From Candidatus Binatia bacterium (lineage in GTDB: Bacteria > Desulfobacterota > Binatia > HRBIN30), in assembly GCA_023150935.1 (NCBI GenBank), contig JAKLJW010000022.1, positions 1 through 64,000 on the forward strand: a DNA stretch of 64,000 nucleotides, read 5' to 3'. Shown piece by piece: positions 1-64,000 of the stretch. A program made the translations under genes and the position numbers. The notes under the pieces were generated by a model that saw nothing but the letters and a program-made list of their open reading frames with translations, ran no database searches and was not told the DNA's origin. How positions within the stretch are numbered: the first letter of the stretch is position 1; the number at the start of each line of letters is the position of its first letter.

Positions 1-138
1 GAAGTGAACCTGGCGTTGTTCAATGCCAGACCGTTGGCGGAGGAGGCGGAGGAGGAATGAAGCAAGGGCTGTTGCCGAACGGGGTGGAGGTGGTGGAGGC
101 AGCGGACACGGTGATGGCGCGCGCCGGGCACGCTGGCG

Positions 139-390
139 TACATTCCAGCGGAGGCGGCGGCGCTGCGGGGGCTTGCCCGCGCGAATGAAGGGCTCACGCG
201 GGCGGTGGCGGCCCGGGGGAGGTCGCAGAAAGCGACCCTGGACCACGATGCGACGATTCCAGAGAGCCACCAGCAGGAGGCGTTGGCGCACTACAAGGGC
301 GGGCGTGGGTATCAGCCGGCGGCGGTCTACTGGGTGGAGCAGGATCTGGTGATTGCGGACGAGTTTCGCGACGGGAACGTCCCGGCGGCG
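139..390 (+). pseudogene. IS1380-type transposase fragment
   Basis: This is an internal piece of a DDE transposase of the IS1380 (transposase DDE group 1) type. The frame reads ATLDHDAT, then an ALAHYKGGRGYQP segment, then WVEQDLVIADEFRDGNVPA. These are hallmark strings of that family, including the catalytic-region DxDAT-like Asp. There is no start codon and no C-terminal half: homology stops near 390, where it collides with IS21 transposase sequence on the other strand. The region to its left (1-138) has several short frames (a stop at 58-60 overlaps an ATG at 57) and holds no gene I recognise. It is a dead remnant. Confidence 0.72.
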
Positions 391-1140
391 CCATCTCCGC
401 TGAGCAAGCTGTCGTAGGCACTCGCCGACGCGGCCTCGATCTCGTAGCCCGCCAGACTCTGCGGCACGCTCGTGCGCAGTGGTTTCGACTGGACCATCAG
501 CCGGCCGAGATCCAAGAGATCACTGCGGTTCGAGGCCAGTGCCGCTTCGACTGCCTGCGCCGCCACGTCTTCGCCGTGATCGACGACGGCGCCGAGCACG
601 CGCGCGAACACCCGAGCGGCCTCTCCGGTCCGTGGCTATCCACCAGCAGCCGACACAACGCCCCGTACGGCTCGCCCAGCTCGCTCAGCAGCTCGGCCGC
701 GACCTGGCGCACCGCCTGCGGCTTTTGCGCCAGCTCCGGCAGGTAGTGCCGATACCGGATTCGCTTCTCACCGAAGCGCTTGCGCTCGGCAATGCTGCGG
801 CCTTGCTGGTCACACCGCTGCCGACTTACCTGATCCAGTCGTGTCAGGAGCTTCGCGCCGATCGCTCGCAGAGACTCACCGCTGGGAATTGGCACCAGCT
901 CCTGCAAGCGGATCCCCTTGCCGCGGCTCTCGCGCTCACCGTCGACCTCCACTGTGACGTCGAAGAAGTCGACCTGGACTTCGTCCCCGGCTCGGTGCAC
1001 CAGCGGCACGTACGTCTCCGACTGCTGTCGTCGGCGCTCCCGCAACCAGTCTTGCACCAACGTCAGTTGGACCTTGCCTTGTGCCTGATCACATACACCT
1101 GATCCACTCTCAGCACCTCCGCTACCTCCTCCGAAATTTC
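391..1140 (-). pseudogene. istA: IS21-family IstA transposase, decayed
   Basis: On the minus strand the order matches IstA of IS21 elements. The N-terminal VLRVDQVYVIRHK lies near 1120. A segment with VPLVHRAGDEVQVDFF follows (start of the DDE core), then GKGIRLQELVPIP, and finally a C-terminal piece with FARVLGAVVDHGE and QSLAGYEIEAASASAYDSLL. The pieces lie in at least three frames, and most of the catalytic core between VQVDFF and GKGIRL is deleted. No IstB helper ATPase follows, because the sequence changes to IS1380-type material at about 390. The element cannot transpose by itself. Confidence 0.75.
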
Positions 1141-1170
1141 GTCCTCCCGGTTGGGTAGCAAGCTGCTGGG

Positions 1171-1218
1171 GGTGGGTCACTTGTTCAGCGTTGGGTGGGT
1201 CAGTTTCTTAGCGTTGCG
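1171..1218. repeat. IS21 subterminal direct repeats
   Basis: Two copies of a unit about 23 bp long begin at 1171 and 1194. Both start GGTGGGTCA and end AGCGTTG. Multiple subterminal repeats of this kind are normal at IS21-family ends and place the left terminus of the decayed element at about 1219-1225, directly against the truncated toxin gene. Confidence 0.6.
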
Positions 1219-1222
1219 TGCA

Positions 1223-1324
1223 CTAAAGAATATCGTCGAGAGCGGAGCGAATCCTGCGCTTCAAGTCCGGGTGGAGGCCGTGGATCAACGCCGCGACATC
1301 GTCAGGGACCTTCAACCGTCGCAT
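1223..1324 (-). pseudogene. RelE/ParE-type toxin, truncated by IS21
   Basis: This 33-codon frame reads MRRLKVPDDVAALIHGLHPD, then KRRIRSALDDIL and stop. It matches the N-terminal helical part of RelE/ParE-superfamily ribonuclease or gyrase toxins, which are normally 85-100 residues. All of the beta-sheet core with the active residues is missing. The stop falls at the inferred IS21 end, so insertion of that element probably cut the gene. It starts 15 nt after the stop of the Phd-type antitoxin, the usual antitoxin-toxin order. The product should be inactive. Confidence 0.6.
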
Positions 1325-1339
1325 GACCGGTCATCGGTT

Positions 1340-1633
1340 TCAGTCGGCGAACAGTTCGTCCAATGTGTAGAGCTTTGCTTTACCGCGCGTCAGGGCCCGG
1401 AGACCGCGCCGGATCTCGGCGACGAGATTCGCATCGGCACGCACCGTTGCCGTCTCCTTCCAGCTCTCGAGGTCGGCAGGATTCACCAACACCGCCGCGG
1501 CGCGGCCGTTACGGGTGATGACTATCTCCTCGTCGTGCCCCTCGACTATATCCGCCGCGCCCGTATGCGCGTCCGAGCGGTGGAGGCACTCATCGAAGCG
1601 GGGGACTTCGCCGACCCGCTCGCACAGCGCCAT
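1340..1633 (-). CDS. Phd/YefM-type antitoxin
   Basis: This 97-residue protein has a central EEIVITRNGRAAAVLVNP segment typical of Phd/YefM antitoxins, followed by DLES and a C-terminal EIRRGLRALTRGKAKLYTLD tail of the toxin-wrapping type. The first 26 residues (MALCERVGEVPRF...) do not look like the usual Phd N-terminus, so the 5' end may be mutated or the true start may differ. Such proteins bind their own promoter and neutralise the toxin encoded just downstream. Here the toxin is truncated, leaving this an orphan. It lies only 26 bp after the membrane-protein gene and may be co-transcribed with it. Confidence 0.65.
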   Translation of the reverse strand: MALCERVGEVPRFDECLHRSDAHTGAADIVEGHDEEIVITRNGRAAAVLVNPADLESWKETATVRADANLVAEIRRGLRALTRGKAKLYTLDELFAD

Positions 1634-1659
1634 TGGCGCTCCGGGCGCGCCCTTCGCCC

Positions 1660-2046
1660 TCAGAGGTTCCGCAGCAGCATGAGCCCGGCGACCGCGAAGA
1701 CGGCGATCACGATCGCGGCGTGCATGCGACCGTCGTGGGCGCGCGCGAAGAGGTCGTTCTGGCGCATGTAGTTGAAGTCGATGAGGCCGAGGAAGAGCAG
1801 CATTCCCGCCGCCACGAGCGCGAGATCGCGGCCGCGTTCGGGCTGAACGCGATCGAGGCCGGCGGAGAGCACGAGGAGTGCCGCCGCGACCAGATCGGGG
1901 AGCGGAAAGGCGCGCTCGTGCTCGGCAAACCCGGGCGGGCGCCAGGGCTCGTCGAAGCGGGCCCGTCCGAGCGTCAGCCAGAAGCCCACGATGCCGGCGG
2001 CCGCGACGAGCTGCGCGACGAGGACGACGGTGGCGAAGGAGACCAT
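1660..2046 (-). CDS. Small integral membrane protein
   Basis: This 128-residue protein has about four hydrophobic segments: residues 4-24, 52-67, 75-92 and 108-127. There are no cysteines or recognisable catalytic motif. I do not recognise the family. It begins 23 bp after the stop of the PLP decarboxylase gene on the same strand, so the two are probably one transcript. A role linked to that enzyme (for example metabolite handling at the inner membrane) is only a guess from position. Confidence 0.6.
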   Translation of the reverse strand: MVSFATVVLVAQLVAAAGIVGFWLTLGRARFDEPWRPPGFAEHERAFPLPDLVAAALLVLSAGLDRVQPERGRDLALVAAGMLLFLGLIDFNYMRQNDLFARAHDGRMHAAIVIAVFAVAGLMLLRNL

Positions 2047-2069
2047 GAGCCGGCGCTCCCCGCGAACGC

Positions 2070-3599
2070 TCAGGCCGAGCGGACGGATCGTGGCGCGGGA
2101 GCGGCGAGCCGCGCCGGGATGACGTCACGCGCGAAGACGTCCTCGACGCGCTCGGCGGTCTTTACGATCTCGGCCCGGTCGCCAGCGACGAGGACCGTCG
2201 CCGGGCGGGGCAGGGCGTTGAAGTTCGATGCCGAGGCTTCCTGGTAAGCCCCGGTGTCGAGAAAAGCCAGCACCTGTCCGGGGCGCAGCGCCGGAACCCG
2301 GGCGCTCGGTGCGAGACGATCCGCTCCGCAGGAATGGCCGACGATCTCGGCGGTCATGGTCGCCGGGGCGTCGACGGCGTCCGCCACCACGACGTCGTAA
2401 CGATTGGCCTCCATCGTCCCGCAGGCCAGGAAGAACTCGGTGGTATCGGTAAGCACCCAGGCGAGCGGGATGGGCTCGGTCTGCCGCTTCACCACCTTCA
2501 CGCGGGTGAGATGGAGGCCGCAATCGCCGTAGAGACCTCGCCCGGGCTCGGCTTGCAGGCGCACGCCCCGCGGGGACACGCCGCGGGCTTGCAGGCGCTC
2601 GCGGAGCGCCGCCGTGATGGTGGCGGCGTAGTCCTCGATGCTGGGCGCCAGCGGGCGCGGCGGGTGCTCCTGGAGAAGCGCTCCCGTGAGTCGCGCGAGC
2701 GCTGCGTGGTAGGCGGTTACCCCGAGCGCACGCAGCGCGGTCAGCACCGGGAACCCCACGAGCGAGGCCAGGAACTCCCCCCGTTCCAGCATGCGCGAGT
2801 GCGGGTCACGCGGTGCCGCCATGCCGCCGCCGACATCGAGCTCGGCGGGACGCCATCCGCCCCACGCGTCGCAGAGGTCGGCGACCAGATCGGCGAAGTG
2901 CCGCATGAGGCCGCGCCAGTACCACAGGCTCGCCGCGTGCCGTCCGGCGTGAAGGTGCAAGCCGACGAGCTCGACGTGCGGCAGCGCGAGCGCGCGCCGG
3001 CCCAGGTCGACCAGGTATTCGCGGGGGATGCCCGACTTGTAGACCTGGAATCCGAGGTCGATCGGAATCAGGAGCCGGGCGAAATCCGTCGGCTTCCAGA
3101 GGCTCGGGAGTGGAGGCTTGACCCGCAGGCGGATGCGGGCGCGCCGGCCGAGTGTCGCGGCGACCTCCTCGATGGTGTCGATTTCGTCCAGGTCCTCGAC
3201 CGTGATGCGGACGCCCGCGGCGACGCAGTTGGCGAGGTGCTCGCGAGACTTGCCACCGCCGTTAACGGAGACGCGCTCCGGATCCACCCCCGTGGTCATC
3301 ACGCCGGCGAGCTCTCCGGGCGAGTAGACGTCGGCCCCGGCGCCCTCGGCGCTCAAGATGCGGCGCGCCGCGAGGGAGAGGTTAGCCTTGAAGGCGGGCA
3401 GCACGTCGACCGGGCCATCGGGCCAACCGGCGGCGAGGGCGTCGCGATAGCGCCGATAGTTCTCGCGGAGTTGGGTCTCCGAGAGGACGAACAGCGGCGA
3501 GCCGAAGCGCTCCACCAGGTCGGCGGCACGCAGGTCGTCGACACAGAGATGGCCGTCGCGAACGCTCAGGCACCGGCTCGCGGCAATGCGTTCTCGCAT
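2070..3599 (-). CDS. PLP-dependent decarboxylase, LysA/ornithine decarboxylase fold III
   Basis: This 509-residue protein belongs to the Orn/DAP/Arg decarboxylase 2 superfamily (alanine-racemase fold type III). PAFKANLS at about 69-76 carries the PLP lysine (K71). LHAGRH and DVGGGM, which lie in the substrate and PLP-phosphate regions, follow in order, and HSCGADRLAP with GAYQEASASNFN near the C-terminus form the second active-site half. The C-terminal Cys-containing segment matches the family's substrate-binding CxGxD-like region but in altered form, so substrate identity is uncertain. It is longer than typical LysA (about 420 residues). It probably leads a transcript with the small membrane protein and the antitoxin. 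Confidence 0.82.
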   Translation of the reverse strand: MRERIAASRCLSVRDGHLCVDDLRAADLVERFGSPLFVLSETQLRENYRRYRDALAAGWPDGPVDVLPAFKANLSLAARRILSAEGAGADVYSPGELAGVMTTGVDPERVSVNGGGKSREHLANCVAAGVRITVEDLDEIDTIEEVAATLGRRARIRLRVKPPLPSLWKPTDFARLLIPIDLGFQVYKSGIPREYLVDLGRRALALPHVELVGLHLHAGRHAASLWYWRGLMRHFADLVADLCDAWGGWRPAELDVGGGMAAPRDPHSRMLERGEFLASLVGFPVLTALRALGVTAYHAALARLTGALLQEHPPRPLAPSIEDYAATITAALRERLQARGVSPRGVRLQAEPGRGLYGDCGLHLTRVKVVKRQTEPIPLAWVLTDTTEFFLACGTMEANRYDVVVADAVDAPATMTAEIVGHSCGADRLAPSARVPALRPGQVLAFLDTGAYQEASASNFNALPRPATVLVAGDRAEIVKTAERVEDVFARDVIPARLAAPAPRSVRSA

Positions 3600-3768
3600 G
3601 GCGCGGCACTGTACTCTCTTCCCGCGCCCGGCGCCAACCGAGTCGTGCCCGGCGGGCCCCGCACCGTGATCGATTCATGGGTCGGTGGAACATCCACTCA
3701 CGCGGGAGCAGTGTCCGGCACCCCTTCTCTAAAATCTTCTTCGAGATCTCGGCAGCGGGTCGTTACCC

Positions 3769-3842
3769 GGTCGGAATCGGGACCGCTATCGACATCGGGA
3801 TCGAATTGCGCCGCGGGCCGAGAGCGATTCCGATACCGACCC
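3769..3842. repeat. Inverted hexamer-based repeat
   Basis: The gap 3600-3993 contains no gene. In it, GGTCGGAATCGG (3769-3780) is answered by CGATTCCGATACCGACC (ending at 3842), forming an imperfect hairpin. The unit (GATTCC/GATACC hexamers) recurs in the accessory island near 40.8 and 41.7 kb, which marks it as a dispersed repeat of this genome rather than a local promoter element. Confidence 0.5.
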
Positions 3843-3963
3843 CAGGCCGACTCGGTCGCCCCGCGCCATCTGCGCCCCGCCCCGGCCGAGGCGAAGGATC
3901 GTCCGAATTGTCGCACCGTTCCCGAATGGAGTCCCCCGATTGACTCGGGTCGGTCCTCCGGTA

Positions 3964-3994
3964 AACGTCGTTCAGCAGGTTGAACGACGTTCAA
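3964..3994. promoter_or_regulatory. TetR operator overlapping the efflux operon start
   Basis: AACGTCGTTCA and TGAACGACGTT form a perfect 11-bp inverted repeat separated by 6 bp. The right arm is itself part of the palindrome TTGAACGACGTTCAA, whose last base is the first base of the regulator's ATG. A palindrome of this size directly at the start of a TetR gene is the expected site for autorepression of the downstream pump operon. Confidence 0.7.
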
Positions 3995-4680
3995 TGACGG
4001 CGCTGGTACACAGGAAGGGGCATGCCGAGCGGCTCGATCGGGGGCGGGCCGAGATGCGGGAGCGGATCTGTGCCGCGGCGATGCGACTGTTCCTGGAAGA
4101 CGGATTCGAGCAGACGTCGATGCGGCGGATCGCCGCCGCCATCGGCTACAGCCCCGGTGCCATCTACTCGTACTTCGAGGACAAGGACGAGATTCTCTAC
4201 GCGCTGCACATCGAAGGGTTCGGGAAGCTGCGTGAGGCTCTGCAGGTCATCGATCCGGCATTGCCGGCACGCGAGCGCCTGCGGCTCGGGGGCGAGGCGT
4301 ACCTGCGCTTCGCCTTCGAGCATCCCGAGTACTACGACTTGATGTTCATCACCTCGCACACCGTCGCGCGTATCCGCGAGCAGGAACGCTGGGACGTCGG
4401 CTGGGACACGTACGATTTCCTTCGCGACCTCGTCCGCGCCGCGATGGCCGACGGGGTGTTGCCGGCCGGCGATCTCGAGGCGGCGACGTTCGCCATGTGG
4501 GCGAGCATGCACGGCATCGCCGCCCTCGTCATCCGCGGCCGGTGTCCGATGATTCCGCAAGCCGACGTCGGCGCCGTGGTCGCCAGCGCCTTCGCATGGC
4601 AGCAGGCGCGCCTGACGCGCCCGACCGTTGCCCGGCGGCGGCCGGCGGCCCGGCGCAGTGTAAAGAGGGTCAGAAAATGA
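3994..4680 (+). CDS. TetR/AcrR-family transcriptional repressor
   Basis: This 228-residue repressor carries an N-terminal helix-turn-helix. RERICAAAMRLFLEDGF is helix 1, SMRRIAAAIGYSPGAIYSYF is the HTH with the recognition helix, and DKDEILYAL follows; the rest is an all-helical ligand-binding domain. I chose the ATG at 3994 because the upstream in-frame extension runs through the operator palindrome. Its stop (4678-4680) overlaps the ATG of the membrane fusion protein, so it is the first gene of the pump operon. It presumably represses the operon until a pump substrate binds. The basic tail (RRRPAARRSVKRVRK) is unusual for the family. Confidence 0.85.
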   Translation: MTALVHRKGHAERLDRGRAEMRERICAAAMRLFLEDGFEQTSMRRIAAAIGYSPGAIYSYFEDKDEILYALHIEGFGKLREALQVIDPALPARERLRLGGEAYLRFAFEHPEYYDLMFITSHTVARIREQERWDVGWDTYDFLRDLVRAAMADGVLPAGDLEAATFAMWASMHGIAALVIRGRCPMIPQADVGAVVASAFAWQQARLTRPTVARRRPAARRSVKRVRK

Positions 4681-5759
4681 TGCATTCGATCCGTTCGGGG
4701 GCGCCGCTGATGGCGCTCGTGGCGCTGTCCATGTCTGGCTGCGGCCCGCGCACGGTCGCCTCGGTGCGGTCGGGCGACGAGGTGGAAGCGCGCGCCGTGC
4801 GGCTGGCGTCGGTGGTGCGCACCGAGGCCGCGGAGCCGATCCGCGCGGCCGGCCTGTTGCTCGGCAAGGAAGAGTCGCGCCTGTCCTTCAAGGTTGGCGG
4901 GGTCGTGCAGGAGGTGCTGGTCGACGAGGGCGCACGCGTTACCGCCGGCGCGCTCCTTGCGACGCTGCGGCCCGAGGAGGTCGTGGGCCGGGTTACCCAG
5001 GCCCATCGCGCCTTCGAGAAGGCGCAACGCGACCTCGACCGCCTCGATCGTCTGCACGATATGGGGATCGTCGCTACCGGCAACCTCGACGACGCTCGCA
5101 CGCAGCGCGACGTGGCACGCGCGGCCCTCGACGTGGCACGTTTCGACGCGCAGTACGCCTCGATCCACGCGCCGGCAGACGGTGTCGTCCTCGAACGGCT
5201 GGCCGAGCCCGCCGAGCTGGTGTCGCCGGGCACGCCGGTGCTGCGCTTCAAGACGGCCACCGAGGGCTGGGTGGTGCGGGTCGGCCTGCCGGACCGCGAC
5301 GTCGTCCGGGTCCAGCTCGGCGACGCGGCGATGGTGACCTCGCAGGCCTACCCGGGGCGCCACTTCGGCGGCCGGGTGACGCAGATCGCCGGGGCGGCCG
5401 CGCCGGCCACCGGAACTTTCGATCTCGAAGTGGCGGTCGATCCCGACGGCGCCACGTTCTATTCCGGCCTGTACGTAGCGATCGACGTCGAGCCGACCCG
5501 GCGCGAGCCCGTGGCGATCGTGCCCGTCGACGCCTTTCTCGAAGGAAACGGCGACCGCGGGATCGTGCTCGCCCTGGCGGCGGACGGCAAGACCGCGCGC
5601 CGCGTGCCGGTGCAGGTCGCCTTCCTCGACGGCGATCGCGTCGCGTTGCGCGCCGGCCTCGACGGGATCGACCGGGTCGTCACCGACGGCGCCGCCTGGC
5701 TGCGCGAGGGTGCCCCCGTGCGCGTGCTGCCGCCCAACGGCGAAGCGGCGAAGCCATGA
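4677..5759 (+). CDS. RND efflux membrane fusion lipoprotein (HlyD/AcrA family)
   Basis: This 360-residue periplasmic adaptor links the inner-membrane RND pump to an outer-membrane channel. A lipobox SMSGC with acylated C22 ends the signal peptide. Next come a biotinyl-lipoyl-like half motif (SFKVGGVVQEVLVDEGARV), a short alpha hairpin rich in R/D/A, the second lipoyl half (IHAPADGVVLERL), and beta-barrel and membrane-proximal domains. It overlaps the TetR gene by ATGA at 4677 and the RND gene by ATGA at 5756, implying translational coupling. No outer-membrane factor gene (TolC type) is nearby, so it presumably shares a TolC encoded elsewhere. Confidence 0.87.
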   Translation: MMHSIRSGAPLMALVALSMSGCGPRTVASVRSGDEVEARAVRLASVVRTEAAEPIRAAGLLLGKEESRLSFKVGGVVQEVLVDEGARVTAGALLATLRPEEVVGRVTQAHRAFEKAQRDLDRLDRLHDMGIVATGNLDDARTQRDVARAALDVARFDAQYASIHAPADGVVLERLAEPAELVSPGTPVLRFKTATEGWVVRVGLPDRDVVRVQLGDAAMVTSQAYPGRHFGGRVTQIAGAAAPATGTFDLEVAVDPDGATFYSGLYVAIDVEPTRREPVAIVPVDAFLEGNGDRGIVLALAADGKTARRVPVQVAFLDGDRVALRAGLDGIDRVVTDGAAWLREGAPVRVLPPNGEAAKP

Positions 5760-8700
5760 ACCTTGCCGCCTTCGCGGTCCGGCGCCCGCAACTGACGCTG
5801 GTGCTGTTCGCGATGCTGGCCACGATCGGCCTGCATTCGCTGCTGAACATCCCGCGTGCCGAAGACCCCAGCTTTCCCATCCCGACGTTCGTCGTCACCG
5901 CCATCTTCCCGGGCGCCAGCGCCTACGACGTCGAACAACTCGTCGTCGATCCGCTCGAGGACCGCTACCTGGAGCTGGACGACGTCGACGATGTGAAGTC
6001 CCGCAGCGAGGACGGCCTTGCCGTCATTGTTATCGACTTCGAGGCCGGTGCCGATCCGGAACGTAAGTACGAGGAAGTGATCCGCGAGACGAATGTGACA
6101 CGGCCGGAACTCCCCGAAGGCCTCGCTCGTCTCGAGGTCAAGAAGGTCCAGGCGCACAACGTAGCCATTCTGCAGTTTGCGCTGCTGTCCGAGGATGCCC
6201 CCTGGCGGCAGCTCGAACGGGAGGCCGAGCGCCTGCAGGACCGCCTCGAGACGGTACCCGGCGTCAAGAAGGTCAGGACGTGGGCGTATCCGGAGGCGCA
6301 GGTCCGCGTCGAGATCGACCCGGCGCGCCCGATCCCCGTGACGCGCGTGCTCCAGGCCCTGCGGGGCGACTCCGCGACGATTCCCGGCGGCGGCGTGGAC
6401 ATCGGCAGCCGGCGCTTCAACGTCGACACGGGCGGTGCGTTCGCGTCGGTGGAGGACGTTGCCGACGTGGTGATCGCGACGGACGGGGCCCGTCTGGTGC
6501 GCCTTGGCGACGTCGCCCGCGTCGGCTGGGGGAACGCCGAAGAGTCCTACATTGGCCGTGTCGACGGGCGCCGCGCGGTGTTCGTGACCGTCGAGCAGCG
6601 CGACCTGCAGAACATCTTCGCGGTGCGGGACGCGGTGCTGCGTCAGGTGGACGCATTTGGTGCCGACCTGCCGGCCGGCGTGCAGATCGAGCTGGTCCAC
6701 GACCAGTCGACGAGTGTGGCGCACCGGCTGCACGGGCTGGGGCGGGACTTCGTGCTCGCCATCGCGCTGGTACTGGTGACTTTGCTGCCGCTCGGTATCC
6801 GCGCTGCGTCGATCGTCATGGTGTCCATTCCGCTGTCGCTGGCGATCGGGGTGGCGCTGCTCCACGCCACGGGGTTCTCGATCAACCAGCTCAGCATCGT
6901 CGGGTTCGTGATCGCGCTTGGCCTGCTGGTGGACGACTCCATCGTCGTCACCGAGAACGTCACGCGGTTTCTCCGCCTCGGCTACTCGCGGGCAAGAGCG
7001 GCGGTCGAGGCGACGCGCCAGATCGGCGTCGCCGTGCTCGGCTGCACCGCCACGCTCATGCTGGCTTTCCTGCCGCTGCTGGCGCTGCCCGGCGGATCGG
7101 GGCAGTTTGCGCGCAGCCTGCCGCTGGCCGTGCTTTTCACGATCGGCGCATCGCTGGTCGTGTCGCTGACCATCATCCCCTTCCTGGCGAGTGTCGTGCT
7201 GCGCGAGCAGGGTCCGGAGGGCAACGCCGTCTTCCGTGCCATGCACCACGGCATCGAGCGGGTATACCGGCCCCTGCTGCGCGTCGCTCTTGCCTGGCCG
7301 CGCACGACCGTGGCCGTCTCCGCGGTCGTGAGTGTGGCGGCGCTGGCGATCGTGCCGACGGTGGGCTTCAGCCTGTTCCCGAAGGCCGACGTGCCGCAGT
7401 TCCTGGTGGCGATCGAAACGCCGCAGGGGAGCTCGCTCGCCGAGACTGACGCGGCGGCGCGATTTGCCGAGGCGGTGCTCGCGCGTCACCCGGAAGTGAA
7501 GCGGGTGATCGCCAACGTCGGGCGCGGTAACCCGCAGATCTTCTACAACGCGCTGCCGGCCGAGGAAAAGAGCAATGTCGGCGAGTTGTTCGTGCTATTG
7601 CGCGAGTATGCGCCCCAGCGCACGCCGGCACTGCTCAACGAGATCCGCGCGGAGCTGGCGGCGTACCCGCGGGCGCGGCTCTGGGTGAAGGAGTTCCAGA
7701 ACGGTCCGCCGGTCGATGCGTTGCTCGCCATTCGCGTCTTCGCCCCGGATCTCGACCAGTTGCGGCAGCTAGCCGAACGGGTGGAGGGGGCGATCGAGGC
7801 GACGGACGGGACGCGGTACGTGAACAACCCCCTGCGCGTGGCGAAGACCGATCTCGCCGTGCGCGTCGACGCCGCGCAGGCCGGCCGCTTCGGCATTCCC
7901 GAGAGCGAGGTGCAGAGCGCCGTCCGCCTGGCGATTGCCGGCGTCAAGGCGGGAACTCTGCGCGACAGCCGGGGCGAAGAGTACGACGTGCGCGTCACCC
8001 TGCCGCAGGGGGCACGGCCGACGCTGGCGGCGTTGGATCGGTTGCGGATTGCGACGTCGAACGGCGTCCCGCCGCCGCTGCGGCAGCTCGCCGTACTCGA
8101 GCTCGACTCCGCGCCGCCGCGCATCGACCACCACGACAAGCTGCGCAGCGTTACGGTCTCCGCCGACGTGCGCCTCGGCTACAATACGGACCGGGTGACG
8201 CGGCAGGTCATGGCGAGGCTGGCGGACATGCCGTGGCCGGCGGCGACGCGATGGGAGCCGGCGGGCGAGTACGAGGCCGCCGACGAGAGCTTCGGCGGCC
8301 TCGGCACGGCGTTCCTCGTCGCGGCGTTCGGCATCCTCGCCGTCCTCGTGCTCGAGTTCCGGACGTTCAAGAGCACGCTGATCGTCGCCAGCGTCATCCC
8401 GCTCGGCGTCATGGGTGGCCTGGTGGCCCTGCTGCTCGTCGGTTACTCGCTTTCGTTCACGGCGGCGATCGGCTTCATCGCGTTGATCGGCATCGAGGTG
8501 AAGAACTCGATCCTGCTCGTCGACTTCACCGACCAGTTGCGGGCGCAGGGGGTCGGCCTCGACGAGGCCATCGAGCGCGCCGGGCAGGCGCGCTTCTTTC
8601 CGATCCTGCTGACGACACTCACGGCGCTCGGCGGCATGCTGCCGCTGGCGCTGGAGCAGTCGCCGCTCTATTCGCCGCTCGCCGTCGTGATCATGGGCGG

Positions 8701-8812
8701 CTTGATCAGCTCGACGGTGCTGGCGCGGCTGGTGACGCCAGTCCTGTACAAGCTGCTCGAGCCGGTGGTGGAGATGGCAGCGGACGAAGTGACGCCGGGC
8801 CAGCCGGCGTGA
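5756..8812 (+). CDS. RND multidrug efflux permease (AcrB/MdtB type)
   Basis: This 1018-residue permease is the normal length for an HAE1/HME-like RND pump. It has an N-terminal TM helix at 9-28, a large porter domain, and a TM bundle with GLLVDDSIVVTENV, where D393-D394 are the proton-relay pair of TM4. A second porter domain follows, and a final TM bundle contains FIALIGIEVKNSILLVDF. It extrudes lipophilic compounds from inner leaflet or periplasm using proton flow, with the adaptor encoded immediately upstream. The VRRPQLTLVLFAMLATIG start is typical for the family. Drug-versus-metal specificity cannot be read from the sequence. Confidence 0.92.
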   Translation: MNLAAFAVRRPQLTLVLFAMLATIGLHSLLNIPRAEDPSFPIPTFVVTAIFPGASAYDVEQLVVDPLEDRYLELDDVDDVKSRSEDGLAVIVIDFEAGADPERKYEEVIRETNVTRPELPEGLARLEVKKVQAHNVAILQFALLSEDAPWRQLEREAERLQDRLETVPGVKKVRTWAYPEAQVRVEIDPARPIPVTRVLQALRGDSATIPGGGVDIGSRRFNVDTGGAFASVEDVADVVIATDGARLVRLGDVARVGWGNAEESYIGRVDGRRAVFVTVEQRDLQNIFAVRDAVLRQVDAFGADLPAGVQIELVHDQSTSVAHRLHGLGRDFVLAIALVLVTLLPLGIRAASIVMVSIPLSLAIGVALLHATGFSINQLSIVGFVIALGLLVDDSIVVTENVTRFLRLGYSRARAAVEATRQIGVAVLGCTATLMLAFLPLLALPGGSGQFARSLPLAVLFTIGASLVVSLTIIPFLASVVLREQGPEGNAVFRAMHHGIERVYRPLLRVALAWPRTTVAVSAVVSVAALAIVPTVGFSLFPKADVPQFLVAIETPQGSSLAETDAAARFAEAVLARHPEVKRVIANVGRGNPQIFYNALPAEEKSNVGELFVLLREYAPQRTPALLNEIRAELAAYPRARLWVKEFQNGPPVDALLAIRVFAPDLDQLRQLAERVEGAIEATDGTRYVNNPLRVAKTDLAVRVDAAQAGRFGIPESEVQSAVRLAIAGVKAGTLRDSRGEEYDVRVTLPQGARPTLAALDRLRIATSNGVPPPLRQLAVLELDSAPPRIDHHDKLRSVTVSADVRLGYNTDRVTRQVMARLADMPWPAATRWEPAGEYEAADESFGGLGTAFLVAAFGILAVLVLEFRTFKSTLIVASVIPLGVMGGLVALLLVGYSLSFTAAIGFIALIGIEVKNSILLVDFTDQLRAQGVGLDEAIERAGQARFFPILLTTLTALGGMLPLALEQSPLYSPLAVVIMGGLISSTVLARLVTPVLYKLLEPVVEMAADEVTPGQPA

Positions 8813-9134
8813 CCGGCGGCCGATGCGTTTCAGCCTGAGCACGATCCTCGCGTGCCCGGCCGAGCGGGAGGCCCGGAAGCGCTTGCCGCCCCGGCAACGG
8901 GTGACGGAGGGACGGGGTGAGCAGACGGCTTCGGCGAAGCAACGGGTTTTCTCTCGGCGCCCCAGGGCGGGCCTCCTGAGGGGCCGCACCCCGCCGCCGC
9001 TCATCGTGAGGTGCGCCGCCGGGGGCGGGCCGCCGGAGGCACCCCCGGGAGGTTGGAAATCCACCGATTGCGGATTGCGGAGAGTCTGCCATGTCGACAG
9101 GGTGCCGCTTACGCGGGCGGAGGTGCCACGCGCC
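8813..9134. other. Intergenic, no convincing gene
   Basis: This is a GC-rich stretch with open frames in several phases but no domain, good start or RBS. It contains the short direct repeat GATTGCGGATTGCGG at 9066-9080. A frame running in from the four-helix remnant has no recognisable protein upstream of 9135. Confidence 0.4.
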
Positions 9135-9245
9135 ATGACGAAGGATGAGCTGAGGCGGCGAACGCGCCGGTTCGCGTTGGACGTGATCCGCCCGGTGCAG
9201 TCGCTCATGGCCCGCACGGCCGCGCGCCGGGCGGCCGGCGGGTGA
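9135..9245 (+). pseudogene. Four-helix-bundle protein (23S-rRNA-insert type), 5' fragment
   Basis: A GGAGGTG ribosome-binding site precedes an ATG at 9135. The frame then reads MTKDELRRRTRRFALDVIR, the characteristic N-terminus of the TIGR02436-type four-helix-bundle proteins often found in rRNA intervening sequences and as orphan genes. Family members are about 120 residues. This frame ends after 36, with PVQSLMARTAARRAAGG replacing the expected second helix. The remaining helices are not present downstream, where a pyrimidine-rich tandem repeat follows. It is a truncated remnant. Confidence 0.5.
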
Positions 9246-9254
9246 CTTTTTCTC

Positions 9255-9300
9255 TTTCTTTCTTGGGTGTCTTCGTCTTTCTTTCCTGGGTGTCTTCGTC
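9255..9300. repeat. Two-copy 23-bp tandem repeat
   Basis: Two direct copies of a 23-bp unit (TTTCTTTC, then T or C, TGGGTGTCTTCGTC) run head to tail, followed by a third partial unit. They lie between the four-helix remnant and tRNA-Phe. The minus strand would read acidic/basic KKDEDTQER repeats, but no gene with a start covers them. Confidence 0.6.
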
Positions 9301-9355
9301 TTTCTTCCACCCCGATGAGGAGAGCGCCGTCGCCGTAAGTAGCTGAAAAGGAAAG

Positions 9356-9428
9356 TGGGCAGGGAGTGAATTGAACACTCGACACAGGGATTTTCAGTCC
9401 CTTGCTCTACCGACTGAGCTACCTGCCC
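9356..9428 (-). tRNA. tRNA-Phe (GAA)
   Basis: A complete cloverleaf can be read on the minus strand. The acceptor GGGCAGG pairs with CCTGCCC plus discriminator A, and the D-arm contains AGCTCAGTCGGTAGAGC. The anticodon stem AGGGA/TCCCT encloses loop CTGAAAA (anticodon GAA), and the T-arm has GTTCAAT. The length is 73 nt. CCA is not encoded and must be added post-transcriptionally. Confidence 0.95.
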
Positions 9429-9547
9429 GTCCCGGAAGGCCGCCGCGGGAGGGTCGCCTCGCGGCGCGACCGGCGGAAGCTACCAGAGAAACGCATCGCC
9501 GGGCAAGACCGTTGTCCCCCCCCGGCCCCCGGTCCGCCCGCGCCGCG

Positions 9548-9576
9548 TTGACAGTCGGAAACGTCTTGGCTAAGCG
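9548..9576 (+). promoter_or_regulatory. Candidate sigma-70 promoter
   Basis: TTGACA at 9548-9553 is followed after exactly 17 bp by TAAGCG at 9571-9576. It sits inside the 303-bp gap between tRNA-Phe and the two small zinc-binding genes. If it is used, the transcript would carry a leader of about 150 nt. No riboswitch or attenuator fold was recognised in that leader. Confidence 0.4.
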
Positions 9577-9731
9577 AGCCGTGGTGTTCGAAGTTGCCCC
9601 CGTGCAAGGCGTTTCGCATCCCCGTTCGCTTGCCCAGGTCGGCTCGGGCGGCGGCAGCGGCGATCGAACCCGCGTGCGGCCGCACTTCCTGACGCCGCTT
9701 TCCCGTTCACATCGGAGGAGGTTCCTGCATC

Positions 9732-9902
9732 ATGGCTGAGAAGAAAGCCAAGACGGCCGAAAAGGGTGGCGCCGCCCAGTACAAGCGATCCTGTCCGAGC
9801 TGCGGCGCGGAAAGCCGCGTGACCATGTTCACCGGCTTCGGCCGCAAGGGGTACTTCTGGGTCTGCGACAAGAACTGCGGTTATACGCAACGCACCCGCT
9901 AG
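9732..9902 (+). CDS. Small zinc-ribbon protein
   Basis: This 56-residue protein has a strong GGAGGAGG ribosome-binding site ten bases before its ATG. A Lys-rich N-terminus is followed by CPSCGAES (C21, C24) and VCDKNCGYTQ (C45, C49), a four-cysteine zinc ribbon. Such ribbons occur in small nucleic-acid-binding or ribosome-associated proteins, and I cannot assign a specific function. The next gene starts 12 bp later and also carries two CxxC pairs, so the two are probably co-expressed partners. Confidence 0.75.
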   Translation: MAEKKAKTAEKGGAAQYKRSCPSCGAESRVTMFTGFGRKGYFWVCDKNCGYTQRTR

Positions 9903-9914
9903 AGGGAGAGAGCC

Positions 9915-10259
9915 ATGGCGCGTAAACCGAAGAAGACGAAGGGAAAGAAGGGACTGCACGTCTTCGACGAGGAGGCCGGCGCCGATCAGGAAGACGGCGA
10001 CCTGCCACGCGACGAGGTCGGCCGGCGCAAGATCAAGCGCCAGTACGGCGACCTGCTCGGCGTTCGCATCGATAAACTCAGGGGCCGTATCCTCAACCGC
10101 GAACGCATCAACAAGACCATCGAAGGCATCTACTTCATCTGTGGCGAATGCAAGAAGATCTGCCACAACATGGACGAAGGCCTGGTCGAAGACCCGAACA
10201 ACGTTCACAACCTCTGCAGCGCCTGCGCAAAAGCCAAGAACAAGGGGCGGGCGGCGTAG
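9915..10259 (+). CDS. Small CxxC-pair protein, unknown function
   Basis: This 114-residue protein has an ATG preceded by a GAGGGAGAGAG ribosome-binding site. It has a Lys-rich head (MARKPKKTKGKKG), an acidic stretch, a basic middle, and a C-terminal metal-site candidate: CGECKKIC, then CSACAKAKNK. The four spaced cysteines suggest zinc binding. The family is not recognised. It directly follows the zinc-ribbon gene and is likely in the same transcript. The charged ends suggest nucleic-acid or ribosome association, which is inference only. Confidence 0.75.
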   Translation: MARKPKKTKGKKGLHVFDEEAGADQEDGDLPRDEVGRRKIKRQYGDLLGVRIDKLRGRILNRERINKTIEGIYFICGECKKICHNMDEGLVEDPNNVHNLCSACAKAKNKGRAA

Positions 10260-10347
10260 GCACAGCATCCGTCGGTCGTCGCCCGGTCGTTGTCGTCCGT
10301 CTGGCCGGTTTTCGCCGGCCTCACTGGTATCCTCGTTGTCGGCGCGC

Positions 10348-11259
10348 TCACTGCGCCGCGCAGATCGCTCCTTCGAGTTGCGCCGGGACGGGGCTTTCCA
10401 CCACCACCGGCTCGCCGGTGGTGGGATGGTCGAAGCGCACCCTGACGGCGTGCAGGAGATGCCGGCCCGGCTCCCCGGTGTCCCGCCCTCCGCCGTAAAG
10501 CACGTCACCGACCACCGGGTGACCGATTGACGCCAGGTGCACGCGGATCTGGTGCATGACCCCGGTGCGAATTCGCACCGCAAGCAGGGTTCGGCCGCGG
10601 CCATGGGACAGCGGTCGATAGCGGGTGTCGGCGCGACGCGCCCCGGGCGACTCGGGCGACGCGACGCGCATCTTGCGCCGGTTGTGTGCCGCATGCGCCA
10701 GCGGGGTGCGGATGGCCCCCGCCGCCACCACCGTTCCCTCCACCACCGCCACGTACTCCTTGCGAACCCGATGCGTCGCGAATTGCCGGCGCAAATCGAC
10801 GTACGCTTGCGCCGTCCGCGCCACCAGCAACACGCCTGAGGTTTCGGTGTCGAGCCGGTGGACGATGCCCGGCTCCAACGCGCGCCCACCCGCCGCCGTC
10901 TCGGGAAAACGTGCCAGCAGGAAGTTGGCGACCGTCTCCGTCTCCTCGGCGCGCAGCGCGTGCGACGGCATACCCGCCGGTTTGTCGAGCCCTAGCACCG
11001 CCTCGTCTTCGTAGAGAACCGGCACCGCCAGCGCGGCGTTGGGCTGCAACCCGGGCGGCTCCAAAAGCGCGCCAGCGAGTTCTATAAGGTCACCCGCCGC
11101 CACCGTATGACGCTTGCGGACCCGCCGTCCGTTAACGCGCACGAGGCCGTCCGCAACCGCTCGCTGCGCGGTCCGGCGGGACCCGCCCGGCAGATGGCGC
11201 GCCAGGAAAACATCGATTCGCATCGCTGCCGCGTCGCACGGTACGGTCAGTGTCGGCAT
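10348..11259 (-). CDS. RluA-family pseudouridine synthase
   Basis: This enzyme isomerises specific uridines in rRNA (RluC/RluD type) or tRNA. From the ATG at 11259 (303 residues) there is an N-terminal S4-like RNA-binding domain (about 14-72). The catalytic domain follows, with GLDKPAGMPSH and the motif HRLDTETSG, whose Asp (D137) is the nucleophile. RIRTGVMHQIRVHLASIGHP near the C-terminus is the second conserved block. An ATG 18 bp upstream (11277) is possible but adds only six residues. The gene stands alone, convergent with the small zinc-binding genes and divergent from the aminotransferase. Confidence 0.9.
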   Translation of the reverse strand: MPTLTVPCDAAAMRIDVFLARHLPGGSRRTAQRAVADGLVRVNGRRVRKRHTVAAGDLIELAGALLEPPGLQPNAALAVPVLYEDEAVLGLDKPAGMPSHALRAEETETVANFLLARFPETAAGGRALEPGIVHRLDTETSGVLLVARTAQAYVDLRRQFATHRVRKEYVAVVEGTVVAAGAIRTPLAHAAHNRRKMRVASPESPGARRADTRYRPLSHGRGRTLLAVRIRTGVMHQIRVHLASIGHPVVGDVLYGGGRDTGEPGRHLLHAVRVRFDHPTTGEPVVVESPVPAQLEGAICAAQ

Positions 11260-11362
11260 GCCCGGACTATAGACCACTCTGACGGGGGCTCAACTCGCGC
11301 CCTGCGCACCGCCTCTCGACTGCCTGCGCGCACCGTCGTACGGTCCCCGGCAGAGGTAAACC

Positions 11363-12508
11363 ATGCCGACAAAGAGCGACTGGGCCAGATGGCGCGCGGA
11401 ATTCCCGATCCTGGAACGCCCGGGAATCCACTTCAACCACGCCGGCGTTTCGCCGATCTCGCGCCGCGTCGCGGCGGCGGTGGCGGCGTTTGCCGAGGAC
11501 TGGATGCGCCTCGACGCGACCATGCAGCAGCCGTGGAGCGCGCGCGTGCAGGCGGCCCGCGCCGGTTTCGCTCGCCTCGTCGGCGCCCGGCCGGACGAGA
11601 TCGCCTTCGTGAAGAACACCTCGGAGGGCATCTCGCTGGTGGCGGCGGGCATCGAGTGGCGCCCCGGCGACAACGCGATTGCCGTCGATGGCGAGTATCC
11701 GTCGAACGTCTACCCGTGGTTCGGCCTGCGCCGCTGGGGCGTGGAGACGCGTCTGGTCACGCCGCGCCGGGGACGCGTTCTCGTCGATGACGTCGCCGCG
11801 CTCGCCGACGCTCGCACACGCGTCGTGAGCGTTAGTTTCGTCGATTGGAACAGCGGCGCGCGCACGGCGCTGACGCCGCTCGGGGAGTGGTGCCGATCGC
11901 GGGGCATTCTGTTCTGTGTCGACGCCATTCAGGGCGTCGGCGCGGTACGGCTCGACGTCGAACGCGATCATATCGACTGCCTTGCGGTCGGCGGCCACAA
12001 GTGGCTGCTGGCACCGGAAGGCTGCGGCTATCTGTTCGTTTCGCGCCGCGTCGCGGATAAGGTCCAATCGGTCCTGCACGGCTGGAAGAGCGTCACCGAC
12101 GCCGAGACGTATCTGCCCTACCACTTCACCCCGCGCCCGGACGCGGCGAAGTTCGAACCCGGCAGTCCGGCCGTGCTCGGTACGGCTGCCCTTGGCGCCG
12201 CGATCGATCTGTTGCTCGAGGTGGGCCCCGCCGCCATCGAGGAACGGATCATGGAGATCACCGATCGCCTCGCCGCCGGACTGCGCGCCAGGGGCGCGGA
12301 GATCCTCAGCCCGTGGGGCGCCGAAGAACGCTCGGGCATCGTCGTCTTCCGTCTCGGCGACGATCCGCAGCGGCTCTGCGATGCCCTCACCGCCCGCGGC
12401 GTCGTCGTCCGGGTCCGCGGCGGCGGCATTCGCTGCGCCCCGCATTTCTACAATGACGAGGGGGACGTGGAGAGGTTTCTTGGAGGGCTTGAGGGTGTGA
12501 GGGCGTGA
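11363..12508 (+). CDS. Class V aminotransferase (cysteine desulfurase-like)
   Basis: This 381-residue PLP enzyme has fold type I, class V. NHAGVSPIS lies at the N-terminus, KNTSEGISLVA in the phosphate-binding region, DAIQGVGA supplies the PLP-ring Asp, and GGHKWLLAPEGCGYLF carries the Schiff-base lysine (K213). Family members include cysteine desulfurases, isopenicillin N epimerase-like enzymes and kynureninase relatives. I see no SufS/IscS-type C-terminal active-site Cys loop and no suf or isc genes nearby, so a desulfurase role is not supported. The start has a GAGGTAAACC leader. Function is assigned only at family level. Confidence 0.85.
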   Translation: MPTKSDWARWRAEFPILERPGIHFNHAGVSPISRRVAAAVAAFAEDWMRLDATMQQPWSARVQAARAGFARLVGARPDEIAFVKNTSEGISLVAAGIEWRPGDNAIAVDGEYPSNVYPWFGLRRWGVETRLVTPRRGRVLVDDVAALADARTRVVSVSFVDWNSGARTALTPLGEWCRSRGILFCVDAIQGVGAVRLDVERDHIDCLAVGGHKWLLAPEGCGYLFVSRRVADKVQSVLHGWKSVTDAETYLPYHFTPRPDAAKFEPGSPAVLGTAALGAAIDLLLEVGPAAIEERIMEITDRLAAGLRARGAEILSPWGAEERSGIVVFRLGDDPQRLCDALTARGVVVRVRGGGIRCAPHFYNDEGDVERFLGGLEGVRA

Positions 12509-12935
12509 GGGCATGAGGGGGGCGTTGCCCGTGGGTGTCTCGTTAGTCCCCGTTAGTCCCCGCCGTCTGGGTAGACCACGCCGGCCGCGGGCTGCCGCGG
12601 GGCAGCGACGTACGTCCGTCGCGCACGGTTGCGGCGTTCGCTGAACTGATCGAGTAGGTCCGGGCGGCCCGCAGGCGCGTGCCGGCCCGCCGGTCAGCGT
12701 CCGGGGCCCCGACGGTGTCCGCGGTCGCGGCGGCGACGGGAGGCTGCACTGCCGTGCGGCGTTATGACGTATCGGGCAACTTGGGCATCTTTTGGACGGC
12801 ACCGGACCACCGTTCCCGCCGAGACGGCTTGCCGCGGCTGGCATCTCAGATGGCACACGGTCTGCACTACCAGGTCAGGGAAAGAGGAACCGACCGCTGA
12901 CTCCGGAATGGACAGCCGAGATCGAGGAGGGGATC
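12509..12935. other. Intergenic, 427 bp without a recognised gene
   Basis: This gap contains short direct repeats (GTGAGGGC-type units at about 12495-12520 and CGTTAGTCCC twice at 12541-12560) and several open frames without domains or credible starts. No promoter or RNA structure could be supported beyond the strong ribosome-binding site of the next small gene. Confidence 0.35.
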
Positions 12936-13088
12936 GTGAAACGTAAGACGACGTTGCTGGAGCTGGTGCAAGCCGTACAGGACTACTGTACTACCGACGG
13001 AGAAGTCGTGGCCGTGGTTATGCACCTGGTTAATTCGGGACGAGTCGTTCTGTGCGGGACGTTTTCGGGCCGCCGGATCAGCGTCTGA
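12936..13088 (+). CDS. Small protein, 50 aa, unknown function
   Basis: The GTG at 12936 lies 4 bp after the strong ribosome-binding site GAGGAGGGG, which fixes the start. An upstream ATG in the same frame would add 48 low-complexity residues. The product begins KRKTTLLELVQAVQDYCTTD and ends VNSGRVVLCGTFSGRRISV. It has one amphipathic helix and a beta-hairpin-like C-terminal half with two cysteines, and is not secreted. The composition and clean start argue for a real gene. I recall similar short unannotated proteins in related genomes but cannot assign a role. Confidence 0.6.
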   Translation: MKRKTTLLELVQAVQDYCTTDGEVVAVVMHLVNSGRVVLCGTFSGRRISV

Positions 13089-13203
13089 CCGCCGGCCTGC
13101 CGCTCGGGGGCGGCGCGGCGAAGATGGCCCTTCCTGCCGGGCCCGGGATTTCCCCGGCCGCGGCGCGCGGTCCCGCGCATCGCTCGTTACAGAACTGATG
13201 CCG

Positions 13204-14922
13204 TCAGGCCGACCCTGCGTTCTGCCGTAAGAACGGCAGGGCTTCCTGAGCGAGACTCTGGATCGTATCCCGCTCTGCGGTGACGGTTGGCACATCGGCC
13301 ACGAGTCGGGTGTGCTCGGCCTCCAGGGCGACGAAATCCGTGGCTTCCTTGATCCGGGCCTCCTCGGCGGCGGCCCGGCGGCCGACGTCGGCCAGTTGCC
13401 CGTCCAGGACCGCGCTCCCCGCGTTCCGTGTCGCCGCCGCCGCACTCTCCGCCCAGTGTTCCGCGGATGCGACGAACGCCGGGAGGTCGTTCGCTTCGAA
13501 AGCGGTCAGGCCCGCGAGATACCAGCGCTTCCACAGCGCCCGTCGCAGCCGAGCGAAGCGGCCGGTGGTGGCGCGCTGCTGGCGGTCGTCGGGAGCGATC
13601 TCCCCGGCGGCCGGCGCCTGAGGCTCCCACGCGACGGTTTCGGCCGTGGCGCCGTAGTCGGCGGCGGCTCTCGCCATGGCGCGCGAACTCTGGTTGGCGG
13701 ACTCGGCCAGTCGATCGGCGAAGCGCTGGACGGCGTTGCTGACGGCGGCGTCGAGGGTGACGGCGTCCGCGGTGCGGACCCATTGACGTCGTTCCTTGTG
13801 CAGTTCGCGCCGCAACTCGGAGGCGAGTGACCCGGCCGCGGCTTCAATGTCCCGGCGGTGCTGTTCGACCGCGGCGGAGAACGTACCAAAGGCGTCCCGT
13901 GCCGCCGCGGTTTCGGCGGCGGCCGCCGCGGCGGCGTCGTCGAGTTGCCGGCGGGCGGCGGCGAGAGCGGTGTCCAGCGACGCTTGCCGCTCCCTCAGGT
14001 TGACGATGGTGCCGTCGAGCCATCCTCCGACACGTTTGGCCGTCTGGCGCAGCGCGGTGAGGTCGCGTTCCCCGGAGCCTGCGAAGCCGCGCAATGTCCC
14101 GGTGAGGGCGTCGATACCGCCGGCTCCTGCACGGTTGCCGCCGCCCTGCGTTGCGGCGTCGAATGCCGCCCGAGCGTCGACGAGGCAAAGCTCGTGAGCA
14201 TCCGCCACTTGCCGGCGCAACGTGGCCGCGTGGCGCTCGCGTTCGGCGGCGTCGAGTTCCGTGCAGGCGGCGTCGAGATTCCAGACGACGAAGAGCTTGC
14301 CGATGTCGGCGTCGAGCGTCTCGACCAGGTGCCGGGTGAACCGGGTGAACAGGGCAGGGTAGCGCACGACGAGGATGACGGCGTCGAGTCCTTGCAGCGC
14401 TTCGGCGGTGACCGCGTCGAAGTGACGGTCGGCGCCGACGCCCGGGGTGTCGATGAGGTCCACCTGACCGCCCAGTCCGAGCACATCGAGATCGGTTTCG
14501 ACGATCACCTCGCGCGGATGTTCCGCGGTGGGCTCGGTCAGGCTGCTGCGCATCAGGTCTTCGAGTGCGTCGACACTGGGCAGCGCCCGGTCGCCGGCGC
14601 GCCACGTCGGGGTCGGGCCATAGGTGATGCGGACCGGAATAGCTGTGAGCGGGTCGAAGGCGACCGGCGACAGCCGCGCGCCGGCCAGCGCGTTCACGAG
14701 CGTGGACTTGCCGGCTTTGACCTCGCCGTAAACGGCGATGCGCAGGCGGCGGCGTTCGAAGTCGGAGAGGAGGGCGTCGAGATCGGCGAGGGTGCCGCCC
14801 GGGACCAGGGCGGTGTGGGCCGCGAGGGCGTCGCGGGTGCGCGCGAGGGTTTCCGAGAGGCGGGTCGTCAATGTGCCGTAGGCACGGGCGCTGTCGGCGG
14901 GGATGGCGTCGGATGTCGGCAT
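13204..14922 (-). CDS. Dynamin-like GTPase
   Basis: This 572-residue bacterial dynamin-family GTPase may act in membrane remodelling. The P-loop GEVKAGKST (66-74) matches the family's GxxxAGKST, the G2 region lies around SPVAFDPLTAIPV, and G3 is DTPGVG (158-163). The G4 position reads VVWNLD instead of NKxD, a common variation. A long helical C-terminal stalk (about 300-560, Ala/Arg-rich, coiled-coil-like) includes short hydrophobic patches that could be a paddle. Bacterial dynamins often come in pairs, but only one is here. It is divergent from the LOG-family gene. Confidence 0.85.
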   Translation of the reverse strand: MPTSDAIPADSARAYGTLTTRLSETLARTRDALAAHTALVPGGTLADLDALLSDFERRRLRIAVYGEVKAGKSTLVNALAGARLSPVAFDPLTAIPVRITYGPTPTWRAGDRALPSVDALEDLMRSSLTEPTAEHPREVIVETDLDVLGLGGQVDLIDTPGVGADRHFDAVTAEALQGLDAVILVVRYPALFTRFTRHLVETLDADIGKLFVVWNLDAACTELDAAERERHAATLRRQVADAHELCLVDARAAFDAATQGGGNRAGAGGIDALTGTLRGFAGSGERDLTALRQTAKRVGGWLDGTIVNLRERQASLDTALAAARRQLDDAAAAAAAETAAARDAFGTFSAAVEQHRRDIEAAAGSLASELRRELHKERRQWVRTADAVTLDAAVSNAVQRFADRLAESANQSSRAMARAAADYGATAETVAWEPQAPAAGEIAPDDRQQRATTGRFARLRRALWKRWYLAGLTAFEANDLPAFVASAEHWAESAAAATRNAGSAVLDGQLADVGRRAAAEEARIKEATDFVALEAEHTRLVADVPTVTAERDTIQSLAQEALPFLRQNAGSA

Positions 14923-15099
14923 GGAAAGAAACCTCTCGTCGAAAGTGCCGCGGAGCTATAGGAACTGCGCGTGCGAGGCGCAACCGGGGGGTGGACGGCG
15001 GGGGCGTTTCTCGCGGCGAACCCGGAGCGGGCAGTGCGCCCCCGCGGCAGAGAGACTCGCTCGCGGGATCCGGCGGCGGTGTGCTAGACGCATCGTTCC

Positions 15100-15681
15100 A
15101 TGCGAAGTGTGTGCGTTTTCTGCGGGTCGAGTCCCGGCGCCGAGCCGGCTTATCGCGAGGCGGCGCGGCGAACCGGCGAACTTCTCGCGGCGCGTGGGCT
15201 GACGCTCGTGTACGGTGGCGGCGGAGTGGGGCTGATGGGCGTGCTCGCCGACGCGGTGTTGTTGGCGGGTGGGCACGCGATCGGGGTGATTCCCGAGGCG
15301 CTTGCGGCCAGGGAAGTTGCGCACACGGGTTTGCCCGACCTGCGCATCGTCGGCTCGATGCACGAACGCAAGGCGCTGATGGCGGCGCTTGCCGATGGCT
15401 TCGTGGCGTTGCCCGGCGGGTTGGGGACGTTCGAGGAGCTATTCGAGATCGTGACCTGGGGGCAACTGGGTTTGCACGGCAAGCCGTGCGGGTTGGTCAA
15501 CACGAAGGGGTACTACGATCGTCTGGTTGCTTTCCTCGACCACGCGGTGGAGGCGCGCTTCGTGCGACCGGAACACCGCGCGCTCATTCTGGTGGAGTCG
15601 GAACCGACGGCTTTGCTCGATCGCTTCGCCGGTTTTGTAGCGCCGAAGTTGGAGAAGTGGATCGATCGGGACACGACGTAG
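15100..15681 (+). CDS. LOG-family nucleotide phosphoribohydrolase
   Basis: This 193-residue protein is of the Lonely Guy / 'lysine decarboxylase-like' family. Characterised members cleave ribose 5-phosphate from AMP or cytokinin nucleotides. VCVFCGSSPG forms the N-terminal Rossmann strand-loop and GGGGVGLMG binds phosphate. SMHERK (R90, K91) and PGGLGTFEE (105-113) are the two signature catalytic motifs, and all are intact. The length is standard. It is a single gene, so cytokinin production versus nucleotide salvage cannot be decided. It has no relation to real lysine decarboxylase activity despite the old family name. Confidence 0.9.
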   Translation: MRSVCVFCGSSPGAEPAYREAARRTGELLAARGLTLVYGGGGVGLMGVLADAVLLAGGHAIGVIPEALAAREVAHTGLPDLRIVGSMHERKALMAALADGFVALPGGLGTFEELFEIVTWGQLGLHGKPCGLVNTKGYYDRLVAFLDHAVEARFVRPEHRALILVESEPTALLDRFAGFVAPKLEKWIDRDTT

Positions 15682-15731
15682 GACAGGAAGAATCGCGGGG
15701 ACTCGGCTCGCAGGTTGCCGCGGAATACGTC

Positions 15732-16991
15732 TCAGACGATGGCGCCGCGCGCTTGCAGGCGGGCCCGCAGAGCGACCACGTCGAGGTCGCCGGGCGTGGT
15801 GCCGGAGGCGACGGCAAGGGCGGCCGCGGTGCCGGCGGCTTCGCCGGTAGCCATGCACGACGGGATCTCCTTGGTGGCGTGGTGGACCCGGTGATCCACC
15901 GAGATGCAGCGCCCCGCCACGAGGAGGTTGGCGAATTCGGCGGTAAGCAAGCAGCGGTACGGAATCCGGTAGCGGGCGTCGTACTTGGTCCAGTTCCCGG
16001 TGATGGCGATGGCGTCGTCGAAGGTACGATCGATGTCGTCGCGTTGCAGGACGTAGCGGCCGGTGAGGCGGCGGCTTTCGGTGATGCCGAGGTCGCGGGC
16101 AATCTCGCAGATATGGGCCGCGGCGAATTGCGGTACCGTGCGCCGTAGCTCGTCGGCGGCTTCCATTACTTTCTTGCGGCATTCCAACTCGGCGAGGGTC
16201 AGATCGGCCGGGTTGGTGGCGTCGATCTTCCTGACGACCCGGTCCGTGGCGCCCCACGGCAGTAGAGCCTGACCGGCATTTACCGTCTTGAAGCACCAGG
16301 CGCCGGCGTCGATGGCGGCGTCGACGTCGGCGATGCCGCCCATGCGGAACCAGAGCCACGGCAGTACCTTTTCGAGCGCGAACGGTACGCCGGCCGAGGC
16401 GAACACGTCGCCGTCGCCGGTGGTGTCGATGACCACGTCGGCAAGCACGGCGAAGCGGCCGGCTTTGCTCTGGAAGACGACGCCGCGTAAGCGTTGGTTG
16501 TCGCGAATCGCTTCGCAGCCCCACGCGTGCAACAGCAGTCGGACACCGCTTTCTTCGCACATGGTGTTGAGTGCGAAGCGGAACTCCTCGGGGTCGAAGG
16601 CAACGGAGTAGCGAACCCGATGCGGGGCGGAGCCCCAGACGAGTCCCCAGCGCCGGTAGCGCTCGACGAGTGCGGGGTCCGCGACGTTCCATTCCCCGGG
16701 CGGTGGAAAATGCGCTGCGCCGCGGGCGGCGAGGCGTTCGGTGACTTCCTGGCAGATTCCGCCGATTACCTGGCGGCCGGCACCGTCGTCGAGGGTGAGG
16801 AGCAGAATAACGAGTCCGCCGGTGGCGAGCCCGCCGAGAGCGCCGTGGCGTTCGACGAGCATGGTGTCGGCGCCGTTACGGGCAGCGGCAACCGCGGCGG
16901 CAACGCCGGCAGCGCCGCCGCCGACCACGAGTACCTGCGTGGTGGCATAGACCGGCGTGCGCCGCGCCGGCTCATCGATGAACGCCGTCAT
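15732..16991 (-). CDS. FAD-dependent oxidoreductase (PF12831 type)
   Basis: This 419-residue flavoprotein has the dinucleotide-binding motif VLVVGGGAAGVAAAVAAARNG at about 20-40. ERHGALGGLATGG follows, and DTTGDGDVF contains the second FAD/substrate Asp region. The C-terminus has LLVAGRCISVDH and SCMATGEAAGTAAALA, typical of the FAD-dependent oxidoreductase family with CoB-CoM heterodisulfide-reductase-A-like folds. There is no signal peptide or TAT motif. The substrate is unknown, and neighbours give no pathway clue. The start at 16991 gives an N-terminal extension of about 18 residues before the Rossmann strand. Confidence 0.8.
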   Translation of the reverse strand: MTAFIDEPARRTPVYATTQVLVVGGGAAGVAAAVAAARNGADTMLVERHGALGGLATGGLVILLLTLDDGAGRQVIGGICQEVTERLAARGAAHFPPPGEWNVADPALVERYRRWGLVWGSAPHRVRYSVAFDPEEFRFALNTMCEESGVRLLLHAWGCEAIRDNQRLRGVVFQSKAGRFAVLADVVIDTTGDGDVFASAGVPFALEKVLPWLWFRMGGIADVDAAIDAGAWCFKTVNAGQALLPWGATDRVVRKIDATNPADLTLAELECRKKVMEAADELRRTVPQFAAAHICEIARDLGITESRRLTGRYVLQRDDIDRTFDDAIAITGNWTKYDARYRIPYRCLLTAEFANLLVAGRCISVDHRVHHATKEIPSCMATGEAAGTAAALAVASGTTPGDLDVVALRARLQARGAIV

Positions 16992-17140
16992 CCCCGTTCT
17001 CCAGCCTGCAGCCCCCGATCCTCAACGATCGATCGCGAATCCCGCCCGCCCGTGGGCACGCTACTGCGGCGGGCCCGAGGTGACAAGAGTCCGGCCGCAG
17101 GCCGTTGCGAGCACGGGGCTGTCTTACGACTTTGGTGGCT

Positions 17141-17220
17141 GCGCCGTGCGCGCAAACTCGGAAATCGTAAAGCAGCGCACCTGGGTTCCCGCTGGCGCGG
17201 GAATGACGAAGGTCCCGCCG
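17141..17220. repeat. Two dispersed repeats in the 16992-17345 gap
   Basis: This 354-bp gap has no gene. Bases 17141-17170 are the inverted counterpart of 31666-31695 (26 of 30 positions). Bases 17182-17220 contain TTCCCGC-TGGC-GCGGGAA (a 7-bp hairpin) and the tail GAATGACGAAGGTCCCGCCG, which recurs near-identically at 63213-63252. The second unit resembles the widespread ATTCCCGC...GCGGGAAT intergenic palindromes of proteobacteria. Confidence 0.6.
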
Positions 17221-17345
17221 AGGCTTTGCAGGACGGCTACCCACGGGCGGTTTTGGCTGCCCCTTGCCCCGGCCTGCCGGGCGCCCGTTAGCGCCGGATC
17301 AGGGGGTCTCCCGGCACTGGCCGACCGGTCGGGCGGGCTGCTACG

Positions 17346-17789
17346 ATGCGGGCGATGACACCCACTGCAGGGCGGCTGGGCCGCGTGGCGATCGATGAAA
17401 TAGAAGGCGCGCTGCGCCGCGCGCTCGCTGCGTGGCCGGCGATACGCGCCGCGTGGCTCTTCGGGTCGGTCGCGACCGACAGCGCCGGGCCGCTTTCCGA
17501 CGTCGACATCGCGGTCCTGGGCGTGGGAGCACTGTCGTTCGACGAACGTGCGCGCCTGGCGGTCGACCTCGGCCGCGCGATCGGGAGCTCCTGCGATGTC
17601 GTCGCCGTGGAGCAGGCGTCGCCGGTCCTCGGGATGGCAATCGTGGAGACGGGCCGGCGCTTTCTTTGCCGCGACGAGCGCGCGGCCGACGCGTGGGAGG
17701 ACGCCGCACTGCGGCGCTACCTCGACACCGCCGAACTGCGGCGCATCGTCTACGGCTACGTACACGAGGATTTGCACGCCGTCCGATGA
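17346..17789 (+). CDS. mntA: MntA antitoxin, minimal nucleotidyltransferase
   Basis: This 147-residue minimal nucleotidyltransferase carries the exact GSX10DXD signature: G40-S41, then D52 and D54 in LSDVDIAV. In characterised HepT-MntA pairs this enzyme AMPylates a tyrosine on the HEPN toxin and so silences it. The stop overlaps the ATG of the HEPN gene (ATGA at 17786), the standard bicistron. The start could be 17346 or the ATG at 17355. The enzyme looks intact. Confidence 0.88.
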   Translation: MRAMTPTAGRLGRVAIDEIEGALRRALAAWPAIRAAWLFGSVATDSAGPLSDVDIAVLGVGALSFDERARLAVDLGRAIGSSCDVVAVEQASPVLGMAIVETGRRFLCRDERAADAWEDAALRRYLDTAELRRIVYGYVHEDLHAVR

Positions 17790-18214
17790 CCCTGCGGCCC
17801 GATACGGTGCGCGAGCGGCTCGCCATGGTGCGCACAAACCTCGCCGAGCTGGCGGCGATTTCGACGTTGCCACGCGAGCGCTTTCTCGCCGATCGCCGGG
17901 AACAATGGGCTACGGCCTACGCGCTGCAGACCACCGTCCAGGCCTTGCTCGATGCCGGCGCACACATCCTCAGTGGACGGTTCAAGGAAAGCCCGCGCGA
18001 GTACGGAGAGATCGTTCCGTTGCTGACCCGCCACGGGGTTCTCGACGCCGCGTTGGGCGAGCGACTGTGCAGGGTCGCTGGATTCCGCAACGTGCTGGTG
18101 CACGAGTACGCCGCGGTCGACTACGCGCTGGTGTACGATAAACTCGGTCAACTCGACGAGCTTCGTCGGTTCGCGGCCGCGCTCGACGCGTGGTTGACGG
18201 CCGAGGGGCTCTGA
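17786..18214 (+). CDS. hepT: HepT toxin, HEPN ribonuclease
   Basis: This 142-residue, all-helical HEPN-domain protein is the toxin of a type VII pair. The motif RNVLVHEY gives R101, H106 and Y108, matching RX4HXY: Arg and His form the RNase site, and the Tyr is the residue AMPylated by MntA. Upstream helices include a conserved QTTVQALLDAGAHIL segment typical of HepT. Its ATG overlaps the mntA stop. Known homologues cleave tRNA or mRNA ends. All catalytic and modification residues are present, so the system is probably functional. Confidence 0.9.
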   Translation: MTLRPDTVRERLAMVRTNLAELAAISTLPRERFLADRREQWATAYALQTTVQALLDAGAHILSGRFKESPREYGEIVPLLTRHGVLDAALGERLCRVAGFRNVLVHEYAAVDYALVYDKLGQLDELRRFAAALDAWLTAEGL

Positions 18215-18305
18215 TCGTCCTCTGCCGCGGTTGGGGAAATGCGCCGGCACCCGCGTGCGGGAGGCGGCGCGTGTTCGCATTCGGAACCGCGGGCAGCGGG
18301 TGTCG

Positions 18306-19517
18306 TCAGCGGACGGTGCGGCCGATGCCGCGGAACATGCGTGCGAGCAGGGGGCGCAGGATTGGCGTCAGCAGGCGACGGACTACCCCCGGGGGCGGGG
18401 TGTTGGCTGCCGCCGTGAAGCGGTCGATGCCGAGTTGCTCGCGGAGGTCCGAGGTCATGATGGCCACCGGATCGTCGAGCGGGATGCCTGTGCCGTCGGC
18501 GATCCGCACCATGCGCTCGAAGTTCGAGGCCACCGCTACGGCATCGACCAGCGGCGGCGCGCCAAGCTCCGTGAGCACCCGCTGGCGCGCGCCAGCCAGA
18601 GACTCCTCGTCGCTTCCTACCATGGCATCGGCCAACTCGATCAAGGCCGCGGCATGCGCGATGCCGCTTGCGCCGGCCCGGCTGGCGTCGGTGATGGCGC
18701 CAACGTCCACCGCCTGCCCGCCGCTCTCACCGCTCGCACGGAGCAGCAGCGCGTGCGAACTGGTTCAGTAGAAGCATCCGCGCGACGCCGACACGCGCCC
18801 CGCAACCAGCTCGATCTGGCGGCGATCGAGCGCGCGGCGGCTTTCGCGCAGGTTCAGCATCTCCGGCGGCGACAGGTAGTGCGCGGCGCCCAGTTCCTTC
18901 AGTCCGCGGACTTCGTCAGGCACGAGACTCAGGGCGCGGATGACATTGGCGGTCCGGCCGCCGGGCATCTCGTCCCACAGGTCCGCCTCCGACCCGCCGT
19001 TGCGTCCGTTCGGCAGCATCGGCACCCACGCACCCTCCAGACGCGCCGCGGCCGGACGATAGCGTGACGGCTTGCCGGCCATCGGCGCCGGCAGCGGATG
19101 CAACGGGATTCCGAGGCCGCGGCAGAAGCTGTCGATGCTCACAACGGTGACGATGACACCGATCAGTTCGACGTAGGCGCCGTCGCTCACCCCCGCCGCC
19201 CGGGTGTGATCGAACCAGTCGCGGGTCAGCCGGCCGGGGTCGGTGGTGACCCGGTGTACCACGTCGACCGCCGCGGGCGACAGGAGGGCCGTGCCGGGGT
19301 GGCTTCCGGGGACGGCGTACGGGGACAGCGCTCGCTTGCGTTCGGCGCACAGATCGCAACGTGCGGCGTTGCGCACCTCCGCCGCGACGGCCACCCGCTC
19401 CGCACCGTTCCACCAGGTACCCGGCGCGGCAAGGCGCCGCCACTGGTTGGCGTGCGCGATGGTGAGGTCGTCGCGGATGCGGAACGGCGAACCGCTGTAA
19501 TCGATCGCCATTGCCAT
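18306..19517 (-). CDS. AhpD-like two-domain selenoprotein (in-frame UGA read as Sec)
   Basis: Two adjacent minus-strand frames (250 and 134+ codons) are in the same phase and separated by a single TGA at 18765-18767. Read through, they give one 403-residue protein with Sec at 251. The context is GCFY-U-TSSHALLLRASG, exactly the AhpD/carboxymuconolactone-decarboxylase signature CxxC-x3-H with the second Cys replaced by Sec. The N-terminal half is a divergent repeat of the same fold with its own CDLC (C54, C57); both halves contain a matching helix (VVSIDSFCRGLGIPL; VASNFERMVRIADGTGIPL). AhpD-fold proteins reduce peroxides or recycle thiols. A hairpin follows the UGA. The alternative is a nonsense mutation, but its position at the catalytic Cys and the intact downstream domain argue for selenocysteine. 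Sec machinery genes are not in this window. Confidence 0.78.
18732..18760 (-). promoter_or_regulatory. Candidate bacterial SECIS hairpin
   Basis: Four nucleotides after the UGA, the mRNA reads GUUCGCACG, an 11-nt loop, then CGUGCGAGC. This is a 9-bp stem with one G-U pair. The loop has G as its second base, as bacterial SECIS loops usually do. The loop starts 13 nt after the UGA, slightly closer than the commonest spacing. Confidence 0.5.
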
Positions 19518-19726
19518 GTCTTATGCTCCGCCGCGGGCGCCAAAGGAAGGAGTAGAAAGGATAAAAGATGGCGGTCGACGAGCCTTCTCGAGAGCCGCCG
19601 TGCCGGGAATGACGGTGCCGCGCCCGAGCGTCACGGCAACGCTGCCGGCAACGGCCGCGGGTGCCGAAGGGCCGGGGTGGCAATTTACGGCGTGACAGTT
19701 GCAGGCTTCCGTGCAAGGAGCATTAG

Positions 19727-22700
19727 ATGCCCCGGATTCGCACCCGGCACCTGATATGCGGGTGGTCCGTACTGGTTGTCGGCGTCAGCGCCCTCTGCCT
19801 CGCTGGCGCCGTGGTGGGCGTGGCGTCGCCCGTGCGTGCGGCGCCGCGCCCGCTGCCCGACACCACCGAGGGCATCCACGTCTTCAACGACCAGCTCCTT
19901 AACCTCACTCCGGGTCGCATCGCCTTCGCGGTTTCGCATTACGCCGGCACACAGAAAATGACGCGGGCCGACGCTGACGCCTTGCGCGCCGTCGATCCCG
20001 ATTTCGTCATCCTGCATTATCGGCTCGCGCTCGGCCTCGGCTATCGCGCCACCGCCGGCGCCTGCTCGCCGACCGGGGAATACATCTACATCATCGACAC
20101 CTCCTGGGTGCGGGAATGGCCGGACGACGCGACCCTGCAGGACTCGTGGTTCTACCTCGTCGACGGCAGCCGCGTGTACGGGTGCGGTTGGGGCTGGTAC
20201 CTGGTCGACCTCGACGATCCGGCGTGGCGCACGTGGTGGTCGGACGCCGTGCTCGGCCAACTGGCCGCCAACGACGACGACGGCCTGTTCGCCGACACCT
20301 TCAGCGTGCCCAACTACCTCGGCGGCGACACCTTCGATCCGCCGCTGCCGGCGTACGATCCGGCCTTCGAGGCGGAGTGGACCGCGCGCATGGAGCGCTT
20401 CATGACCTACCTGCAGGGTCGCCTCGGCGGCAACTACTACCTGATTCCCAACGTGGGACAATGGGTTACCAGTCGCGATACGGTCGACTACTCCCTCGCC
20501 GACGGCGTCATGATCGAGGGCTTCGGCTACGACACTCTCGCCGCCTTCGGTGCCGACGACTGGAAGCTGCAGCTCGATCGGGTCCTCGGCCTTGTTCGTC
20601 TCGGGCGCGCCGTGCTCGGCCAAGCCTACGAAGTCGATAACGTGAACGATCGGCTCTTCACCCTCGGCAGTTACCTGCTCGTCAAGGGCACGCGCACCTA
20701 TGTCAATCTCGATACCGGTCTGACGCCCGAATGGTGGCCGGAGTACGAAATCCCGATCGGCACCCCGACCACGCCCCTGCCGACCCGCATCGACGATCTC
20801 TACGATGCCCCCTACGGCGTCCACGTGCGCGAGTACACCAACGGCCGCGTTCTGGTGAATTCCGGCAACTCGGCCAGATCGGTGCCTCTCGGCGAAACCC
20901 TCTACCGGGCCGACCCGTCGGGTGGCGGCACCGTACCGTCGAGCGGCGTGCTCCCTTCCTCCTGGATGGTGAACTACACGGCGGTCAGCACCGTCGTCGT
21001 GCCGGCTCGCGGCGCGGTCATCGTCGTCCGCGATCCGACGGGCACCTCGCCGTCGGCAACGCCGGCGCCGACCGCCACGGCGACGCCGACCGTCCCGCCC
21101 ACCGCCACCCGAACCCCGACGCCGCTGCCCGCCGCCACGATCGGCGGGACGATCCGCTACCACGCCACCGACGCTCCCGTACCGGATACCGGCGTTGCGC
21201 TGACCGGCCCCACGTCGACGACCGTCACGACCGATGCCGCCGGCGCCTACACGGCGAGCGCCGTTACCGGCGACACGTGGACGCTAACGCCTGAAAAGAC
21301 CGGTGGCGCCGTGGACGCCGTATCCGCACTCGATGCCGTGTACGTCCTGCAAGCCGCCGTCGGGCTGCGGGTCTTCGATGCCATGCAGACCCTTGCCTGC
21401 GACGTTAGCGGCAACGGGGCGTTGAGCTCCTACGATGCTGCGCTGATCCTTCAGTACGTGGTAGGTCTCCTGCCGCGCCTGCCGGTGGCCGAACGATGCG
21501 CGTCGGACTGGGCTTTCGTTCCCAATCCAGCGCCCGCGCCCAATCAGCGCACGATATCCCCGGTCAACACCACCACCACCTGTCAGCGCGGCGCGATCGC
21601 TTACGAGCCGCTCGCCGGCAGTGTCGCGGCGCAGGACTTCCGCGCGGTGCTGTACGGCGACTGTACGGGCAATTGGCAGCCGCCCGCGGCCACACCGACC
21701 GCCACGGCCACGGCCAGTCCGTCGCCTACCGTCACGCGGACCGCCACACCGACGGCATCCGGCACCGACACTCCCACCGCAACCCCGACCTTCGTCGGTA
21801 CGCCCGGGGCGTCCGTGGTGACCGAGCGTTGGGGAGCGCACTCCTCGGCGACGCACATCGGAACGGCGATGGACATGTCGCTCAACGAGCTGCAGCCGAC
21901 ATGGTCGGCTAACAACGGCTCGACGATCATCGTCGGCGAACCCACCGGCGGACGCCACTGGGGGCTCGTCCGCTTCGACCTCGGTGCGCTGGGGTCCACC
22001 ACGGTCGTGCGCAGCGCTCGGCTGCGACTGGCGCTGTTCGCCCACAGTGAGCCGCGCGATCTGTGGCTGCCGGCTTATCCGGTCGTCGATCCGGACGGTC
22101 GCGGCCTGTGGTCGGAATCGGCGGCGACCTTTGCGCAGCGGCGGCCCGGCGTGCCGTGGTCGGCGCAGGGAAACCTCGCTACCAGCGTCGGGGCCGAGGT
22201 CGGAAGAGCGTACGTCGGCAACCTGCCGCAGTGGAACACGACCTGGGTCGAGTGGGACGTTACCGACGCGGTCCGCCAGTGGGTCATCAACCCGGCCGCC
22301 AACCAGGGGCTTGCGTTGCCGGCTCCCTCGGGAGCGCTCTTCGAGTCGGCGTCGCGCGAGAACGGCGACGCATCGACTCGTCCGTACCTGGAAATCGCCT
22401 ACGAGGGGCCCAACCCGAATCGGCCGGCGCAGGTCACCGGCGCCGGCGCCACCCACCGCAGCGGTCAGACGTTCGTCACCTGGAACGAGCAGTCGGCCGG
22501 CGGGGCCGAGGTACGCTACCGCGTTTACCGGAGCACCCAGCCCATCGATGCCGCCACGATCGATCAGGCCACTCTGCTCGCCGAGGTCGAGCCGGACTCC
22601 GGGGCCTATGTGCACGAGACTTCCGGCTGCAGCAACGGCTCCGGCTGCTCGCCGATCGGCCAGCAGCGGTTCGTCATCGCCGACGACGGCAGTCCACTCC

Positions 22701-24100
22701 CGGTCGGGGTGGGCCTCTTCGTACATACCGTGCACGACGGCGGTCCCGGCTACTACGCGGTGACGCGCGTCGTCGACGGCAACGAGAACCGCGACGATTT
22801 CGGCGCCAACCGCGTCGATGCACTGCCCGAGGGCGAGGCGACGCCGCGTCCCGTGCGCGTGTGGACCAATGCCACCGGTACCGGCTGGGTATTCACCCAG
22901 TTCATGGACCACGCGGTCTGGAACGCCCAGGTGGAAGGATACGCCTACAATTTCTACGTCGGCGTACCGGCGGGTTACAGTGCGGCGGGGCCGGCCTGGC
23001 CGCTGATGATGCAGTTGCACGCCTACACCGGCACGTACCGGTTGCCGGCCAGTCCCGGGACAGGCGGAACCGACTATGGCTGGCCGATCGTGCAGGTGTT
23101 TCCCGACGATCGCACCAACACGTGGTGGTTCGGATTCGGTGCCAATGCGGCGCACGTGGACCGCCGCCTCGCCGATGCCCCGGTGGTCGACTATACGCAC
23201 CGGCGGCTCGACGCGATCCTCGACTTCGTCGCCGGCAACTGGAACGTCGACGCGAACCGCCAGTACCTGTTCGGCGGCTCGATGGGCGGCAGCGGGACAG
23301 TGAACTACGGCCTGCGGCGCGGCGATCGGTTCGCGGCGATTTACGCCGAGAGTGCGATGACCGACTTCGCGCAGGCAGGGGCAGCCGGCGGCACGGCGTG
23401 GGAGACAGGCGGGATAACCGCGCTATGGGGAACGCGGGCCCAGGCGCTGCCGACGACGCACGGAATGAGCGTGTGGGACTGGTACGACCTGCAGAGTTGG
23501 GTGAGCGCGAACCCGGCCGCGGCTCTGCCGTTCCTGGCGGATCATCACGGTCGCAACGACGACGTGATCGACTGGGAAACGCAGGGAGCGCCGTGGTACC
23601 CGGCGTTGGAAGCCGGCCGGCACGGCATGGTTGGCGTGTTCGACGCCTCCGGTCACTCGTGGCCGGGCTTCGTTGCCGACAGCACGGTCTTTCAGCTTAC
23701 CGACTTCGCGTTTCGCCGCGACGAGAGCTTTCCGGCATTCAGTCGCGCGGCGAATTCCGACGATCCCGCCGTGACGACAGGTTGTCGCAACTGCCGACTC
23801 GAGTGGTCGTCGTCGTGGTTGGACTTCGCCGGGCCGCCGCTGGACATGCCGGCGCGGTACGAGATCGTGCTCAGGACGACCAACGGCGCGAACACCACCG
23901 TGGACGTCACGCCGCGGCGCCTGCAGCAGTTCGTGGTCGCGGCGGGCGCCTCGTACGCGTGGGAGCACCGTCGTCTGGCGGACGACGCGTTACTGGGCGG
24001 AGGTACCGCGGTCGCCGACGGCGACGGTCTGCTGACCGTGTCCGACGTGCCGGTCCTTGCCGCGGGCACGCGCCTGGTAATCGTGCCGGCGGGAGGCTGA
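19727..24100 (+). CDS. Giant secreted multidomain glycoside hydrolase-like/esterase protein
   Basis: This is a 1457-residue exported protein with ribosome-binding site AAGGAG and signal peptide 1-38. The domains in order are as follows. Residues 45-435 are a hypothetical TIM-barrel glycoside-hydrolase-like region (DGLFADTF, DGVMIEGFGYD as acidic candidates). A Thr-Pro linker leads to a short SdrD-like beta domain and a dockerin-like calcium loop (CDVSGNGALSSYDAALIL). A second TPT linker precedes a DNRLRE-type beta domain with VRFDLGALG, then a fibronectin-III-like segment. The C-terminus is an alpha/beta hydrolase related to PHB-depolymerase/feruloyl esterases, with GGSMGG (S1185) and SGHSWPG (H1310). 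It probably acts outside the cell on a polysaccharide or ester-linked polymer. The substrate is unknown. Confidence 0.75.
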   Translation: MPRIRTRHLICGWSVLVVGVSALCLAGAVVGVASPVRAAPRPLPDTTEGIHVFNDQLLNLTPGRIAFAVSHYAGTQKMTRADADALRAVDPDFVILHYRLALGLGYRATAGACSPTGEYIYIIDTSWVREWPDDATLQDSWFYLVDGSRVYGCGWGWYLVDLDDPAWRTWWSDAVLGQLAANDDDGLFADTFSVPNYLGGDTFDPPLPAYDPAFEAEWTARMERFMTYLQGRLGGNYYLIPNVGQWVTSRDTVDYSLADGVMIEGFGYDTLAAFGADDWKLQLDRVLGLVRLGRAVLGQAYEVDNVNDRLFTLGSYLLVKGTRTYVNLDTGLTPEWWPEYEIPIGTPTTPLPTRIDDLYDAPYGVHVREYTNGRVLVNSGNSARSVPLGETLYRADPSGGGTVPSSGVLPSSWMVNYTAVSTVVVPARGAVIVVRDPTGTSPSATPAPTATATPTVPPTATRTPTPLPAATIGGTIRYHATDAPVPDTGVALTGPTSTTVTTDAAGAYTASAVTGDTWTLTPEKTGGAVDAVSALDAVYVLQAAVGLRVFDAMQTLACDVSGNGALSSYDAALILQYVVGLLPRLPVAERCASDWAFVPNPAPAPNQRTISPVNTTTTCQRGAIAYEPLAGSVAAQDFRAVLYGDCTGNWQPPAATPTATATASPSPTVTRTATPTASGTDTPTATPTFVGTPGASVVTERWGAHSSATHIGTAMDMSLNELQPTWSANNGSTIIVGEPTGGRHWGLVRFDLGALGSTTVVRSARLRLALFAHSEPRDLWLPAYPVVDPDGRGLWSESAATFAQRRPGVPWSAQGNLATSVGAEVGRAYVGNLPQWNTTWVEWDVTDAVRQWVINPAANQGLALPAPSGALFESASRENGDASTRPYLEIAYEGPNPNRPAQVTGAGATHRSGQTFVTWNEQSAGGAEVRYRVYRSTQPIDAATIDQATLLAEVEPDSGAYVHETSGCSNGSGCSPIGQQRFVIADDGSPLPVGVGLFVHTVHDGGPGYYAVTRVVDGNENRDDFGANRVDALPEGEATPRPVRVWTNATGTGWVFTQFMDHAVWNAQVEGYAYNFYVGVPAGYSAAGPAWPLMMQLHAYTGTYRLPASPGTGGTDYGWPIVQVFPDDRTNTWWFGFGANAAHVDRRLADAPVVDYTHRRLDAILDFVAGNWNVDANRQYLFGGSMGGSGTVNYGLRRGDRFAAIYAESAMTDFAQAGAAGGTAWETGGITALWGTRAQALPTTHGMSVWDWYDLQSWVSANPAAALPFLADHHGRNDDVIDWETQGAPWYPALEAGRHGMVGVFDASGHSWPGFVADSTVFQLTDFAFRRDESFPAFSRAANSDDPAVTTGCRNCRLEWSSSWLDFAGPPLDMPARYEIVLRTTNGANTTVDVTPRRLQQFVVAAGASYAWEHRRLADDALLGGGTAVADGDGLLTVSDVPVLAAGTRLVIVPAGG

Positions 24101-24173
24101 GGCGCACTTCGCTCCGCATCGCCGGCGGGCACTCTTGACGATTCTGGAAGAGCGTCCGGGCGCCGCCGTGCCC

Positions 24174-25550
24174 TTACGGCTTCGTCGGGTCATCGGCGGC
24201 CGCGCGCGCCACGCGCCGGCGCGCGAATATGGGATAGAAGGGCAGCGCCGTCGCCGTGACCAGCAGGGCGATGACACACTCCGTCGGCCGCCCGATCAGC
24301 ATGGCCGCGGCAATCGCGGCGTTGGCCAGCAGGTACAGGGCCGGGACGATCGGGTAACCGAGGGCGCGGTACGGCCGTGGGCGGTCGGGTTGGCGCCGGC
24401 GCAACGCATACAATGCGGCGGTGTCCGCCATGGTCGCCAGCACGATTGCAAACGTGGTGTAGTCGAGCACGCTGGGAAAACGCCGCAGCAACAGAACGAG
24501 CGCGATGGCCGTCAGCGCCTGAGCGAGAATCGCCACGTGCGGAGTCTTGTTCTGCGCGTGCACCTGGTCCGTGTTGCCGAAGAAATACCCGTCCAGCGCC
24601 ATGGCGTAAGCGATCCGCGGACCGACAAGAATCGTCGCGTTCAGGCAACCGACAACCGAGGCCAGCACCATGAGCGCCATGATCGTACCGCCGGCCTCGC
24701 CAAACAGCGCCAGCGCTGCCGACTCGCCGACTCGCACCTCGCCGCGCAAAGTGTCCATGGGCAGCGCGTACAGGTAGACGCCGTTCAGGAGCAGGTAGAG
24801 CGCGGTGCAGACCGCTAGTCCCAGAAAAAGGGATCGCGGCACGTTCCGTCCCGGGTCGCGGATCTCGCTGGCAACGTATACCGGGGCGTTCCAGCCGAGG
24901 TAGCTGAACAGAATCGGAGACAACGCCAGTCCGAACCCACTCAGCGGTACGGTGTCGGCCCCGGCAAAGAGCGGCTCGAAGTGCCCAATGCTACCGCGTC
25001 CGAGCAGCGGCCCTGCCACTGCCAGGCCGATCAGCGCGACGACCTTCACCCCGGCGGTGACGTTGTTGAACTGCGCACCGACGCGCACGCCGCGGTAGTT
25101 GATCCATGAGGTGAGGACGGTGATACCCACCGCGGCGGCCGCCTTGCCGGCGTCGCCCAGTTCGACGAAGCGCGCCAGCCCTTCCGCAAATCCGGTTGCC
25201 AGCGTCGCCACAGTGCCGGCGTAGATGACGAAGAACGTCAGCCAGCCGACGAGAAACCCTGCCAGCGGATGGAATCCCTCGCGCAAGTACACGTAGTCGC
25301 CGCCGGCGTGCGGGTAGGCGGCGCCGAGTTCGGCGTTCGCGAGTGCCCCCGCCAACGACAGGAGCCCGCCAACGATCCATGCCGCCAGCAGCAGGCCGGG
25401 ATGCGGCAACACGTCGGCCACCGTCCCCGGCGTCAGGAAGATCCCGACCCCGATAACCGACGACACGCACAGGAGGGTCGCGTCGATCAGCGACAGCTCG
25501 CGGCGGAGTTGGTCGCGCGGATGGCGGTCGGCTGGCGGCATGGGTGACAC
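24174..25550 (-). CDS. APC-family amino acid permease
   Basis: This 458-residue transporter of the amino acid-polyamine-organocation superfamily has about 12 TM helices. The start RELSLIDATLLCVSSVIGVGIFLTPG contains the unwound TM1 GxG region that binds the substrate backbone. AYPHAGGDYVYLREGF follows TM2-3, and the SEIRDPGRNVPRSL loop is diagnostic of the LAT/basic-amino-acid branch. It transports an amino acid across the inner membrane. The gene is isolated between two secreted-protein genes, so no substrate clue comes from neighbours. Confidence 0.87.
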   Translation of the reverse strand: MSPMPPADRHPRDQLRRELSLIDATLLCVSSVIGVGIFLTPGTVADVLPHPGLLLAAWIVGGLLSLAGALANAELGAAYPHAGGDYVYLREGFHPLAGFLVGWLTFFVIYAGTVATLATGFAEGLARFVELGDAGKAAAAVGITVLTSWINYRGVRVGAQFNNVTAGVKVVALIGLAVAGPLLGRGSIGHFEPLFAGADTVPLSGFGLALSPILFSYLGWNAPVYVASEIRDPGRNVPRSLFLGLAVCTALYLLLNGVYLYALPMDTLRGEVRVGESAALALFGEAGGTIMALMVLASVVGCLNATILVGPRIAYAMALDGYFFGNTDQVHAQNKTPHVAILAQALTAIALVLLLRRFPSVLDYTTFAIVLATMADTAALYALRRRQPDRPRPYRALGYPIVPALYLLANAAIAAAMLIGRPTECVIALLVTATALPFYPIFARRRVARAAADDPTKP

Positions 25551-25802
25551 GGGAACAAGGGGAGCGAATCGTCAGGGTCCGGGGCGCCGCATACTTTGGC
25601 TGTCTGCACAACGCAACCGCGCGAAGGATTCCCGTGTCGAGCGCGGAGCGTTGGGTGGCAGCATGCCGGCGGCCGTCAGGCGAGGAACGTCGTCGCCGGT
25701 GGCGCGACAACCTCCTTCGCAAAACGGCGATTGTCGATGCGCCGCGGCCGTGGTACGCACGCGACCTCACGCAAGCGCAACCGGGCGGAGAAGGAAGCCG
25801 AT

Positions 25803-28010
25803 ATGGGCGCATTCCGAGGATGGACGAACCGTACCATGGTGCGGGTCCGACTTGTTGCGGTTGCCATTGTCCTCACCGTACCCGCGCCGGTATTGGCGGC
25901 GTCCACACTGGTTTCGGTTAACGCCGCGGGCACCGGGAGCGGCAACGCCGAATCGTCGGGTCCCTGGGGCGTCAGCGACACGGGACGGTACGTGTGTTTC
26001 GACAGCCTTGCCGACGATCTCGTCGCCGGAGACGACAACGGGTTTGGGGACGTGTTCGTGCGCGACACGCAGGTGGGCACGACAACCCTGGTGAGTATGC
26101 GTCACACGGGAGGGGGCAGCGGCGACCTGGATTCGCTGTGTTACGGGCTGAGCGGCGACGGCCGCTATGTCGCACTGGTCAGCGCGGCCGGCGATCTCGT
26201 GCCCGGTTTCGTCGACGGCAACGACGGCGGCGATGACGGGTTTGTCCGCGACCTGCTCGCCGGCGCGACCGAGCTGATCACGGTGAACGCCGCCGGCACG
26301 GCCAGCGCCAACCTTGGTGTCGGCACGATCTTCGAGATCAGTGCGGCGGGTAGCCGTGTCTTCTTCGATAGTGCGGCCTCAAATCTGGTCGCCAACGACG
26401 GCAACGGCGTTTCCGACGTCTTCATGCGGGACCGCGACCTCGGCGTCACCGTTCTCGCCAGCGTCAACGCCGCCGGGACCGCCAGCGCCAACGCCGCCTC
26501 GACCCTTCCGATGTCGAGCGCCAACGGACGCTACGTCGTCTTCAACAGCACCGCCTCCGATCTGGTTGCCGGCTTCGTCGACGGCAACGCCGGCACCGCC
26601 GCGGATCTTTACATCCGCGACGTGGACCTCGGCGTCACCGCACTCGTGACACCCAACACCACCGGCACCGCCAGCGCCAACGCGGCGAGTACGAGCCTCG
26701 AGATCACCCCCGACGGCCGCTACGTCGTCTTCACCAGCGCCGCCACCGACCTCGTTGCCGGCGACAGTAATGGGCGCAGCGACATCTTCGTGCGCGACGT
26801 CGTCGCCAATGTCACCCGACTCGTGAGCGTCGCCGCGAGCGGCGGCGGTAGCGCCAACGGGACGTCGGCAAACGGCGTCCCCAGCGCCGACGGCCGTTAC
26901 GTGGCCTTCGAAAGCGCCGCCACCGACCTGATTTCCGGATTCGTGGACGGTAACGGCGCGGGACGAGATGTGTTCGTCCGCGACCTTACCGCTTCCACCA
27001 CACAGTTGATCAGCGTCAAGCGAACCGGTGGCGGCAGCGCCAACGGCGCCTCCAACCGTCCCCTCATCGGCGCCGACGGCGGCCTCGTCGTCTTCCTCAG
27101 CGCGGCGAGCGATCTCGTGTCGCCGTTCGTCGACGGCAACGGCGCCTTCTCCGACATCTTCGTGCGCGATCGCGTCTATCCGGGGACGGCGCACGTCTCC
27201 CGTAACGCCGCGGGCACCGCCGGGGCCAATGCGGCCCTGGAACCCGGCGAGATCAGCCGCGACGGTCGCGTCCTCGGGTTCTCCAGTACGGCCAGCGATC
27301 TCGTTGCCGGCGATAACAACGGCGTCGGTGACGTCTTCACGGTGCTCCTCCCCGTCACGCCTCGGCCGACGTGGACTCCGACGCGAACCGCTACGCCGAC
27401 GATCACCCCGACGCGAACCATCTCGCCGACGCCTACCGTTGCCGCCGGCGCCGTAAGCGGACGGATCGGCTCGTACGCCAACGCGGCGACCCCGGTGCCG
27501 GCGGTGACGGTGGTGGTTACGGGGCCGACGCCGGGCAGCGTCGGCACCGATGCCGGCGGACAGTACCTCGTCTCGCCGCTCACGGGGGCCACGTGGCAGA
27601 TGTTGCCCCGCAAGGCGGGTGGCCTCGGAAACAGCGTGTCGGCTCTCGATGCGTCCTGGGTCCTGCAAGCCGTTGTCGGACTCCGTGTCCTGTCCCCGAC
27701 CCAAACGCTGGCCGGCGACGTCAGCGGCAACGGTAGCGTGTCGGCGTTGGACGCCGCGATGATACTGCAGCGCGTCGTCGGGCTGCGACCGCAGTTTCCC
27801 GCCGGTGTGAGCTGCGGCTCCGACTGGCACTTCGTGCCGGTCCCGTCGCCGGTGCCGAACCAGACCCTGCTGCAACCGTCGACGGCCGGTGGCACCTGTC
27901 AGAGCGGCGCCATCCGTTTCGAGCCGTTGAACGGTTCGGCCACGGGCCAGGATTTTCTCGGCATCCCGATCGGCGACGTGACCGGCAACTGGAACCCGGG
28001 CGGAAACTGA
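25803..28010 (+). CDS. Secreted PD40/TolB-like beta-propeller with dockerin-like module
   Basis: This 735-residue exported protein starts at ATG 25803, behind GGAGAAGGAAG, giving a signal peptide ending near APVLAAS. About eight repeats of 60-70 residues follow, each with V-V-N-AAGT-SAN, DGRYVVF-S-A-DLV-GD-NG and DVFVRD elements, the WD40-like/PD40 propeller signature. After a TPTRTATPT linker comes a beta domain and a dockerin-like loop (GDVSGNGSVSALDAAMILQ) ending in a conserved GDVTGNW. This C-terminal module of about 175 residues is homologous to the middle of the preceding giant protein. It has no catalytic motif, so a binding or scaffold-associated role is likely. Confidence 0.78.
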   Translation: MGAFRGWTNRTMVRVRLVAVAIVLTVPAPVLAASTLVSVNAAGTGSGNAESSGPWGVSDTGRYVCFDSLADDLVAGDDNGFGDVFVRDTQVGTTTLVSMRHTGGGSGDLDSLCYGLSGDGRYVALVSAAGDLVPGFVDGNDGGDDGFVRDLLAGATELITVNAAGTASANLGVGTIFEISAAGSRVFFDSAASNLVANDGNGVSDVFMRDRDLGVTVLASVNAAGTASANAASTLPMSSANGRYVVFNSTASDLVAGFVDGNAGTAADLYIRDVDLGVTALVTPNTTGTASANAASTSLEITPDGRYVVFTSAATDLVAGDSNGRSDIFVRDVVANVTRLVSVAASGGGSANGTSANGVPSADGRYVAFESAATDLISGFVDGNGAGRDVFVRDLTASTTQLISVKRTGGGSANGASNRPLIGADGGLVVFLSAASDLVSPFVDGNGAFSDIFVRDRVYPGTAHVSRNAAGTAGANAALEPGEISRDGRVLGFSSTASDLVAGDNNGVGDVFTVLLPVTPRPTWTPTRTATPTITPTRTISPTPTVAAGAVSGRIGSYANAATPVPAVTVVVTGPTPGSVGTDAGGQYLVSPLTGATWQMLPRKAGGLGNSVSALDASWVLQAVVGLRVLSPTQTLAGDVSGNGSVSALDAAMILQRVVGLRPQFPAGVSCGSDWHFVPVPSPVPNQTLLQPSTAGGTCQSGAIRFEPLNGSATGQDFLGIPIGDVTGNWNPGGN

Positions 28011-28058
28011 CCCGAGTAAACCCCCCGAAGCCCCCGGACCCCCAAGGAGCCCCCCCAA

Positions 28059-28838
28059 ATGTCCCTCGTCCTCTACGACAACCCTTTCAGTCCGTTTGCG
28101 CGCAAGGTCCGCCTCGTTCTCGCTTGCAAGGGCTTACGGGCGGAGTCGGTCGATGCACTGGCGTTGTTGGAGCACGACCGCTTGCGTGCGGTCAATGCGC
28201 GCGCCGAGGTGCCGGTTCTCGTCGATGGCGATCTCGTGGTGGTGAACTCCGCCGACATTGTCGCCTACCTCGAAGACCGCTGGCCGGACCCTCCCGTGTT
28301 CCCGTCGGCCCCGGCGGAGCGGGCTGCCGCACGCGCATGGGAGCGGCTGGCCGATACCGTTCTCGACGCGATCGTCCACGACATTTCCATCTGGGTGTGG
28401 CCGACGCACCGGCGGCCCGACGTTCCCCCCGACGGTCTGATCGATGCGGGACTGCGGGATATCGGCGTCATCCTGGGCCGGATCGAGCGGGCACTGGAGG
28501 GGCGGGAGTTCCTTTGCGGTGCGCTGTCGATAGCCGACCTGGCTCTGTTCCCGCATCTGTCGTCGCTCAAAGTGCTCGGGGTGGGAATCGATCCGCAGAC
28601 CCATCCGGGTGTTGCGGCGTGGATCGGGCGGCTGCGGGCGCTGCCGGTAATCCGCGCCGACCTCGAAGCGGTCAAGCGCGCCGCGCAGGAGAAGTTCGGT
28701 AGCGGAGCCTCACCGTACGAGGGCAACAAGGTCGTCTGGCGCGGCGACCGGATCGAGTGGCTGTTCCATCACGGCTTCGTCGAGTGGTGGCTGGAAGAGC
28801 TGCGCGCCGGGCGGGCAATCGTTCCATCCGCCCTTTAG
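28059..28838 (+). CDS. Glutathione S-transferase family protein
   Basis: This 259-residue protein has an N-terminal thioredoxin-like GST domain. It starts MSLVLYDNPFSPFARKVRLV, with Ser/Phe in the active-site position used by omega/beta-like classes, and contains ARAEVPVLVDGD with the cis-Pro and NSADIVAYLEDR for glutathione gamma-glutamyl binding. The C-terminal half is an all-helical GST domain. It may conjugate or reduce electrophiles with glutathione, but glutathione use in this organism is unproven. An AAGGAG ribosome-binding site precedes the ATG. Confidence 0.85.
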   Translation: MSLVLYDNPFSPFARKVRLVLACKGLRAESVDALALLEHDRLRAVNARAEVPVLVDGDLVVVNSADIVAYLEDRWPDPPVFPSAPAERAAARAWERLADTVLDAIVHDISIWVWPTHRRPDVPPDGLIDAGLRDIGVILGRIERALEGREFLCGALSIADLALFPHLSSLKVLGVGIDPQTHPGVAAWIGRLRALPVIRADLEAVKRAAQEKFGSGASPYEGNKVVWRGDRIEWLFHHGFVEWWLEELRAGRAIVPSAL

Positions 28839-28868
28839 CCCGCATCCAAACGCCCAATTCCATCACCC

Positions 28869-29585
28869 CTAGGGGCCCCCAGGCCCTCGCGCCCCCCTCG
28901 ACCGCGCTTGTCGAAACACCGCGTCGAACATCTTTTCGGTGAGCAATCCCGTCTGGGTGTTGCGCTGGCTCGGATGATAGGAGCCGATAAGCGTGACGTC
29001 GCCGAGGTCGTGGACGCAGCCGTGGTGGAAGTGTGGCCGCGGTTTGGGTACGGCGGCGCCCAGGGCGCGGCGCGCGACCAGGTAACGGTCGAAGGCGATC
29101 TTGCCGAGCGCGACGACGACGCAGACTCGGCGCAGGAGCCTCATCTCGCGCACCAGGTACGGCAGGCAGTTGTCGAACTCCTCCGGCGTAGGCTGGTTGG
29201 CAGGGGGGGCGCAGTGAGCAGCGGCGGTGATGTAGGTGTCGATGAGTCGCAGGCCGTCGGAGCGATCGACGGAGCGAGGTTGGTTGGCAAAGCCGAAGCG
29301 GTGCAGGGCGCGATAGAGCCAGTCGCCGCTGCGGTCCCCGGTGAAGATACGGCCGGTGCGGTTGCCGCCGTGGGCAGCCGGAGCAAGGCCAATGACAAGC
29401 AGGCGCGCTTCCGGGGTGCCGAAGCCGGGCACCGGGCGGCCCCAGTACGTCCACTCGCGATAGGCCGCGCGCCGCGTCCCGGCTATCCGTTCTCGGTACG
29501 CAACGAGCCGCGGACAGCGCCGGCAACGAGCGACGACATCGGCCAGCTTGTCCATGGGCCGCGACGGATCGGGTTGCGGGGTCAT
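28869..29585 (-). CDS. Type 5 uracil-DNA glycosylase (UdgB-like, 4Fe-4S)
   Basis: This 238-residue DNA repair enzyme excises uracil (and often hypoxanthine) from DNA. Its four iron-sulfur cysteines are C21 and C24 (CRRCP), C125 (AAHC) and C140 (DNCLPYL). The active-site block GLAPAAHGGNRTGRIFTGD is diagnostic of family 5, and GSYHPSQRNTQTG is motif 3. The start was placed at ATG 29585, because the upstream frame extension is low-complexity Arg-rich. Endonuclease III lies 1.3 kb away, so two base-excision repair genes are near each other. Confidence 0.88.
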   Translation of the reverse strand: MTPQPDPSRPMDKLADVVARCRRCPRLVAYRERIAGTRRAAYREWTYWGRPVPGFGTPEARLLVIGLAPAAHGGNRTGRIFTGDRSGDWLYRALHRFGFANQPRSVDRSDGLRLIDTYITAAAHCAPPANQPTPEEFDNCLPYLVREMRLLRRVCVVVALGKIAFDRYLVARRALGAAVPKPRPHFHHGCVHDLGDVTLIGSYHPSQRNTQTGLLTEKMFDAVFRQARSRGARGPGGP

Positions 29586-29638
29586 CCGATTGCCGGCCGA
29601 GCGGGCAGGACCCGGCGGCCTGACCGCGCCCCTGCGTG

Positions 29639-29899
29639 TCAGTGCGTCGTCACGGTGCCGCCTGCGGCGCTGCCGAGGACCTGGCTTACCGCTTCGAAGC
29701 CCGGTGTGAGGGAGGTTTCGAGGATCTCCGTCAGGAGTTGCTCGACGTCGGCGAGGTCCTCTGCCGACAGGGCGCTCATGTCTTGATGCATTCCGTGGAG
29801 CGCCCAGATGGCGGTGCGCAGCCGGCTGCACGCATCATCGATAAGACGCAGCGCTTCCTGCGCATCCAACGGCCTGTTGTCTTCGTGTTCGTCGGCCAT
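29639..29899 (-). CDS. Hypothetical protein, 86 aa
   Basis: The ATG at 29899 follows AAGGAGAGGC, a good ribosome-binding site. The product is acidic and largely helical (AQEALRLIDDACSRLRTAIWAL, then EDLADVEQLLTEILE), with no signal or metal motif. The pattern suggests a small helical hairpin or dimer. I do not recognise the family. It lies upstream of the uracil-DNA glycosylase on the same strand with a 53-bp gap and could be co-transcribed with it. Confidence 0.6.
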   Translation of the reverse strand: MADEHEDNRPLDAQEALRLIDDACSRLRTAIWALHGMHQDMSALSAEDLADVEQLLTEILETSLTPGFEAVSQVLGSAAGGTVTTH

Positions 29900-30065
29900 C
29901 TGCCTCTCCTTGGTCGGGTACGAGACCCGCATTGCCAAGTCTGCACGCCCCCCACTGTCAGTGCAAGGGCGTTGGGGGCGTTCGCCAGGGCCGCGGCAAA
30001 GTCAGCGACGAGGGCGTATCGCGGCTCCGTTGGCGACTTCGCCGTCGCCCCGGGCCGTTCGCGGG

Positions 30066-30281
30066 TCACGTTTCGCCGAGGGTGTCCCAGTGAATGGTCC
30101 AAAATTTGGGCACGGGCGGCGCCAGCTCGAAATGCCCTCCGAAGCAGCCGAAAGAAGGCTGGTGGGAGAGGCGGTCGACAACCAAACGCAGATGTTCCTC
30201 GAGGGGGACGCCGGCGGGGACCGGGCCGACGTCGAGCCGGCGCCGGCCACCGCACTTGCAACAGCTAACGTCGACCAACAC
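30066..30281 (-). CDS. Small cysteine-rich protein, unknown
   Basis: This frame of about 71 residues begins at a GTG (30279-30281), 25 bp after the stop of the upstream membrane-anchored gene. It reads LVDVSCCKCGGRRRLDVG, later LSHQPSFGCFGGHFELAPPVP, then KFWTIHWDTLGET. Three clustered cysteines plus a distal Cys/His could bind zinc. The start is uncertain, as the frame stays open upstream into the neighbouring gene. No family was recognised. Aromatic-rich, domain-like composition supports a real gene over a shadow frame. Confidence 0.5.
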   Translation of the reverse strand: MLVDVSCCKCGGRRRLDVGPVPAGVPLEEHLRLVVDRLSHQPSFGCFGGHFELAPPVPKFWTIHWDTLGET

Positions 30282-30306
30282 GGGTGCGGCGGGGCGGGCG
30301 CAACTG

Positions 30307-30717
30307 CTACCGGGACCTGGTTCCGCCGGAGCGTTCGCCGGTTGGTGTCGGCGTGGGCGTGCCGACGACACGGGCGTAAATGCCGCGGGACCTGACATGA
30401 TCGAGAAGGGCTTCGCGGACGCGGTCGACCAGCCTCGGGTCGCTCTGGATGCGTTGCTCGAGGGCGCGGAAGTTCTCGATCGAGATATGGTACGGCTGAA
30501 TTGCGTTCTCGATGGCCAGGTCATGGTCATCCTGCAACGCCGTGTAAACGCGAATGTACAGTTCGAGTTCGTCCGGGGGAACCTTGACCTCGTCGGCTTC
30601 TTCGATCTCCTGGGCGCGGCCGCGATCGGCGAGGTTCCAGATCACGATCGAGCCGAGGACGGCGACGACGACCACGGGGGCGATGGCGCGCCAGAGACGA
30701 TGGCGGTGGGCGTGCAT
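30307..30717 (-). CDS. Membrane-anchored hypothetical protein
   Basis: This 136-residue protein has one N-terminal TM helix (IAPVVVVAVLGSIVIWNL) preceded by a His/Arg-rich cytoplasmic head. The periplasmic part is helical (PPDELELYIRVYTALQDD, then IENFRALEQRIQSDPRLVDR), and the tail ends in TPTPTPTGERSGG. The ATG at 30717 was preferred over one 87 bp upstream because it directly precedes the TM anchor. The family is unknown. It probably forms a two-gene unit with the small Cys-rich gene downstream. Confidence 0.6.
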   Translation of the reverse strand: MHAHRHRLWRAIAPVVVVAVLGSIVIWNLADRGRAQEIEEADEVKVPPDELELYIRVYTALQDDHDLAIENAIQPYHISIENFRALEQRIQSDPRLVDRVREALLDHVRSRGIYARVVGTPTPTPTGERSGGTRSR

Positions 30718-30932
30718 CACGGCCTGGTCGCCTGTGTCGTGCCGCGTTGGCGGGGCGTGCATGCGATGGACAACGGCATTTCCGCATGGTGGCCGCGGCA
30801 TCACGGTGTGTCAAGGCTGGCGGGTCGAGGAGGGGAGGGGGGCGAAAAGCCGAAAGGGGCTCGGGTTGTCTGGACCGGGCCGCCTCGCTATCGACCGGTC
30901 GTATGGTACGCGTAACGTCGAAGGGGCGCGCA

Positions 30933-31664
30933 ATGTCGAATCGTGGTGACCACCCGTCGCCGGCACCGGTGCGGACAACGATTACGCGGCTGGCGCGGGC
31001 CTATCCCGACGCGCGCCTGGCGCTCGATTACGAATCGCCGTTCGAGTTGCTGATTGCCTTGATCCTGGCGGCGCAGTGTACGGACGAGCGGGTCAATCAG
31101 GTGACCGGGCAGGTGCTGTTTAGGAAGTACCGGACGGCGGCCGACTACGTGCGCGTGCCGGCCGCGGAGCTGGAGCACGACATCCGCCCGACGGGTTTTT
31201 TCCGCGCCAAGACGCGGTCGATCCAGGGCTGTTGTCGGGACCTCGTCGAGCGTTTCGGCGGCCGGGTGCCCGACCGGATCGATGACCTGACCTCGCTTCC
31301 CGGCGTCGGCCGCAAGACGGCCAATATCGTCCTCGGCAACGCCTTCGGCAAACCGGCGATCGGCGTCGACACGCACGTCTTGCGGCTCGCGCAGCGGCTG
31401 GGTTTGACGCGACAGACCGATCCCGACAAGGTCGAGGCGGACTTGACGCCGCAAGTGCCGGCGAAGGATCGGACGCGGTTCTGCCATCTATTGCAGTTCC
31501 ACGGACGGCGGGTGTGCGTGGCGCGCAAGCCGCGCTGCGCCGAGTGCGTGGTCGCCGATCTTTGTCCGTATCCGGAAAAGACGCCGCCGCCGGAGCCGCG
31601 GCGTCCCGCCTTTGGCGGGCCAGTGCGTCCCGCCCGCCAGGGGCGCGGGCGGGCCAGCCGTTGA
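30933..31664 (+). CDS. nth: Endonuclease III (DNA glycosylase/AP lyase)
   Basis: This 243-residue base-excision repair enzyme removes oxidised pyrimidines and nicks abasic sites. The helix-hairpin-helix LPGVGRKTAN contains catalytic K128, and VDTHV supplies D146. The 4Fe-4S cluster cysteines C195, C202, C205 and C211 have the exact C-x6-C-x2-C-x5-C spacing. The core ends at about residue 215. The final 28 residues (Pro/Arg-rich) are encoded by a GGCGGGCC-rich repeat region and are probably read-through of a dispersed repeat rather than functional. Confidence 0.93.
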   Translation: MSNRGDHPSPAPVRTTITRLARAYPDARLALDYESPFELLIALILAAQCTDERVNQVTGQVLFRKYRTAADYVRVPAAELEHDIRPTGFFRAKTRSIQGCCRDLVERFGGRVPDRIDDLTSLPGVGRKTANIVLGNAFGKPAIGVDTHVLRLAQRLGLTRQTDPDKVEADLTPQVPAKDRTRFCHLLQFHGRRVCVARKPRCAECVVADLCPYPEKTPPPEPRRPAFGGPVRPARQGRGRASR

Positions 31665-31665
31665 A

Positions 31666-31848
31666 TTACGATTTCCGCGGATGCGCGCACGGCGCGAAGA
31701 AATCTTCAGGCCATGGATCGGCTGTGCCCCGCCGTTCGTCCCGAGTAGCCGCCGTCTTCTCAGGCGGCGTATCGAGGGACGCGGGGGACCGCGACGGGCG
31801 CCCCTCGATACGGCCCCTGAACAACCGGGTCCTACTCGGGGCGAACGG
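31666..31848. repeat. Dispersed repeats between nth and the AMIN lipoprotein
   Basis: Bases 31666-31695 match 17141-17170 in inverted orientation. Bases 31732-31848 form a long imperfect palindrome: CCGTTCGTCCCGAGTAG (31732-31748) pairs with CTACTCGGGGCGAACGG (31832-31848). Inside it, GGCGTATCGAGGG pairs with CCCCTCGATACGGCC. It is of the intergenic-mosaic-element kind. The rest of the 31665-31944 gap holds no gene. Confidence 0.6.
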
Positions 31849-31944
31849 GGAGTTGCGGACATTGGGTTGCGGGCGAAGCCCGCGCTGAGGAGTGGTGGAA
31901 TTACCTTGCCCGTGCGGGAGGGATCGGCTATCTGCAACCCTACG

Positions 31945-32406
31945 ATGGTGCGGGCGCAGCGCCGGTCGGCGCCGGGACGATGGAGCTGGCTGGTCGCGAT
32001 CGGCCTGACGGCGATCATGACGGGTTGCGGGACGGTGTTCTGGTCGCCCACGCCCGCCGCTGTGGGTGTCGATGAAGCGATCACTTTGCGGGACGTACAG
32101 GTGGAGGCTGCGGGGGCCCACCGGGCGGTGCTGTTGCACCTGTCGCAGACCCCCAGTCAGGTGCGGTACGGCGACTCGCGCCGGCCGGCATCGATTACGA
32201 TAGAAGCGTGGGGACCGCCGGGTAACTTCGATCTGCCCGAGCGGACGCTGCCGCAGGTAGACGATCTGGTGTCGCAGGTGAGAGTGTCGCGCGAGGAAGG
32301 TTGCCTGAAGGTTACGATCGACATGCAGGCGGACGAATTACCGCAGTACACCGTGCACGAAATGGCAGACTGGGTCATGATTCGCGTTCAGGGGGCGGGC
32401 CAGTAA
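31945..32406 (+). CDS. AMIN-domain-like lipoprotein
   Basis: This 153-residue protein starts at ATG 31945, giving a signal ending in AIMTGCG (lipobox, acylated Cys near residue 27). The mature part begins with a strand-rich region: AITLRDVQVEAAGAHRAVLL, then IEAWGPPGNFDLPERTLP, then LKVTIDMQADELPQYTVHE. It ends in WVMIRVQG and resembles the AMIN beta-domain that localises periplasmic proteins to peptidoglycan or the secretin complex. The HEAT-repeat gene begins 16 bp after its stop, so the two form an operon. Whether it binds the cell wall or an outer-membrane complex is open. Confidence 0.6.
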   Translation: MVRAQRRSAPGRWSWLVAIGLTAIMTGCGTVFWSPTPAAVGVDEAITLRDVQVEAAGAHRAVLLHLSQTPSQVRYGDSRRPASITIEAWGPPGNFDLPERTLPQVDDLVSQVRVSREEGCLKVTIDMQADELPQYTVHEMADWVMIRVQGAGQ

Positions 32407-32422
32407 GGGCCCGGCGCATAGC

Positions 32423-33136
32423 ATGGGGCGTGGCGTATACCGAGCGGTGCGTGGCCTTTGGAGCCTCGGCCCGCGGGGTCAGCGATCGGTGCTGGCCGCA
32501 TTGCTGCTGGTCTTGCCGGTTGCGGCGGCGGCCCAGGTGAGCAGTCAGGGACTCCGCCAGCGTTACGACAAGGCGACCAAGGGTGCGACGATCGACGAGT
32601 ACGTGCGCGGCCTCGGCAGCGACGATGCGGACAAGCGGCTGCAGGCGGTTAAGTCCCTGGGGGCGAGCAAGGAACCCAAGGCGGTCGATCACCTGATCGG
32701 AGCGCTCGGGGATGCCGATACGCGGGTGCAGGCGAAGTCGATCGACTTGCTCGGCGAGTTGCGCTCTACCGACGCCACGCAAGTGCTCATCCAGCAACTG
32801 TTCCTGCGCACCACCGAGCCGATGATGAAGCAGCGCATCCTCGCGGCGCTGGGGAAGATCGGCGATGTGCGCGCCGCGCGCCCGATCATGGAGTTCCTGC
32901 AGCGCGATCTCGATGCGGCGACTCGCGGCACGGCGATTTACGCGCTTGGCGATATCGGGGCACCGGAGTCGGTGGCCACCCTGCGGACGATTGCGGCGCA
33001 GGACAACGATTCGACGCTGCGCCGGCTCGCTAACGAGGCGGTGCAGAAGGTTCAACATCAGCAGGATGCGGCGCGGCGGGAAGCCAAAGGTCCGTTGGAG
33101 ACCTTCCTGCCGCAGGCGCCGCCGGAGCAACAATGA
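32423..33136 (+). CDS. Periplasmic HEAT-repeat protein
   Basis: This 237-residue protein has a signal peptide ending in PVAAAAQ (about residue 38). About five HEAT-like helical pairs follow (DADKRLQAVKSLGASKEPKA, then ADTRVQAKSIDLLGEL, then MMKQRILAALGKIGDVRAAR, then AATRGTAIYALGDIGAPES). The tail is Gln/Pro-rich. HEAT solenoids are protein-protein scaffolds, and this one probably acts in the periplasm with the AMIN-like lipoprotein encoded just upstream. The tRNA-Leu gene follows after 36 bp. Confidence 0.8.
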   Translation: MGRGVYRAVRGLWSLGPRGQRSVLAALLLVLPVAAAAQVSSQGLRQRYDKATKGATIDEYVRGLGSDDADKRLQAVKSLGASKEPKAVDHLIGALGDADTRVQAKSIDLLGELRSTDATQVLIQQLFLRTTEPMMKQRILAALGKIGDVRAARPIMEFLQRDLDAATRGTAIYALGDIGAPESVATLRTIAAQDNDSTLRRLANEAVQKVQHQQDAARREAKGPLETFLPQAPPEQQ

Positions 33137-33172
33137 CGCGGTGCCGGGAGGCCGGAGGGGTGCCACCTGTGA

Positions 33173-33256
33173 GGCCCTGTGGTGGAATTGGCAGACACGG
33201 CAGACTCAAAATCTGTTGCGGGCAACCGCGTGGGGGTTCAAGTCCCTCCAGGGCCA
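33173..33256 (+). tRNA. tRNA-Leu (CAA)
   Basis: This is an 84-nt class II tRNA. The acceptor GGCCCTG pairs with CAGGGCC plus discriminator A. The anticodon arm GCAGA-CTCAAAA-TCTGT gives anticodon CAA. A variable arm TGCGGGCAACCGCG and T-loop GTTCAAGTC follow. CCA is not encoded. It starts 36 bp after the HEAT-repeat gene and ends 16 bp before the next CDS. Confidence 0.93.
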
Positions 33257-33272
33257 TTCGGAAGAACAACCA

Positions 33273-34067
33273 ATGAGCGTACGCGAGCCGACTACAATGG
33301 GTGAATATCTCGAACGAATCGACGCGGGGATCGATGTGTGCGACGGCCTGCGGGGTCTGGCGGACGTGGACGCCGAGGCGATCCCGGCGGCCACGCGGGC
33401 CGGAGAGGGCGATGCGGCGTTCGACCAGTACATGCGCTCGCTGTTCCTCTACCTCGAAGCCAAGTTCGAGTATTTCTGGTTCGAGAGCCCGGAGATCGCG
33501 GCCATGGTCCGGCAGGCGAGACCGTCCGTCGAGGAGTTCTCGGCCAACGACTTCGCCGATCTGGCGCGCGTCCTGCTGTACCTCATGCAGGGGTGTCGCT
33601 ACGAACGGAAGGACGAAGCACCCGGCGATCTGGCGTGTACCGATCCCACACCCGTCACCGCCGGGTCGGATCGGGTGACGCCGGCGCTCACGGTCGCGCG
33701 TACGTTCCTGACGCATGACCGGTGCGGCCGGGCCCCGCTCGAGGAATTCCTCAGTGCCGCCTGTGCGCAAGGGGCCGTCGGATACTTCTTCACCACCGGC
33801 CGACTCGGCCAGGATGCGCTCGCCTACCTCGGTCAGCTTGCCGACGGCCCCTTCGCCGAACGCATGTACGTCGTCGACCCCGCCAAGCTGTTGCACCTGA
33901 TCGAGATCTCGCACGATATCTGCGACGAGATAGACGAGCTTGGCCTGCTTGCGGCGCTGGAAGACCTCGATGCGGGCGAGGAGGAGTTCGCGTTCGCGGA
34001 GAGCGTCGAGGTCCTGCGCGGCGAAGCCCAGGAAATTCTCACGGCGCCGCCGAGCGGGGACGGGTGA
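33273..34067 (+). CDS. Hypothetical protein heading the YCF48-RND-DUF1329 operon
   Basis: This 264-residue, acidic protein is probably cytoplasmic and mostly helical: no signal peptide, and blocks such as AFDQYMRSLFLYLEAKFEYF, DFADLARVLLYLMQGC and KLLHLIEISHDICDEIDELG. It has few cysteines and no catalytic motif that I recognise. Its stop is overlapped by the GTG of the YCF48-like gene (GTGA), so the two are translationally coupled. Its ATG lies 16 bp after tRNA-Leu, raising the possibility that tRNA and mRNA are processed from one transcript. Function unknown. Confidence 0.7.
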   Translation: MSVREPTTMGEYLERIDAGIDVCDGLRGLADVDAEAIPAATRAGEGDAAFDQYMRSLFLYLEAKFEYFWFESPEIAAMVRQARPSVEEFSANDFADLARVLLYLMQGCRYERKDEAPGDLACTDPTPVTAGSDRVTPALTVARTFLTHDRCGRAPLEEFLSAACAQGAVGYFFTTGRLGQDALAYLGQLADGPFAERMYVVDPAKLLHLIEISHDICDEIDELGLLAALEDLDAGEEEFAFAESVEVLRGEAQEILTAPPSGDG

Positions 34068-35185
34068 CGCGGGCTCATCGCGCCCGGTCGAAACTCAAGC
34101 CCACAGGTTCCCGGTATTCGGTGGCCCCGGCAGTGCCCATCCAGTGGCGATCGACGCGGCGGGGCACGAGTGAGGCCGCCGCGCGCCTGGTACTGACGGT
34201 GGTGTGGCTGGCGGTTGCCGCCGGCCTGGCGCCGGTCTCCGTTGGCGCGGCCACAACCGATCACCTGTACGGGACGTGTATGTTACCCGGCGGGGAGGGC
34301 TGGGCGGTGGGGGCTTTCGGCACCGTTCTGCACACCCGGGATGGGGGAGCTAACTGGCAGGCGCAGGTGTCGGGCGTGACCGAACCGCTGTTCGGCGTCG
34401 CCTGCGCCGATCGGTTGCACGGTTGGGCGGTCGGTCGCGGCGGCGTGACAATCGCCACTCGGGACGGCGGTAAGACCTGGCGCACGCAAACCTCCGGCAC
34501 GACCAAGCACCTCTTCGCGGTTGTCGCGCTCGGGCCGCTGCTGGCCTGGGCGGTCGGAGACTGGGGGGCCGTCCTGACCACCGACGACGGCGGTATGACC
34601 TGGCAGGATCGTTCTCTCGACCGCGATGTCATTCTCAACGGCATGAGCTGGCCGGATCGCACGCACGGCTGGATCGTCGGCGAGGCGGGCGCCGTTTTCG
34701 CCACCGACGATGGCGGGGTGACGTGGCGTGAACGCCGGACCGGCGTCGACAAGACGCTCTTTGGCGTATGGTTCGAAACGCCGCAGCGCGGCTGGGTGGT
34801 TGGCATCGACGGGCTCATCCAGCGCACCGACGATGGCGGGGCGACCTGGGTGGTGCAGCACGGCGATGCCGCGGTGGCCGGACTGGAGCAGGTCGGTTTC
34901 GCACATACACTGGACAACCCGAGCCTGTACGACGTCGCGGTCGGCGACGGGTACGGTGTGGCCGTGGGCGATAACGGCAGCGTCTTCGTGAGCACCGACG
35001 GCGGCGCCCGCTGGCGGCGTTCCGCCGGTTTGCCCGCGGTCGGCTTGCGCTGGCTGCGCGGACTCGGCCTTGGCCATGGTGGGCGGGGCGTTCTGGTCGG
35101 GGCCAACGGCCTCGCGGCGGCCGTCGACGCGGCGCGGCTCGGCGGCCGCGAGGCGAGCGGGCATGCTCCCCAGGGCATGGATTGA
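34064..35185 (+). CDS. YCF48/BNR-type exported propeller protein
   Basis: This 373-residue protein has an N-terminal TM/signal segment (LVLTVVWLAVAAGLAPVSVG). About seven blades of the photosystem-II-assembly-factor YCF48 type follow, each with GWAVG--G and T-DGG-TW (Asp-box) elements. In non-photosynthetic bacteria such genes lie beside RND permeases and DUF1329/DUF1302 genes, as here. The GTG start overlaps the preceding stop, and the end overlaps the RND gene by 23 bp. It probably acts as a periplasmic accessory of the exporter. Confidence 0.82.
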   Translation: MTRAHRARSKLKPTGSRYSVAPAVPIQWRSTRRGTSEAAARLVLTVVWLAVAAGLAPVSVGAATTDHLYGTCMLPGGEGWAVGAFGTVLHTRDGGANWQAQVSGVTEPLFGVACADRLHGWAVGRGGVTIATRDGGKTWRTQTSGTTKHLFAVVALGPLLAWAVGDWGAVLTTDDGGMTWQDRSLDRDVILNGMSWPDRTHGWIVGEAGAVFATDDGGVTWRERRTGVDKTLFGVWFETPQRGWVVGIDGLIQRTDDGGATWVVQHGDAAVAGLEQVGFAHTLDNPSLYDVAVGDGYGVAVGDNGSVFVSTDGGARWRRSAGLPAVGLRWLRGLGLGHGGRGVLVGANGLAAAVDAARLGGREASGHAPQGMD

Positions 35186-37556
35186 GCGCTACCTCGCCTT
35201 CCTCCTGCGCAACCGCCTGACGGTCGCGCTTGGGATTGCCGCGGGAACGGCGTTCTTCGTCTGGTACGCGATCTTCCGGCTGGCGATCGTGCCGAACTTC
35301 CTGGATCTCCAGCCGCCCAACCACCCGTACATTCGCGTCTACCACAAGTACCGCGGCATGTTCGGCACTTCGAACCTGCTGGCCATCGCCGTCGAAGCGC
35401 GGCAGGGGACCATCTTCGACGACCCGGCTATCGTCGAGACGGTCGACCGCATTACGCTCGATCTGCTGCAGCAGGTGCCGGGGGTGAACCCCGAGCAGGT
35501 CATCTCGATCACGCACCCGAAGTTGAAGACAACCCTCACCTCGGGGTCGGGCATCAAGGTGGTGCCGCTGGTCTACCCGCGGCTGCCGCGCGACGCCGAG
35601 GATCTCGAGTTCCTGCGCAAGAAGATTTACACCACTGAAGGCGTACGCGGCCTCTTTGTCTCCCCGGACGACACCTCGACGCTGATCACCGCCGGCTTCT
35701 GGGAGGAGTACTTCGACCTGCCGGCCATGTGGCGCAAGATCGGGGAAATCAAGCAGCGCGAAGAAGCCGGCGGCAAGGTCCGCATCCACGTTACCGGCTT
35801 CCCGATCCTGTACGCGTACTTCATGGACACTTTGCCGACGATGGGCTGGGTGTTGGGGGCCACTGCCGCCGCGATCGTGCTGTTGCTCTGGTTCTACTTT
35901 CGGACCGTGCAGGGCGTGGCGATCCCCGTGTTCTCCGGACTGATGAGCGCGGTGTGGGGTCTCGGCTTCGCGGGTCTGTGCGGTTTCACGCTGAATCCTC
36001 TCGTCATCGTCGTCTTCGTACTGATTACGGCGCGCGCGCTGAGTCATTCCGTGCAGTCGATGGAGCGCTACCACGAAGAGTACTTCCTTTGCGGGGACAA
36101 GCGCGAGGCGATCTTGCGGTCGTACGTGAGTCTGTACAGCCCGGCGATGGTTTCGATCGCCGCCGACACGGCGGCGACACTGACCATCGCGGTCGCGACC
36201 ATCCCGTTGATGCGCAAACTCGCCTTCGTGGCCGCCTTCTGGATCCTCTCGATCTTTCTGAGCGTGGTGACGCTGCACCCCATCATCCTGTCGTACGTTC
36301 GGCCGCCCCGGCGCGTGCCGCGGCCGGGGCGCTGGTCGGATGCGCTTTACACGGCAATCACGCGCCTGCTCGTTGCGCTCGGCGCCGGGCCGATGCGCTG
36401 GGCCGTGGTCGCTCTGTTTGCGGCCACGATGGTCTTCGGGCTGTACTACGGACATCAATTGAAGACCGGCGACACCGAGCCCGGCGCGGCGCTGCTGTAC
36501 GCGGACCATCCTTACAACGTCGCCTTCCGGCGATTGAACGAGAAGTTCGTCGGCGTCGCCAGTCAACTGGTGATCATCGCGGAGGGCAAGAAGCCGGGCG
36601 CTATCCGCGATGCGCGCACGCTGCAACAGATCGATCGCTTCCAGCGCCACATGGAGCAAGGCGAGGGGGCGACCGGTTCGTTGACGGCCAATACGTTGCT
36701 CAAGAAGATCTTCCGCACTTTTCGCGAGGGCGATCCGAAATGGGAGATGCTGCCGGCCGATGCGGATCATATCGGCCAGTTGTTCTTCCTGCTGGCGTCC
36801 GGAACGGGCCGCGGCGAGATGGATCGTTTTTTCAGTCCCGACGCCACTAACGCGACGATCACGGTCTTTTACGACAGTTACGACAACAACGTCATCGGCA
36901 GCGCCATCGAGCGGGCACAGGCGTACATCGCGTCGCACGTCAGCCCCGACGACGACGTGCGCTACCGACTCGCCGGCGGGTTGCTCGGCATCCTTGCGGC
37001 GACCAACGAGGAAGTCGATTGGTCTTATCGGGTCAACGTGCCGTTGATCTTTCTTTCGGTCTTCCTGCTGAGCTGGCTCACGTACAGGTCGGTCATCGGC
37101 GCGTTGATCGTGCTGATTCCCTCGCTGGTGGCGCAGCCGCTTTCCGAGGCGGTGATGTTTCTCATGGGGATCGACTTCAATATCAATTCGCTCCCCGTGG
37201 CCGCCATCGGCATTGGCATCGGTATAGACTACGGGTATTACGTGCTCAGTCGCATAGTCGAGGAATACGAGAAGACCGGCGATTTCGAGGTGGCCAATCG
37301 GATCGCGCTTGCCACCACCGGCAAGGCGATCATCTTTACCGGGACGACGCTGGTGGTGAGTGTGATGTTCTGGCTCTTTCATCCGTTGAAGTTCGCCTCC
37401 GAGATGGCCTTTCTGCTGATGATGTTGATGATCTTCCACGCCGTCGGTGCGCTCGTCTTCATTCCCGCCCTGGTGTCGCTCTTGCGGCCTCGCTTTGCGG
37501 TGGAGCGGGCCGAGCGGCGCGTGCGCCTGGGGGCGGAAGTAAGCGCGGAAGGATGA
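35163..37556 (+). CDS. RND superfamily (MMPL-like) exporter
   Basis: This 797-residue integral membrane protein has the two-fold RND layout: TM1 (17-38), a periplasmic loop, a five-helix bundle (about 222-375), TM7, a second loop and a second bundle (about 620-775). The motif AAIGIGIGIDYGYYVLSRI carries the conserved TM Asp of MMPL/HpnN-type exporters, and FTGTTLVVSVMFWLF follows. Such proteins move lipids or hydrophobic molecules to the outer membrane. It starts inside the YCF48 gene, and its stop overlaps the ATG of the DUF1329 gene (ATGA), so the three products are made together. Confidence 0.88.
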   Translation: MLPRAWIERYLAFLLRNRLTVALGIAAGTAFFVWYAIFRLAIVPNFLDLQPPNHPYIRVYHKYRGMFGTSNLLAIAVEARQGTIFDDPAIVETVDRITLDLLQQVPGVNPEQVISITHPKLKTTLTSGSGIKVVPLVYPRLPRDAEDLEFLRKKIYTTEGVRGLFVSPDDTSTLITAGFWEEYFDLPAMWRKIGEIKQREEAGGKVRIHVTGFPILYAYFMDTLPTMGWVLGATAAAIVLLLWFYFRTVQGVAIPVFSGLMSAVWGLGFAGLCGFTLNPLVIVVFVLITARALSHSVQSMERYHEEYFLCGDKREAILRSYVSLYSPAMVSIAADTAATLTIAVATIPLMRKLAFVAAFWILSIFLSVVTLHPIILSYVRPPRRVPRPGRWSDALYTAITRLLVALGAGPMRWAVVALFAATMVFGLYYGHQLKTGDTEPGAALLYADHPYNVAFRRLNEKFVGVASQLVIIAEGKKPGAIRDARTLQQIDRFQRHMEQGEGATGSLTANTLLKKIFRTFREGDPKWEMLPADADHIGQLFFLLASGTGRGEMDRFFSPDATNATITVFYDSYDNNVIGSAIERAQAYIASHVSPDDDVRYRLAGGLLGILAATNEEVDWSYRVNVPLIFLSVFLLSWLTYRSVIGALIVLIPSLVAQPLSEAVMFLMGIDFNINSLPVAAIGIGIGIDYGYYVLSRIVEEYEKTGDFEVANRIALATTGKAIIFTGTTLVVSVMFWLFHPLKFASEMAFLLMMLMIFHAVGALVFIPALVSLLRPRFAVERAERRVRLGAEVSAEG

Positions 37557-38923
37557 CGGTCCGGGGGGCGACGGTGAACGTCAGGTTGGTGCTGCTGCTG
37601 GTGGCTGCCGCCGTTGCCGGGGTCGGCGCCGCGCGCGCGGACGGCGGGCCGCCGACTGGCACCGACGGCCTTGCCCCGGGCACCGTGCTCGACCCCACGA
37701 CCGCCGCCGCGGCCGGCGAACTCCTGCCGCCCGAGATCCTGCGCCACTACGAAAGCGGCCGGTACCGCAATCCCATCGTCGACTGGCCGCTCGGCGTGTT
37801 TCGCTGGGAACCGTCGTTTAAGGCCGCCACGGACGACAACCGGGGCCGCTACGACGTGGACGCCGCGGGAATGATCGTGGAGAAGGCCGGCGGCAAGCAG
37901 CCGCCTTTCGTCTATGGGCTGCCGTTCCCGTCGATCGATCCGCAGGATCGGACCGCCGCCATCAAGATTCTCTGGAACTACCAGTATCACTACTGGAGCG
38001 AAGGCAACAGCAACAACGTGACGGCGCTGAGCTGGGTCAACCCCGGCGGGCTCGACCGCGAAGCGGTGCAGGATGTCCGCTTCCTATACTACGACGGCCA
38101 GGACGCTGACCGCCGCGTGCCCAACCCGAACAACTTCTCGCAGCAGTTCGTTACCATGGCCCTGGCGCCGGCCGACCTCAACGGGACGGCCACGCTCACC
38201 TGGCGATACCGAGACGCCCACAAGCGAGACGCCGTCTGGGTCTACGTGCCCGCCTTGCGCCGGGTCCGGGCGGTCAGCCCCGCCAACCGCTCCGACGGCT
38301 TTCTCGGTTCGGACATGAGTCAGGACGACGGACCTTTCTTCGACGGCAAGCCGGAGGACTTCGTCTGGGCGCTGGCCGGGGAGGCGGACACGTTGCGATT
38401 GGTCGATCCGTGGAGCTTCAACGGGGGCGGGCCGGGATCGCAGAAGTGGCTGACGACGGGGGGGTGGCGCGCGGTCTGGCCCCGCATGCCGGTGGCCGGA
38501 TTTCAGGACTCGCAATGGCGGGGCGTGGCGTGGGCTCCGTTGCCGGCCGGATTGGCGCGCCGGCGGTGTTGGATCGTCGAGGGGACGCCGCGGGACCGCT
38601 ACTATCTTTACGGCCGGGTGCAGCTTTACATCGACAAGGAAACGTATCAGGGCGCCTGGAACCGCAAGTTCTCGTGGTCGGGCGAACTCCTGAACACCGT
38701 GCAGGTGGTGGTGTATCAGAAGCAACCCTTCGAACGGCCGGATGGGGTCAAGGACTGGATTTGGGATTCGAACTTTTCCTACCAGGCGGCGGAGAACCTG
38801 AAGCAGAATCGAGCCACGGTCGCCGGCCTGGTCCCCCGCGGGTCGGAGGTGCCGAACGACCGGCGGGTGACCTTCGAGCCGGGGCTCTTCGAGTCGCAGA
38901 CCCTGCACCGGCTGGGCAAGTAG
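37553..38923 (+). CDS. DUF1329 (LolB-like outer-membrane-associated) protein
   Basis: This 456-residue exported protein is of the DUF1329 family. It has a signal peptide of about 30 residues (LVLLLVAAAVAGVGAARA), then the domain with NPGGLDREAVQDVRFLYYDG, NNFSQQFVTMALAPADLNGT, YVPALRRVRAVSPANRSDGF and the late RKFSWSGELLNTVQVVVYQ. DUF1329 is regularly encoded next to RND exporters and usually next to a DUF1302 outer-membrane porin-like protein, which is absent here. The fold is thought to bind lipids in a LolB-like manner. A strong hairpin 24 bp after the stop may end the operon. Confidence 0.85.
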   Translation: MTVRGATVNVRLVLLLVAAAVAGVGAARADGGPPTGTDGLAPGTVLDPTTAAAAGELLPPEILRHYESGRYRNPIVDWPLGVFRWEPSFKAATDDNRGRYDVDAAGMIVEKAGGKQPPFVYGLPFPSIDPQDRTAAIKILWNYQYHYWSEGNSNNVTALSWVNPGGLDREAVQDVRFLYYDGQDADRRVPNPNNFSQQFVTMALAPADLNGTATLTWRYRDAHKRDAVWVYVPALRRVRAVSPANRSDGFLGSDMSQDDGPFFDGKPEDFVWALAGEADTLRLVDPWSFNGGGPGSQKWLTTGGWRAVWPRMPVAGFQDSQWRGVAWAPLPAGLARRRCWIVEGTPRDRYYLYGRVQLYIDKETYQGAWNRKFSWSGELLNTVQVVVYQKQPFERPDGVKDWIWDSNFSYQAAENLKQNRATVAGLVPRGSEVPNDRRVTFEPGLFESQTLHRLGK

Positions 38924-38947
38924 GAAAGCTGCGTACCCGGAGAGCGT

Positions 38948-38997
38948 GCGCGGAGCGCCCGCTCCACCACGCTCACGGTGGAACGCGCGCTCCGCGC
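38948..38997. terminator. Long GC hairpin after the DUF1329 operon
   Basis: The arms 38948-38968 and 38977-38997 pair at 19 of 21 positions around an 8-nt loop. There is no T-run, so it may be a Rho-independent-like stem, an mRNA 3' stabiliser or a mobile-repeat remnant. The truncated toxin frame on the other strand ends inside it. Confidence 0.5.
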
Positions 38998-39167
38998 GCG
39001 TTTGGCGGTGAGGCGACGGAGTAGCCGGAAAGCTTCTCGCTTCCGTGCGGGCGCGGCTCGGTGGTCAGTTCCAGGATCGATACGGCCGCATTTCCGCGGA
39101 GGTCCCTGGGGAGGGCGCGCAGATCCTTCACGACGCTTCTGCTAATCTGCAGCGTCCACGCGGGCAA
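38973..39167 (-). pseudogene. RelE/ParE-type toxin, 3' truncated
   Basis: This frame reads WTLQISRSVVKDLRALPRD and later EPRPHGSEKLSGYS, matching the first 50 residues of RelE-superfamily toxins (core '...LRALP...RP.G.EKL.G'). The expected continuation, with the WRIRVGDYRVLY-type beta strands, is missing. Instead the frame enters the 38948-38997 hairpin and stops. Only TTG start candidates exist (39167 or 39188). It overlaps the end of the antitoxin gene by 26 bp, normal for such pairs. It is probably non-functional. Confidence 0.55.
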
Positions 39168-39336
39168 GCAGATCCTCGAGTGACGCAATGGCGATCCGGG
39201 GCTCCGACTTCCGCTCCTCGATCAGTTGCAGGTCCTCCAGTTCCTCGAGTCGCTCAACCAGGGCGCGAAACTCGTCAATGGGCAGAACAACCGCCGTCTT
39301 GTGCCCTTCCGAATCGATCAAGAACTGGGCGTTCAT
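39142..39336 (-). CDS. Phd/RelB-like antitoxin
   Basis: This 64-residue protein has its ATG at 39336, behind the ribosome-binding site GGAGGGG. It begins MNAQFLIDSEGHKTAVVLPI, a short beta-strand dimerisation/DNA-binding start. It continues DEFRALVERLEELEDLQLIE and ends in LEDLLARVDAAD, a helical tail that would wrap the toxin. It is the first gene of a two-gene toxin-antitoxin locus whose toxin is truncated. Confidence 0.65.
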   Translation of the reverse strand: MNAQFLIDSEGHKTAVVLPIDEFRALVERLEELEDLQLIEERKSEPRIAIASLEDLLARVDAAD

Positions 39337-39540
39337 ATGACCCCTCCGCCGGTACCTCCTGCCTAACGGCAAATGCCGTGGACGGCAAGCGCAGTACGCG
39401 ATTTGGGGGTCGCACCAGTGCCCGGTCACCTGCGCCCGCAGATGGGACTCGCGGCCGAGGTTGGGCACTGCCGACCGAGCGAAGAGCCAACGCGCCGCGT
39501 CGCGATTGACGGCGTGCGGATGAGCGACGATCAGGTCCGC

Positions 39541-39620
39541 GACGGCGGGCCTCGGCGAAAAAGGTCGCCAGGTGTTCGTGCGCCAGCCGGTGCAACACGG
39601 TGCCCTCGGGATGGCGGCGG
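39541..39620 (-). pseudogene. IS91-type transposase remnant
   Basis: A short minus-strand stretch reads YTRRHPEGTVLHRLAHEHLA followed by TFFAEAR. It resembles the N-terminal region of IS91-family Y2 transposases (YxPR-PE-TVLYRVV-EHL-TFLAEA). No start, zinc-finger region or catalytic part can be followed in any single frame. It is a decayed remnant in a 700-bp gap (39337-40032) that otherwise has no gene. Confidence 0.4.
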
Positions 39621-39776
39621 GTATACGCGCATTGGCCACGCCCCGGCCCCACGCCGCACTCACATCCGGCCCGCAACGATTGCTAAACACTCTGGTTCAT
39701 AAATTCGCCAACGTATTCTACATGACGCGACCCGCTCACCCTTATGCTACCAGCTCACCCTTTCTACAGGTTGCGA

Positions 39777-39992
39777 CCCGCTCACCCTAAGCCTGTCGAA
39801 GGGTGAGCCTGTCGATAGGGTGAGCTAACCGGTCGACATGGCCATCGCTCCCGCGTCGGTGTAGAAGAAGCGCAAGATGTCGTTCTGGGTTTATCTCCTA
39901 CGATGTGCCGATGGTTCATTCCAGGTTGGGCATACCGATAACCTCGAGCAACGAATGGAACAGCACGCTTCGACAGGCTCAGGGTGAGCGGG
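39777..39992. repeat. 25-bp inverted repeats flanking a 166-bp segment
   Basis: The arms at 39777-39801 and 39968-39992 are perfect inverted copies except for one base (CCCGCTCACCCT, A or G, AGCCTGTCGAAG). Extra partial copies (CTCACCCT, GTCGATAGGGTGAGC) lie at 39736-39760 and 39810-39825. The enclosed segment has no convincing ORF. The unit is a known type of mobile intergenic repeat. Confidence 0.65.
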
Positions 39993-40032
39993 TGCGGATG
40001 CGTTGCCATACTTCTGCCGACGAGTACGTAAG

Positions 40033-40743
40033 ATGAACGTTTCGGACGATCTCCGCGCTAACCTGCAGGGCAGCTTCGGCACTATCCTCGCCGACCCCCC
40101 GTGGCGGTTTGAAAACCGCACTGGGAAGATGGCCCCCGAACACCGCCGACTGCGCCGCTACGAGACGATGAGTATCCAGGACATCAAGGCGCTACCTGTG
40201 TCGGAACTCGCCGCACCTCGCTCCCACCTGTACCTCTGGACACCCAACGCACTCCTTCAATGGGGGCTGGATACGATGAGTGCGTGGGGGTTCACGTACA
40301 AGGGCAATCTGGTTTGGTACAAGGTGCGCTACGATGGAGGCCCTGACGGTCGCGGCGTCGGGTTCTACTTCCGGAACGTAACCGAACTGGTGCTCTTCGG
40401 CGTGCGCGGCAATCTCCGCACGAAAGCGCCGGGGCGCCGTCAAGTGAACCTGTTTGCTTCCCGTAAGCGTGAGCACTCGTGCAAACCGGACCAACTATAC
40501 GATATCATCGAAGACTGCTCCCCCGGTCCTTTCCTCGAACTGTTCGCTCGTCACTGCCGCGACGGCTGGGAGCAGTGGGGCGACGAACTCGAACAAGCAC
40601 CCCATCGGCACCTGCCCATTCCGCGTCGCCGTACCGGCGCGTCAGTTCCAAGCGTCGGCCCGGCACCGGTTACCCCCCGACTGAGGTTTCGTCAGGTGTC
40701 CCGCAAGTGCTTGTTGCAGTTCCCTTCGGGGGTCGACCTGTAG
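40033..40743 (+). CDS. MT-A70-family adenine N6-methyltransferase
   Basis: This 236-residue methyltransferase carries the catalytic motif DPPW (21-24) after the strand FGTILA. It also has SHLYLWTPNALLQWGLD, FTYKGNLVWYKVRYDG and GFYFRNVTELVLFGVRG, all standard MT-A70 blocks, and KPDQLYDIIEDCSPGPFLELFAR near the C-terminus. It should transfer a methyl group from SAM to adenine N6 in DNA. No restriction endonuclease is adjacent, so it is an orphan or phage/cassette-borne enzyme. The ATG at 40033 was chosen because the domain begins there. The final 45 residues are a basic, Pro-rich tail with no family match, probably read-through into repeat DNA. Confidence 0.85.
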   Translation: MNVSDDLRANLQGSFGTILADPPWRFENRTGKMAPEHRRLRRYETMSIQDIKALPVSELAAPRSHLYLWTPNALLQWGLDTMSAWGFTYKGNLVWYKVRYDGGPDGRGVGFYFRNVTELVLFGVRGNLRTKAPGRRQVNLFASRKREHSCKPDQLYDIIEDCSPGPFLELFARHCRDGWEQWGDELEQAPHRHLPIPRRRTGASVPSVGPAPVTPRLRFRQVSRKCLLQFPSGVDL

Positions 40744-40757
40744 TTCGGCGTGAACCA

Positions 40758-40877
40758 ATCGGGGTCGGAATCGGGATCGGGATCGGAATCGAGGACGACC
40801 CGAGCTTCGGCCACGAGCGACTCTGGGTACGCCGGGCAACGGATCGATTCCGATACCGATTCCGATACCGACCCCGA
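40758..40877. repeat. Inverted hexamer array
   Basis: Bases 40758-40794 (GGTCGGAATCGGGATCGG and onward) and 40843-40877 (GATTCCGATACC hexamers repeated, ending CCGACCCCGAG) are imperfect inverse complements separated by about 48 nt. The same hexamers form a hairpin at 3769-3842 and a shorter array at 41688-41705. Confidence 0.65.
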
Positions 40878-40900
40878 GGGGAACTCGCCGCCAGGGAAAT

Positions 40901-40990
40901 GCCGAACAAGACGCTCCACCAGACCGGCGCCACGCGGCCAGGCTGGCCGCGTTCCGGTCCGGTGCCGGCTGGTGAACGGGAGCGTTCGGC
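40901..40990 (+). other. attC-like recombination site 1
   Basis: This 90-nt imperfect palindrome has integron attC layout. R'' is GCCGAAC (40901-40907), and R' is its perfect complement GTTCGGC (40984-40990, cleavage expected after G). An unpaired AAGAC spacer follows R''. GCTCC pairs with GGAGC and ACCAG with CTGGT, then an 8-bp and a perfect 10-bp apical stem (ACGCGGCCAG/CTGGCCGCGT). Extrahelical bases lie on one strand only, as in true attC sites. Confidence 0.65.
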
Positions 40991-41037
40991 AGGTGACCCA
41001 GACCGTGCTACGAGGCACCGCGTCGGCGACCCGGTGC

Positions 41038-41337
41038 ATGGCCTTCACGATCATCTACTCGCCAGAAGCAGTTGAGCACCTTGCGGTGCTCCCGAAAGCC
41101 ACGCAGGTACTCGTGGTCGACCAAGTAGAAGAGCACCTCACGCACGAACCGGCGCTGCCGACCCGGAGGCGCAAGCTTCTTCGCCCTAATCCGATCGCTC
41201 CGTGGGAACTTCGATTGGGTGATATCCGGGTCTTTTACGCTATCGAGGAAGGGCCGGAATCCCTTGTCAAGATTGCAGCGGTCGGCATCAAGCACCATAA
41301 TGAGTTGTGGATCGGCAGGGAGAAGATCGACTTATGA
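41038..41337 (+). CDS. RelE/ParE-family toxin
   Basis: This 99-residue toxin begins MAFTIIYSPEAVEHLAVLPK and continues through RRRKLLRPNPIAPWELRLGD, then IRVFYAIEEGPESLVKIAAV and ends GIKHHNELWIGREKIDL. The RxGxxRVFY-like strand and C-terminal basic/aromatic residues fit RelE-superfamily mRNA interferases, and all beta strands are present, so it looks intact. It precedes its antitoxin (ATGA overlap at 41334), the reverse of the classical order but common in HigBA-like modules. It lies between two attC-like sites, so it forms the body of one integron-type cassette. Confidence 0.78.
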   Translation: MAFTIIYSPEAVEHLAVLPKATQVLVVDQVEEHLTHEPALPTRRRKLLRPNPIAPWELRLGDIRVFYAIEEGPESLVKIAAVGIKHHNELWIGREKIDL

Positions 41338-41678
41338 AAGCCATCGAGTTGTCCGACGTCTCAGCCTTAGCCCCCTACTTGGGACGCGGCGCGGATGAAC
41401 CGCTGCTCCTCACCGATCACGGGCATGTCGTCGCCACCATCGTACCGGCCGACGAGCAGGACGCTGAGAGCATGCTGCTCAGCATCAATCCGAAGTTCCA
41501 AGCCATCCTGGAACGATCACGGAAACGCCTGGAGACGGAAGGAGGTATCTCGACCGACGAGGTACGAGAACGCCTCGGGCTACCGTCAAAGCGCGGCCGA
41601 ACAAAGCGCTCCACCCGCCCGCGGCCGCGGAGCCGTTCCGGGAAGACCGCGGCGTCGCGTTCTGGCCGCAGCGGCTGA
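41334..41678 (+). CDS. Phd/YefM-like antitoxin of the cassette pair
   Basis: The ATG overlaps the toxin stop. The product of 114 residues starts MKAIELSDVSALAPYLGRGA and continues EPLLLTDHGHVVATIVPADE. This is a Phd-type DNA-binding/dimerisation region, followed by a helical segment (PKFQAILERSRKRLETEGG) and STDEVRERLGLP, the usual end. The last 30 residues (Arg/Ser-rich) are encoded inside the downstream attC-like site, a typical overrun for cassette genes. It should neutralise the RelE-like toxin and repress the pair. Confidence 0.72.
   Translation: MKAIELSDVSALAPYLGRGADEPLLLTDHGHVVATIVPADEQDAESMLLSINPKFQAILERSRKRLETEGGISTDEVRERLGLPSKRGRTKRSTRPRPRSRSGKTAASRSGRSG
41593..41669 (+). other. 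attC-like recombination site 2
   Basis: GCGGCCGAAC (41593-41602) pairs with GTTCTGGCCGC (41659-41669) apart from one bulged T. The following AAAGCGCTCCACC matches the AAGACGCTCCACC of site 1 at nearly every position. The inner stems are less regular than in site 1. With site 1 it bounds a unit of about 675 bp (40985-41659) holding only the toxin-antitoxin pair. Confidence 0.5.
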
Positions 41679-41750
41679 GCAACGGATCGATTCCGATACC
41701 GACCCCGAGGGGAACTCGCTGCCCGGGAATTGCGGAACAAGACGCTCCAC
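41679..41750. repeat. Second copy of the pre-attC repeat
   Basis: This 72-bp stretch matches 40836-40920 apart from a 12-bp deletion of two hexamers and a few substitutions. It runs from GCAACGGATCGATTCC through CCCCGAGGGGAACTCGC to GAACAAGACGCTCCACC. The last part is a third attC-type R''-L'' half site (GCGGAAC at 41732-41738), but no matching R' follows. Confidence 0.65.
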
Positions 41751-41782
41751 CCGGGGGCGCGCGGTAACGAGCGCGCCCCCGG
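41751..41782. terminator. Perfect 12-bp hairpin between convergent genes
   Basis: CCGGGGGCGCGC (41751-41762) and GCGCGCCCCCGG (41771-41782) are perfect complements around GGTAACGA. The hairpin lies between the convergent antitoxin gene and the minus-strand zinc-binding gene. It could serve as a bidirectional transcription stop or be the remnant stem of the half attC site; no T-run follows. Confidence 0.45.
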
Positions 41783-41792
41783 CGACGTCGCC

Positions 41793-42122
41793 TCAGGTCT
41801 CGTCCCAGCCGGTTATTTCGAGATGCTGCCGGTTGTCGTCCGGTGCGGCCAGTGCGCAGGATACGCAGAAGGCGAGCCCGCCGTCGAAACAGCCGGAATC
41901 GCTCGTCGTCCCGCAACTGGTGCACCGGATACTTGCCTGCTCAACCGTGCGCCGCAGTATCCACCTATGCCCCGCCGTCAGCACCTGAACTCGACCGGCC
42001 GTGCGTACACGGTCCATCACGTGCGAGATCAGGTCCTGCCAATCCTCCGCACTTCGGGCGGGGAGGAAGGCGCCCCCGCCGGGATACGATACGTGCGCGA
42101 CTCCGTGGACCATGCCTGCCAT
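41793..42122 (-). CDS. Small zinc-finger-like protein
   Basis: This 109-residue protein has ATG 42122, preceded by GAGGTGACC. It begins MAGMVHGVAHVSYPGGGAFL, and a middle helix (EDWQDLISHVMDRVRTAG) follows. A late four-cysteine site, IRCTSCGTTSDSGCF then FCVSCALAA, is a probable zinc ribbon. I do not recognise the family. It is oriented against the toxin-antitoxin cassette within the island and could be a cassette gene in reverse orientation, though no attC partner is seen on its far side. Confidence 0.55.
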   Translation of the reverse strand: MAGMVHGVAHVSYPGGGAFLPARSAEDWQDLISHVMDRVRTAGRVQVLTAGHRWILRRTVEQASIRCTSCGTTSDSGCFDGGLAFCVSCALAAPDDNRQHLEITGWDET

Positions 42123-42292
42123 TGGTCACCTCATGTCGGAAGACGTGGGGTTTGCCCCAGCAAGAGCAATGCCCTGCGGGTGACGAGGCAAAACCAACGG
42201 CAACGCGCCTGCAAACTGGCAGGTAATCCCCATCATATGGTGTGCGTACCGGTAGTTCGATGACGGAGCGTTACGTGGCATGACGGTGGTTT

Positions 42293-42545
42293 GGGGAGGG
42301 CCTGGGGTCCTGGGGTCTTGAGGTCCTGGGGTCTTGAGGTCCTGGGGGTATCGAGGCTTTGGGGGGGAAGTTGGTCTTCGCCTGGTCATCTTATGGGGGA
42401 GACGGTCCCGACACCGTTTGGGCCGAGGAGGGCTCGGCGCAGCCGAGGCCGTCTCGAAGCCCGTGCCCCCCCCAAGACCCCAAGACCCCAAGACCCCCAG
42501 ACCTCAAGACCCCAAGACCCCAGGACCCCAGGACGCCCCCAGGCC
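42293..42545. repeat. Inverted pair of decamer tandem arrays
   Basis: Within the 381-bp gap 42123-42503, the left arm (42293-42370) is a tandem of GGGGTCTTGAGGTCCT-like decamers. The right arm (42468-42545) is the inverse (AAGACCCCAAGACCCC and variants). About 97 bp lie between them. A foldback or recombination hot spot is expected. The right arm encodes the non-native C-terminus of the dehydratase gene. Confidence 0.65.
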
Positions 42546-43481
42546 CACCGCTACATTCCCCCCGCTGAGCACCACTCCCACTCTGGTCAGGCCGGGGAGC
42601 GCTCGGAACGCCGGTGTGCACACCGCCGCAAACGCGACGGCGGCGCTGGGTTCGATCAGCAGCTTGGCGCGTTCCCAACACAGGCGCAGGGCGGTCAGGA
42701 TCGCCGCTTCCGAGACCGTGACGACCGCCTCGACACGGTCGCGAACGATCGGCCAGGTCAACTCGCCGAGGCCGGTCAACAGGCCGTCGGCAACAGTGTG
42801 TGGCGCGACTTGTGGTAGGCGGCGTCCGACGGCCATCGAACGTGCGGCGTCGTCGGCGCCCGCAGGTTCCGCCGCAAACACCCGAATGCGCGGATGGTCG
42901 CCGGCCGCGATGCAGATACCCGAGACCAGCCCCCCGCCGCCGATCGGGGCGACGATGGCATCGAGGTCGTCGACCTGTTCGATCAGTTCGACGGCCGTGG
43001 TGCCCTGCCCGGCGATAACCCGGGCATCGTCGTAGGGGGCGATGAACGTGCCCCCGGTCTCGGCGAGCACGGCGGCGGCGGTGGCTTCGCGCGCGGACAG
43101 CGTCGGCTCGCAGACGACTACCCTCCCGCCGTACTCCTCGACCGCGCGCCGCTTCACGGCGGCGGCGTTGCTCGGCATGACGATGTGTGCGGGGATGCCG
43201 CGCAAGCGAGCGGCAAGCGCCAGAGCCTGGGCGTGATTTCCCGAGCTGTGCGTGACCACCCCGCGTGCGGCGTCGGCGTCGGAAAGCTGTTGCAGCGCGT
43301 TGCACGCGCCGCGGAACTTGAAGGCCCCGGTTTTCTGCAGGTGCTCGCACTTGAAGAAAAGACGGCGGCCCGCGAGGCGATCGAGCGTGGCGCAGGTGGC
43401 GACCGGCGTGCGATGCGCAAACGGGGCGATGCGCAGCGCCGCGGCGCGCACGTCCTCGATCGAGACGGCATACGTCGACAC
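42504..43481 (-). CDS. Threonine/serine dehydratase-like PLP enzyme
   Basis: This 325-residue enzyme is of the fold type II (tryptophan synthase beta) family. KTGAFKFRGACNAL contains the PLP lysine (K55), SSGNHAQALA binds substrate carboxylate and PLP, and IGGGGLVSGICIA is the phosphate-binding glycine loop. SGGNV at the end is the PLP-pyridine region. It deaminates threonine or serine to the oxo acid, or racemises serine; the short form without an ACT domain fits catabolic IlvA-like or serine racemase enzymes. The native end should be near GGNV. The remaining 14 residues are read into the decamer repeat. Confidence 0.87.
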   Translation of the reverse strand: MSTYAVSIEDVRAAALRIAPFAHRTPVATCATLDRLAGRRLFFKCEHLQKTGAFKFRGACNALQQLSDADAARGVVTHSSGNHAQALALAARLRGIPAHIVMPSNAAAVKRRAVEEYGGRVVVCEPTLSAREATAAAVLAETGGTFIAPYDDARVIAGQGTTAVELIEQVDDLDAIVAPIGGGGLVSGICIAAGDHPRIRVFAAEPAGADDAARSMAVGRRLPQVAPHTVADGLLTGLGELTWPIVRDRVEAVVTVSEAAILTALRLCWERAKLLIEPSAAVAFAAVCTPAFRALPGLTRVGVVLSGGNVAVGLGASWGPGVLGS

Positions 43482-43668
43482 CCGGTGTCGATAGCATCCG
43501 CCGTGGCCGCGACGCTACTGTCTCAGCCGTTCCCGACCGCGCTCGTCGCGCGGTCGGCCCGGCGCCAGGAGCGCGGCCCCCGGGGTTGACGCGCCGGCCC
43601 CCGCGGTCGAAACGAGTGCGCTATGATCGGGCTTCTCGTGGTGTAGAGTCCCGATGGGAGGCGATTCG

Positions 43669-44091
43669 ATGGCGTGTGGATGGAAGCGATTGCCGTTGCG
43701 CAGGGAGAGGGGATGGCCGCGGTGGTTCCTGGTCGCCGCGGTGGCGGCCGGCTGTGCGGCCGGTGGGACCGGGGAGATCGCGGCTGGCGGGACGGCGAAG
43801 GTTACGGTGCCGGCAGGACGCGAGTTTGTCGTCTCGCGCGATTCGAGTCCCAGCACCGGATACAAGTGGCGCCTTGCCGCGCCGCTCGATGCCCGGGTAA
43901 TTGAGCTGGTGCGCGACGAGTACCAGCCCGGTCCCGAGTCCCGCCTCGGGGCTCCGGGTGTGCAGCTATGGACCTTCAAAGCGGTCGGTCCCGGTACGGC
44001 GACGCTGATCCTCGAATACGCCCGTCCCTGGGAAACGGGCGTCGCGCCGGCCCGCCGTGACGAAGTCACCGTGACCGTCGAGTCCCGCTAA
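43669..44091 (+). CDS. Chagasin-type (I42) protease inhibitor lipoprotein
   Basis: From ATG 43669 (GGGAGG ribosome-binding site 7 bp upstream) this is a 140-residue lipoprotein with a signal ending FLVAAVAAGC. The mature domain shows chagasin/I42 signatures: SPSTGYKWRL (NPTTGY-like loop), GAPGVQLWTF (GxGG-like loop) and LEYARPWE (RPW loop). These are the three loops that occlude papain-like proteases. It probably protects the cell envelope from its own or foreign cysteine proteases. Its stop overlaps the stop region of the convergent HAD gene by 4 bp. Confidence 0.83.
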   Translation: MACGWKRLPLRRERGWPRWFLVAAVAAGCAAGGTGEIAAGGTAKVTVPAGREFVVSRDSSPSTGYKWRLAAPLDARVIELVRDEYQPGPESRLGAPGVQLWTFKAVGPGTATLILEYARPWETGVAPARRDEVTVTVESR

Positions 44092-44810
44092 CCGCTGACC
44101 GGCTTGGCCCTGTCCTTGCTCGCGCGTACCAGTGCGTTCAGGTCGAAGCGCATCAGCTCGCCGATGCGTTCGATGGCGATATCGGCCGGGGGCAGATCGC
44201 GCAGGGCGGCGACGTCGTGGGCATACGAACCCTGGCGCGGGAAGACGGTGGTCACTCGCTTGCCCCACGCCGCCTTGACGGCAGTGAGGATGCGCAGCTT
44301 GTCGTCTACCAGCACGTAGTGGTCGGCGGGATAGCGCCGCTCGACGTCCGCCAGTTCGTTTTCCTTGTGCACGTAAAGCAGCACGTGGCCGTCGACGACG
44401 TCGTACAGGCCCGATCGCTCGATCTTGTGGGGCTGGAATACGACGTCTCCGTCGGTCAGGATCACCGTTGGTGCCTGCCGCTTGCACCACTCCACCACGT
44501 CGAGGGATTCCGGCAACAGGCGCACCGCGAACGGGTAGTCGATCAGAAACGACGACACGGCGAGCAGGTGCGGGTCGTGTGGGTGGGCGAGGCGAAAGCG
44601 CTGGAGCGCGCCCAGATAATCGGTATAGCCGAGACTCGCGCGCAGCTCTTCGAAATAGGTCCAGTACTCGGCCTGGAACTCCGCCCCGACGGTGCGTTCG
44701 AGGTGCCGGCGCAGGTCGCCGATGACCCGGTCGTTGTCGAGCAGCGTGTTGTCGACGTCGAGGAGAAAGACGAGGGAGGTGCGCACCGCGCCAGCCGGCT
44801 CCATCGGCAT
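44088..44810 (-). CDS. HAD-superfamily hydrolase
   Basis: This 240-residue phosphatase-like protein has motif I DVDNTLLDND (nucleophile D18, acid D20), motif II ILTDGD, a motif III lysine in the YPADHYVLVDDKLR region, and motif IV VLVDDK with the metal-binding Asp pair. A helical cap lies between I and II. No signal peptide is seen. Start choice is ATG 44810 or 44804. It begins 11 bp after the lipoprotein gene upstream on the same strand, so the two are probably co-transcribed. The substrate is unknown. Confidence 0.8.
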   Translation of the reverse strand: MPMEPAGAVRTSLVFLLDVDNTLLDNDRVIGDLRRHLERTVGAEFQAEYWTYFEELRASLGYTDYLGALQRFRLAHPHDPHLLAVSSFLIDYPFAVRLLPESLDVVEWCKRQAPTVILTDGDVVFQPHKIERSGLYDVVDGHVLLYVHKENELADVERRYPADHYVLVDDKLRILTAVKAAWGKRVTTVFPRQGSYAHDVAALRDLPPADIAIERIGELMRFDLNALVRASKDRAKPVSG

Positions 44811-44821
44811 GACCGCCCCGC

Positions 44822-45241
44822 TCACTCGAAAGGACCGAACGGACCCCAGTACGCGTAAGGCAGGTCGTAGTCGGTCTCGGCGTCGGCATCGAGCAGATGG
44901 GCGCGCCGTTCCGTATCGGCCAGCTCTTGTTGCCCCTTGAGCTTCTGATAGCGCGCATAGTCCTCGGCGTTGCCGACGTAGAGGCACTTGCAGACCTCCG
45001 GATCGGCGAAGCCGTAGTACAGCTTGCCGTTCCTGCGATGGGGAACGAGGCGCATGGCCGGAAGCTGTTGCAGATGCTCGAGTTTCTCCGGGGTGTCGGC
45101 CACCGCCATATCGAAGCCGGCGGCGGCCAGCAGTGGCTCGATGGCCTGGGCCTGCTGCTGGGGGCTCGGTCCGAGCAGCGAGCACGCTCCGAGGAGCAGT
45201 CCTCCGGCCGCCAGGGCGCCTGCGGCGCGGGGCACTTTCAT
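44822..45241 (-). CDS. Lipoprotein with CKC motif, paralogue A
   Basis: This 139-residue lipoprotein has a signal ending GGLLLGACSLLG. The mature protein contains EPLLAAAGFDMAVADTPEK, HLQQLPAMRLVPHR, and YGFADPEVCKCLYVGNAEDY. It then has a helical region and an acidic, Pro/Tyr-rich tail ending in PFGPFE. The CKC segment resembles a small metal- or disulfide-bearing turn. It is homologous to the divergently transcribed gene 45314-45748 over most of its length. The family is otherwise unknown to me. Confidence 0.75.
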   Translation of the reverse strand: MKVPRAAGALAAGGLLLGACSLLGPSPQQQAQAIEPLLAAAGFDMAVADTPEKLEHLQQLPAMRLVPHRRNGKLYYGFADPEVCKCLYVGNAEDYARYQKLKGQQELADTERRAHLLDADAETDYDLPYAYWGPFGPFE

Positions 45242-45277
45242 CGTCGGTTTTCCTCCCTGCCCGGCGCGCGGGCCGGC

Positions 45278-45304
45278 TTGACAACCCGCCCGGTGCGATA
45301 GATA
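45278..45304 (+). promoter_or_regulatory. Candidate promoter for lipoprotein paralogue B
   Basis: TTGACA at 45278-45283 and TAGATA at 45299-45304 have a 15-bp spacer (17 bp to GATACG). They lie in the 72-bp divergent gap between the paralogous lipoprotein genes. Transcription would begin close to or at the first ATG (45314), giving a near-leaderless mRNA. Confidence 0.4.
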
Positions 45305-45313
45305 CGGCCGCCC

Positions 45314-45748
45314 ATGCACGCACGAATGACCGCCGTTCTGACGGCGATTGCCCTCGTTGGCCTCGCGATCGGATGCGCCCCGTCGCGCTTGACGCCGGCG
45401 CAGCGCGCCGAACGCATGGACTCGCTGCTGGCCGCCGCGGGCTTTCGTCCCCTGGCGGCAGACACTCCGGAGAAAGTTGCGCACCTGGCGCAGTTGCCGC
45501 CGCTCGAACTCCGTAAGGTCGTGAAGGACGGCGTCGAGCAGTACTGGTTCGCCGACCCGTACCTGTGCAAGTGCATGTATGTCGGCGACGCGCAGGCGCG
45601 GCGCGACCTGAAGAACCTGTTTGCGGACGACGCCATTTCCGGGGACACGATCCGGAGCGAGGAGTACACCGGCATGATGGCGGACGATCTATCGCCGGAA
45701 AACGAGATGGATCCGCTGACCGACCCCTTCGGTCCGTTTGCCTTCTGA
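45314..45748 (+). CDS. Lipoprotein with CKC motif, paralogue B
   Basis: This 144-residue lipoprotein starts at ATG 45314 or 45326, with lipobox LVGLAIGCAPS. The mature sequence mirrors paralogue A: DSLLAAAGFRPLAADTPEKV, HLAQLPPLELRKVV, YWFADPYLCKCMYVGDAQ and a C-terminal acidic segment ending DPFGPFAF. The conserved core is LLAAAGF-ADTPEK-HL-QLP-FADP-CKC-YVG-A. The two genes are arranged head to head. The function is unknown. An envelope location follows from the lipobox. Confidence 0.75.
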   Translation: MHARMTAVLTAIALVGLAIGCAPSRLTPAQRAERMDSLLAAAGFRPLAADTPEKVAHLAQLPPLELRKVVKDGVEQYWFADPYLCKCMYVGDAQARRDLKNLFADDAISGDTIRSEEYTGMMADDLSPENEMDPLTDPFGPFAF

Positions 45749-46053
45749 CCGGGCCGTCCGGCCTGGCGCGATGCCGCCGCCGGCGCGATCGTGACCATGG
45801 GCAACACCGGCGGGAAGCTATCGGAGGCTTGTCGGGGAGTCAATTTCGCGCCGCGGCGCCGGCGGGCTCGGGCCCGTAACGCGACGATCGTTCGACCTCC
45901 GAACTCGTCGATTCCGCGGCCTCTGAACTCTCCGACCTGGCGACTTTCTCGGCTCACCGGTCTTTCCGCCGGGCGCGCGCGCTTTCCTTTTTTCGCGGCA
46001 TCGTTTACCAGAACTGACGGCGCCGCTTGAAGTGACGGGCGCGGGAGGTTGAC
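45749..46053. other. Intergenic, no gene seen
   Basis: No open frame with domain content covers these 305 bp. The run CTTTCCTTTTTT lies at 45980-45991 without a clear stem before it. The ribosome-binding site GGGAGG for the next gene lies at its right edge. Confidence 0.4.
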
Positions 46054-46476
46054 ATGACGACGACGACCGACAATCGGGCGGAGGGGGCGTGGTATCCGCG
46101 TGTCCTCGGCGCGGTGGCGCTGGCGCTCCTGCTGATGAACCTCATCGACCTGCTGATCACGCCGCGGGCCAGCGCGGAGCAGTTACTGTTCGGGACGATG
46201 TTCTTCGGGCCCGCGGCGCAGGCGGCCACCGTCGTGCACATTCTCTTTTTCGCGTGGTTGAGCTGGGGCTGCTTTACGCGCCGGCCGATCATGGTGTGGG
46301 TGACGATCGGGTACTGCGTTTACCTTGCCCTGTCGATGTGGGTGTGGACGGCACGTTACGGTAACCAGTTTGCGGAAGCTCCGCTCGGGGCGCTCTTGAT
46401 CAACGCGGTCGTGACCCTCTGTCTGCTGGCGGTGTGCCGCGCCACCTTTACCCGCCGGCAGAGCTTCGTTCGCTGA
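46054..46476 (+). CDS. Small four-helix membrane protein
   Basis: This 140-residue protein has a GGGAGGTTGAC ribosome-binding site. It has four TM segments, at about 15-35, 44-72, 84-102 and 112-128, with short loops and no acidic or Cys motif inside the membrane. I do not recognise the family. It ends 8 bp before the GlpD-type gene, so the two are likely co-transcribed; a link to glycerol-3-phosphate or quinone metabolism is possible but only positional. Confidence 0.65.
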   Translation: MTTTTDNRAEGAWYPRVLGAVALALLLMNLIDLLITPRASAEQLLFGTMFFGPAAQAATVVHILFFAWLSWGCFTRRPIMVWVTIGYCVYLALSMWVWTARYGNQFAEAPLGALLINAVVTLCLLAVCRATFTRRQSFVR

Positions 46477-46484
46477 TCGAAGCC

Positions 46485-48065
46485 ATGCGCCGCGAGGATA
46501 TGCTCGGCAACCTCGACGGCCGCACGTGGGATGTCGTCGTCGTCGGCGGCGGCGCGAGCGGCCTCGGGATCGCGGTGGATGCGCAGACGCGGGGCTATCG
46601 TACGCTGTTGCTCGAGCAGTACGACTTCGCCAAGGCCACCTCGAGTCGCAGCACCAAGCTCGTGCACGGTGGCGTGCGCTACCTTAAACAGGGCAACGTC
46701 GCGCTGGTTCTCGAAGCGCTGCGCGAACGCGGTCTGCTCTGCCGCAACGCTCCCCATCTGGTTTTCGATCTGGCCTTCGTGGTGCCGCGCTATCGCTGGT
46801 GGGAGGGGCCTTTCTACGGCATCGGGTTGAAGCTCTACGATCGGCTCGCCGGCAAGCTGAACCTGGCGCCGTCGCGGTTATTGGACAGGCGCGAGACGTT
46901 GCGCCGCATCCCCAATGTCGAGCGCGAGAATCTGATCGGCGGGGCCGTGTACTACGACGCGCAGTTCGACGACGCCCGTCTCGCGCTGGCGCTGGCGCAG
47001 ACCGCGACCGACCATGGCGCCACGGCGCTCAACTACGTGCGGGTGGCCGGTCTCCTTAAGACGGAGGGGGCGGTGGCGGGCGTCGTCGCGGTCGACGAAG
47101 AGACGGGTCGCGACTACCGGGTGCCGGCGCGCGTGGTGGTCAACGCCACGGGCATCTTCGCCGACGGCGTGCGTCTGATGGACGATCCCACTCTCGACCC
47201 CATTCTGACGCCCAGCCAGGGGGTGCATCTCGTTCTCGATCGCAGCTTTCAACCCAGCGACACGGCGATCATGGTACCGCGTACCGACGACGGCCGGGTG
47301 CTGTTCGTGATTCCCTGGCACGATCGAGTTCTGGTGGGCACGACGGATACGCCGGTGCCGCGCCCCGAGATCGAGCCGCGCGCCCTGCCGGAGGAGATCG
47401 CGTTCATCCTGCGCAACGCCGCGCGCTATCTGGCTCGCGACCCGACCGCGGCCGATGTGTTGAGCGTATTTGCGGGGCAGCGTCCGCTGGTCCAGGCCGA
47501 CGGCGCCAACGCGCCGACGAAGTCGATCTCGCGAGAGCACGCCGTGCTGGTATCGAACTCCGGACTGGTGACCATCGTCGGCGGCAAGTGGACGACATAC
47601 CGCAAGATGGCGGAGGACACGGTCAACGACGCGGCCTCGGTGGGCGGCCTGCCCGAGCGACCCTGCATCACCGAGACGCTGCGCCTGCACGGTTGGATGC
47701 GGCGCGAGGACGCGGCCTTCCCGCCCGCGGCGCATCTCAGCGGTTACGGTACGGACGCCGCGGCCCTTGCCGCGTTCCTGGACGCCGACCCGGCGCGCCG
47801 CGCGCCGCTGCACCCGCGGCTGCCGTATGTTGCCGGACAGGTGGCGTGGGCCGTGCATCGCGAGATGGCACGGACCGTCGAGGATGTGCTGGCGCGGCGC
47901 ACCCGCGCGCTCCTGCTCGATGCGCGCGCCGCGATGGAGGCCGCGCCCACGGTTGCCCGCCTGATGGCCGCCCAACTCGGCCGCGGTGCCGAATGGGAAA
48001 GCGAACAGGTCGCCGCCTACACCCGTCTGGCGGAAGGCTACCTCCCGATACAGCCGCGTGCCTGA
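46485..48065 (+). CDS. glpD: Aerobic glycerol-3-phosphate dehydrogenase (GlpD type)
   Basis: This 526-residue FAD enzyme oxidises glycerol 3-phosphate to dihydroxyacetone phosphate and passes electrons to quinone at the inner membrane. VVVVGGGASGLGIAVDAQTRG near the N-terminus is the FAD Rossmann motif. FAKATSSRSTKLVHGGVRYL and TPSQGVHLVLD are GlpD signatures, FVIPWHDRVLVGTTDTP is the substrate region, and GGKWTTYRKMAED closes the flavin site. I preferred ATG 46485 to the GTG at 46434, which overlaps the previous gene. The C-terminal helical domain is full length. Confidence 0.9.
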   Translation: MRREDMLGNLDGRTWDVVVVGGGASGLGIAVDAQTRGYRTLLLEQYDFAKATSSRSTKLVHGGVRYLKQGNVALVLEALRERGLLCRNAPHLVFDLAFVVPRYRWWEGPFYGIGLKLYDRLAGKLNLAPSRLLDRRETLRRIPNVERENLIGGAVYYDAQFDDARLALALAQTATDHGATALNYVRVAGLLKTEGAVAGVVAVDEETGRDYRVPARVVVNATGIFADGVRLMDDPTLDPILTPSQGVHLVLDRSFQPSDTAIMVPRTDDGRVLFVIPWHDRVLVGTTDTPVPRPEIEPRALPEEIAFILRNAARYLARDPTAADVLSVFAGQRPLVQADGANAPTKSISREHAVLVSNSGLVTIVGGKWTTYRKMAEDTVNDAASVGGLPERPCITETLRLHGWMRREDAAFPPAAHLSGYGTDAAALAAFLDADPARRAPLHPRLPYVAGQVAWAVHREMARTVEDVLARRTRALLLDARAAMEAAPTVARLMAAQLGRGAEWESEQVAAYTRLAEGYLPIQPRA

Positions 48066-48111
48066 GCACCCGCTCGCGCGACGTTGCCACGCCTCCGCAC
48101 CCCGACCCGAC

Positions 48112-48672
48112 ATGCCGAACGCGCTTGCCAGTGCCGTCCTGCTCGTAACGCTCGCGGGTGCCGCGACCCCTGCGCCGCCGGCACTCGAGCCGGCCGGATC
48201 GCCGGCTGCGAACGCGGCGCTCGATTTGTGCGAGGACACCCCGGAGCGGCCGGCGGCGGAGTACCGCGAGCGGTTGGAACGCGGCGTGCGTCTGGCGGAG
48301 GAGGCGATCGCAGCCGACGACCGCGACGCCAAGGCCCACTTCGCGTTATTCTGCAATCTCGCCAAGCTCACCCACGTCCGCGGCTTGCGTCCCGAGGCGC
48401 TGATGGCGGTGTTCCGGTTGCACCGCGAGATCGACCGCACGCTCGAACTCGCCCCCGACTACGCCGACGCGCTGACCGCCAAGGGAGCGTTCGTACTGAA
48501 CCTGCCGCGCCTGCTCGGCGGCGACCCGCGCGCGGCGGAACGGCTGCTGCGTCGCGCTCTGGAACTCGATCCGGGCAACGCCACCGCGCGGCGCTTCCAC
48601 GGCGACGCCCTGGCCGCGATGGGCGTAACCCCGCGGCCCGCGAGCGAGGGCGGCACAAATTTGCTTGACTGA
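48112..48672 (+). CDS. Exported TPR-like protein
   Basis: This 186-residue protein has a signal peptide beginning MPNALASAVLLVTLAGAA. The mature part is helical with TPR-like pairs: EYRERLERGVRLAEEAIAAD, DAKAHFALFCNLAKL, then APDYADALTAKGAFVLNLP, and AAERLLRRALELDPGNATAR. One Cys pair (LCED, FCNL) may form a disulfide. It resembles the small TRAP-associated TatT-type or generic TPR periplasmic proteins; no TRAP transporter is nearby. It follows glpD by 46 bp on the same strand. Confidence 0.7.
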   Translation: MPNALASAVLLVTLAGAATPAPPALEPAGSPAANAALDLCEDTPERPAAEYRERLERGVRLAEEAIAADDRDAKAHFALFCNLAKLTHVRGLRPEALMAVFRLHREIDRTLELAPDYADALTAKGAFVLNLPRLLGGDPRAAERLLRRALELDPGNATARRFHGDALAAMGVTPRPASEGGTNLLD

Positions 48673-48686
48673 ACGAATCATTCAGT
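48668..48686. promoter_or_regulatory. Palindromic operator upstream of the TetR-PQQ-TonB cluster
   Basis: ACTGAACGA-A-TCATTCAGT is a 19-bp palindrome with one mismatch pair, ending 13 bp before the TetR start at 48700. The core TGAACGA is shared with the other TetR operator at 3980-3994, as expected for related recognition helices. Confidence 0.6.
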
Positions 48687-48699
48687 TCTAAAAGGCGGC

Positions 48700-49446
48700 A
48701 TGGTGCGCCGCCGACCGGACAGCCGTTTGGCCGAACTCGTCGAGAGTGCGGCGCGGGTGTTTACCGTGCGCGGCTATCGGCGCACGCAGATGGCCGACGT
48801 GGCGGCGGCGATGGGCGTGGCGCCGGGGACTCTCTACCTGTACGTCGAAAGCAAGGAGGCGCTGTTCCACTTTCTGGTGGAGCGCGGCTGGACGGACGAG
48901 CTGGTCGCTCCCGAGTTGCCCATTCGCACTCAGCCGGCGGCGGCGACTCTGGGTCTGCTGCGCGATCGGCTGGCGACGGCGATGCGCCTGCCGCGACTCG
49001 AGGCGGCATTGCGAGGGCCGGTCCCGCGCGACGCGACGGCGGAACTCGCCGGCATCGTGCGCGAGTTGTACGACATGGTGGCGCGCTACCGGGTCGGCAT
49101 TCGACTGCTCGAGCGCTCGGCGCTCGATTGGCCCGAGCTGGCCGGCATTCTCTACGGCGACGCCCGCGCGAGTTTGTTTGCGGCGCTCGAAGCGTACCTG
49201 CGCACGCGGATCGAGGCGGGGCGGTTTCGCGCCGTGCCGGACGTTGCCGGCATGGCGCGACTCGTCAACGAAAGCGTCGCGTGGTTCGCGATGCACCGCT
49301 ACGCCGATCCGCACTCCGCCGGTCTCGACGACCGCCTCGCCGAAGAGACGGTGGTCCACACCCTCGTAAGCGCGCTCGCGAAATCGCCACCGCGCTCTGC
49401 CGCGACGAGCGAACGCCTAACCCGCAAGAGGAGGCCGACCCGATGA
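48700..49446 (+). CDS. TetR-family regulator
   Basis: This 248-residue regulator has an N-terminal HTH (LVESAARVFTVRGYRRTQMA, then DVAAAMGVAPGTLYLYVESK) followed by a helical effector domain. Its stop codon overlaps the ATG of the PQQ dehydrogenase (ATGA at 49443), so regulator and enzyme are translationally coupled. A palindrome immediately upstream suggests autorepression. The inducer is probably a substrate or product of the oxidase or the TonB-dependent ligand. The C-terminal 20 residues are Lys/Arg-rich and non-conserved. Confidence 0.85.
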   Translation: MVRRRPDSRLAELVESAARVFTVRGYRRTQMADVAAAMGVAPGTLYLYVESKEALFHFLVERGWTDELVAPELPIRTQPAAATLGLLRDRLATAMRLPRLEAALRGPVPRDATAELAGIVRELYDMVARYRVGIRLLERSALDWPELAGILYGDARASLFAALEAYLRTRIEAGRFRAVPDVAGMARLVNESVAWFAMHRYADPHSAGLDDRLAEETVVHTLVSALAKSPPRSAATSERLTRKRRPTR

Positions 49447-51416
49447 CTTGCGCAATGCTGCCGACGCCGGTTCGTGTCCTGCTTCTGCTCGCCGTTGCGC
49501 TGGCGGCAGGGCGCACCGCTCTGGCGGCGCCGGCCGGGTCGCCGGCCGAGTGGCCGGCTTACGGGCGTGACCCGGGGGGAACGCGCTACGCGCCGCCGAC
49601 CCAGATCGACAAGGATAACGTCGGCCGTCTCGAGGTCGCGTGGACATATCGCACGGGCGAGTTCGACGTGGCCCGGCTGCCGGCCTGGAAGAACTACGCG
49701 CTTCAGGTCACCCCGATCCTGGTCGACGGCACCATGTACATCTGTTCCGTCTTCGGCAAGGTGATCGCGCTCGATCCGGAAACCGGCGTCGAACGCTGGC
49801 GTTTCGATGCCCGCATCGATCCGGCGGCGGCGCGGGCCGAGCTTGCCTGCCGCGGCGTCTCGACGTGGCGCGAATCGGATCCGGCGTTTGCCGGGCTCTG
49901 TGCGCGACGTATCTTTTACGCCGCGGTGACCGGGCGGCTCTATGCCCTTGACGCCGCGACGGGAGCGCCGTGCGCCGATTTCGGCGCCGGTGGGCAGGTC
50001 GACCTGACGCAGGGCGTCGGTCCGGTGGAGGCGCGCATCTTCGGTGTGACCTCTCCTCCGGCCGTCGTCGGCGATGTGCTCGTGGTCGGTTCGGCGATCG
50101 GCGACAACCAGCGGGTCGAAGAGGCCCGCGGCACCGTGCGCGCCATTGACGTCCGAACGGGACGGGAGCGCTGGCGCTGGGATCCGATCCCGCGGCGTCG
50201 CGACGACCCGGCGCGGGCGACCTGGGAGGGCGACAGCGCCGATCGTACCGGGGCGGCCAACGCCTGGTCGATCCTCTCGGCCGACCCCGACCGAAACCTG
50301 GTTTTCGTTCCCGTCGGCAGTGCCAGTCCCGACTTCTACGGCGGCGAGCGCCGCGGGGCGAACCGCTGGGCGGACTCGGTCGTGGCCCTGCGGGCGTCGA
50401 CCGGCGAGCTGGTCTGGGGTTTTCAGACCGTCCACCACGACCTCTGGGACTACGACGTACCGGCGCAACCGACACTGGTGACGGTTCGCCGCGACGGCCG
50501 GGAGGTGCCCGCCGTCGCCCAGGCGACCAAGGTCGGGCACCTCTTCGTGCTCGACCGAGAGACCGGTGCGCCCCTGTTTCCGGTCGAGGAACGGCCGGTG
50601 CCGCCGAGCGACGTGCCGGGCGAGCAGGCATATCCGACCCAGCCCTTCCCGGTCCTACCCCGCCCGCTGGTGCCCCATGCGCTGCGGCCGGAAGATGCCT
50701 GGGGCCTCACTCCGCTGGACCGCGCCGCCTGCCGCAAACGCATTGCGGCCATGCGCGGCCGCGAGATCTTCACGCCGCCCGGGCTCGAACCGACGATCAT
50801 CTATCCCGGCAACGCCGGTGGGACCAATTGGGGCAGCGTGGCCTTCGAGCCGCAGCGCGGTTTCGTCATTGTCAACACCTCGCGCTTTCCGACCGTCGTG
50901 CGCCTGATACCGCGGGCGGACTATCCGGCCGAGAAAGCTGCCAACCCCGGACGCGAGGTCTCGCCGCAGGAGGGTACGCCCTACGCGATGCGGCGCGACT
51001 TCGATGCCCTGTTGTCGCCCCTCGGCCTGCCTTGCAACCCGCCACCCTGGGGCACCCTGGCCGCCGTCGACCTCGGCAGCGGCGAGGTGCGCTGGGAGGT
51101 CCCCCTCGGCACCGTGCGCGACATCGCGCCGGTCCCGATTCCGTGGGAGCTGGGGACACCGAGCATGGGCGGGCCGATGATTACCGCCGCCGGTCTGGTG
51201 TTCATCGGCGGTGCCATGGACAACTACTTGCGTGCCTTCGACATCGATACCGGCAAGGAGCTGTGGAAAGGCCGCCTCCCTGCCGGCGGACAGGCGACAC
51301 CGATGACCTATCAGCTCCGGCCGGACGGCAAGCAGTACGTCGTGATTGCCGCCGGCGGACACGGCCGTCTCGGGACGACGCTCGGCGACAGCATCGTTGC
51401 CTTCGCGTTGCCGTAG
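49443..51416 (+). CDS. PQQ-dependent dehydrogenase (quinoprotein)
   Basis: This 657-residue exported propeller enzyme has a signal peptide ending ALAAPAG. It contains repeated PQQ/tryptophan-docking motifs (YICSVFGKVIALDPETGVER; GKELWKGRLPAGGQATPMTY) and the large domain typical of membrane-free glucose/alcohol quinoproteins: VHHDLWDYDVPAQPTLV is a family hallmark, and GGTNWGS and LGTPSMGGPM follow. It oxidises a sugar or alcohol in the periplasm with PQQ and Ca, donating electrons to the respiratory chain. No cytochrome domain or PQQ biosynthesis gene is in the window. It is coupled to the TetR gene and lies 82 bp before the TonB receptor. Confidence 0.87.
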   Translation: MTCAMLPTPVRVLLLLAVALAAGRTALAAPAGSPAEWPAYGRDPGGTRYAPPTQIDKDNVGRLEVAWTYRTGEFDVARLPAWKNYALQVTPILVDGTMYICSVFGKVIALDPETGVERWRFDARIDPAAARAELACRGVSTWRESDPAFAGLCARRIFYAAVTGRLYALDAATGAPCADFGAGGQVDLTQGVGPVEARIFGVTSPPAVVGDVLVVGSAIGDNQRVEEARGTVRAIDVRTGRERWRWDPIPRRRDDPARATWEGDSADRTGAANAWSILSADPDRNLVFVPVGSASPDFYGGERRGANRWADSVVALRASTGELVWGFQTVHHDLWDYDVPAQPTLVTVRRDGREVPAVAQATKVGHLFVLDRETGAPLFPVEERPVPPSDVPGEQAYPTQPFPVLPRPLVPHALRPEDAWGLTPLDRAACRKRIAAMRGREIFTPPGLEPTIIYPGNAGGTNWGSVAFEPQRGFVIVNTSRFPTVVRLIPRADYPAEKAANPGREVSPQEGTPYAMRRDFDALLSPLGLPCNPPPWGTLAAVDLGSGEVRWEVPLGTVRDIAPVPIPWELGTPSMGGPMITAAGLVFIGGAMDNYLRAFDIDTGKELWKGRLPAGGQATPMTYQLRPDGKQYVVIAAGGHGRLGTTLGDSIVAFALP

Positions 51417-51498
51417 GGCGTAACGGCGGCACCGAGCACGGAGTCCGGGGCGCGAACCACGGAGCGCTAAACCCGAAACTCGGGCACGGACCGATCCC

Positions 51499-53601
51499 TT
51501 GATCTCACCGGATTGTGTCCCGGCGCTGTGCGCCGTCGTTGCGCGCTGCGCCCTGTTCCTGGCGCTGGCAGTGCCGGCCTTCGCGCAGGATGCCGAACGC
51601 GGCGGCGAACCGCGCACTCCGTTGCTGCTCGATTCGGTTACGGTCACGGCAACCCGCCTGCCGGAGTTGCTCGCCGACGTGCCGGCGGCGATCAGCGTGG
51701 TCGAGGCGGCCGATATCCGGGATGCCAGGCCGACCGTGAATATCGACGAATCCCTCGATCGAGTCCCGGGTGTCTTCGTGCAGAATAGTGGCAACTTCGC
51801 TCAGGACGTGCGCGTGCAGATTCGCGGTTTCGGCACGCGCGCCGGTTTCGGCACGCGCGAAATCAAAGTGCTGGTCGACGGCCTGCCGCTCACGCTGCCG
51901 GACGGGCAGACGCAGTTCGACGATGTCGACCCGGCGGCGATGGCCCGCATCGAAGTGGTGCGCGGCCCCGCCTCGGCGCTGTACGGTAACGCCTCCGGTG
52001 GCGTGATCCAGTTCTTTACCGAAGACGGACCGTCGACCCCGGGTGCCGAGCTGCGGCTGGTCGGGGGCTCTTACGGCCTCGGTAAGTACGTCCTCGAAGG
52101 TGGTGGGCCCGCGGGTCCCGTGCGGCTCTTTGTGCAGGGATCCTTCTTGCGGTCCGACGGTTATCGGCAGCACAGCGCGACCCGGAGCGGCATCGTGAAC
52201 GCCAAGTTGCGCTGGGACGTCGATGCGGACACGAAGTTGACCGTGCTGGTCAACGGCGTCGACGCGCCGGTTGCCGACGATCCGGGCGCACTGACGCGGG
52301 CGGAGGCGGATGCCGATCCGCGCCGGGCACGGGCGCTCAATGTCGCGCTCGACGCCGGCGAGGCGGTGTTGCAGGGACGTCTCGGCGCCGTCGTCGAGCG
52401 GCGCCTGCCGCTCGGCCGGCTATCCGGGTACGCGTACGGGCTCTATCGCGATTTCGAAAACCGCCTCCCTGTGCCCCCGACGACCCCGCCCGTGCAGGGC
52501 GGCATCGTGACGTTCTACAGGTTCAGTCCCGGTGGCGGCCTCCGCTACCTGGTGCCGGTGCGAGCCGGGGGCCGCGAACATCGGTTCTCTGTCGGGGTCG
52601 ACGTGCAGTATCAGGACGACAACCGGCGGCGGTTCGGCAACGACTTCGGCACGCGCGGTCAACTCGGCTTGCAGCAGCGCGAGAGCGTCACCGGCGTCGG
52701 TCCGTACCTGCAGGCGATCGTCATGCCGTTGGACGACTTCGAGGTGATGGCCGGGCTGCGTTACGACAACCTGCGCTTCGCCGTCGACGTTGCCGTGCCA
52801 TCCGGAAGCGGCGATTCCGGCTCCCGCACGTTCGAACACTGGAGCCCCGGGGGCGGAGTGCGCTACTCGCCGTGGCCGTGGTTGGCCGCGTTTCTCAATG
52901 TCGGTACCGCCTTTCAGGTGCCGACGACTACCGAACTCGCCAACCCTGCCGGAGCCGGATTCAATCCCGACGTCGAGCCGCAGACCGCCCTTAACTACGA
53001 GGTGGGGCTGCGGTACGAGACGCTGTGGCTGGTTGGTAACGCGGTCGGATTCTGGACCACTATCGACGACGAGCTGGTGCCCTACGAGGTGCCGTCGCAA
53101 CCCGAACGCGACTTCTTCCGCAACGCCGGCCGCTCGCGGCGTTACGGCCTGGAGCTCGACTGGCAGACGTACCTGCTGTCCGGTCTGCGGTGGAGCGGGG
53201 CGGTGACGCTGATGCAGGCCGAGTACGAGCGGTATGCGACCCCGCAGGGAACTTTCGACGGCAACTCGGAGCCGGGCATTCCCGACGCGGTCGTGTACCA
53301 GGAACTCTTCTACCGGCACCCGAGCGGCGCGTACGCGGGCCTGGAGGCGTTGGTCGTCGAGGGGTACCCGGTGAACGACGCCAATACGGCGCGCGCCCCG
53401 GGCTACGTTCGGATGACGCTTCGTGGCGGGTACGACATCCAGATCGGGCGCTGGCGCTGCGGTCCGTTCGTCGGCTTCGATAACCTGCTCGACCAGAACT
53501 ACGACGGCACGGTGCGCGTCAATGCGACCGGGAACCGCTACTTCGAGCCGGCCGCCGGATTCAACGTCTACGGCGGGCTCGGCGTCAGCGCGACGTTGTG
53601 A
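51499..53601 (+). CDS. TonB-dependent outer-membrane receptor
   Basis: This 700-residue receptor has a signal peptide ending VPAFAQ and a TonB-box-like VTVTATR at about 49-55. The plug domain contains VNIDESLDRVPGVFVQNSGN, FGTREIKVLVDGLPL and MARIEVVRGPASALYGNASG, and a 22-strand barrel ends in an aromatic C-terminal strand. Such receptors import iron chelates, vitamins, nickel or sugars. Clustering with a PQQ enzyme hints at uptake of a substrate or the PQQ cofactor itself, which is speculation. The only in-frame start before the signal is a TTG (51499), so the 5' end is uncertain. Confidence 0.87.
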   Translation: MISPDCVPALCAVVARCALFLALAVPAFAQDAERGGEPRTPLLLDSVTVTATRLPELLADVPAAISVVEAADIRDARPTVNIDESLDRVPGVFVQNSGNFAQDVRVQIRGFGTRAGFGTREIKVLVDGLPLTLPDGQTQFDDVDPAAMARIEVVRGPASALYGNASGGVIQFFTEDGPSTPGAELRLVGGSYGLGKYVLEGGGPAGPVRLFVQGSFLRSDGYRQHSATRSGIVNAKLRWDVDADTKLTVLVNGVDAPVADDPGALTRAEADADPRRARALNVALDAGEAVLQGRLGAVVERRLPLGRLSGYAYGLYRDFENRLPVPPTTPPVQGGIVTFYRFSPGGGLRYLVPVRAGGREHRFSVGVDVQYQDDNRRRFGNDFGTRGQLGLQQRESVTGVGPYLQAIVMPLDDFEVMAGLRYDNLRFAVDVAVPSGSGDSGSRTFEHWSPGGGVRYSPWPWLAAFLNVGTAFQVPTTTELANPAGAGFNPDVEPQTALNYEVGLRYETLWLVGNAVGFWTTIDDELVPYEVPSQPERDFFRNAGRSRRYGLELDWQTYLLSGLRWSGAVTLMQAEYERYATPQGTFDGNSEPGIPDAVVYQELFYRHPSGAYAGLEALVVEGYPVNDANTARAPGYVRMTLRGGYDIQIGRWRCGPFVGFDNLLDQNYDGTVRVNATGNRYFEPAAGFNVYGGLGVSATL

Positions 53602-53904
53602 CGGAACGGAGTTCCCAGCCCCGGGTCACCGGTTGCCGGTTCCGAAGGTGGGTTGGGGCATCGTGATCCGCGGCCCGGGGGGCGAGCGAACCGGCGGGAT
53701 AGACGGCGGTTCTGGACTTCTCGGCAAGACGGGACAAATCGGTGAGAGTCGGCAAATTTTCTTGCATTACGCCAAAAGCCGTTGGTAGGGTCGAACGACC
53801 CGGGAACGGTTGGCGTCGTCGTCGATGCGAGGTGCTCGGGGCGGGAGCAGCTTCTGGGCGAGGTCGGCTATTCTCCGACGGGGAGCACAAGGGAGTACTC
53901 GTAG
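53602..53904. other. Intergenic with a small inverted repeat
   Basis: No gene is seen. GGGTCG-AA-CGACCC at 53788-53801 is a perfect 6-bp inverted repeat, and a weak promoter-like TTGCAT lies about 26 bp before it. It may be the control region of the TPTE-repeat protein gene. Confidence 0.35.
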
Positions 53905-56499
53905 ATGTCATGCAGACGGTTGGGATTCGCCAGTCTAATACTGCCCGCATTCGTTCTCGCCGTGGCGGCGGCGGTCTGCCTTCCGGCTCCGGCGCAGGCC
54001 CAGACGTGCTGCGTCGATCGTGACGCCGACGGTGCGTGTGCCGGTGCGGATGATCCGCTGACGTGCACGGGACGTTTGCTGGTGGAAACCGACTTCCCGA
54101 TCGTTTGTCCGGCGGGTGCGGAACTCGACTGTCGCGTGATTGCGTTGACGGCGCGGCAACTAACCATTGCCGGCAGAATCCGGGCGAACGGAGTGGTCCT
54201 TACTTCGGATACCGGCTCTATCGATCTGCGCGGCGCCAACATCACGGTTAAGGGCAAGCTCGTCATCGACTCGGCCGACGACGTGGTCGCCGATGGAACG
54301 ACCGCTATACAGGGTGAGAGCCGCGGGCACCGTCTGGTGGCGCGCATTACGGTGCAGGCTGCGGGCGATATCGATCTCAGCGGTATGGCCCTGCTGGCCG
54401 GCACCGAGCTCAAGGTGATCTCGACCGGCGGCAATATCGTCGCCGCCACCGGCAACTATGAGAGCGGTCGTGCGGTGAGGATGGAAGCGGCTCAGGGCGC
54501 AATCGACGTCAGCGGTAGCGTCGTGCTCGCTAACCGGTTGATCGACGTGCATACCGCCCTCGGCATCGGGGCTAACGCCAGTACCTTGCAGGCGCGTGGT
54601 CCGCGGGGCGAAATCGGTATCGAAATGACCGGCGGCAGTGGTGACTTCACGGGCGCGCTGGTGAGCGCGGACCGTAGCGTGCGCGTCAGCGGGTTGCGTC
54701 AGGTCGACCAGGGGATCAATCTTGCCGGCGCGCAGGTCAGAACCTACCAGCGCGGTGAGATCGATTTGCGAGCGGCGGGAACCCTCGATCTCTCCGGTAG
54801 TGTGATCGAAGCGTCGGCGCCTGGGGACTTCCGTTCCGACGTCAAGCTGGCATTCCGCGAGCCGTTGTCCGGAACCCCGGCAAGTCTGATCGACCTCGAT
54901 GCGCCGGAGATGGTGGCGCTGGGCATGCCCCCCGCGGGTCCGCAAGACACTGCCGAGCTGGTTAGCGACTCATTTGTCGTGCCGGCGGGAATAGACGAGT
55001 TGCGGTTCCAGTACCTCTTCCTCACTAACGAGCTGGCCCCGAACCCTTCACATAATGACACGTTCACGGCCTACCTGATCAGTCCATCCACCCAACAGAT
55101 CATCCGCATCGTCGACACCAACGCCGAGTTGACGCCGGCGCTGACGCCGCTGACCGGTGCTGCCTATTCGACCGCCGTGTTTCAACTCGCCAGCCTCGAC
55201 GTGCGTGCGCTGGCGGGAACGGGAACCCCGGTTCAGGTCGCCTTTTCCGTCGAAGACGTTGGCGACTCGCGTGGCGCGACCGCGGTCCTGATCGACGACA
55301 TCGTACTGCGCAACCGTGCGACCGGTGCTGCCCTGCCGATCGGCCGCTTCGAAAGTGGCGACCTCACCGGCTTCACGATGAACCTCACCGCGGTGCGCGA
55401 TCCGTTCGGTGGGGTGACTCGCGGCCTTGGCGATGTCGACAACCCGCCCCTCGGCAACTTTCCCGGCGCCGAAGACAACGACGTCGCCAGCAATCGCTTT
55501 TTTGATACGGCGGTGCGTGCCCCCGAGGGCGCTGCCATGGCAGTCCTCGGCACGGGGACCGAGATCGCCGCGTTTGTTCAGGCGGTGCCGCTCAACCCCG
55601 GCTCGGTCACCATCCTCTGTGGTAATGGATTGATCGACGGCGGCGAGGCGTGCGACGACGGAAATCGTATCGGTACGGATTGCTGCAGCAATAGCTGCGA
55701 GATCCAGCCGTGCGTACCGACGGCCACACCGACGGCTACGCCGGCTCCGCCGACATCCACGCCGGCGCCGACCGACACCCCGACGGTAACGCCCACCCCC
55801 GGCGTTGGCGCCACGGACACTCCTGCGGAAACCCCAACGGAGACCCCGACCGGTCCGCCAGACACGCCGACCGAGACTCCCACCGAGACTCCGACCGGGC
55901 CGACCGACACCCCGACGGAGACTCCGACCGAGACACCCACCAACCCGACGGACACCCCGACGGAGACTCCGACCGAGACACCCACCAACCCGACTGACAC
56001 CCCGACGGAGACCCCGACCGAGACACCCACCAACCCGACGGAAACCCCGACGGAGACTCCGACCGAGACACCCACCAGCCCGACCGACACCCCGACGGAG
56101 ACTCCGACCGAGACACCCACCGAAGTGCCGACGGACACGCCGACCGAGACGCCGACCGCGGCTGCATCCGACACTCCGACCGAAACGCCGACGGAGACGC
56201 CCACGGGGGCCTCCACGGAGACGCCGACGGAGACACCTACCGAAGCGCCGACGGACACGCCGACCGAGACGCCAACCGCGGCTGCATCCGACACTCCGAC
56301 CGAAACGCCGACGGAAACGCCGACGGAGACACCCACGGAGACGTCCACGGAGACGCCGACCGAGGTTCCCACGGGAACTCCGACCGAGACACCCACTGAA
56401 GCCGCCACGGAAACCCCCACGGAGGTCCCAACCGAAACCCCGACTGAGATCCCGACGGAAACCCCGACGGAGACGCCTACTGAAACCCCAACCCCGTGA
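53905..56499 (+). CDS. Exported beta-helix protein with TPTE-repeat tail
   Basis: This 864-residue protein has a signal peptide of about 32 residues followed by a Cys-rich [13 protein letters not shown] start. Residues about 70-310 read as filamentous-haemagglutinin-like beta-helix rungs ([23 protein letters not shown]). Next comes a beta-sandwich of choice-of-anchor type ([20 protein letters not shown]), then a DUF4215-like cysteine motif ([22 protein letters not shown]). The last 260 residues are TPTE/TPTD/TPTN repeats. It is surface exposed or secreted. No C-terminal TM helix or sorting motif follows the repeats, so how it is anchored is unclear. Confidence 0.72.
55865..56499 (+). repeat. 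45-bp coding minisatellite and related repeats
   Basis: From about 55865 to 56110 a 45-bp unit encoding [15 protein letters not shown] repeats about five times with very few changes. A longer duplicated block (encoding [20 protein letters not shown]) occurs at about 56130 and again at about 56247. Near-identity between units implies recent expansion by slippage or recombination. Confidence 0.75.
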
Positions 56500-56502
56500 G
56501 CT

Positions 56503-58701
56503 TTGGCCCCCGGGGGCGCGCACTTGAATTCGGCAGTGCCTCGATACGCACCCGAGAACGCGGCGCTCGCGAGAACGAACGGGAAGGATCCTCATCCCGG
56601 CGGAAGATGCCGTTCGCCCCGGGTCGGTGCGTTGATCGTCGGGTTGAGCCTGGTCGCCATCGGGCATGGCGCAAAGGCGGGGAACGAGCCGTACGTCTGG
56701 CGCAGCTACGGACCGACCAGCGGTGCGATTCTGGCCCTGGTCGCCGATCCCACCGATCCGCTAAGGGTTTACGCGGGGAGTGCCCGCGGCAGCATCTTTC
56801 GCAGCACGGACGGCGGCGAAACCTGGATGCTATCCAGCCTGCCGTTCACGGGCGTCCTGGCGGAAGTGCGTGCGCTGGTGGTCGATCCGATCGCGCCGGC
56901 ACTGGTCTACGCCGGGACTTCAGCCGGGGTCTTCAAGAGTGTCGACGGCGGTCGTACCTGGGCGCCAACGCGCCTGGGGGATCTCAATGTGCACGCACTG
57001 GCGATCGATCCTGCCGTGCCGGCAATCCTGTATGCCGGCAGCGACGAAGGTGCGCTCTACAAGAGCAGCGATGGCGGCGGTTCATGGGCGAAGGTCGCCG
57101 GCCTCGTGGCGAATCGGGCCGTGACCGCAGTTGCCGTGGATCCTCGGACGCCGTCCACCGTTTACGCCGGCCTCGACCGGGGCCGCGTGTTCAGGAGTAC
57201 GGACGGCGGTACGAGTTGGAATCATCCCGGATTCGACGGCATCACGGCGAACGAGTTCCGTAGTCTGCTGATCGATCCGCTGAGTCCGTCGACGCTGTAC
57301 GCCTGCTCGGAGCGCGGAGTATTTCGAAGCACGAACGCCGGCTTGACGTTCTTCCCTGCGAACAACGGGCTGACCTCGACCGACGCCAAGGCGCTCGCGC
57401 AAGATCCGCTTACACCGGCGACGCTGTACGCCTGGTCCGACGGTATCTTCAAGAGCACCGACGGCGGAAACTCGTGGAGGCGCAGCGGCCCGCTCGGTTC
57501 CGGCACCGCGCTTGCCATCCACCCCCTGGCCCCCGCCACGTTGTTTGCCGGCGGCGACGGGGTGCTCAGAAGCCGCGACGGGGGAGCGACATGGCGGAGA
57601 TCGAACCGTGGCCTGGCCGATAGCATCATAAGCGCCGTAGCCGTCAATCCGCGCACGCCGTCGATCCTGTATGCCGGCGGCAACGACGTCTTCAAGAGCG
57701 TCGACGGCGGCGGTAGTTGGCGTGCATTGCAGGCCGAGCTGCCGGGCTTCGTTACCGCTCTGGCAGTGGATCCCGCCGAACCCAGAACCGTCTATGCCGG
57801 TACCGGCCTTGGTGTGTATCGGAGCACCGATGAAGGCGTGCGGTGGTCGAGAGCCGGGCCCACTCGCTTCATTACTGCGCTGACCGCGAGTGTCACGACC
57901 CGCAACCTCATTTACGCCGGCACAGCGGATCAGGGTTTGGTGAAGAGCACCGATGGCGGCAACCGCTGGAGCCGCACGAACAGCTCGATGACCGAAGGGA
58001 CGTTCGTCAACGCAATAGCGATCGGTCCGGCCACTACCCCCGTACTGTTCATCGGTACCCAGAAGAGCTTTTACGGCAGCGCCTTCCGCAGTCTCGACGG
58101 CGGCTCGATGTGGGAGGTCTTGCCGATACCGCAGACGGCGACGCAACGGATCGACGTGCAGGCCATCGCCACGCATTCGCAAGGGCGGGGAGTTGTCTAC
58201 GCGGGAACCTCGGCGGGGCTGTTCATGAGCGAGGACGACGGTGCGACCTGGAGTGCGGAACTGCTGGAGGGTCGTTCCGTTGCGGCGCTGACCGTCAACC
58301 CGGCGCACCCGACGACACTGTACGCCGGTACCCCGGGCGACGGCGTGTTTGCGAGCGAGGACGGTGGCAAGGACTGGGAGGCTATCAACGACGGCTTGAT
58401 CAACGGCAACGTCGAAGCGCTGGCCGTCAATCCGTTGCGGCCCAGAACCCTGTACGCCGGCACTGCCGGGGGCGGCGTGTTCGTCTTCGGTCAGGTCCTG
58501 CCCTGCGACGGCGACTGTAACGGCGACGTCGAGGTTACCGTCGACGAGCTGCTGATCATGGTCAACATCACCACGGGCTCCGGTTCCGTCTCGCAGTGCC
58601 TGCAGGGAGACCTCAACGGCGATCGCGAAATAACCGTCGACGAGATCCTCGCCGCGGTAGCCGCCGGCTTGACGGGGTGCGAACGGCCCGGGGTCGCGTA
58701 G
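56503..58701 (+). CDS. Exported BNR/Asp-box propeller with EF-hand-like (dockerin-type) end
   Basis: This 732-residue protein repeats an element of about 45 residues (VYAGT--GVF-STDGG-TW) some 13 times. It resembles sortilin/xyloglucanase-like Asp-box propellers. The C-terminus has two calcium-loop motifs: CDGDCNGDVEVTVDELLIMV and LQGDLNGDREITVDEILAAV, a dockerin/EF-hand pair. A hydrophobic signal (VGALIVGLSLVAIGHGAKAG) begins at about residue 42 of the TTG-initiated frame; a GTG at 56536 is an equally good start. It begins 3 bp after the stop of the TPTE protein, so the two exported proteins are co-transcribed and perhaps form one surface structure. Confidence 0.75.
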   Translation: MAPGGAHLNSAVPRYAPENAALARTNGKDPHPGGRCRSPRVGALIVGLSLVAIGHGAKAGNEPYVWRSYGPTSGAILALVADPTDPLRVYAGSARGSIFRSTDGGETWMLSSLPFTGVLAEVRALVVDPIAPALVYAGTSAGVFKSVDGGRTWAPTRLGDLNVHALAIDPAVPAILYAGSDEGALYKSSDGGGSWAKVAGLVANRAVTAVAVDPRTPSTVYAGLDRGRVFRSTDGGTSWNHPGFDGITANEFRSLLIDPLSPSTLYACSERGVFRSTNAGLTFFPANNGLTSTDAKALAQDPLTPATLYAWSDGIFKSTDGGNSWRRSGPLGSGTALAIHPLAPATLFAGGDGVLRSRDGGATWRRSNRGLADSIISAVAVNPRTPSILYAGGNDVFKSVDGGGSWRALQAELPGFVTALAVDPAEPRTVYAGTGLGVYRSTDEGVRWSRAGPTRFITALTASVTTRNLIYAGTADQGLVKSTDGGNRWSRTNSSMTEGTFVNAIAIGPATTPVLFIGTQKSFYGSAFRSLDGGSMWEVLPIPQTATQRIDVQAIATHSQGRGVVYAGTSAGLFMSEDDGATWSAELLEGRSVAALTVNPAHPTTLYAGTPGDGVFASEDGGKDWEAINDGLINGNVEALAVNPLRPRTLYAGTAGGGVFVFGQVLPCDGDCNGDVEVTVDELLIMVNITTGSGSVSQCLQGDLNGDREITVDEILAAVAAGLTGCERPGVA

Positions 58702-58795
58702 CGCCTCCTTCGGTGTTCGCGGGCCGGCACCCGCCGAGCGCGGAAGCGGCCTTATCCCCGTCGGCAGGTATTCAGTGGTTCCGGACGCCTGTCGT

Positions 58796-60466
58796 TCACG
58801 CCAGACCGACGATCTTGTCGCCCTGCAGATCGAGGGACCCGGCCAGCGGCACTTTCGGCAGGCCGGGCATGCGTAAGATGTCCCCGGTCAGCACGACCAG
58901 AAACCCCGCGCCGGCGTTGATCTGAATGCCACGCACGGTGACGTCGAAGTCGGTCGGGCGGCCGGTGAGCTTCGGGTCGTCCGACAGCGAATTCTGCGTC
59001 TTGGCGATACACACCGGCAGATTCTCGTACCCGAGACGGCGCACGTCTTCGAGATCGCGCTCCGCCGTCTTCGTAAACACGACACTGCGTGCGCCGTACA
59101 TCTTCTGCGCCACGGCAAGAATCTTGTCGGGAATTGGCGCGGTCCAGTCGTACAACGCGCGAAACGGCTTGCTGCGCTTCTCGGCGTGCGCCATGACCGT
59201 GCGCGCCAGTTCGACCGCCCCCTCGCCGCCGCGGGCGAAGTGGTCGGCGACCGCGAACGGCACGCCGAGATAGGCGCAGCGGCGCCGCACGACTTCGATT
59301 TCTTCGTCCCGGTCGCCGTCGAAGCGATTGAGTGCAACGACGGGCGGTTCGCCGAACTGGCGAATGCTGTCGATGTGCTTGTCCAGGTTGGGTAGGCCGC
59401 GGGCCACCGCACCCGGATCGCTATGGGCCACGTCGGCCAGCCGGACACCGCCGTGCATCTTGAGCGCACGGAGGGTGGCGACCAGGACCACGGCGGCGGT
59501 GTCCAGCCCGGCGCTCACGCACTTGATGTCGAAGAACTTCTCCGCTCCGAGGTCGAAGGCAAACCCCGCCTCGGTGACGGCCCAGTCGGTCAGGTGCAGC
59601 GCCATGCGCGTCGCCAGCACGCTGTTGCAGCCATGGGCGATGTTCGCAAACGGTCCGCCGTGGATGAGCACCGGCGTGCCCTCGAGGGTCTGGACCAGGT
59701 TCGGCTTCAGGGCATCGCGCAGCAGGGCGAGCATTGCGCCGGAGGCCGCGAGCCTGCCGGCGGTAACGGGTTCGCCTCCGTAAGTGAAAGCAACCAGGGT
59801 ACGGTCGAGGCGGGCGCGCAGGTCGTCGATCGAATTCGCCAGGCAGAGCATGGCCATGACCTCGGACGCCGCGGTGATGTCGAAACCGGTCTCGCGTGGC
59901 ACGCCTTGCTGATGGCCGCCGAGGCCGACGATGATATTGCGCAGCGCCCGGTCGTTCATGTCCATCGCCCGGCGCCAGACGATGCGTCGCGGATCGATGC
60001 CCAGGCGGTTGCCGAAATAGATGTGATTGTCGAGCAGCGCGGCCAGCAGGTTGTTGGCCGCGGTGATGGCGTGGAAGTCGCCGGTGAAATGGAGGTTGAT
60101 GCGGTCGGCCGGCATCACCTGACTGTGGCCGCCGCCGGTCGCCCCTCCCTTGATGCCCATGCACGGCCCCATCGACGGCTCGCGCAACGCGATGCAGACG
60201 GAATGGCCAAGCCTCCGGATCGCATCGCCGAGACCGATACTCGTCGTCGTCTTGCCCTCGCCCGCCGGGGTGGGCGTAATCGCCGAAACCAGGATCAGCC
60301 GCGACTCGCCCCGATGCCGGGGCGGTTCGTCGAGGACGTTCAGCTCCACCTTGGCGACGTCGTGGCCGACGGGAAACAGGTGCGTCGCCGTCAGTCCGAG
60401 CTCGGCGGCAACTTCCCGGATCGGGCGAAGCGGCACGGAGGCCGCGATCTCGGCGTTGCTGGGCAT
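58796..60466 (-). CDS. fhs: Formate-tetrahydrofolate ligase
   Basis: This 556-residue enzyme makes 10-formyl-THF from formate, THF and ATP, the entry to one-carbon metabolism and to the methyl branch of acetogenesis where that exists. TPTPAGEGKTTTSIGLGDAI is the P-loop region, REPSMGPCMGIKGGATGGGH and DRINLHFTGDFHAITAANNL are family signatures, and VVALNRFDGD and GPFANIAHGCNSVLA are also intact. The start was placed at ATG 60466 (MPSNAEIAAS) rather than seven codons upstream. It is the last of three minus-strand genes after an EamA transporter and an amidase; the 103-bp gap before it leaves separate transcription possible. Confidence 0.93.
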   Translation of the reverse strand: MPSNAEIAASVPLRPIREVAAELGLTATHLFPVGHDVAKVELNVLDEPPRHRGESRLILVSAITPTPAGEGKTTTSIGLGDAIRRLGHSVCIALREPSMGPCMGIKGGATGGGHSQVMPADRINLHFTGDFHAITAANNLLAALLDNHIYFGNRLGIDPRRIVWRRAMDMNDRALRNIIVGLGGHQQGVPRETGFDITAASEVMAMLCLANSIDDLRARLDRTLVAFTYGGEPVTAGRLAASGAMLALLRDALKPNLVQTLEGTPVLIHGGPFANIAHGCNSVLATRMALHLTDWAVTEAGFAFDLGAEKFFDIKCVSAGLDTAAVVLVATLRALKMHGGVRLADVAHSDPGAVARGLPNLDKHIDSIRQFGEPPVVALNRFDGDRDEEIEVVRRRCAYLGVPFAVADHFARGGEGAVELARTVMAHAEKRSKPFRALYDWTAPIPDKILAVAQKMYGARSVVFTKTAERDLEDVRRLGYENLPVCIAKTQNSLSDDPKLTGRPTDFDVTVRGIQINAGAGFLVVLTGDILRMPGLPKVPLAGSLDLQGDKIVGLA

Positions 60467-60569
60467 CATACGAAGGACACCTCGCACCGGAGATGCGGGA
60501 TTCCCCCGCGGATTTCAAGGCAGGCGCCGTGGCGAGCGGAGCCAGGCCGAGGATGCCGCCTCCGCGGCG

Positions 60570-61529
60570 CTACACCGTGTCGGTCTCGGCGGCGCTGGCC
60601 GCCAGTTCCTCCGCGTCGGCTGCCGGCCGCTCGTAGACGATCGTGCCGATGGCGACGAGCACGATCGTGCCGCCGGCGATCTGCGTGAGGTTGAGCGGCT
60701 CGTCGAGGAACGTGGCGGCGCCGACGGCGGCGAAGACCGGTACCGCGAGCAGCATGACCGAGACGACCAGGGCGGCGACGTGCGGGTGCGCCCAGTTCAC
60801 AAGAAAGTGGCCGAGAGTTCCCGGGACCAGAGCGAGAAAGATCAGGAGCGCCCAGTCGTTCCCGCGCGGGGAATCGAGATGCTCTCCGGCGGCGACGGCG
60901 ACAACCGTCATCAGAAGAGCGGCGACAGTCGACATGCCGATCAGGTATTCGGCAGTGTCGACGCCGGCGCGCACATGCTTCGAGACCAGGAAATAGGCGG
61001 TGAAGGCAAACAGATTGGCAACGGCAAGGACGTCGCCGCGCAAACTCCATCCCGGCGTGCCCGCCGACCCGACGACGACGACAACCGTGCCGGCCACCGC
61101 GACGAACGACCAGAACAGCGCCCGCGCCGTGACCCGCTCCCCGAACCACGGGCCGGCTACGATCAGCACCAACGCCGGTTGCAGCGCGCCGATGATCGAA
61201 ACGTTGGTGACGCTCGTCAGCTTGAGGCTCGTAAAAAACAGGATCTGGTGCAGCGCGAACAGCGCCCCACCGGCCACCGCGGCGACCAGCCACGCGCGGG
61301 TCAGACGCGCGCGCAGGCGCGGCATCGCCAGGGGCAGGAACCACAGGAGCGGCAGCGGGATCCACAGCCGATAGAACGAAGCCACGAGCCCGGTCGTGGA
61401 AATCAGCTTGATGATCACCGAGCTGCAGCCCCATACCAGCGCCGACCCCGCCACGGCGGTGACGGCCAGCGCCCGTACCGGCCGGCCGGCGGCGCTCAAT
61501 CCCACAGCGGCGGGTGCCGATCCTTCCAT
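60570..61529 (-). CDS. EamA/DMT-family transporter
   Basis: This 319-residue protein has ten TM helices in two EamA repeats. The first runs from about residue 20 (VTAVAGSALVWGCSSVIIKL) to 150, the second from about 165 to 305. SFYRLWIPLPLLWFL and VPVFAAVGAATFLDEPLN are typical DMT segments. It probably exports a metabolite or amino acid. Its start lies inside the end of the amidase gene (34-bp overlap), so the two are expressed together. The C-terminal 25 residues are cytoplasmic and acidic. Confidence 0.85.
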   Translation of the reverse strand: MEGSAPAAVGLSAAGRPVRALAVTAVAGSALVWGCSSVIIKLISTTGLVASFYRLWIPLPLLWFLPLAMPRLRARLTRAWLVAAVAGGALFALHQILFFTSLKLTSVTNVSIIGALQPALVLIVAGPWFGERVTARALFWSFVAVAGTVVVVVGSAGTPGWSLRGDVLAVANLFAFTAYFLVSKHVRAGVDTAEYLIGMSTVAALLMTVVAVAAGEHLDSPRGNDWALLIFLALVPGTLGHFLVNWAHPHVAALVVSVMLLAVPVFAAVGAATFLDEPLNLTQIAGGTIVLVAIGTIVYERPAADAEELAASAAETDTV

Positions 61530-62938
61530 GGGCGGGCTTGTTCGAGCTGGCCGGCCAGGCGCAGGAGCAGGCCCTCCTCGCCAAATCGGCCCGCGAACAT
61601 AAGCCCCACCGGCAGGCCATCCGCGCTCCAGTGCAGCGGCAACGAAATCGCCGGCTGACCGGTGGCGTTCTGGATCGGGGTGAACGGCACGTAATCGAGC
61701 ACCTGGCCGAGGCCGAGTAGCGGGTCGCGTTGTTGCAGGTCTATAGTGCCGTTCTCGATCGGCGGCGAGCCCAGAGTGGTGGTCAGCCAGCAGTCGTAAT
61801 TCTGGTGCCAGCGGGCGATCTGCCGGGTTGCCATCTGCAGCATCGCCACCGAGATGTGGTACTGCGTCGCGGGGAGCTGCTTGCCCTGCTGGTAGATACC
61901 CCAGGTGAGGCCCTCGAAGTCGCTTTCGACGGGAGTCTTGCCGTTGAGCAGCGCGTAGCCGTCGATGTTGGCCGCATGTGCGGACGTGAAAACGGCCACG
62001 AACGCGCTGCTGAGCAGGTTGAAATCGATGTCCGGAGCGGCCTCTTCGACGATATGGCCGAGGTCGGCGAGCAGCTTGGCCGTCGACTCGACCGCGGCGA
62101 CGCAGTCGGGGTGGAGCGGCAGACCGTTCATCGATTTCGTCGAGAAGGCGATGCGCAGCTTGCCCGGCGGCGTGCGCGCCTCTTCGAGGAACGGCCGCGT
62201 TACCGGCGGTGCGCAGTACGGGTCGCCGATCTCCGGGCCCTGGGTGCAGTCGAGTGCCGCGGCCGTGTCGCGCACGGTGCGGCTGACGACGTGCTCGGCA
62301 ATCAGCCCGCTCGCCATGTCGCCGATGTCGGGTCCGAGGGGGTTGCGACCGCGGGTCGGCTTCAGGCCGACCAGCCCGCAGCAGGCCGCCGGGATGCGTA
62401 TCGAGCCGCCCCCGTCGTTGGCATGGGCCAGCGGCACGATACCGGCCGCGACGGCGGCCGCCGACCCGCCGCTCGATCCCCCGGTCGAGTGCGCCAAGTT
62501 CCATGGGTTGCGCGCCGGGCCATAGAGCACCGGCTCGGTGGTCGGCAGGATGCCGCACTCGGGCGCGTTGGTCTTGCCGAGAACGACGAGTCCGGCGGCT
62601 TTGTAGCGGGCGACCAGCGTGTGGTCGCGGTGCGCCGGAGTGCCGGTCATGAACTTACAGGCCGAAGTCGTCGGCACGCCCTCGTAGTCGCCGAGGATGT
62701 CCTTCAACAGAAAGGGCACGCCATGGAATGCGCCCGGGGCGGCGCCGCCGCCGGCCAGTCGCCCCGCCGTCTGCCGGGCCTGGTCGTAGATCTTGTAAAT
62801 CACCGCGTTGATCGACGGATTGTGTTTCTCGATGCGCGCAATCGCCTCGTCCACCAGTTCCGTCGGTGTGACGTCGCGCTTCGCGACCAGCTCGGCGAGT
62901 CCGAGGCCGTCGAACCGTGCATACTCCTTGAACGCCAT
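61496..62938 (-). CDS. Amidase-signature hydrolase
   Basis: This 480-residue amidase-signature (AS) family enzyme has all three catalytic residues: K79 (PFLLKD), cis-Ser S155 in [11 protein letters not shown], and nucleophile S179 in [17 protein letters not shown] enzymes hydrolyse aliphatic or aryl amides, nylon oligomers or act as GatA. Here no gatB/gatC is near and the Cys-rich CCG region fits free-standing amidases. No signal peptide. It leads the minus-strand cluster with the EamA transporter, so one may supply or remove the amide product of the other. Substrate unknown. Confidence 0.88.
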
Positions 62939-63330
62939 GTCGATCCTCCTGTGACGCGGTGGCCGGGCGGTCGCCCGCCGGTCCGCTTTGGGTTTCGGTT
63001 CGCGAGTCTACGGCGCCGAGCCTCACGAGATGGAAGCGGGTCGTGACCGCCGTGCGGTCGACTACGTAGCGCGACGCGCGAGGGTATGTCCAGCGGGGCG
63101 GCGCCACTCGAATCCGGCAACAATAGATGTCCGCATGCCCGTAAGCCGTCACCCCCGCGAAGCTTGTCCCGGCGAAAGCCGGGAGCGGGGGTACAGAAAG
63201 CCAAAGCCCGCCTGGATTCTCGCTTTCCGCGGGAATGACGAGGGTCCCGCCGCGCCGGAGGCGATCGCACCGCCGTTGTTTCCGAAGATCGCCTCCAAAC
63301 AAGGATCGAGACCGGGGAACGGAGCGCCGC
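62939..63330. repeat. Gene-free gap with two palindromic intergenic repeats
   Basis: There is no gene in these 392 bp. GTCACCCCCGCGAAGC...GGCGAAAGCCGGGAGCGGGGG (63148-63190) is one palindromic unit. CTCGCTTTCCGCGGGAATGA with its GGTCCCGCCG tail (63213-63252) is another, nearly identical to 17182-17220. They are REP-like elements of the ATTCCCGC type. Confidence 0.6.
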
Positions 63331-63846
63331 TCATTTGGGCTGCGGATCTTCCTTGGCTTGTGGCCGTCTCGCTTTCTTCAGTCTCGCGACAGCCGCCGGC
63401 TCCTTCGCCGCCTTCGAGAGCGCCTGCCAATCGTCGGGAGGGTTCCCCTTCTCAAGCATCTTCCGGAAGACCGCGTACGCGTCCGTCTTGGACCCGTAGG
63501 TCCGCTTCGAGTCTTCGTCGTTGACCCAAGCGTAGACGATGACCTTGGCCCTGGAGTGGTACCGAAAGAAGAGCCGAAACCTCTGGCCACCGAACTTCGC
63601 TCGAAACCAGTGCTTGTAGTCGTCGCCCAGCGCGTTGCCCTGGCGATGCTCGGGCCGCGCAGGGTCCGCTGGAACCGTAACGAACATCAGCTCGTACAGC
63701 GCCGCGAGCAGCTTGAAGTTGGCGGTGCTCTTGTGGTCGTCCGGGTTCTTCGCCTTGGCCTTCGCCTTCTCGACCGTCGCGATCAGCTTTTCGAGTTGGT
63801 CGAGAAGGAGTGGGTGAGCGAAGAGCTCCCAGCCGTTGACCTGCAT
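63331..63846 (-). CDS. yhaV: YhaV-family toxin
   Basis: This 171-residue RelE-superfamily ribonuclease toxin is of the YhaV type. It begins MQVNGWELFAHPLLLDQLEK and includes ADPARPEHRQGNALGDDYKH, then WFRAKFGGQRFRLFFRYHS, KVIVYAWVNDEDSKRTYGS and KTDAYAVFRKMLEKGNPPDDW, the full set of family blocks. The last 30 residues are a Lys-rich tail. Its ATG is 3 bp after the stop of a PrlF-type antitoxin on the same strand, the canonical order. YhaV cleaves mRNA at the ribosome. The gene appears complete. Confidence 0.9.
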   Translation of the reverse strand: MQVNGWELFAHPLLLDQLEKLIATVEKAKAKAKNPDDHKSTANFKLLAALYELMFVTVPADPARPEHRQGNALGDDYKHWFRAKFGGQRFRLFFRYHSRAKVIVYAWVNDEDSKRTYGSKTDAYAVFRKMLEKGNPPDDWQALSKAAKEPAAVARLKKARRPQAKEDPQPK

Positions 63847-63849
63847 CGT

Positions 63850-64000
63850 TCAGAGATCCACGTCGCCGTCGATGGGGGCGTCAAGGTCGACCTTCTCGCC
63901 CTTCACCAGGGCTGCCATGCGTACCGCGAAATCCTTCGACAGGGGCTTGAGAGTCTCAGGGTGCTTCTCGATGTTCCGGGCGAGGAACGCGAGAAACTTC
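63850..64000 (-). CDS. prlF: PrlF-type antitoxin, 5' end outside the window
   Basis: This is the C-terminal 49 residues of an AbrB/SpoVT-fold antitoxin of the PrlF (SohA) type. They begin KFLAFLARNIEKHPETLKPL and end VDLDAPIDGDVDL, which is the toxin-binding tail of the family (FLxFL, then a VDLD motif). The DNA-binding N-terminus lies beyond 64000. It pairs with the YhaV toxin gene directly downstream and should neutralise it and autorepress the operon. Confidence 0.82.
   Translation of the reverse strand, partial: KFLAFLARNIEKHPETLKPLSKDFAVRMAALVKGEKVDLDAPIDGDVDL

Follow-up and report, generated by a model that had tools for sequence, protein, structure and literature searches.

A predicted two-domain AhpD-related selenoprotein gene in Candidatus Binatia, an added member of a catalogued selenoprotein family

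Within a 64,000-nucleotide stretch of Candidatus Binatia DNA (the window; contig JAKLJW010000022.1), comparative sequence analysis identified, with high confidence, a genuine selenoprotein gene with one 'stop' codon that would be decoded as selenocysteine (Sec). Its first frame runs on the minus strand from the ATG at 19517 to 18768 (250 amino acids) and meets a TGA at 18765–18767; 3' of this internal TGA, 152 in-phase sense codons continue on the same strand to a second TGA at 18306–18308. The first-pass annotation had described two same-phase frames split by one TGA without stating the strand, and this was borne out on the minus strand; a plus-strand reading of coordinates 18306–19517 did not give the described protein. 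With TGA translated as U, the motif at the internal TGA is GCFY-U-TSSHALLLRASG, GCFYUT being residues 247–252. The features of the gene are as follows.

18306..19517, minus strand: complete predicted selenoprotein gene of 403 codons (Sec counted), followed by the terminal TGA (translation with TGA as U; NF041238 match)
19526..19529, minus strand: probable Shine–Dalgarno sequence GGAG, 8 nt 5' of the ATG (from the sequence)
19038..19517, minus strand: N-terminal degenerate AhpD-like domain, with C54xxC57 present and without the relay Glu/His (hhalign, AlphaFold/Foldseek)
18402..18956, minus strand: predicted C-terminal AhpD-like catalytic domain, Glu236-X11-Cys248-X-Tyr250-Sec251-X3-His255 (PF02627; AhpD structure profile matches)
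18765..18767, minus strand: in-frame TGA, predicted Sec codon 251 of CFYU (TGA in relatives)
18729..18747, minus strand: predicted bSECIS upper stem-loop 3' of the UGA, with core stem UGCUC / GAGCR and loop C-G-[U/G]-G-N
18309..18401, minus strand: basic helical C-terminal tail (tail comparison; helix 378–402 in the model; subset of relatives)

The read-through protein matched the family model NF041238 (AhpD_rel_CFYUT) at 1.7e-145 and 484.8 bits over model positions 1–356 of 357, clearing the curated cut-off of 175 bits over the full model, and carried the C-F-Y-U/C-T motif of that family. Because this one 357-position HMM aligned unbroken across the TGA (residues 14–368, 485 bits), a chance split of the frames is excluded. 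A genome-wide family search gave a single match in the genome, with one TGA inside it. All 34 relatives in our alignment also matched NF041238. The window protein shares with this alkylhydroperoxidase-related (seleno)protein family the full-length match, the CFYUT motif, CxxU, one Sec and a bSECIS after the UGA; the sole difference is its basic C-terminal tail, which might bind membrane or nucleic acid. Basic tails of 20–35 residues were seen in some relatives (L034, L035, L040, L042, L046, L048, L050, L054 and L057) and were absent in the other members.

The model for AhpD proper, TIGR00777, scored 13.1 bits against a cut-off of 191.95, the general AhpD models all fell below their cut-offs, and the Pfam CMD match (PF02627, 1.4e-7) was confined to the region around the CFYU site. 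On these profile scores, we classify the window protein as AhpD-related, not as AhpD itself. A 2005 survey of the Sargasso Sea described, as 'hypothetical protein 1', a CxxU family with a predicted SECIS, represented by four Sec-containing sequences and several with Cys (PMC1088965), and a 2026 review equates this family with the CxxU selenoprotein family NF041238 (PMC13188914); we found no mention of the accession NF041238 outside that review in the literature searched. Since these sources already catalogue the family as selenoproteins, the window protein is a new member and the family is not new: it is a well-supported addition to a catalogued selenoprotein family. In the GOS survey, the selenoproteins AhpD-like 1/2 (COG2128, PF02627) likewise have CxxU in an AhpD/CMD core, but are catalogued as families separate from that of the window protein. 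The expectation that conventional annotation would split the gene into two open reading frames held for naive gene callers; NCBI, however, already has a selenoprotein-aware family model.

The family was carried by 28 of the 148 genomes of the window's class. These gave 41 matches, 38 of which spanned the TGA site and contained exactly one TGA (38/38), the remaining three being fragments in which the match ended before the site. Read directly, the codon at the Sec column was TGA in all 40 loci from several phyla, including Acidimicrobiales, Granulosicoccaceae, one alphaproteobacterial and one Pseudomonadales metagenome-assembled genome (MAG), and the relatives were 32–53% identical to the window protein. 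A Cys-containing version of the NF041238 family was sought among the sampled relatives and none was found; Cys homologues are listed in the 2005 survey (PMC1088965). Alignment with Cys homologues, suggested in the first-pass annotation, placed the UGA on the second Cys of the AhpD structures 6k40 and 3c1l. Four genomes (G360, G400, G483 and G485) each held three family copies or partial copies, which suggests a lineage-specific expansion.

Alignment of the 60 nt 3' of the TGA required no gaps around the core UGCUC-CG[U/G]GN-GAGCR, which is invariant. Numbering from the T of TGA as 1 and counting pairs in 38 distinct sequences, we found pairs 24–36, 25–35, 26–34 and 27–33 formed in 38/38 and pair 23–37 in 37/38, with an invariant loop G. 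At pairs 23–37 and 24–36 the 3' side varied (A/G and C/U) with pairing kept, the one broken 23–37 pair apart. The published bSECIS model calls for a loop of 3–9 nt that has a G among its first two bases, often with G/U next, and lies 16–37 nt from the UGA (PMC13188914). The hairpin fits this model: the loop has 5 nt, its second base is G and its third always U or G, and the spacing between UGA and loop is 24 nt. Synonymous conservation, measured as codon homozygosity against the expectation from codon usage with the gene as its own control, ranked the hairpin codons 258, 259, 260 and 262 first to fourth among 147 columns, at 2.7–3.8 times expected homozygosity (median, 1.08). Leu259 was CTC in 40/40 loci, whereas five codons each are used at the two remaining columns of strongly conserved Leu, 292 and 362. 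An exact search of the 5.3-Mb genome with the hairpin pattern gave one match, at this gene. The predicted SECIS is carried by this comparative evidence and not by the single-sequence fold, which was modestly better than shuffles (z −1.7). An Rfam scan gave no SECIS above gathering on the coding strand and one weak match on the wrong strand; as the Rfam SECIS models are, to our knowledge, not general bacterial ones, this null is weak evidence.

The genome of the window contains tRNA-Sec (77.7 bits, anticodon UCA), selA (584.8 bits) and selB (411.7 bits) as an adjacent pair on contig 46, and selD (331.9 bits), so that the search for Sec machinery on which the first-pass annotation had made its claim depend returned every component. 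The selD gene (L019 1501–2424, G000 contig 1) is itself a predicted selenoprotein gene, with TGA in VTAGG-U-ARKLG. Among the class genomes, selB was present in 25/28 carriers of the family and 94/120 non-carriers (Fisher p 0.29); since the majority of the class possesses it, selB does not separate carriers from non-carriers and is uninformative here. Three carriers (G446, G450 and G485) had no SelB over the cut-off, and a shorter SelB-like ORF seen in them was EF-Tu on inspection, adjoining fusA in two of the three. Given that this ORF was EF-Tu, the absence of SelB is probably an assembly gap; tRNA-Sec is present in G450 and G485.

Two other accounts of the internal TGA were weighed against Sec. 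Were it a nonsense mutation or sequencing error, the gene would be a pseudogene or two separate genes, as the two ORFs from default gene calling might imply, and one relative is truly decayed: L056 (G483:C13), a copy in a multi-copy genome that is counted among the 40 loci, has three in-frame TAG codons, its TGA and hairpin being intact. Yet the TGA occupies the identical column in every one of the 40 relatives down to 32% identity, conservation is strong on both sides of it, and the genome has the full Sec machinery. Nor did we see the scattered nonsense mutations that the first-pass annotation had named as a sign against its reading: the position of the TGA is fixed, and the window copy has no such codons elsewhere. 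We therefore give decay or error practically no weight. Decoding of the UGA as a different residue, such as Trp or Cys, through general recoding or suppression is also very unlikely, if marginally less so; Cys occupies this column in non-Sec AhpD relatives and so is tolerable, but there is a specific, conserved hairpin 3' of the UGA, a genuine tRNA-Sec, SelA, SelB and SelD are present, and the gene itself ends in TGA (18306–18308), so TGA is not a general sense codon. Selenocysteine, the core claim at first pass, is supported together by the family model, the TGA in every relative, the bSECIS hairpin and the machinery. Our high confidence covers selenoprotein identity and Sec insertion; the peroxidase or thiol-disulfide chemistry is graded separately, as probable.

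In the C-terminal domain, a profile search matched AhpD structure 6k40 (1e-13, profile positions 194–342), and the relay residues Glu236, Cys248, Tyr250, Sec251 and His255 were conserved in 40, 40, 39, 40 and 40 of 40 loci. The relay of PA0269 is Glu36-Cys48-Tyr50-Cys51-His55, within the PA0269/AhpD pattern Glu-X11-Cys-X-Tyr/His-Cys-X3-His (PMC3141380); the window protein has the same relay spacing and matches the AhpD spacing of CxxC followed by His noted at first pass. M. tuberculosis AhpD and PA0269 / DR1765 (1gu9, 2o4d, 6k40) share with it the helical AhpD core and the Glu-X11-Cys-X-[His/Tyr]-Cys-X3-His relay, but are shorter (145–197 residues as PDB chains) and have Cys where the window protein has Sec.

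Sec251 is at the second position of the CxxC and aligns with Cys133 of M. tuberculosis AhpD, which is reported to cross-link with AhpC, Cys130 being partly buried (PMC6626918). The first-pass prediction of a CxxU in which the second Cys is replaced thus stood, but its label of 'resolving Cys' is probably wrong, because Sec lies at the position of the AhpC-contacting Cys133 and Cys130 is partly buried. On our reading, Sec251 would attack and Cys248 would resolve. The order of attack is less certain because the first Cys is the more important in Burkholderia AhpD (PMC6626918) and is the only one of the CxxC retained in Sestrin.

The N-terminal 160 residues had no Pfam match. However, hhalign aligned the N-terminal with the C-terminal domain (E 6.5e-5, probability 64%), placing CxLC on CFYC, and an AlphaFold model of the N-terminal domain alone (pLDDT 95) had AhpD-family proteins as all of its top 24 Foldseek PDB matches. 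On these two grounds we conclude that the protein has two AhpD-like domains, which agrees with the first-pass placement of the UGA in the second of two, the first half being degenerate; the N-terminal CxxC was present in 28/40 relatives. The AlphaFold2 model of the whole protein, from the 34-sequence alignment, was mostly helical (pLDDT 94.6, pTM 0.94) and contained the AhpD-like helix–turn–helix and five-residue proton relay (E236, C248, Y250, U251, H255). Its closest PDB structures were the AhpD-family entries 2prr, 6k40, 3c1l and 2oyo, with modest E-values and proteins half as long.

This layout recalls human Sestrin2, in which two AhpD-like domains in one chain, one of them catalytic, mimic a dimer (PMC4674687). 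The active domain of Sestrin2 is N-terminal with a single Cys (Cys125), whereas that of the window protein would be C-terminal with Cys and Sec, and the structural match was weak (TM about 0.4, rmsd 13 Å); we take the resemblance as analogy and do not claim common descent. A speculative and rather improbable extension is that the protein is a fused dimer resembling Sestrin in a bacterium, whose Cys54/Cys57 pass electrons to the C-terminal Sec site, with this first stage lost in some lineages (Acidimicrobiales among them); if true, it would make a self-contained two-stage dithiol/selenol relay within one protein.

The selenoprotein gene is solitary: it converges on a nucleotidyltransferase/HepT pair and diverges from the gene for a GHL15-domain protein, and no conserved operon was found around it in the window's class. 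The pair, at 17346–18214 on the plus strand, comprises a nucleotidyltransferase gene (PF18765/PF01909) and, immediately after it, a HepT-like gene (PF01934), the layout of MntA/HepT toxin–antitoxin systems. The divergent gene, at 19727–24100 on the plus strand, is a 1457-amino-acid ORF with an N-terminal part that matches the hypothetical glycosyl hydrolase family GHL15 and with proline/threonine-rich linkers. A large neighbour cluster of 17 loci was set aside, its coordinates indicating that it apparently consists of antisense frames of the selenoprotein gene itself. No relative was matched by tblastn against plasmids or found among the viral contigs searched; the gene therefore does not look mobile.

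We propose that SelB with Sec-tRNA(Sec) would recognize the mRNA hairpin just 3' of the UGA (24 nt to the loop), Sec would be inserted and the ribosome would continue to give a 403-residue protein. Its C-terminal domain would be the catalytic half of a two-domain AhpD-related selenoprotein, in which the Glu236/His255/Tyr250 relay would activate Sec251 for attack, most likely on a peroxide or disulfide partner. Cys248 would then resolve the attacked species, and the resulting selenenyl sulfide would be re-reduced by a dithiol donor of the cell; the N-terminal domain, a predicted duplicate of the AhpD fold from which the catalytic relay is gone, may serve as an intramolecular dimer half. Alternatively, Sec may be inserted as proposed into an AhpD/CMD fold repurposed away from peroxidase or thiol-disulfide oxidoreductase activity, a role in CoA or lipid metabolism being one example. 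Some distant relatives adjoin enoyl-CoA hydratase, SDR, CoA-transferase or luciferase-like genes, the debrominase Bmp8 was among the structural matches, so the fold is capable of other reductive chemistry, and the window protein exceeds ordinary AhpD in size. Against this, the complete five-residue AhpD relay is retained, and the gene neighbourhood is unconserved in the window's own class, such neighbour genes being common; we consider repurposing unlikely, although it carries appreciable weight, and peroxidase or thiol-disulfide chemistry the probable function.

Together, these results extend a catalogued but biochemically uncharacterized selenoprotein family to another bacterial lineage, and the gene provides a clean example of ordinary annotation cutting one gene into two. 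All copies sampled in the window's lineage encode Sec, and genomes often have several of them; the domain logic would be that of one inactive and one Sec-active AhpD half.

Follow-up and report, generated by a model that had tools for sequence, protein, structure and literature searches.

Our analysis gives good support to the view that a RelE/ParE-type toxin and its antitoxin in the genome of a Candidatus Binatia bacterium (assembly GCA_023150935.1) are carried by an integron-type gene cassette, as judged from homology over roughly the whole cassette length with G008, a genome of another family in the same order, and from covariance models of the attC recombination site. The pair lies in the first 64,000 nucleotides of contig JAKLJW010000022.1 (the window; Table 1), and the locus very probably represents the remains of a small cassette array that is now immobilised and away from any integrase: a non-coding cassette A, the toxin–antitoxin (TA) cassette B, whose own site attC2 is without its R' end, and a fragment C. 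A first, sequence-only reading of the window had already placed the TA pair in an integron-type cassette, and this assignment holds, but fragment C and the non-coding upstream cassette had been overlooked.

Table 1. Features of the TA locus (window positions) and integrase gene remnants on other contigs of the same genome
Feature	Position	Strand	Remarks
5' boundary of cassette A, GTTCGGC	40743-40749	+	G 40743 doubles as the final base of TAG, the stop codon of MT-A70
Cassette A, non-coding alpha-mini cassette	40744-40984	+	inverted repeats 40746-40792 / 40844-40890
attC1, intact	40901-40990	+	R'' 40901-40907; L'' 40917-40928, unpaired A 40923; L' 40964-40974; R' 40984-40990
Cassette B, TA gene cassette, 3' end decayed	40985-41681	+	last bases overlap the start of the fragment C homology; G008 homology 41032-41681
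Toxin, RelE/ParE superfamily, 99 aa	41038-41337	+	PF05016, 22.9 bits (cut-off 23)
Antitoxin, Phd/YefM-like (weak), 114 aa	41334-41678	+	PF02604, 16.9 bits (below cut-off 29.8)
attC2, decayed	41596-41681	+	R'', L'' and L' kept; R' deleted
Fragment C, from the 3' part of another alpha-mini cassette	41674-41751	+	half an attC (R''-L'') at its end, 41732-41751
Broken IntI copy	C2:215587-216279		133 bits; frame-shifted, C-terminal part replaced by a beta-type attC
Broken IntI copy	C15:105615-106070		internally deleted, at a contig end

The attC sites of the locus

Two covariance models were used, R1, trained on sites of the own genome including attC1, and R2, built only from sites of other organisms. 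The first site, attC1, is a genuine attC. It combines R''/R' and L''/L' arms with an unpaired base on one arm, as the site of an integron cassette does, and its outer arms GCCGAAC/GTTCGGC differ at one base from the consensus RYYYAAC/GTTRRRY given for the integron recombination site in PMC12901181. The DNA fold reached a z-score of -5.5 on the bottom strand and of -6.2 on the top strand, with none of 200 shuffled sequences equalling it, and R2 assigned the site 52.6 bits (E 9e-12, window search) and included it in the genome-wide list at E<=0.1. The sequence-only reading had called this hairpin attC-like because of its two boxes and had suggested bottom-strand folding as a check, and both the call and the check came out in its favour.

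The second hairpin had been taken for a complete attC with a single bulge, and here our data contradict the earlier view. In an alignment with two full attC sites of the own genome (C57:3721-3820 and C2:221930-222025), attC2 can be followed through L' (…GGCTGAGC), and the R' end is missing; past L', the sequence runs from 41674 on into the repeat 'AACGGATCGATTCCGATACC...', which is also found upstream of attC1, and the assumed bulged R' is the counterpart of GCGTTCTGG, which lies in the loop of the homologous sites. Folding was no better than that of shuffled sequences, be it for 41596-41669 (z +0.56, 140 of 200 shuffles equally good) or for 41596-41691 (z -0.43, 54 of 200). Under R2, attC2 scored 18.5 bits (E 0.014, window) and did not appear among the genome-wide matches at E<=0.1, and the 36.3 bits under R1 come from an own-genome model that includes sites homologous to attC2. 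With R2, a covariance-model check of the kind proposed confirmed the first hairpin and failed for the second, and cassette B, whose own 3' attC is not intact, is a former cassette that has decayed. Fragment C matches positions 40857-40920. The three attC sequences of the locus are one intact, one decayed and one half site, and the TA pair is flanked by direct repeats of 64 nt that are 94% identical and 831 bp apart.

In the own genome, 16 sites could be aligned that share the R''/R' and L''/L' arms, and the unpaired A hardly varies among them. Their arms show covariation, as both partners have changed in 9 of 18 pairs (score 0.308 versus 0.097 in shuffles), and a score as high was reached by none of 500 shuffles, with slid controls far lower. 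The same architecture was found in 18 sites of other organisms, six of them from one Thermomonas contig (L061), in which pairing is poor among the outer bases of R' (at the fourth pair, 10 of 18 are unpaired); this is expected if those bases derive from the next cassette. As the training sites of R2 were gathered via a pattern derived from attC1 and via R1, R2 is not a fully independent test. R1 finds tandem same-strand attC arrays in named genomes such as Thermomonas sp. S9 (L061) and Nevskia (L060), and its matches go along with the integrase: among the 39 genomes searched, own genome included, at least five R1 matches occurred in 13 of the 18 genomes with full-length IntI versus 2 of the 21 genomes without (Fisher p 7.6e-5; p 2.2e-5 with the own genome left out), the two exceptions without full-length IntI being the own genome and G008. 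Weak matches in the window at 27854-27940 and 32785-32870 (R1) and at 48918-48980 (R2) were taken as chance. Against Rfam, at the gathering threshold, the window gave two tRNA matches and nothing further.

The toxin–antitoxin cassette and its relative in G008

The open reading frames of toxin and antitoxin overlap by ATGA. The toxin belongs to the RelE/ParE family by profile; its own score lies just below the cut-off, and 9 of 13 homologues match PF05016 (best 2e-8), while its profile matches the YoeB, Rv2866 and PfiT chains in the PDB at E 0.003-0.005. Searches of NCBIfam gave no named family for either protein (the toxin had one sub-threshold match), PADLOC gave no match for either, and a tblastn search of 72,556 plasmid records with the toxin as query gave nothing at 1e-5. 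In comparison with G008, dN/dS (NG86) was 0.142/1.069, or about 0.13, for the toxin and 0.161/1.086, or about 0.15, for the antitoxin, and both genes are therefore under purifying selection. Family membership and selection, both read from sequence, suggest that toxin and antitoxin are functional. The antitoxin residues from 41596 onward are encoded by attC2, and the same overrun is seen in G008. The sequence-only reading, which had proposed a RelE-like toxin with an antitoxin whose tail is encoded by the attC, was right on these points, with the weak PF02604 match as the profile evidence for the antitoxin. Elsewhere in the window, a minus-strand open reading frame at 39142-39690 matches a RelB-like antitoxin with its C-terminal part (27.4 bits, cut-off 27), and no partner was identified.

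The toxin homologue in G008 is 77% identical, and DNA homology of 76% at the nucleotide level extends from 6 bp before the toxin start codon to the end of L'. The flanks of the G008 copy are unrelated and alpha sequence (see below) is not found with it; the copy lies between two attC matches, and the same unit is thus present in another genomic context. No G008 sequence aligns with the 47 bp that separate the R' of attC1 from 41032, and the 5' border of cassette B is therefore bracketed rather than matched base for base. In G008, the attC of the TA cassette is degenerate as well (R'' GCCGGGC and R' GCTAGGC, by eye; fold z +0.53), so that no intact attC of this TA cassette has been seen. Among 29 loci with toxin homologues, a same-strand attC match follows within 700 bp downstream at 10, and at 5 of these another precedes within 200 bp upstream; 2 have an attC upstream only, and 17 have none nearby.

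Mini-cassettes, broken integrases and competing explanations

Cassette A comprises 241 bp between the MT-A70 stop codon and the R' of attC1, with G|TTCGGC at both ends, and is an internally deleted copy of a cassette with a four-helix-bundle (23S rRNA IVP) gene. A full-length cassette of this alpha family is present on contig C57, where it has the same kinds of end as the alpha-mini copies and codes for a four-helix-bundle protein of the 23S rRNA intervening-sequence type (PF05635, 59.8 bits; TIGR02436). Alpha copies with one common internal deletion junction were found in at least 12 places on 11 contigs. For a beta family, there were 30 junction matches on 19 contigs; two of them stem from full-length copies and a minimum of two others are not clean mini copies, which leaves about 26. 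Together, the alpha and beta mini-cassettes are scattered at G|TT sites on about 20 contigs of the own genome. A G precedes the TT in 28 of the 30 located 5' starts, a count that covers only copies with a readable TT start; about ten of these starts follow another attC and some copies are tandem, which makes the p-value of 1.5e-11 optimistic. A first count with a looser anchor gave the core in 28 of 48 cases (alpha 11/18, beta 17/30), in a set that includes spurious pattern hits. Complete alpha copies end at their 3' side in G|TT followed by variable bases, e.g., TTATGG, TTAACC, TTCAGC, TTGGGT, or TTAGGC. Among the 39 genomes, alpha sequence was found at 1e-8 in the own genome only, and beta sequence in the own genome and in G011, the latter merely with stretches of 43-47 nt.

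Such a pattern would be expected of a non-autonomous cassette that has multiplied recently, but many alpha and beta copies have lost attC or the 5' end, and MT-A70 homologues, found in 5 of 57 other genomes with variable C-terminal tails, provided no empty site. Joining the flanks of a copy on C51 was tried as a restoration of a Y1-transposase gene; the gain was modest (Y1_Tnp 26.6 to 30.4 bits, profile reach 84 to 102 of 121) and the joined reading frame then drifts off and probably contains a frameshift, and the joined flanks of six other complete copies yielded no convincing restored gene. We tentatively suggest, at somewhat less than even confidence, that cassette A belongs to a MITE-like class of cassettes, i.e., non-coding derivatives of the IVP cassette of which only the ends are kept, which expanded within one lineage and which IntI, acting in trans, inserted at attG-type G|TT sites of the chromosome, each copy leaving an attC as landing pad. 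A literature search, conducted mostly outside subscription papers and partly on titles and the starts of abstracts, returned no mini-cassette family and no link between integrons and the term 'four helix bundle protein'.

Further repeats were noted. An alpha-type attC at C73:1442-1507 (L019) lies directly behind a gene whose protein resembles a PIN-type toxin by eye. In the window, the short stretch 3818-3843 resembles the GATACC-rich arm of the alpha element (92%) but has no attC, and a perfect 12-nt inverted pair TGAGCCTGTCGA/TCGACAGGCTCA lies at 39804-39815 and 39970-39981 inside longer 'CTTCGACAGGCTCAGGGTGAGC'-like repeats. A long inverted repeat at 42292-42541, beside a PALP-family gene, is made up of tandem 8-nt units and has 76-nt arms that are 79% complementary and 98 nt apart.

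A search with TIGR02249 gave no integron integrase on this contig, as had been stated earlier for the window. In the own genome, there were 12 matches, none above the cut-off of 265 bits, and weak matches also occur in all 14 control genomes; the score of the C2 copy is a level that no control genome reached at 1e-30. This copy and the one on C15 resemble true IntI, but both are broken, and each is followed by a beta/IVP element. An intact integron integrase was not found in the assembly, which consists of 198 contigs with many attC at contig ends, and an intact copy may be missing from it. Further cassettes are present: attC arrays without integrase on C57, C76, and C41, with classical attC arrays on these and on C2. 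The whole of contig C76 (L020; 7.5 kb) is a TA-rich cassette array with Fic/Doc, PIN, and two ParE-family toxins (Pfam), a further toxin homologue found by search, and attC matches between the TA genes. The suggestion to look for intI and more cassettes elsewhere in the genome was thus fruitful for arrays, and gave intI only as broken copies. Between the two labels that had been offered, CALIN-type array or remnant, the latter is the better word, since only one of the three attC sequences is intact and the integrases of the genome are broken. With regard to the CALIN definition, at least two attC and no integrase nearby, the contig gave no IntI match and has one intact, one decayed and one half site.

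It seems scarcely credible that the hairpins are ordinary REP- or MITE-type repeats that resemble attC and enclose the TA pair by coincidence. Hairpins of the attC1 type do occur, with the repeat upstream of them, at about 20 places in the genome, but such repeats would not account for the classical attC arrays on four contigs, the conserved unpaired A, the covarying arms, the 3' ends with variable bases behind G|TT, the cassette-length homology in G008, and the co-occurrence with IntI over 39 genomes. The outcome that the sequence-only reading had named as fatal, attC model non-hits at both sites or plain REP hairpins at many loci, was found by half: attC2 is not a strong hit and the attC1-type hairpin is multicopy, but attC1 is a strong hit, and the copies lie in cassette-like mini-elements with cassette ends, with arrays in the same genome, and are not bare intergenic hairpins. 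A composite element is an improbable alternative; the alpha repeats that flank the TA pair would then be its parts, an unknown transposase of the four-helix-bundle elements its mover, and the attC a passenger. The flanking alpha repeats and the multicopy nature of alpha and beta elements, which have inverted repeats, would fit, but the element ends are R' core sites with respect to both the preceding G and the 3' G|TT, no target-site duplication was found in the junctions inspected, and the TA pair in G008 does without alpha sequence. Very improbable, too, is a still active in-trans array, whose TA cassette can be moved by an integrase elsewhere in the population; attC1 is intact and full-length IntI is present in 18 of the 39 genomes searched, but attC2 is without R', and the own-genome copies of IntI are broken.

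Proposed history and implications

For the immobilised array remnant, we propose the following course of events. IntI acting in trans would have inserted cassette A at a G|TT site, presumably of the attG type, directly downstream of the MT-A70 gene, and the TA cassette would then have joined behind attC1. Later deletions would have cost attC2 its R' and the following cassette both its ends, and the integrase genes would have broken. The TA cassette can today no longer be excised through attC1 x attC2 recombination. It is now fixed, as its own attC is without R' and the assembly yielded no intact integrase, and it persists as a gene pair under purifying selection. Loss of the TA pair by recombination between the direct repeats of about 64 nt would be selected against, if the toxin works (addiction effect).

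Individual components of this model have precedents in print. TA cassettes are known from sedentary chromosomal integrons, as described for Vibrio in parts of PMC11023631 and PMC8618304, and the present unit resembles them, as far as they are described there, in its two genes, in an own attC of the same orientation, and in an antitoxin that reads into the attC; it differs in being a lone remnant with a broken attC2, no intact integrase in the assembly, and a putative stabilising role. Integrase-less cassette arrays and off-target insertion by IntI have been described (PMC8618304, PMC12444791), off-target insertion by an IntI elsewhere in the genome is one proposed origin of CALINs (Cury et al. 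as cited in PMC8618304), and the attG sites of Loot et al. 2024 are described in PMC12444791 and PMC12901181. As in CALINs, the cassettes lie away from an integrase, but one intact attC is below the two-site threshold stated in PMC12444791, and many sites of the own genome are copies of one mini-cassette. With MITEs, i.e., miniature transposon copies, as these are outlined in the sources available, the mini-cassettes share that they are internally deleted, non-coding and multicopy with kept ends, whereas the alpha and beta ends are R' core and attC instead of transposon inverted repeats, and the proposed mover is IntI. Integrons were reported from Planctomycetes, among other phyla, in PMC2426708. 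The TA locus is a new instance of something known, and the mini-cassette family is possibly new.

In summary, the locus may show the aftermath of integrase death, in which the attC of the TA cassette erodes, here as in G008, and purifying selection continues to act on the TA genes. If IntI moves the mini-cassettes, integron cassettes can act as a multiplying non-autonomous repeat family. If this is true, the attC of each mini-cassette offers functional cassettes, the TA pair being one example, a place to insert, and mini-cassettes could seed arrays away from the integron, and the origin of scattered cassette arrays becomes testable.
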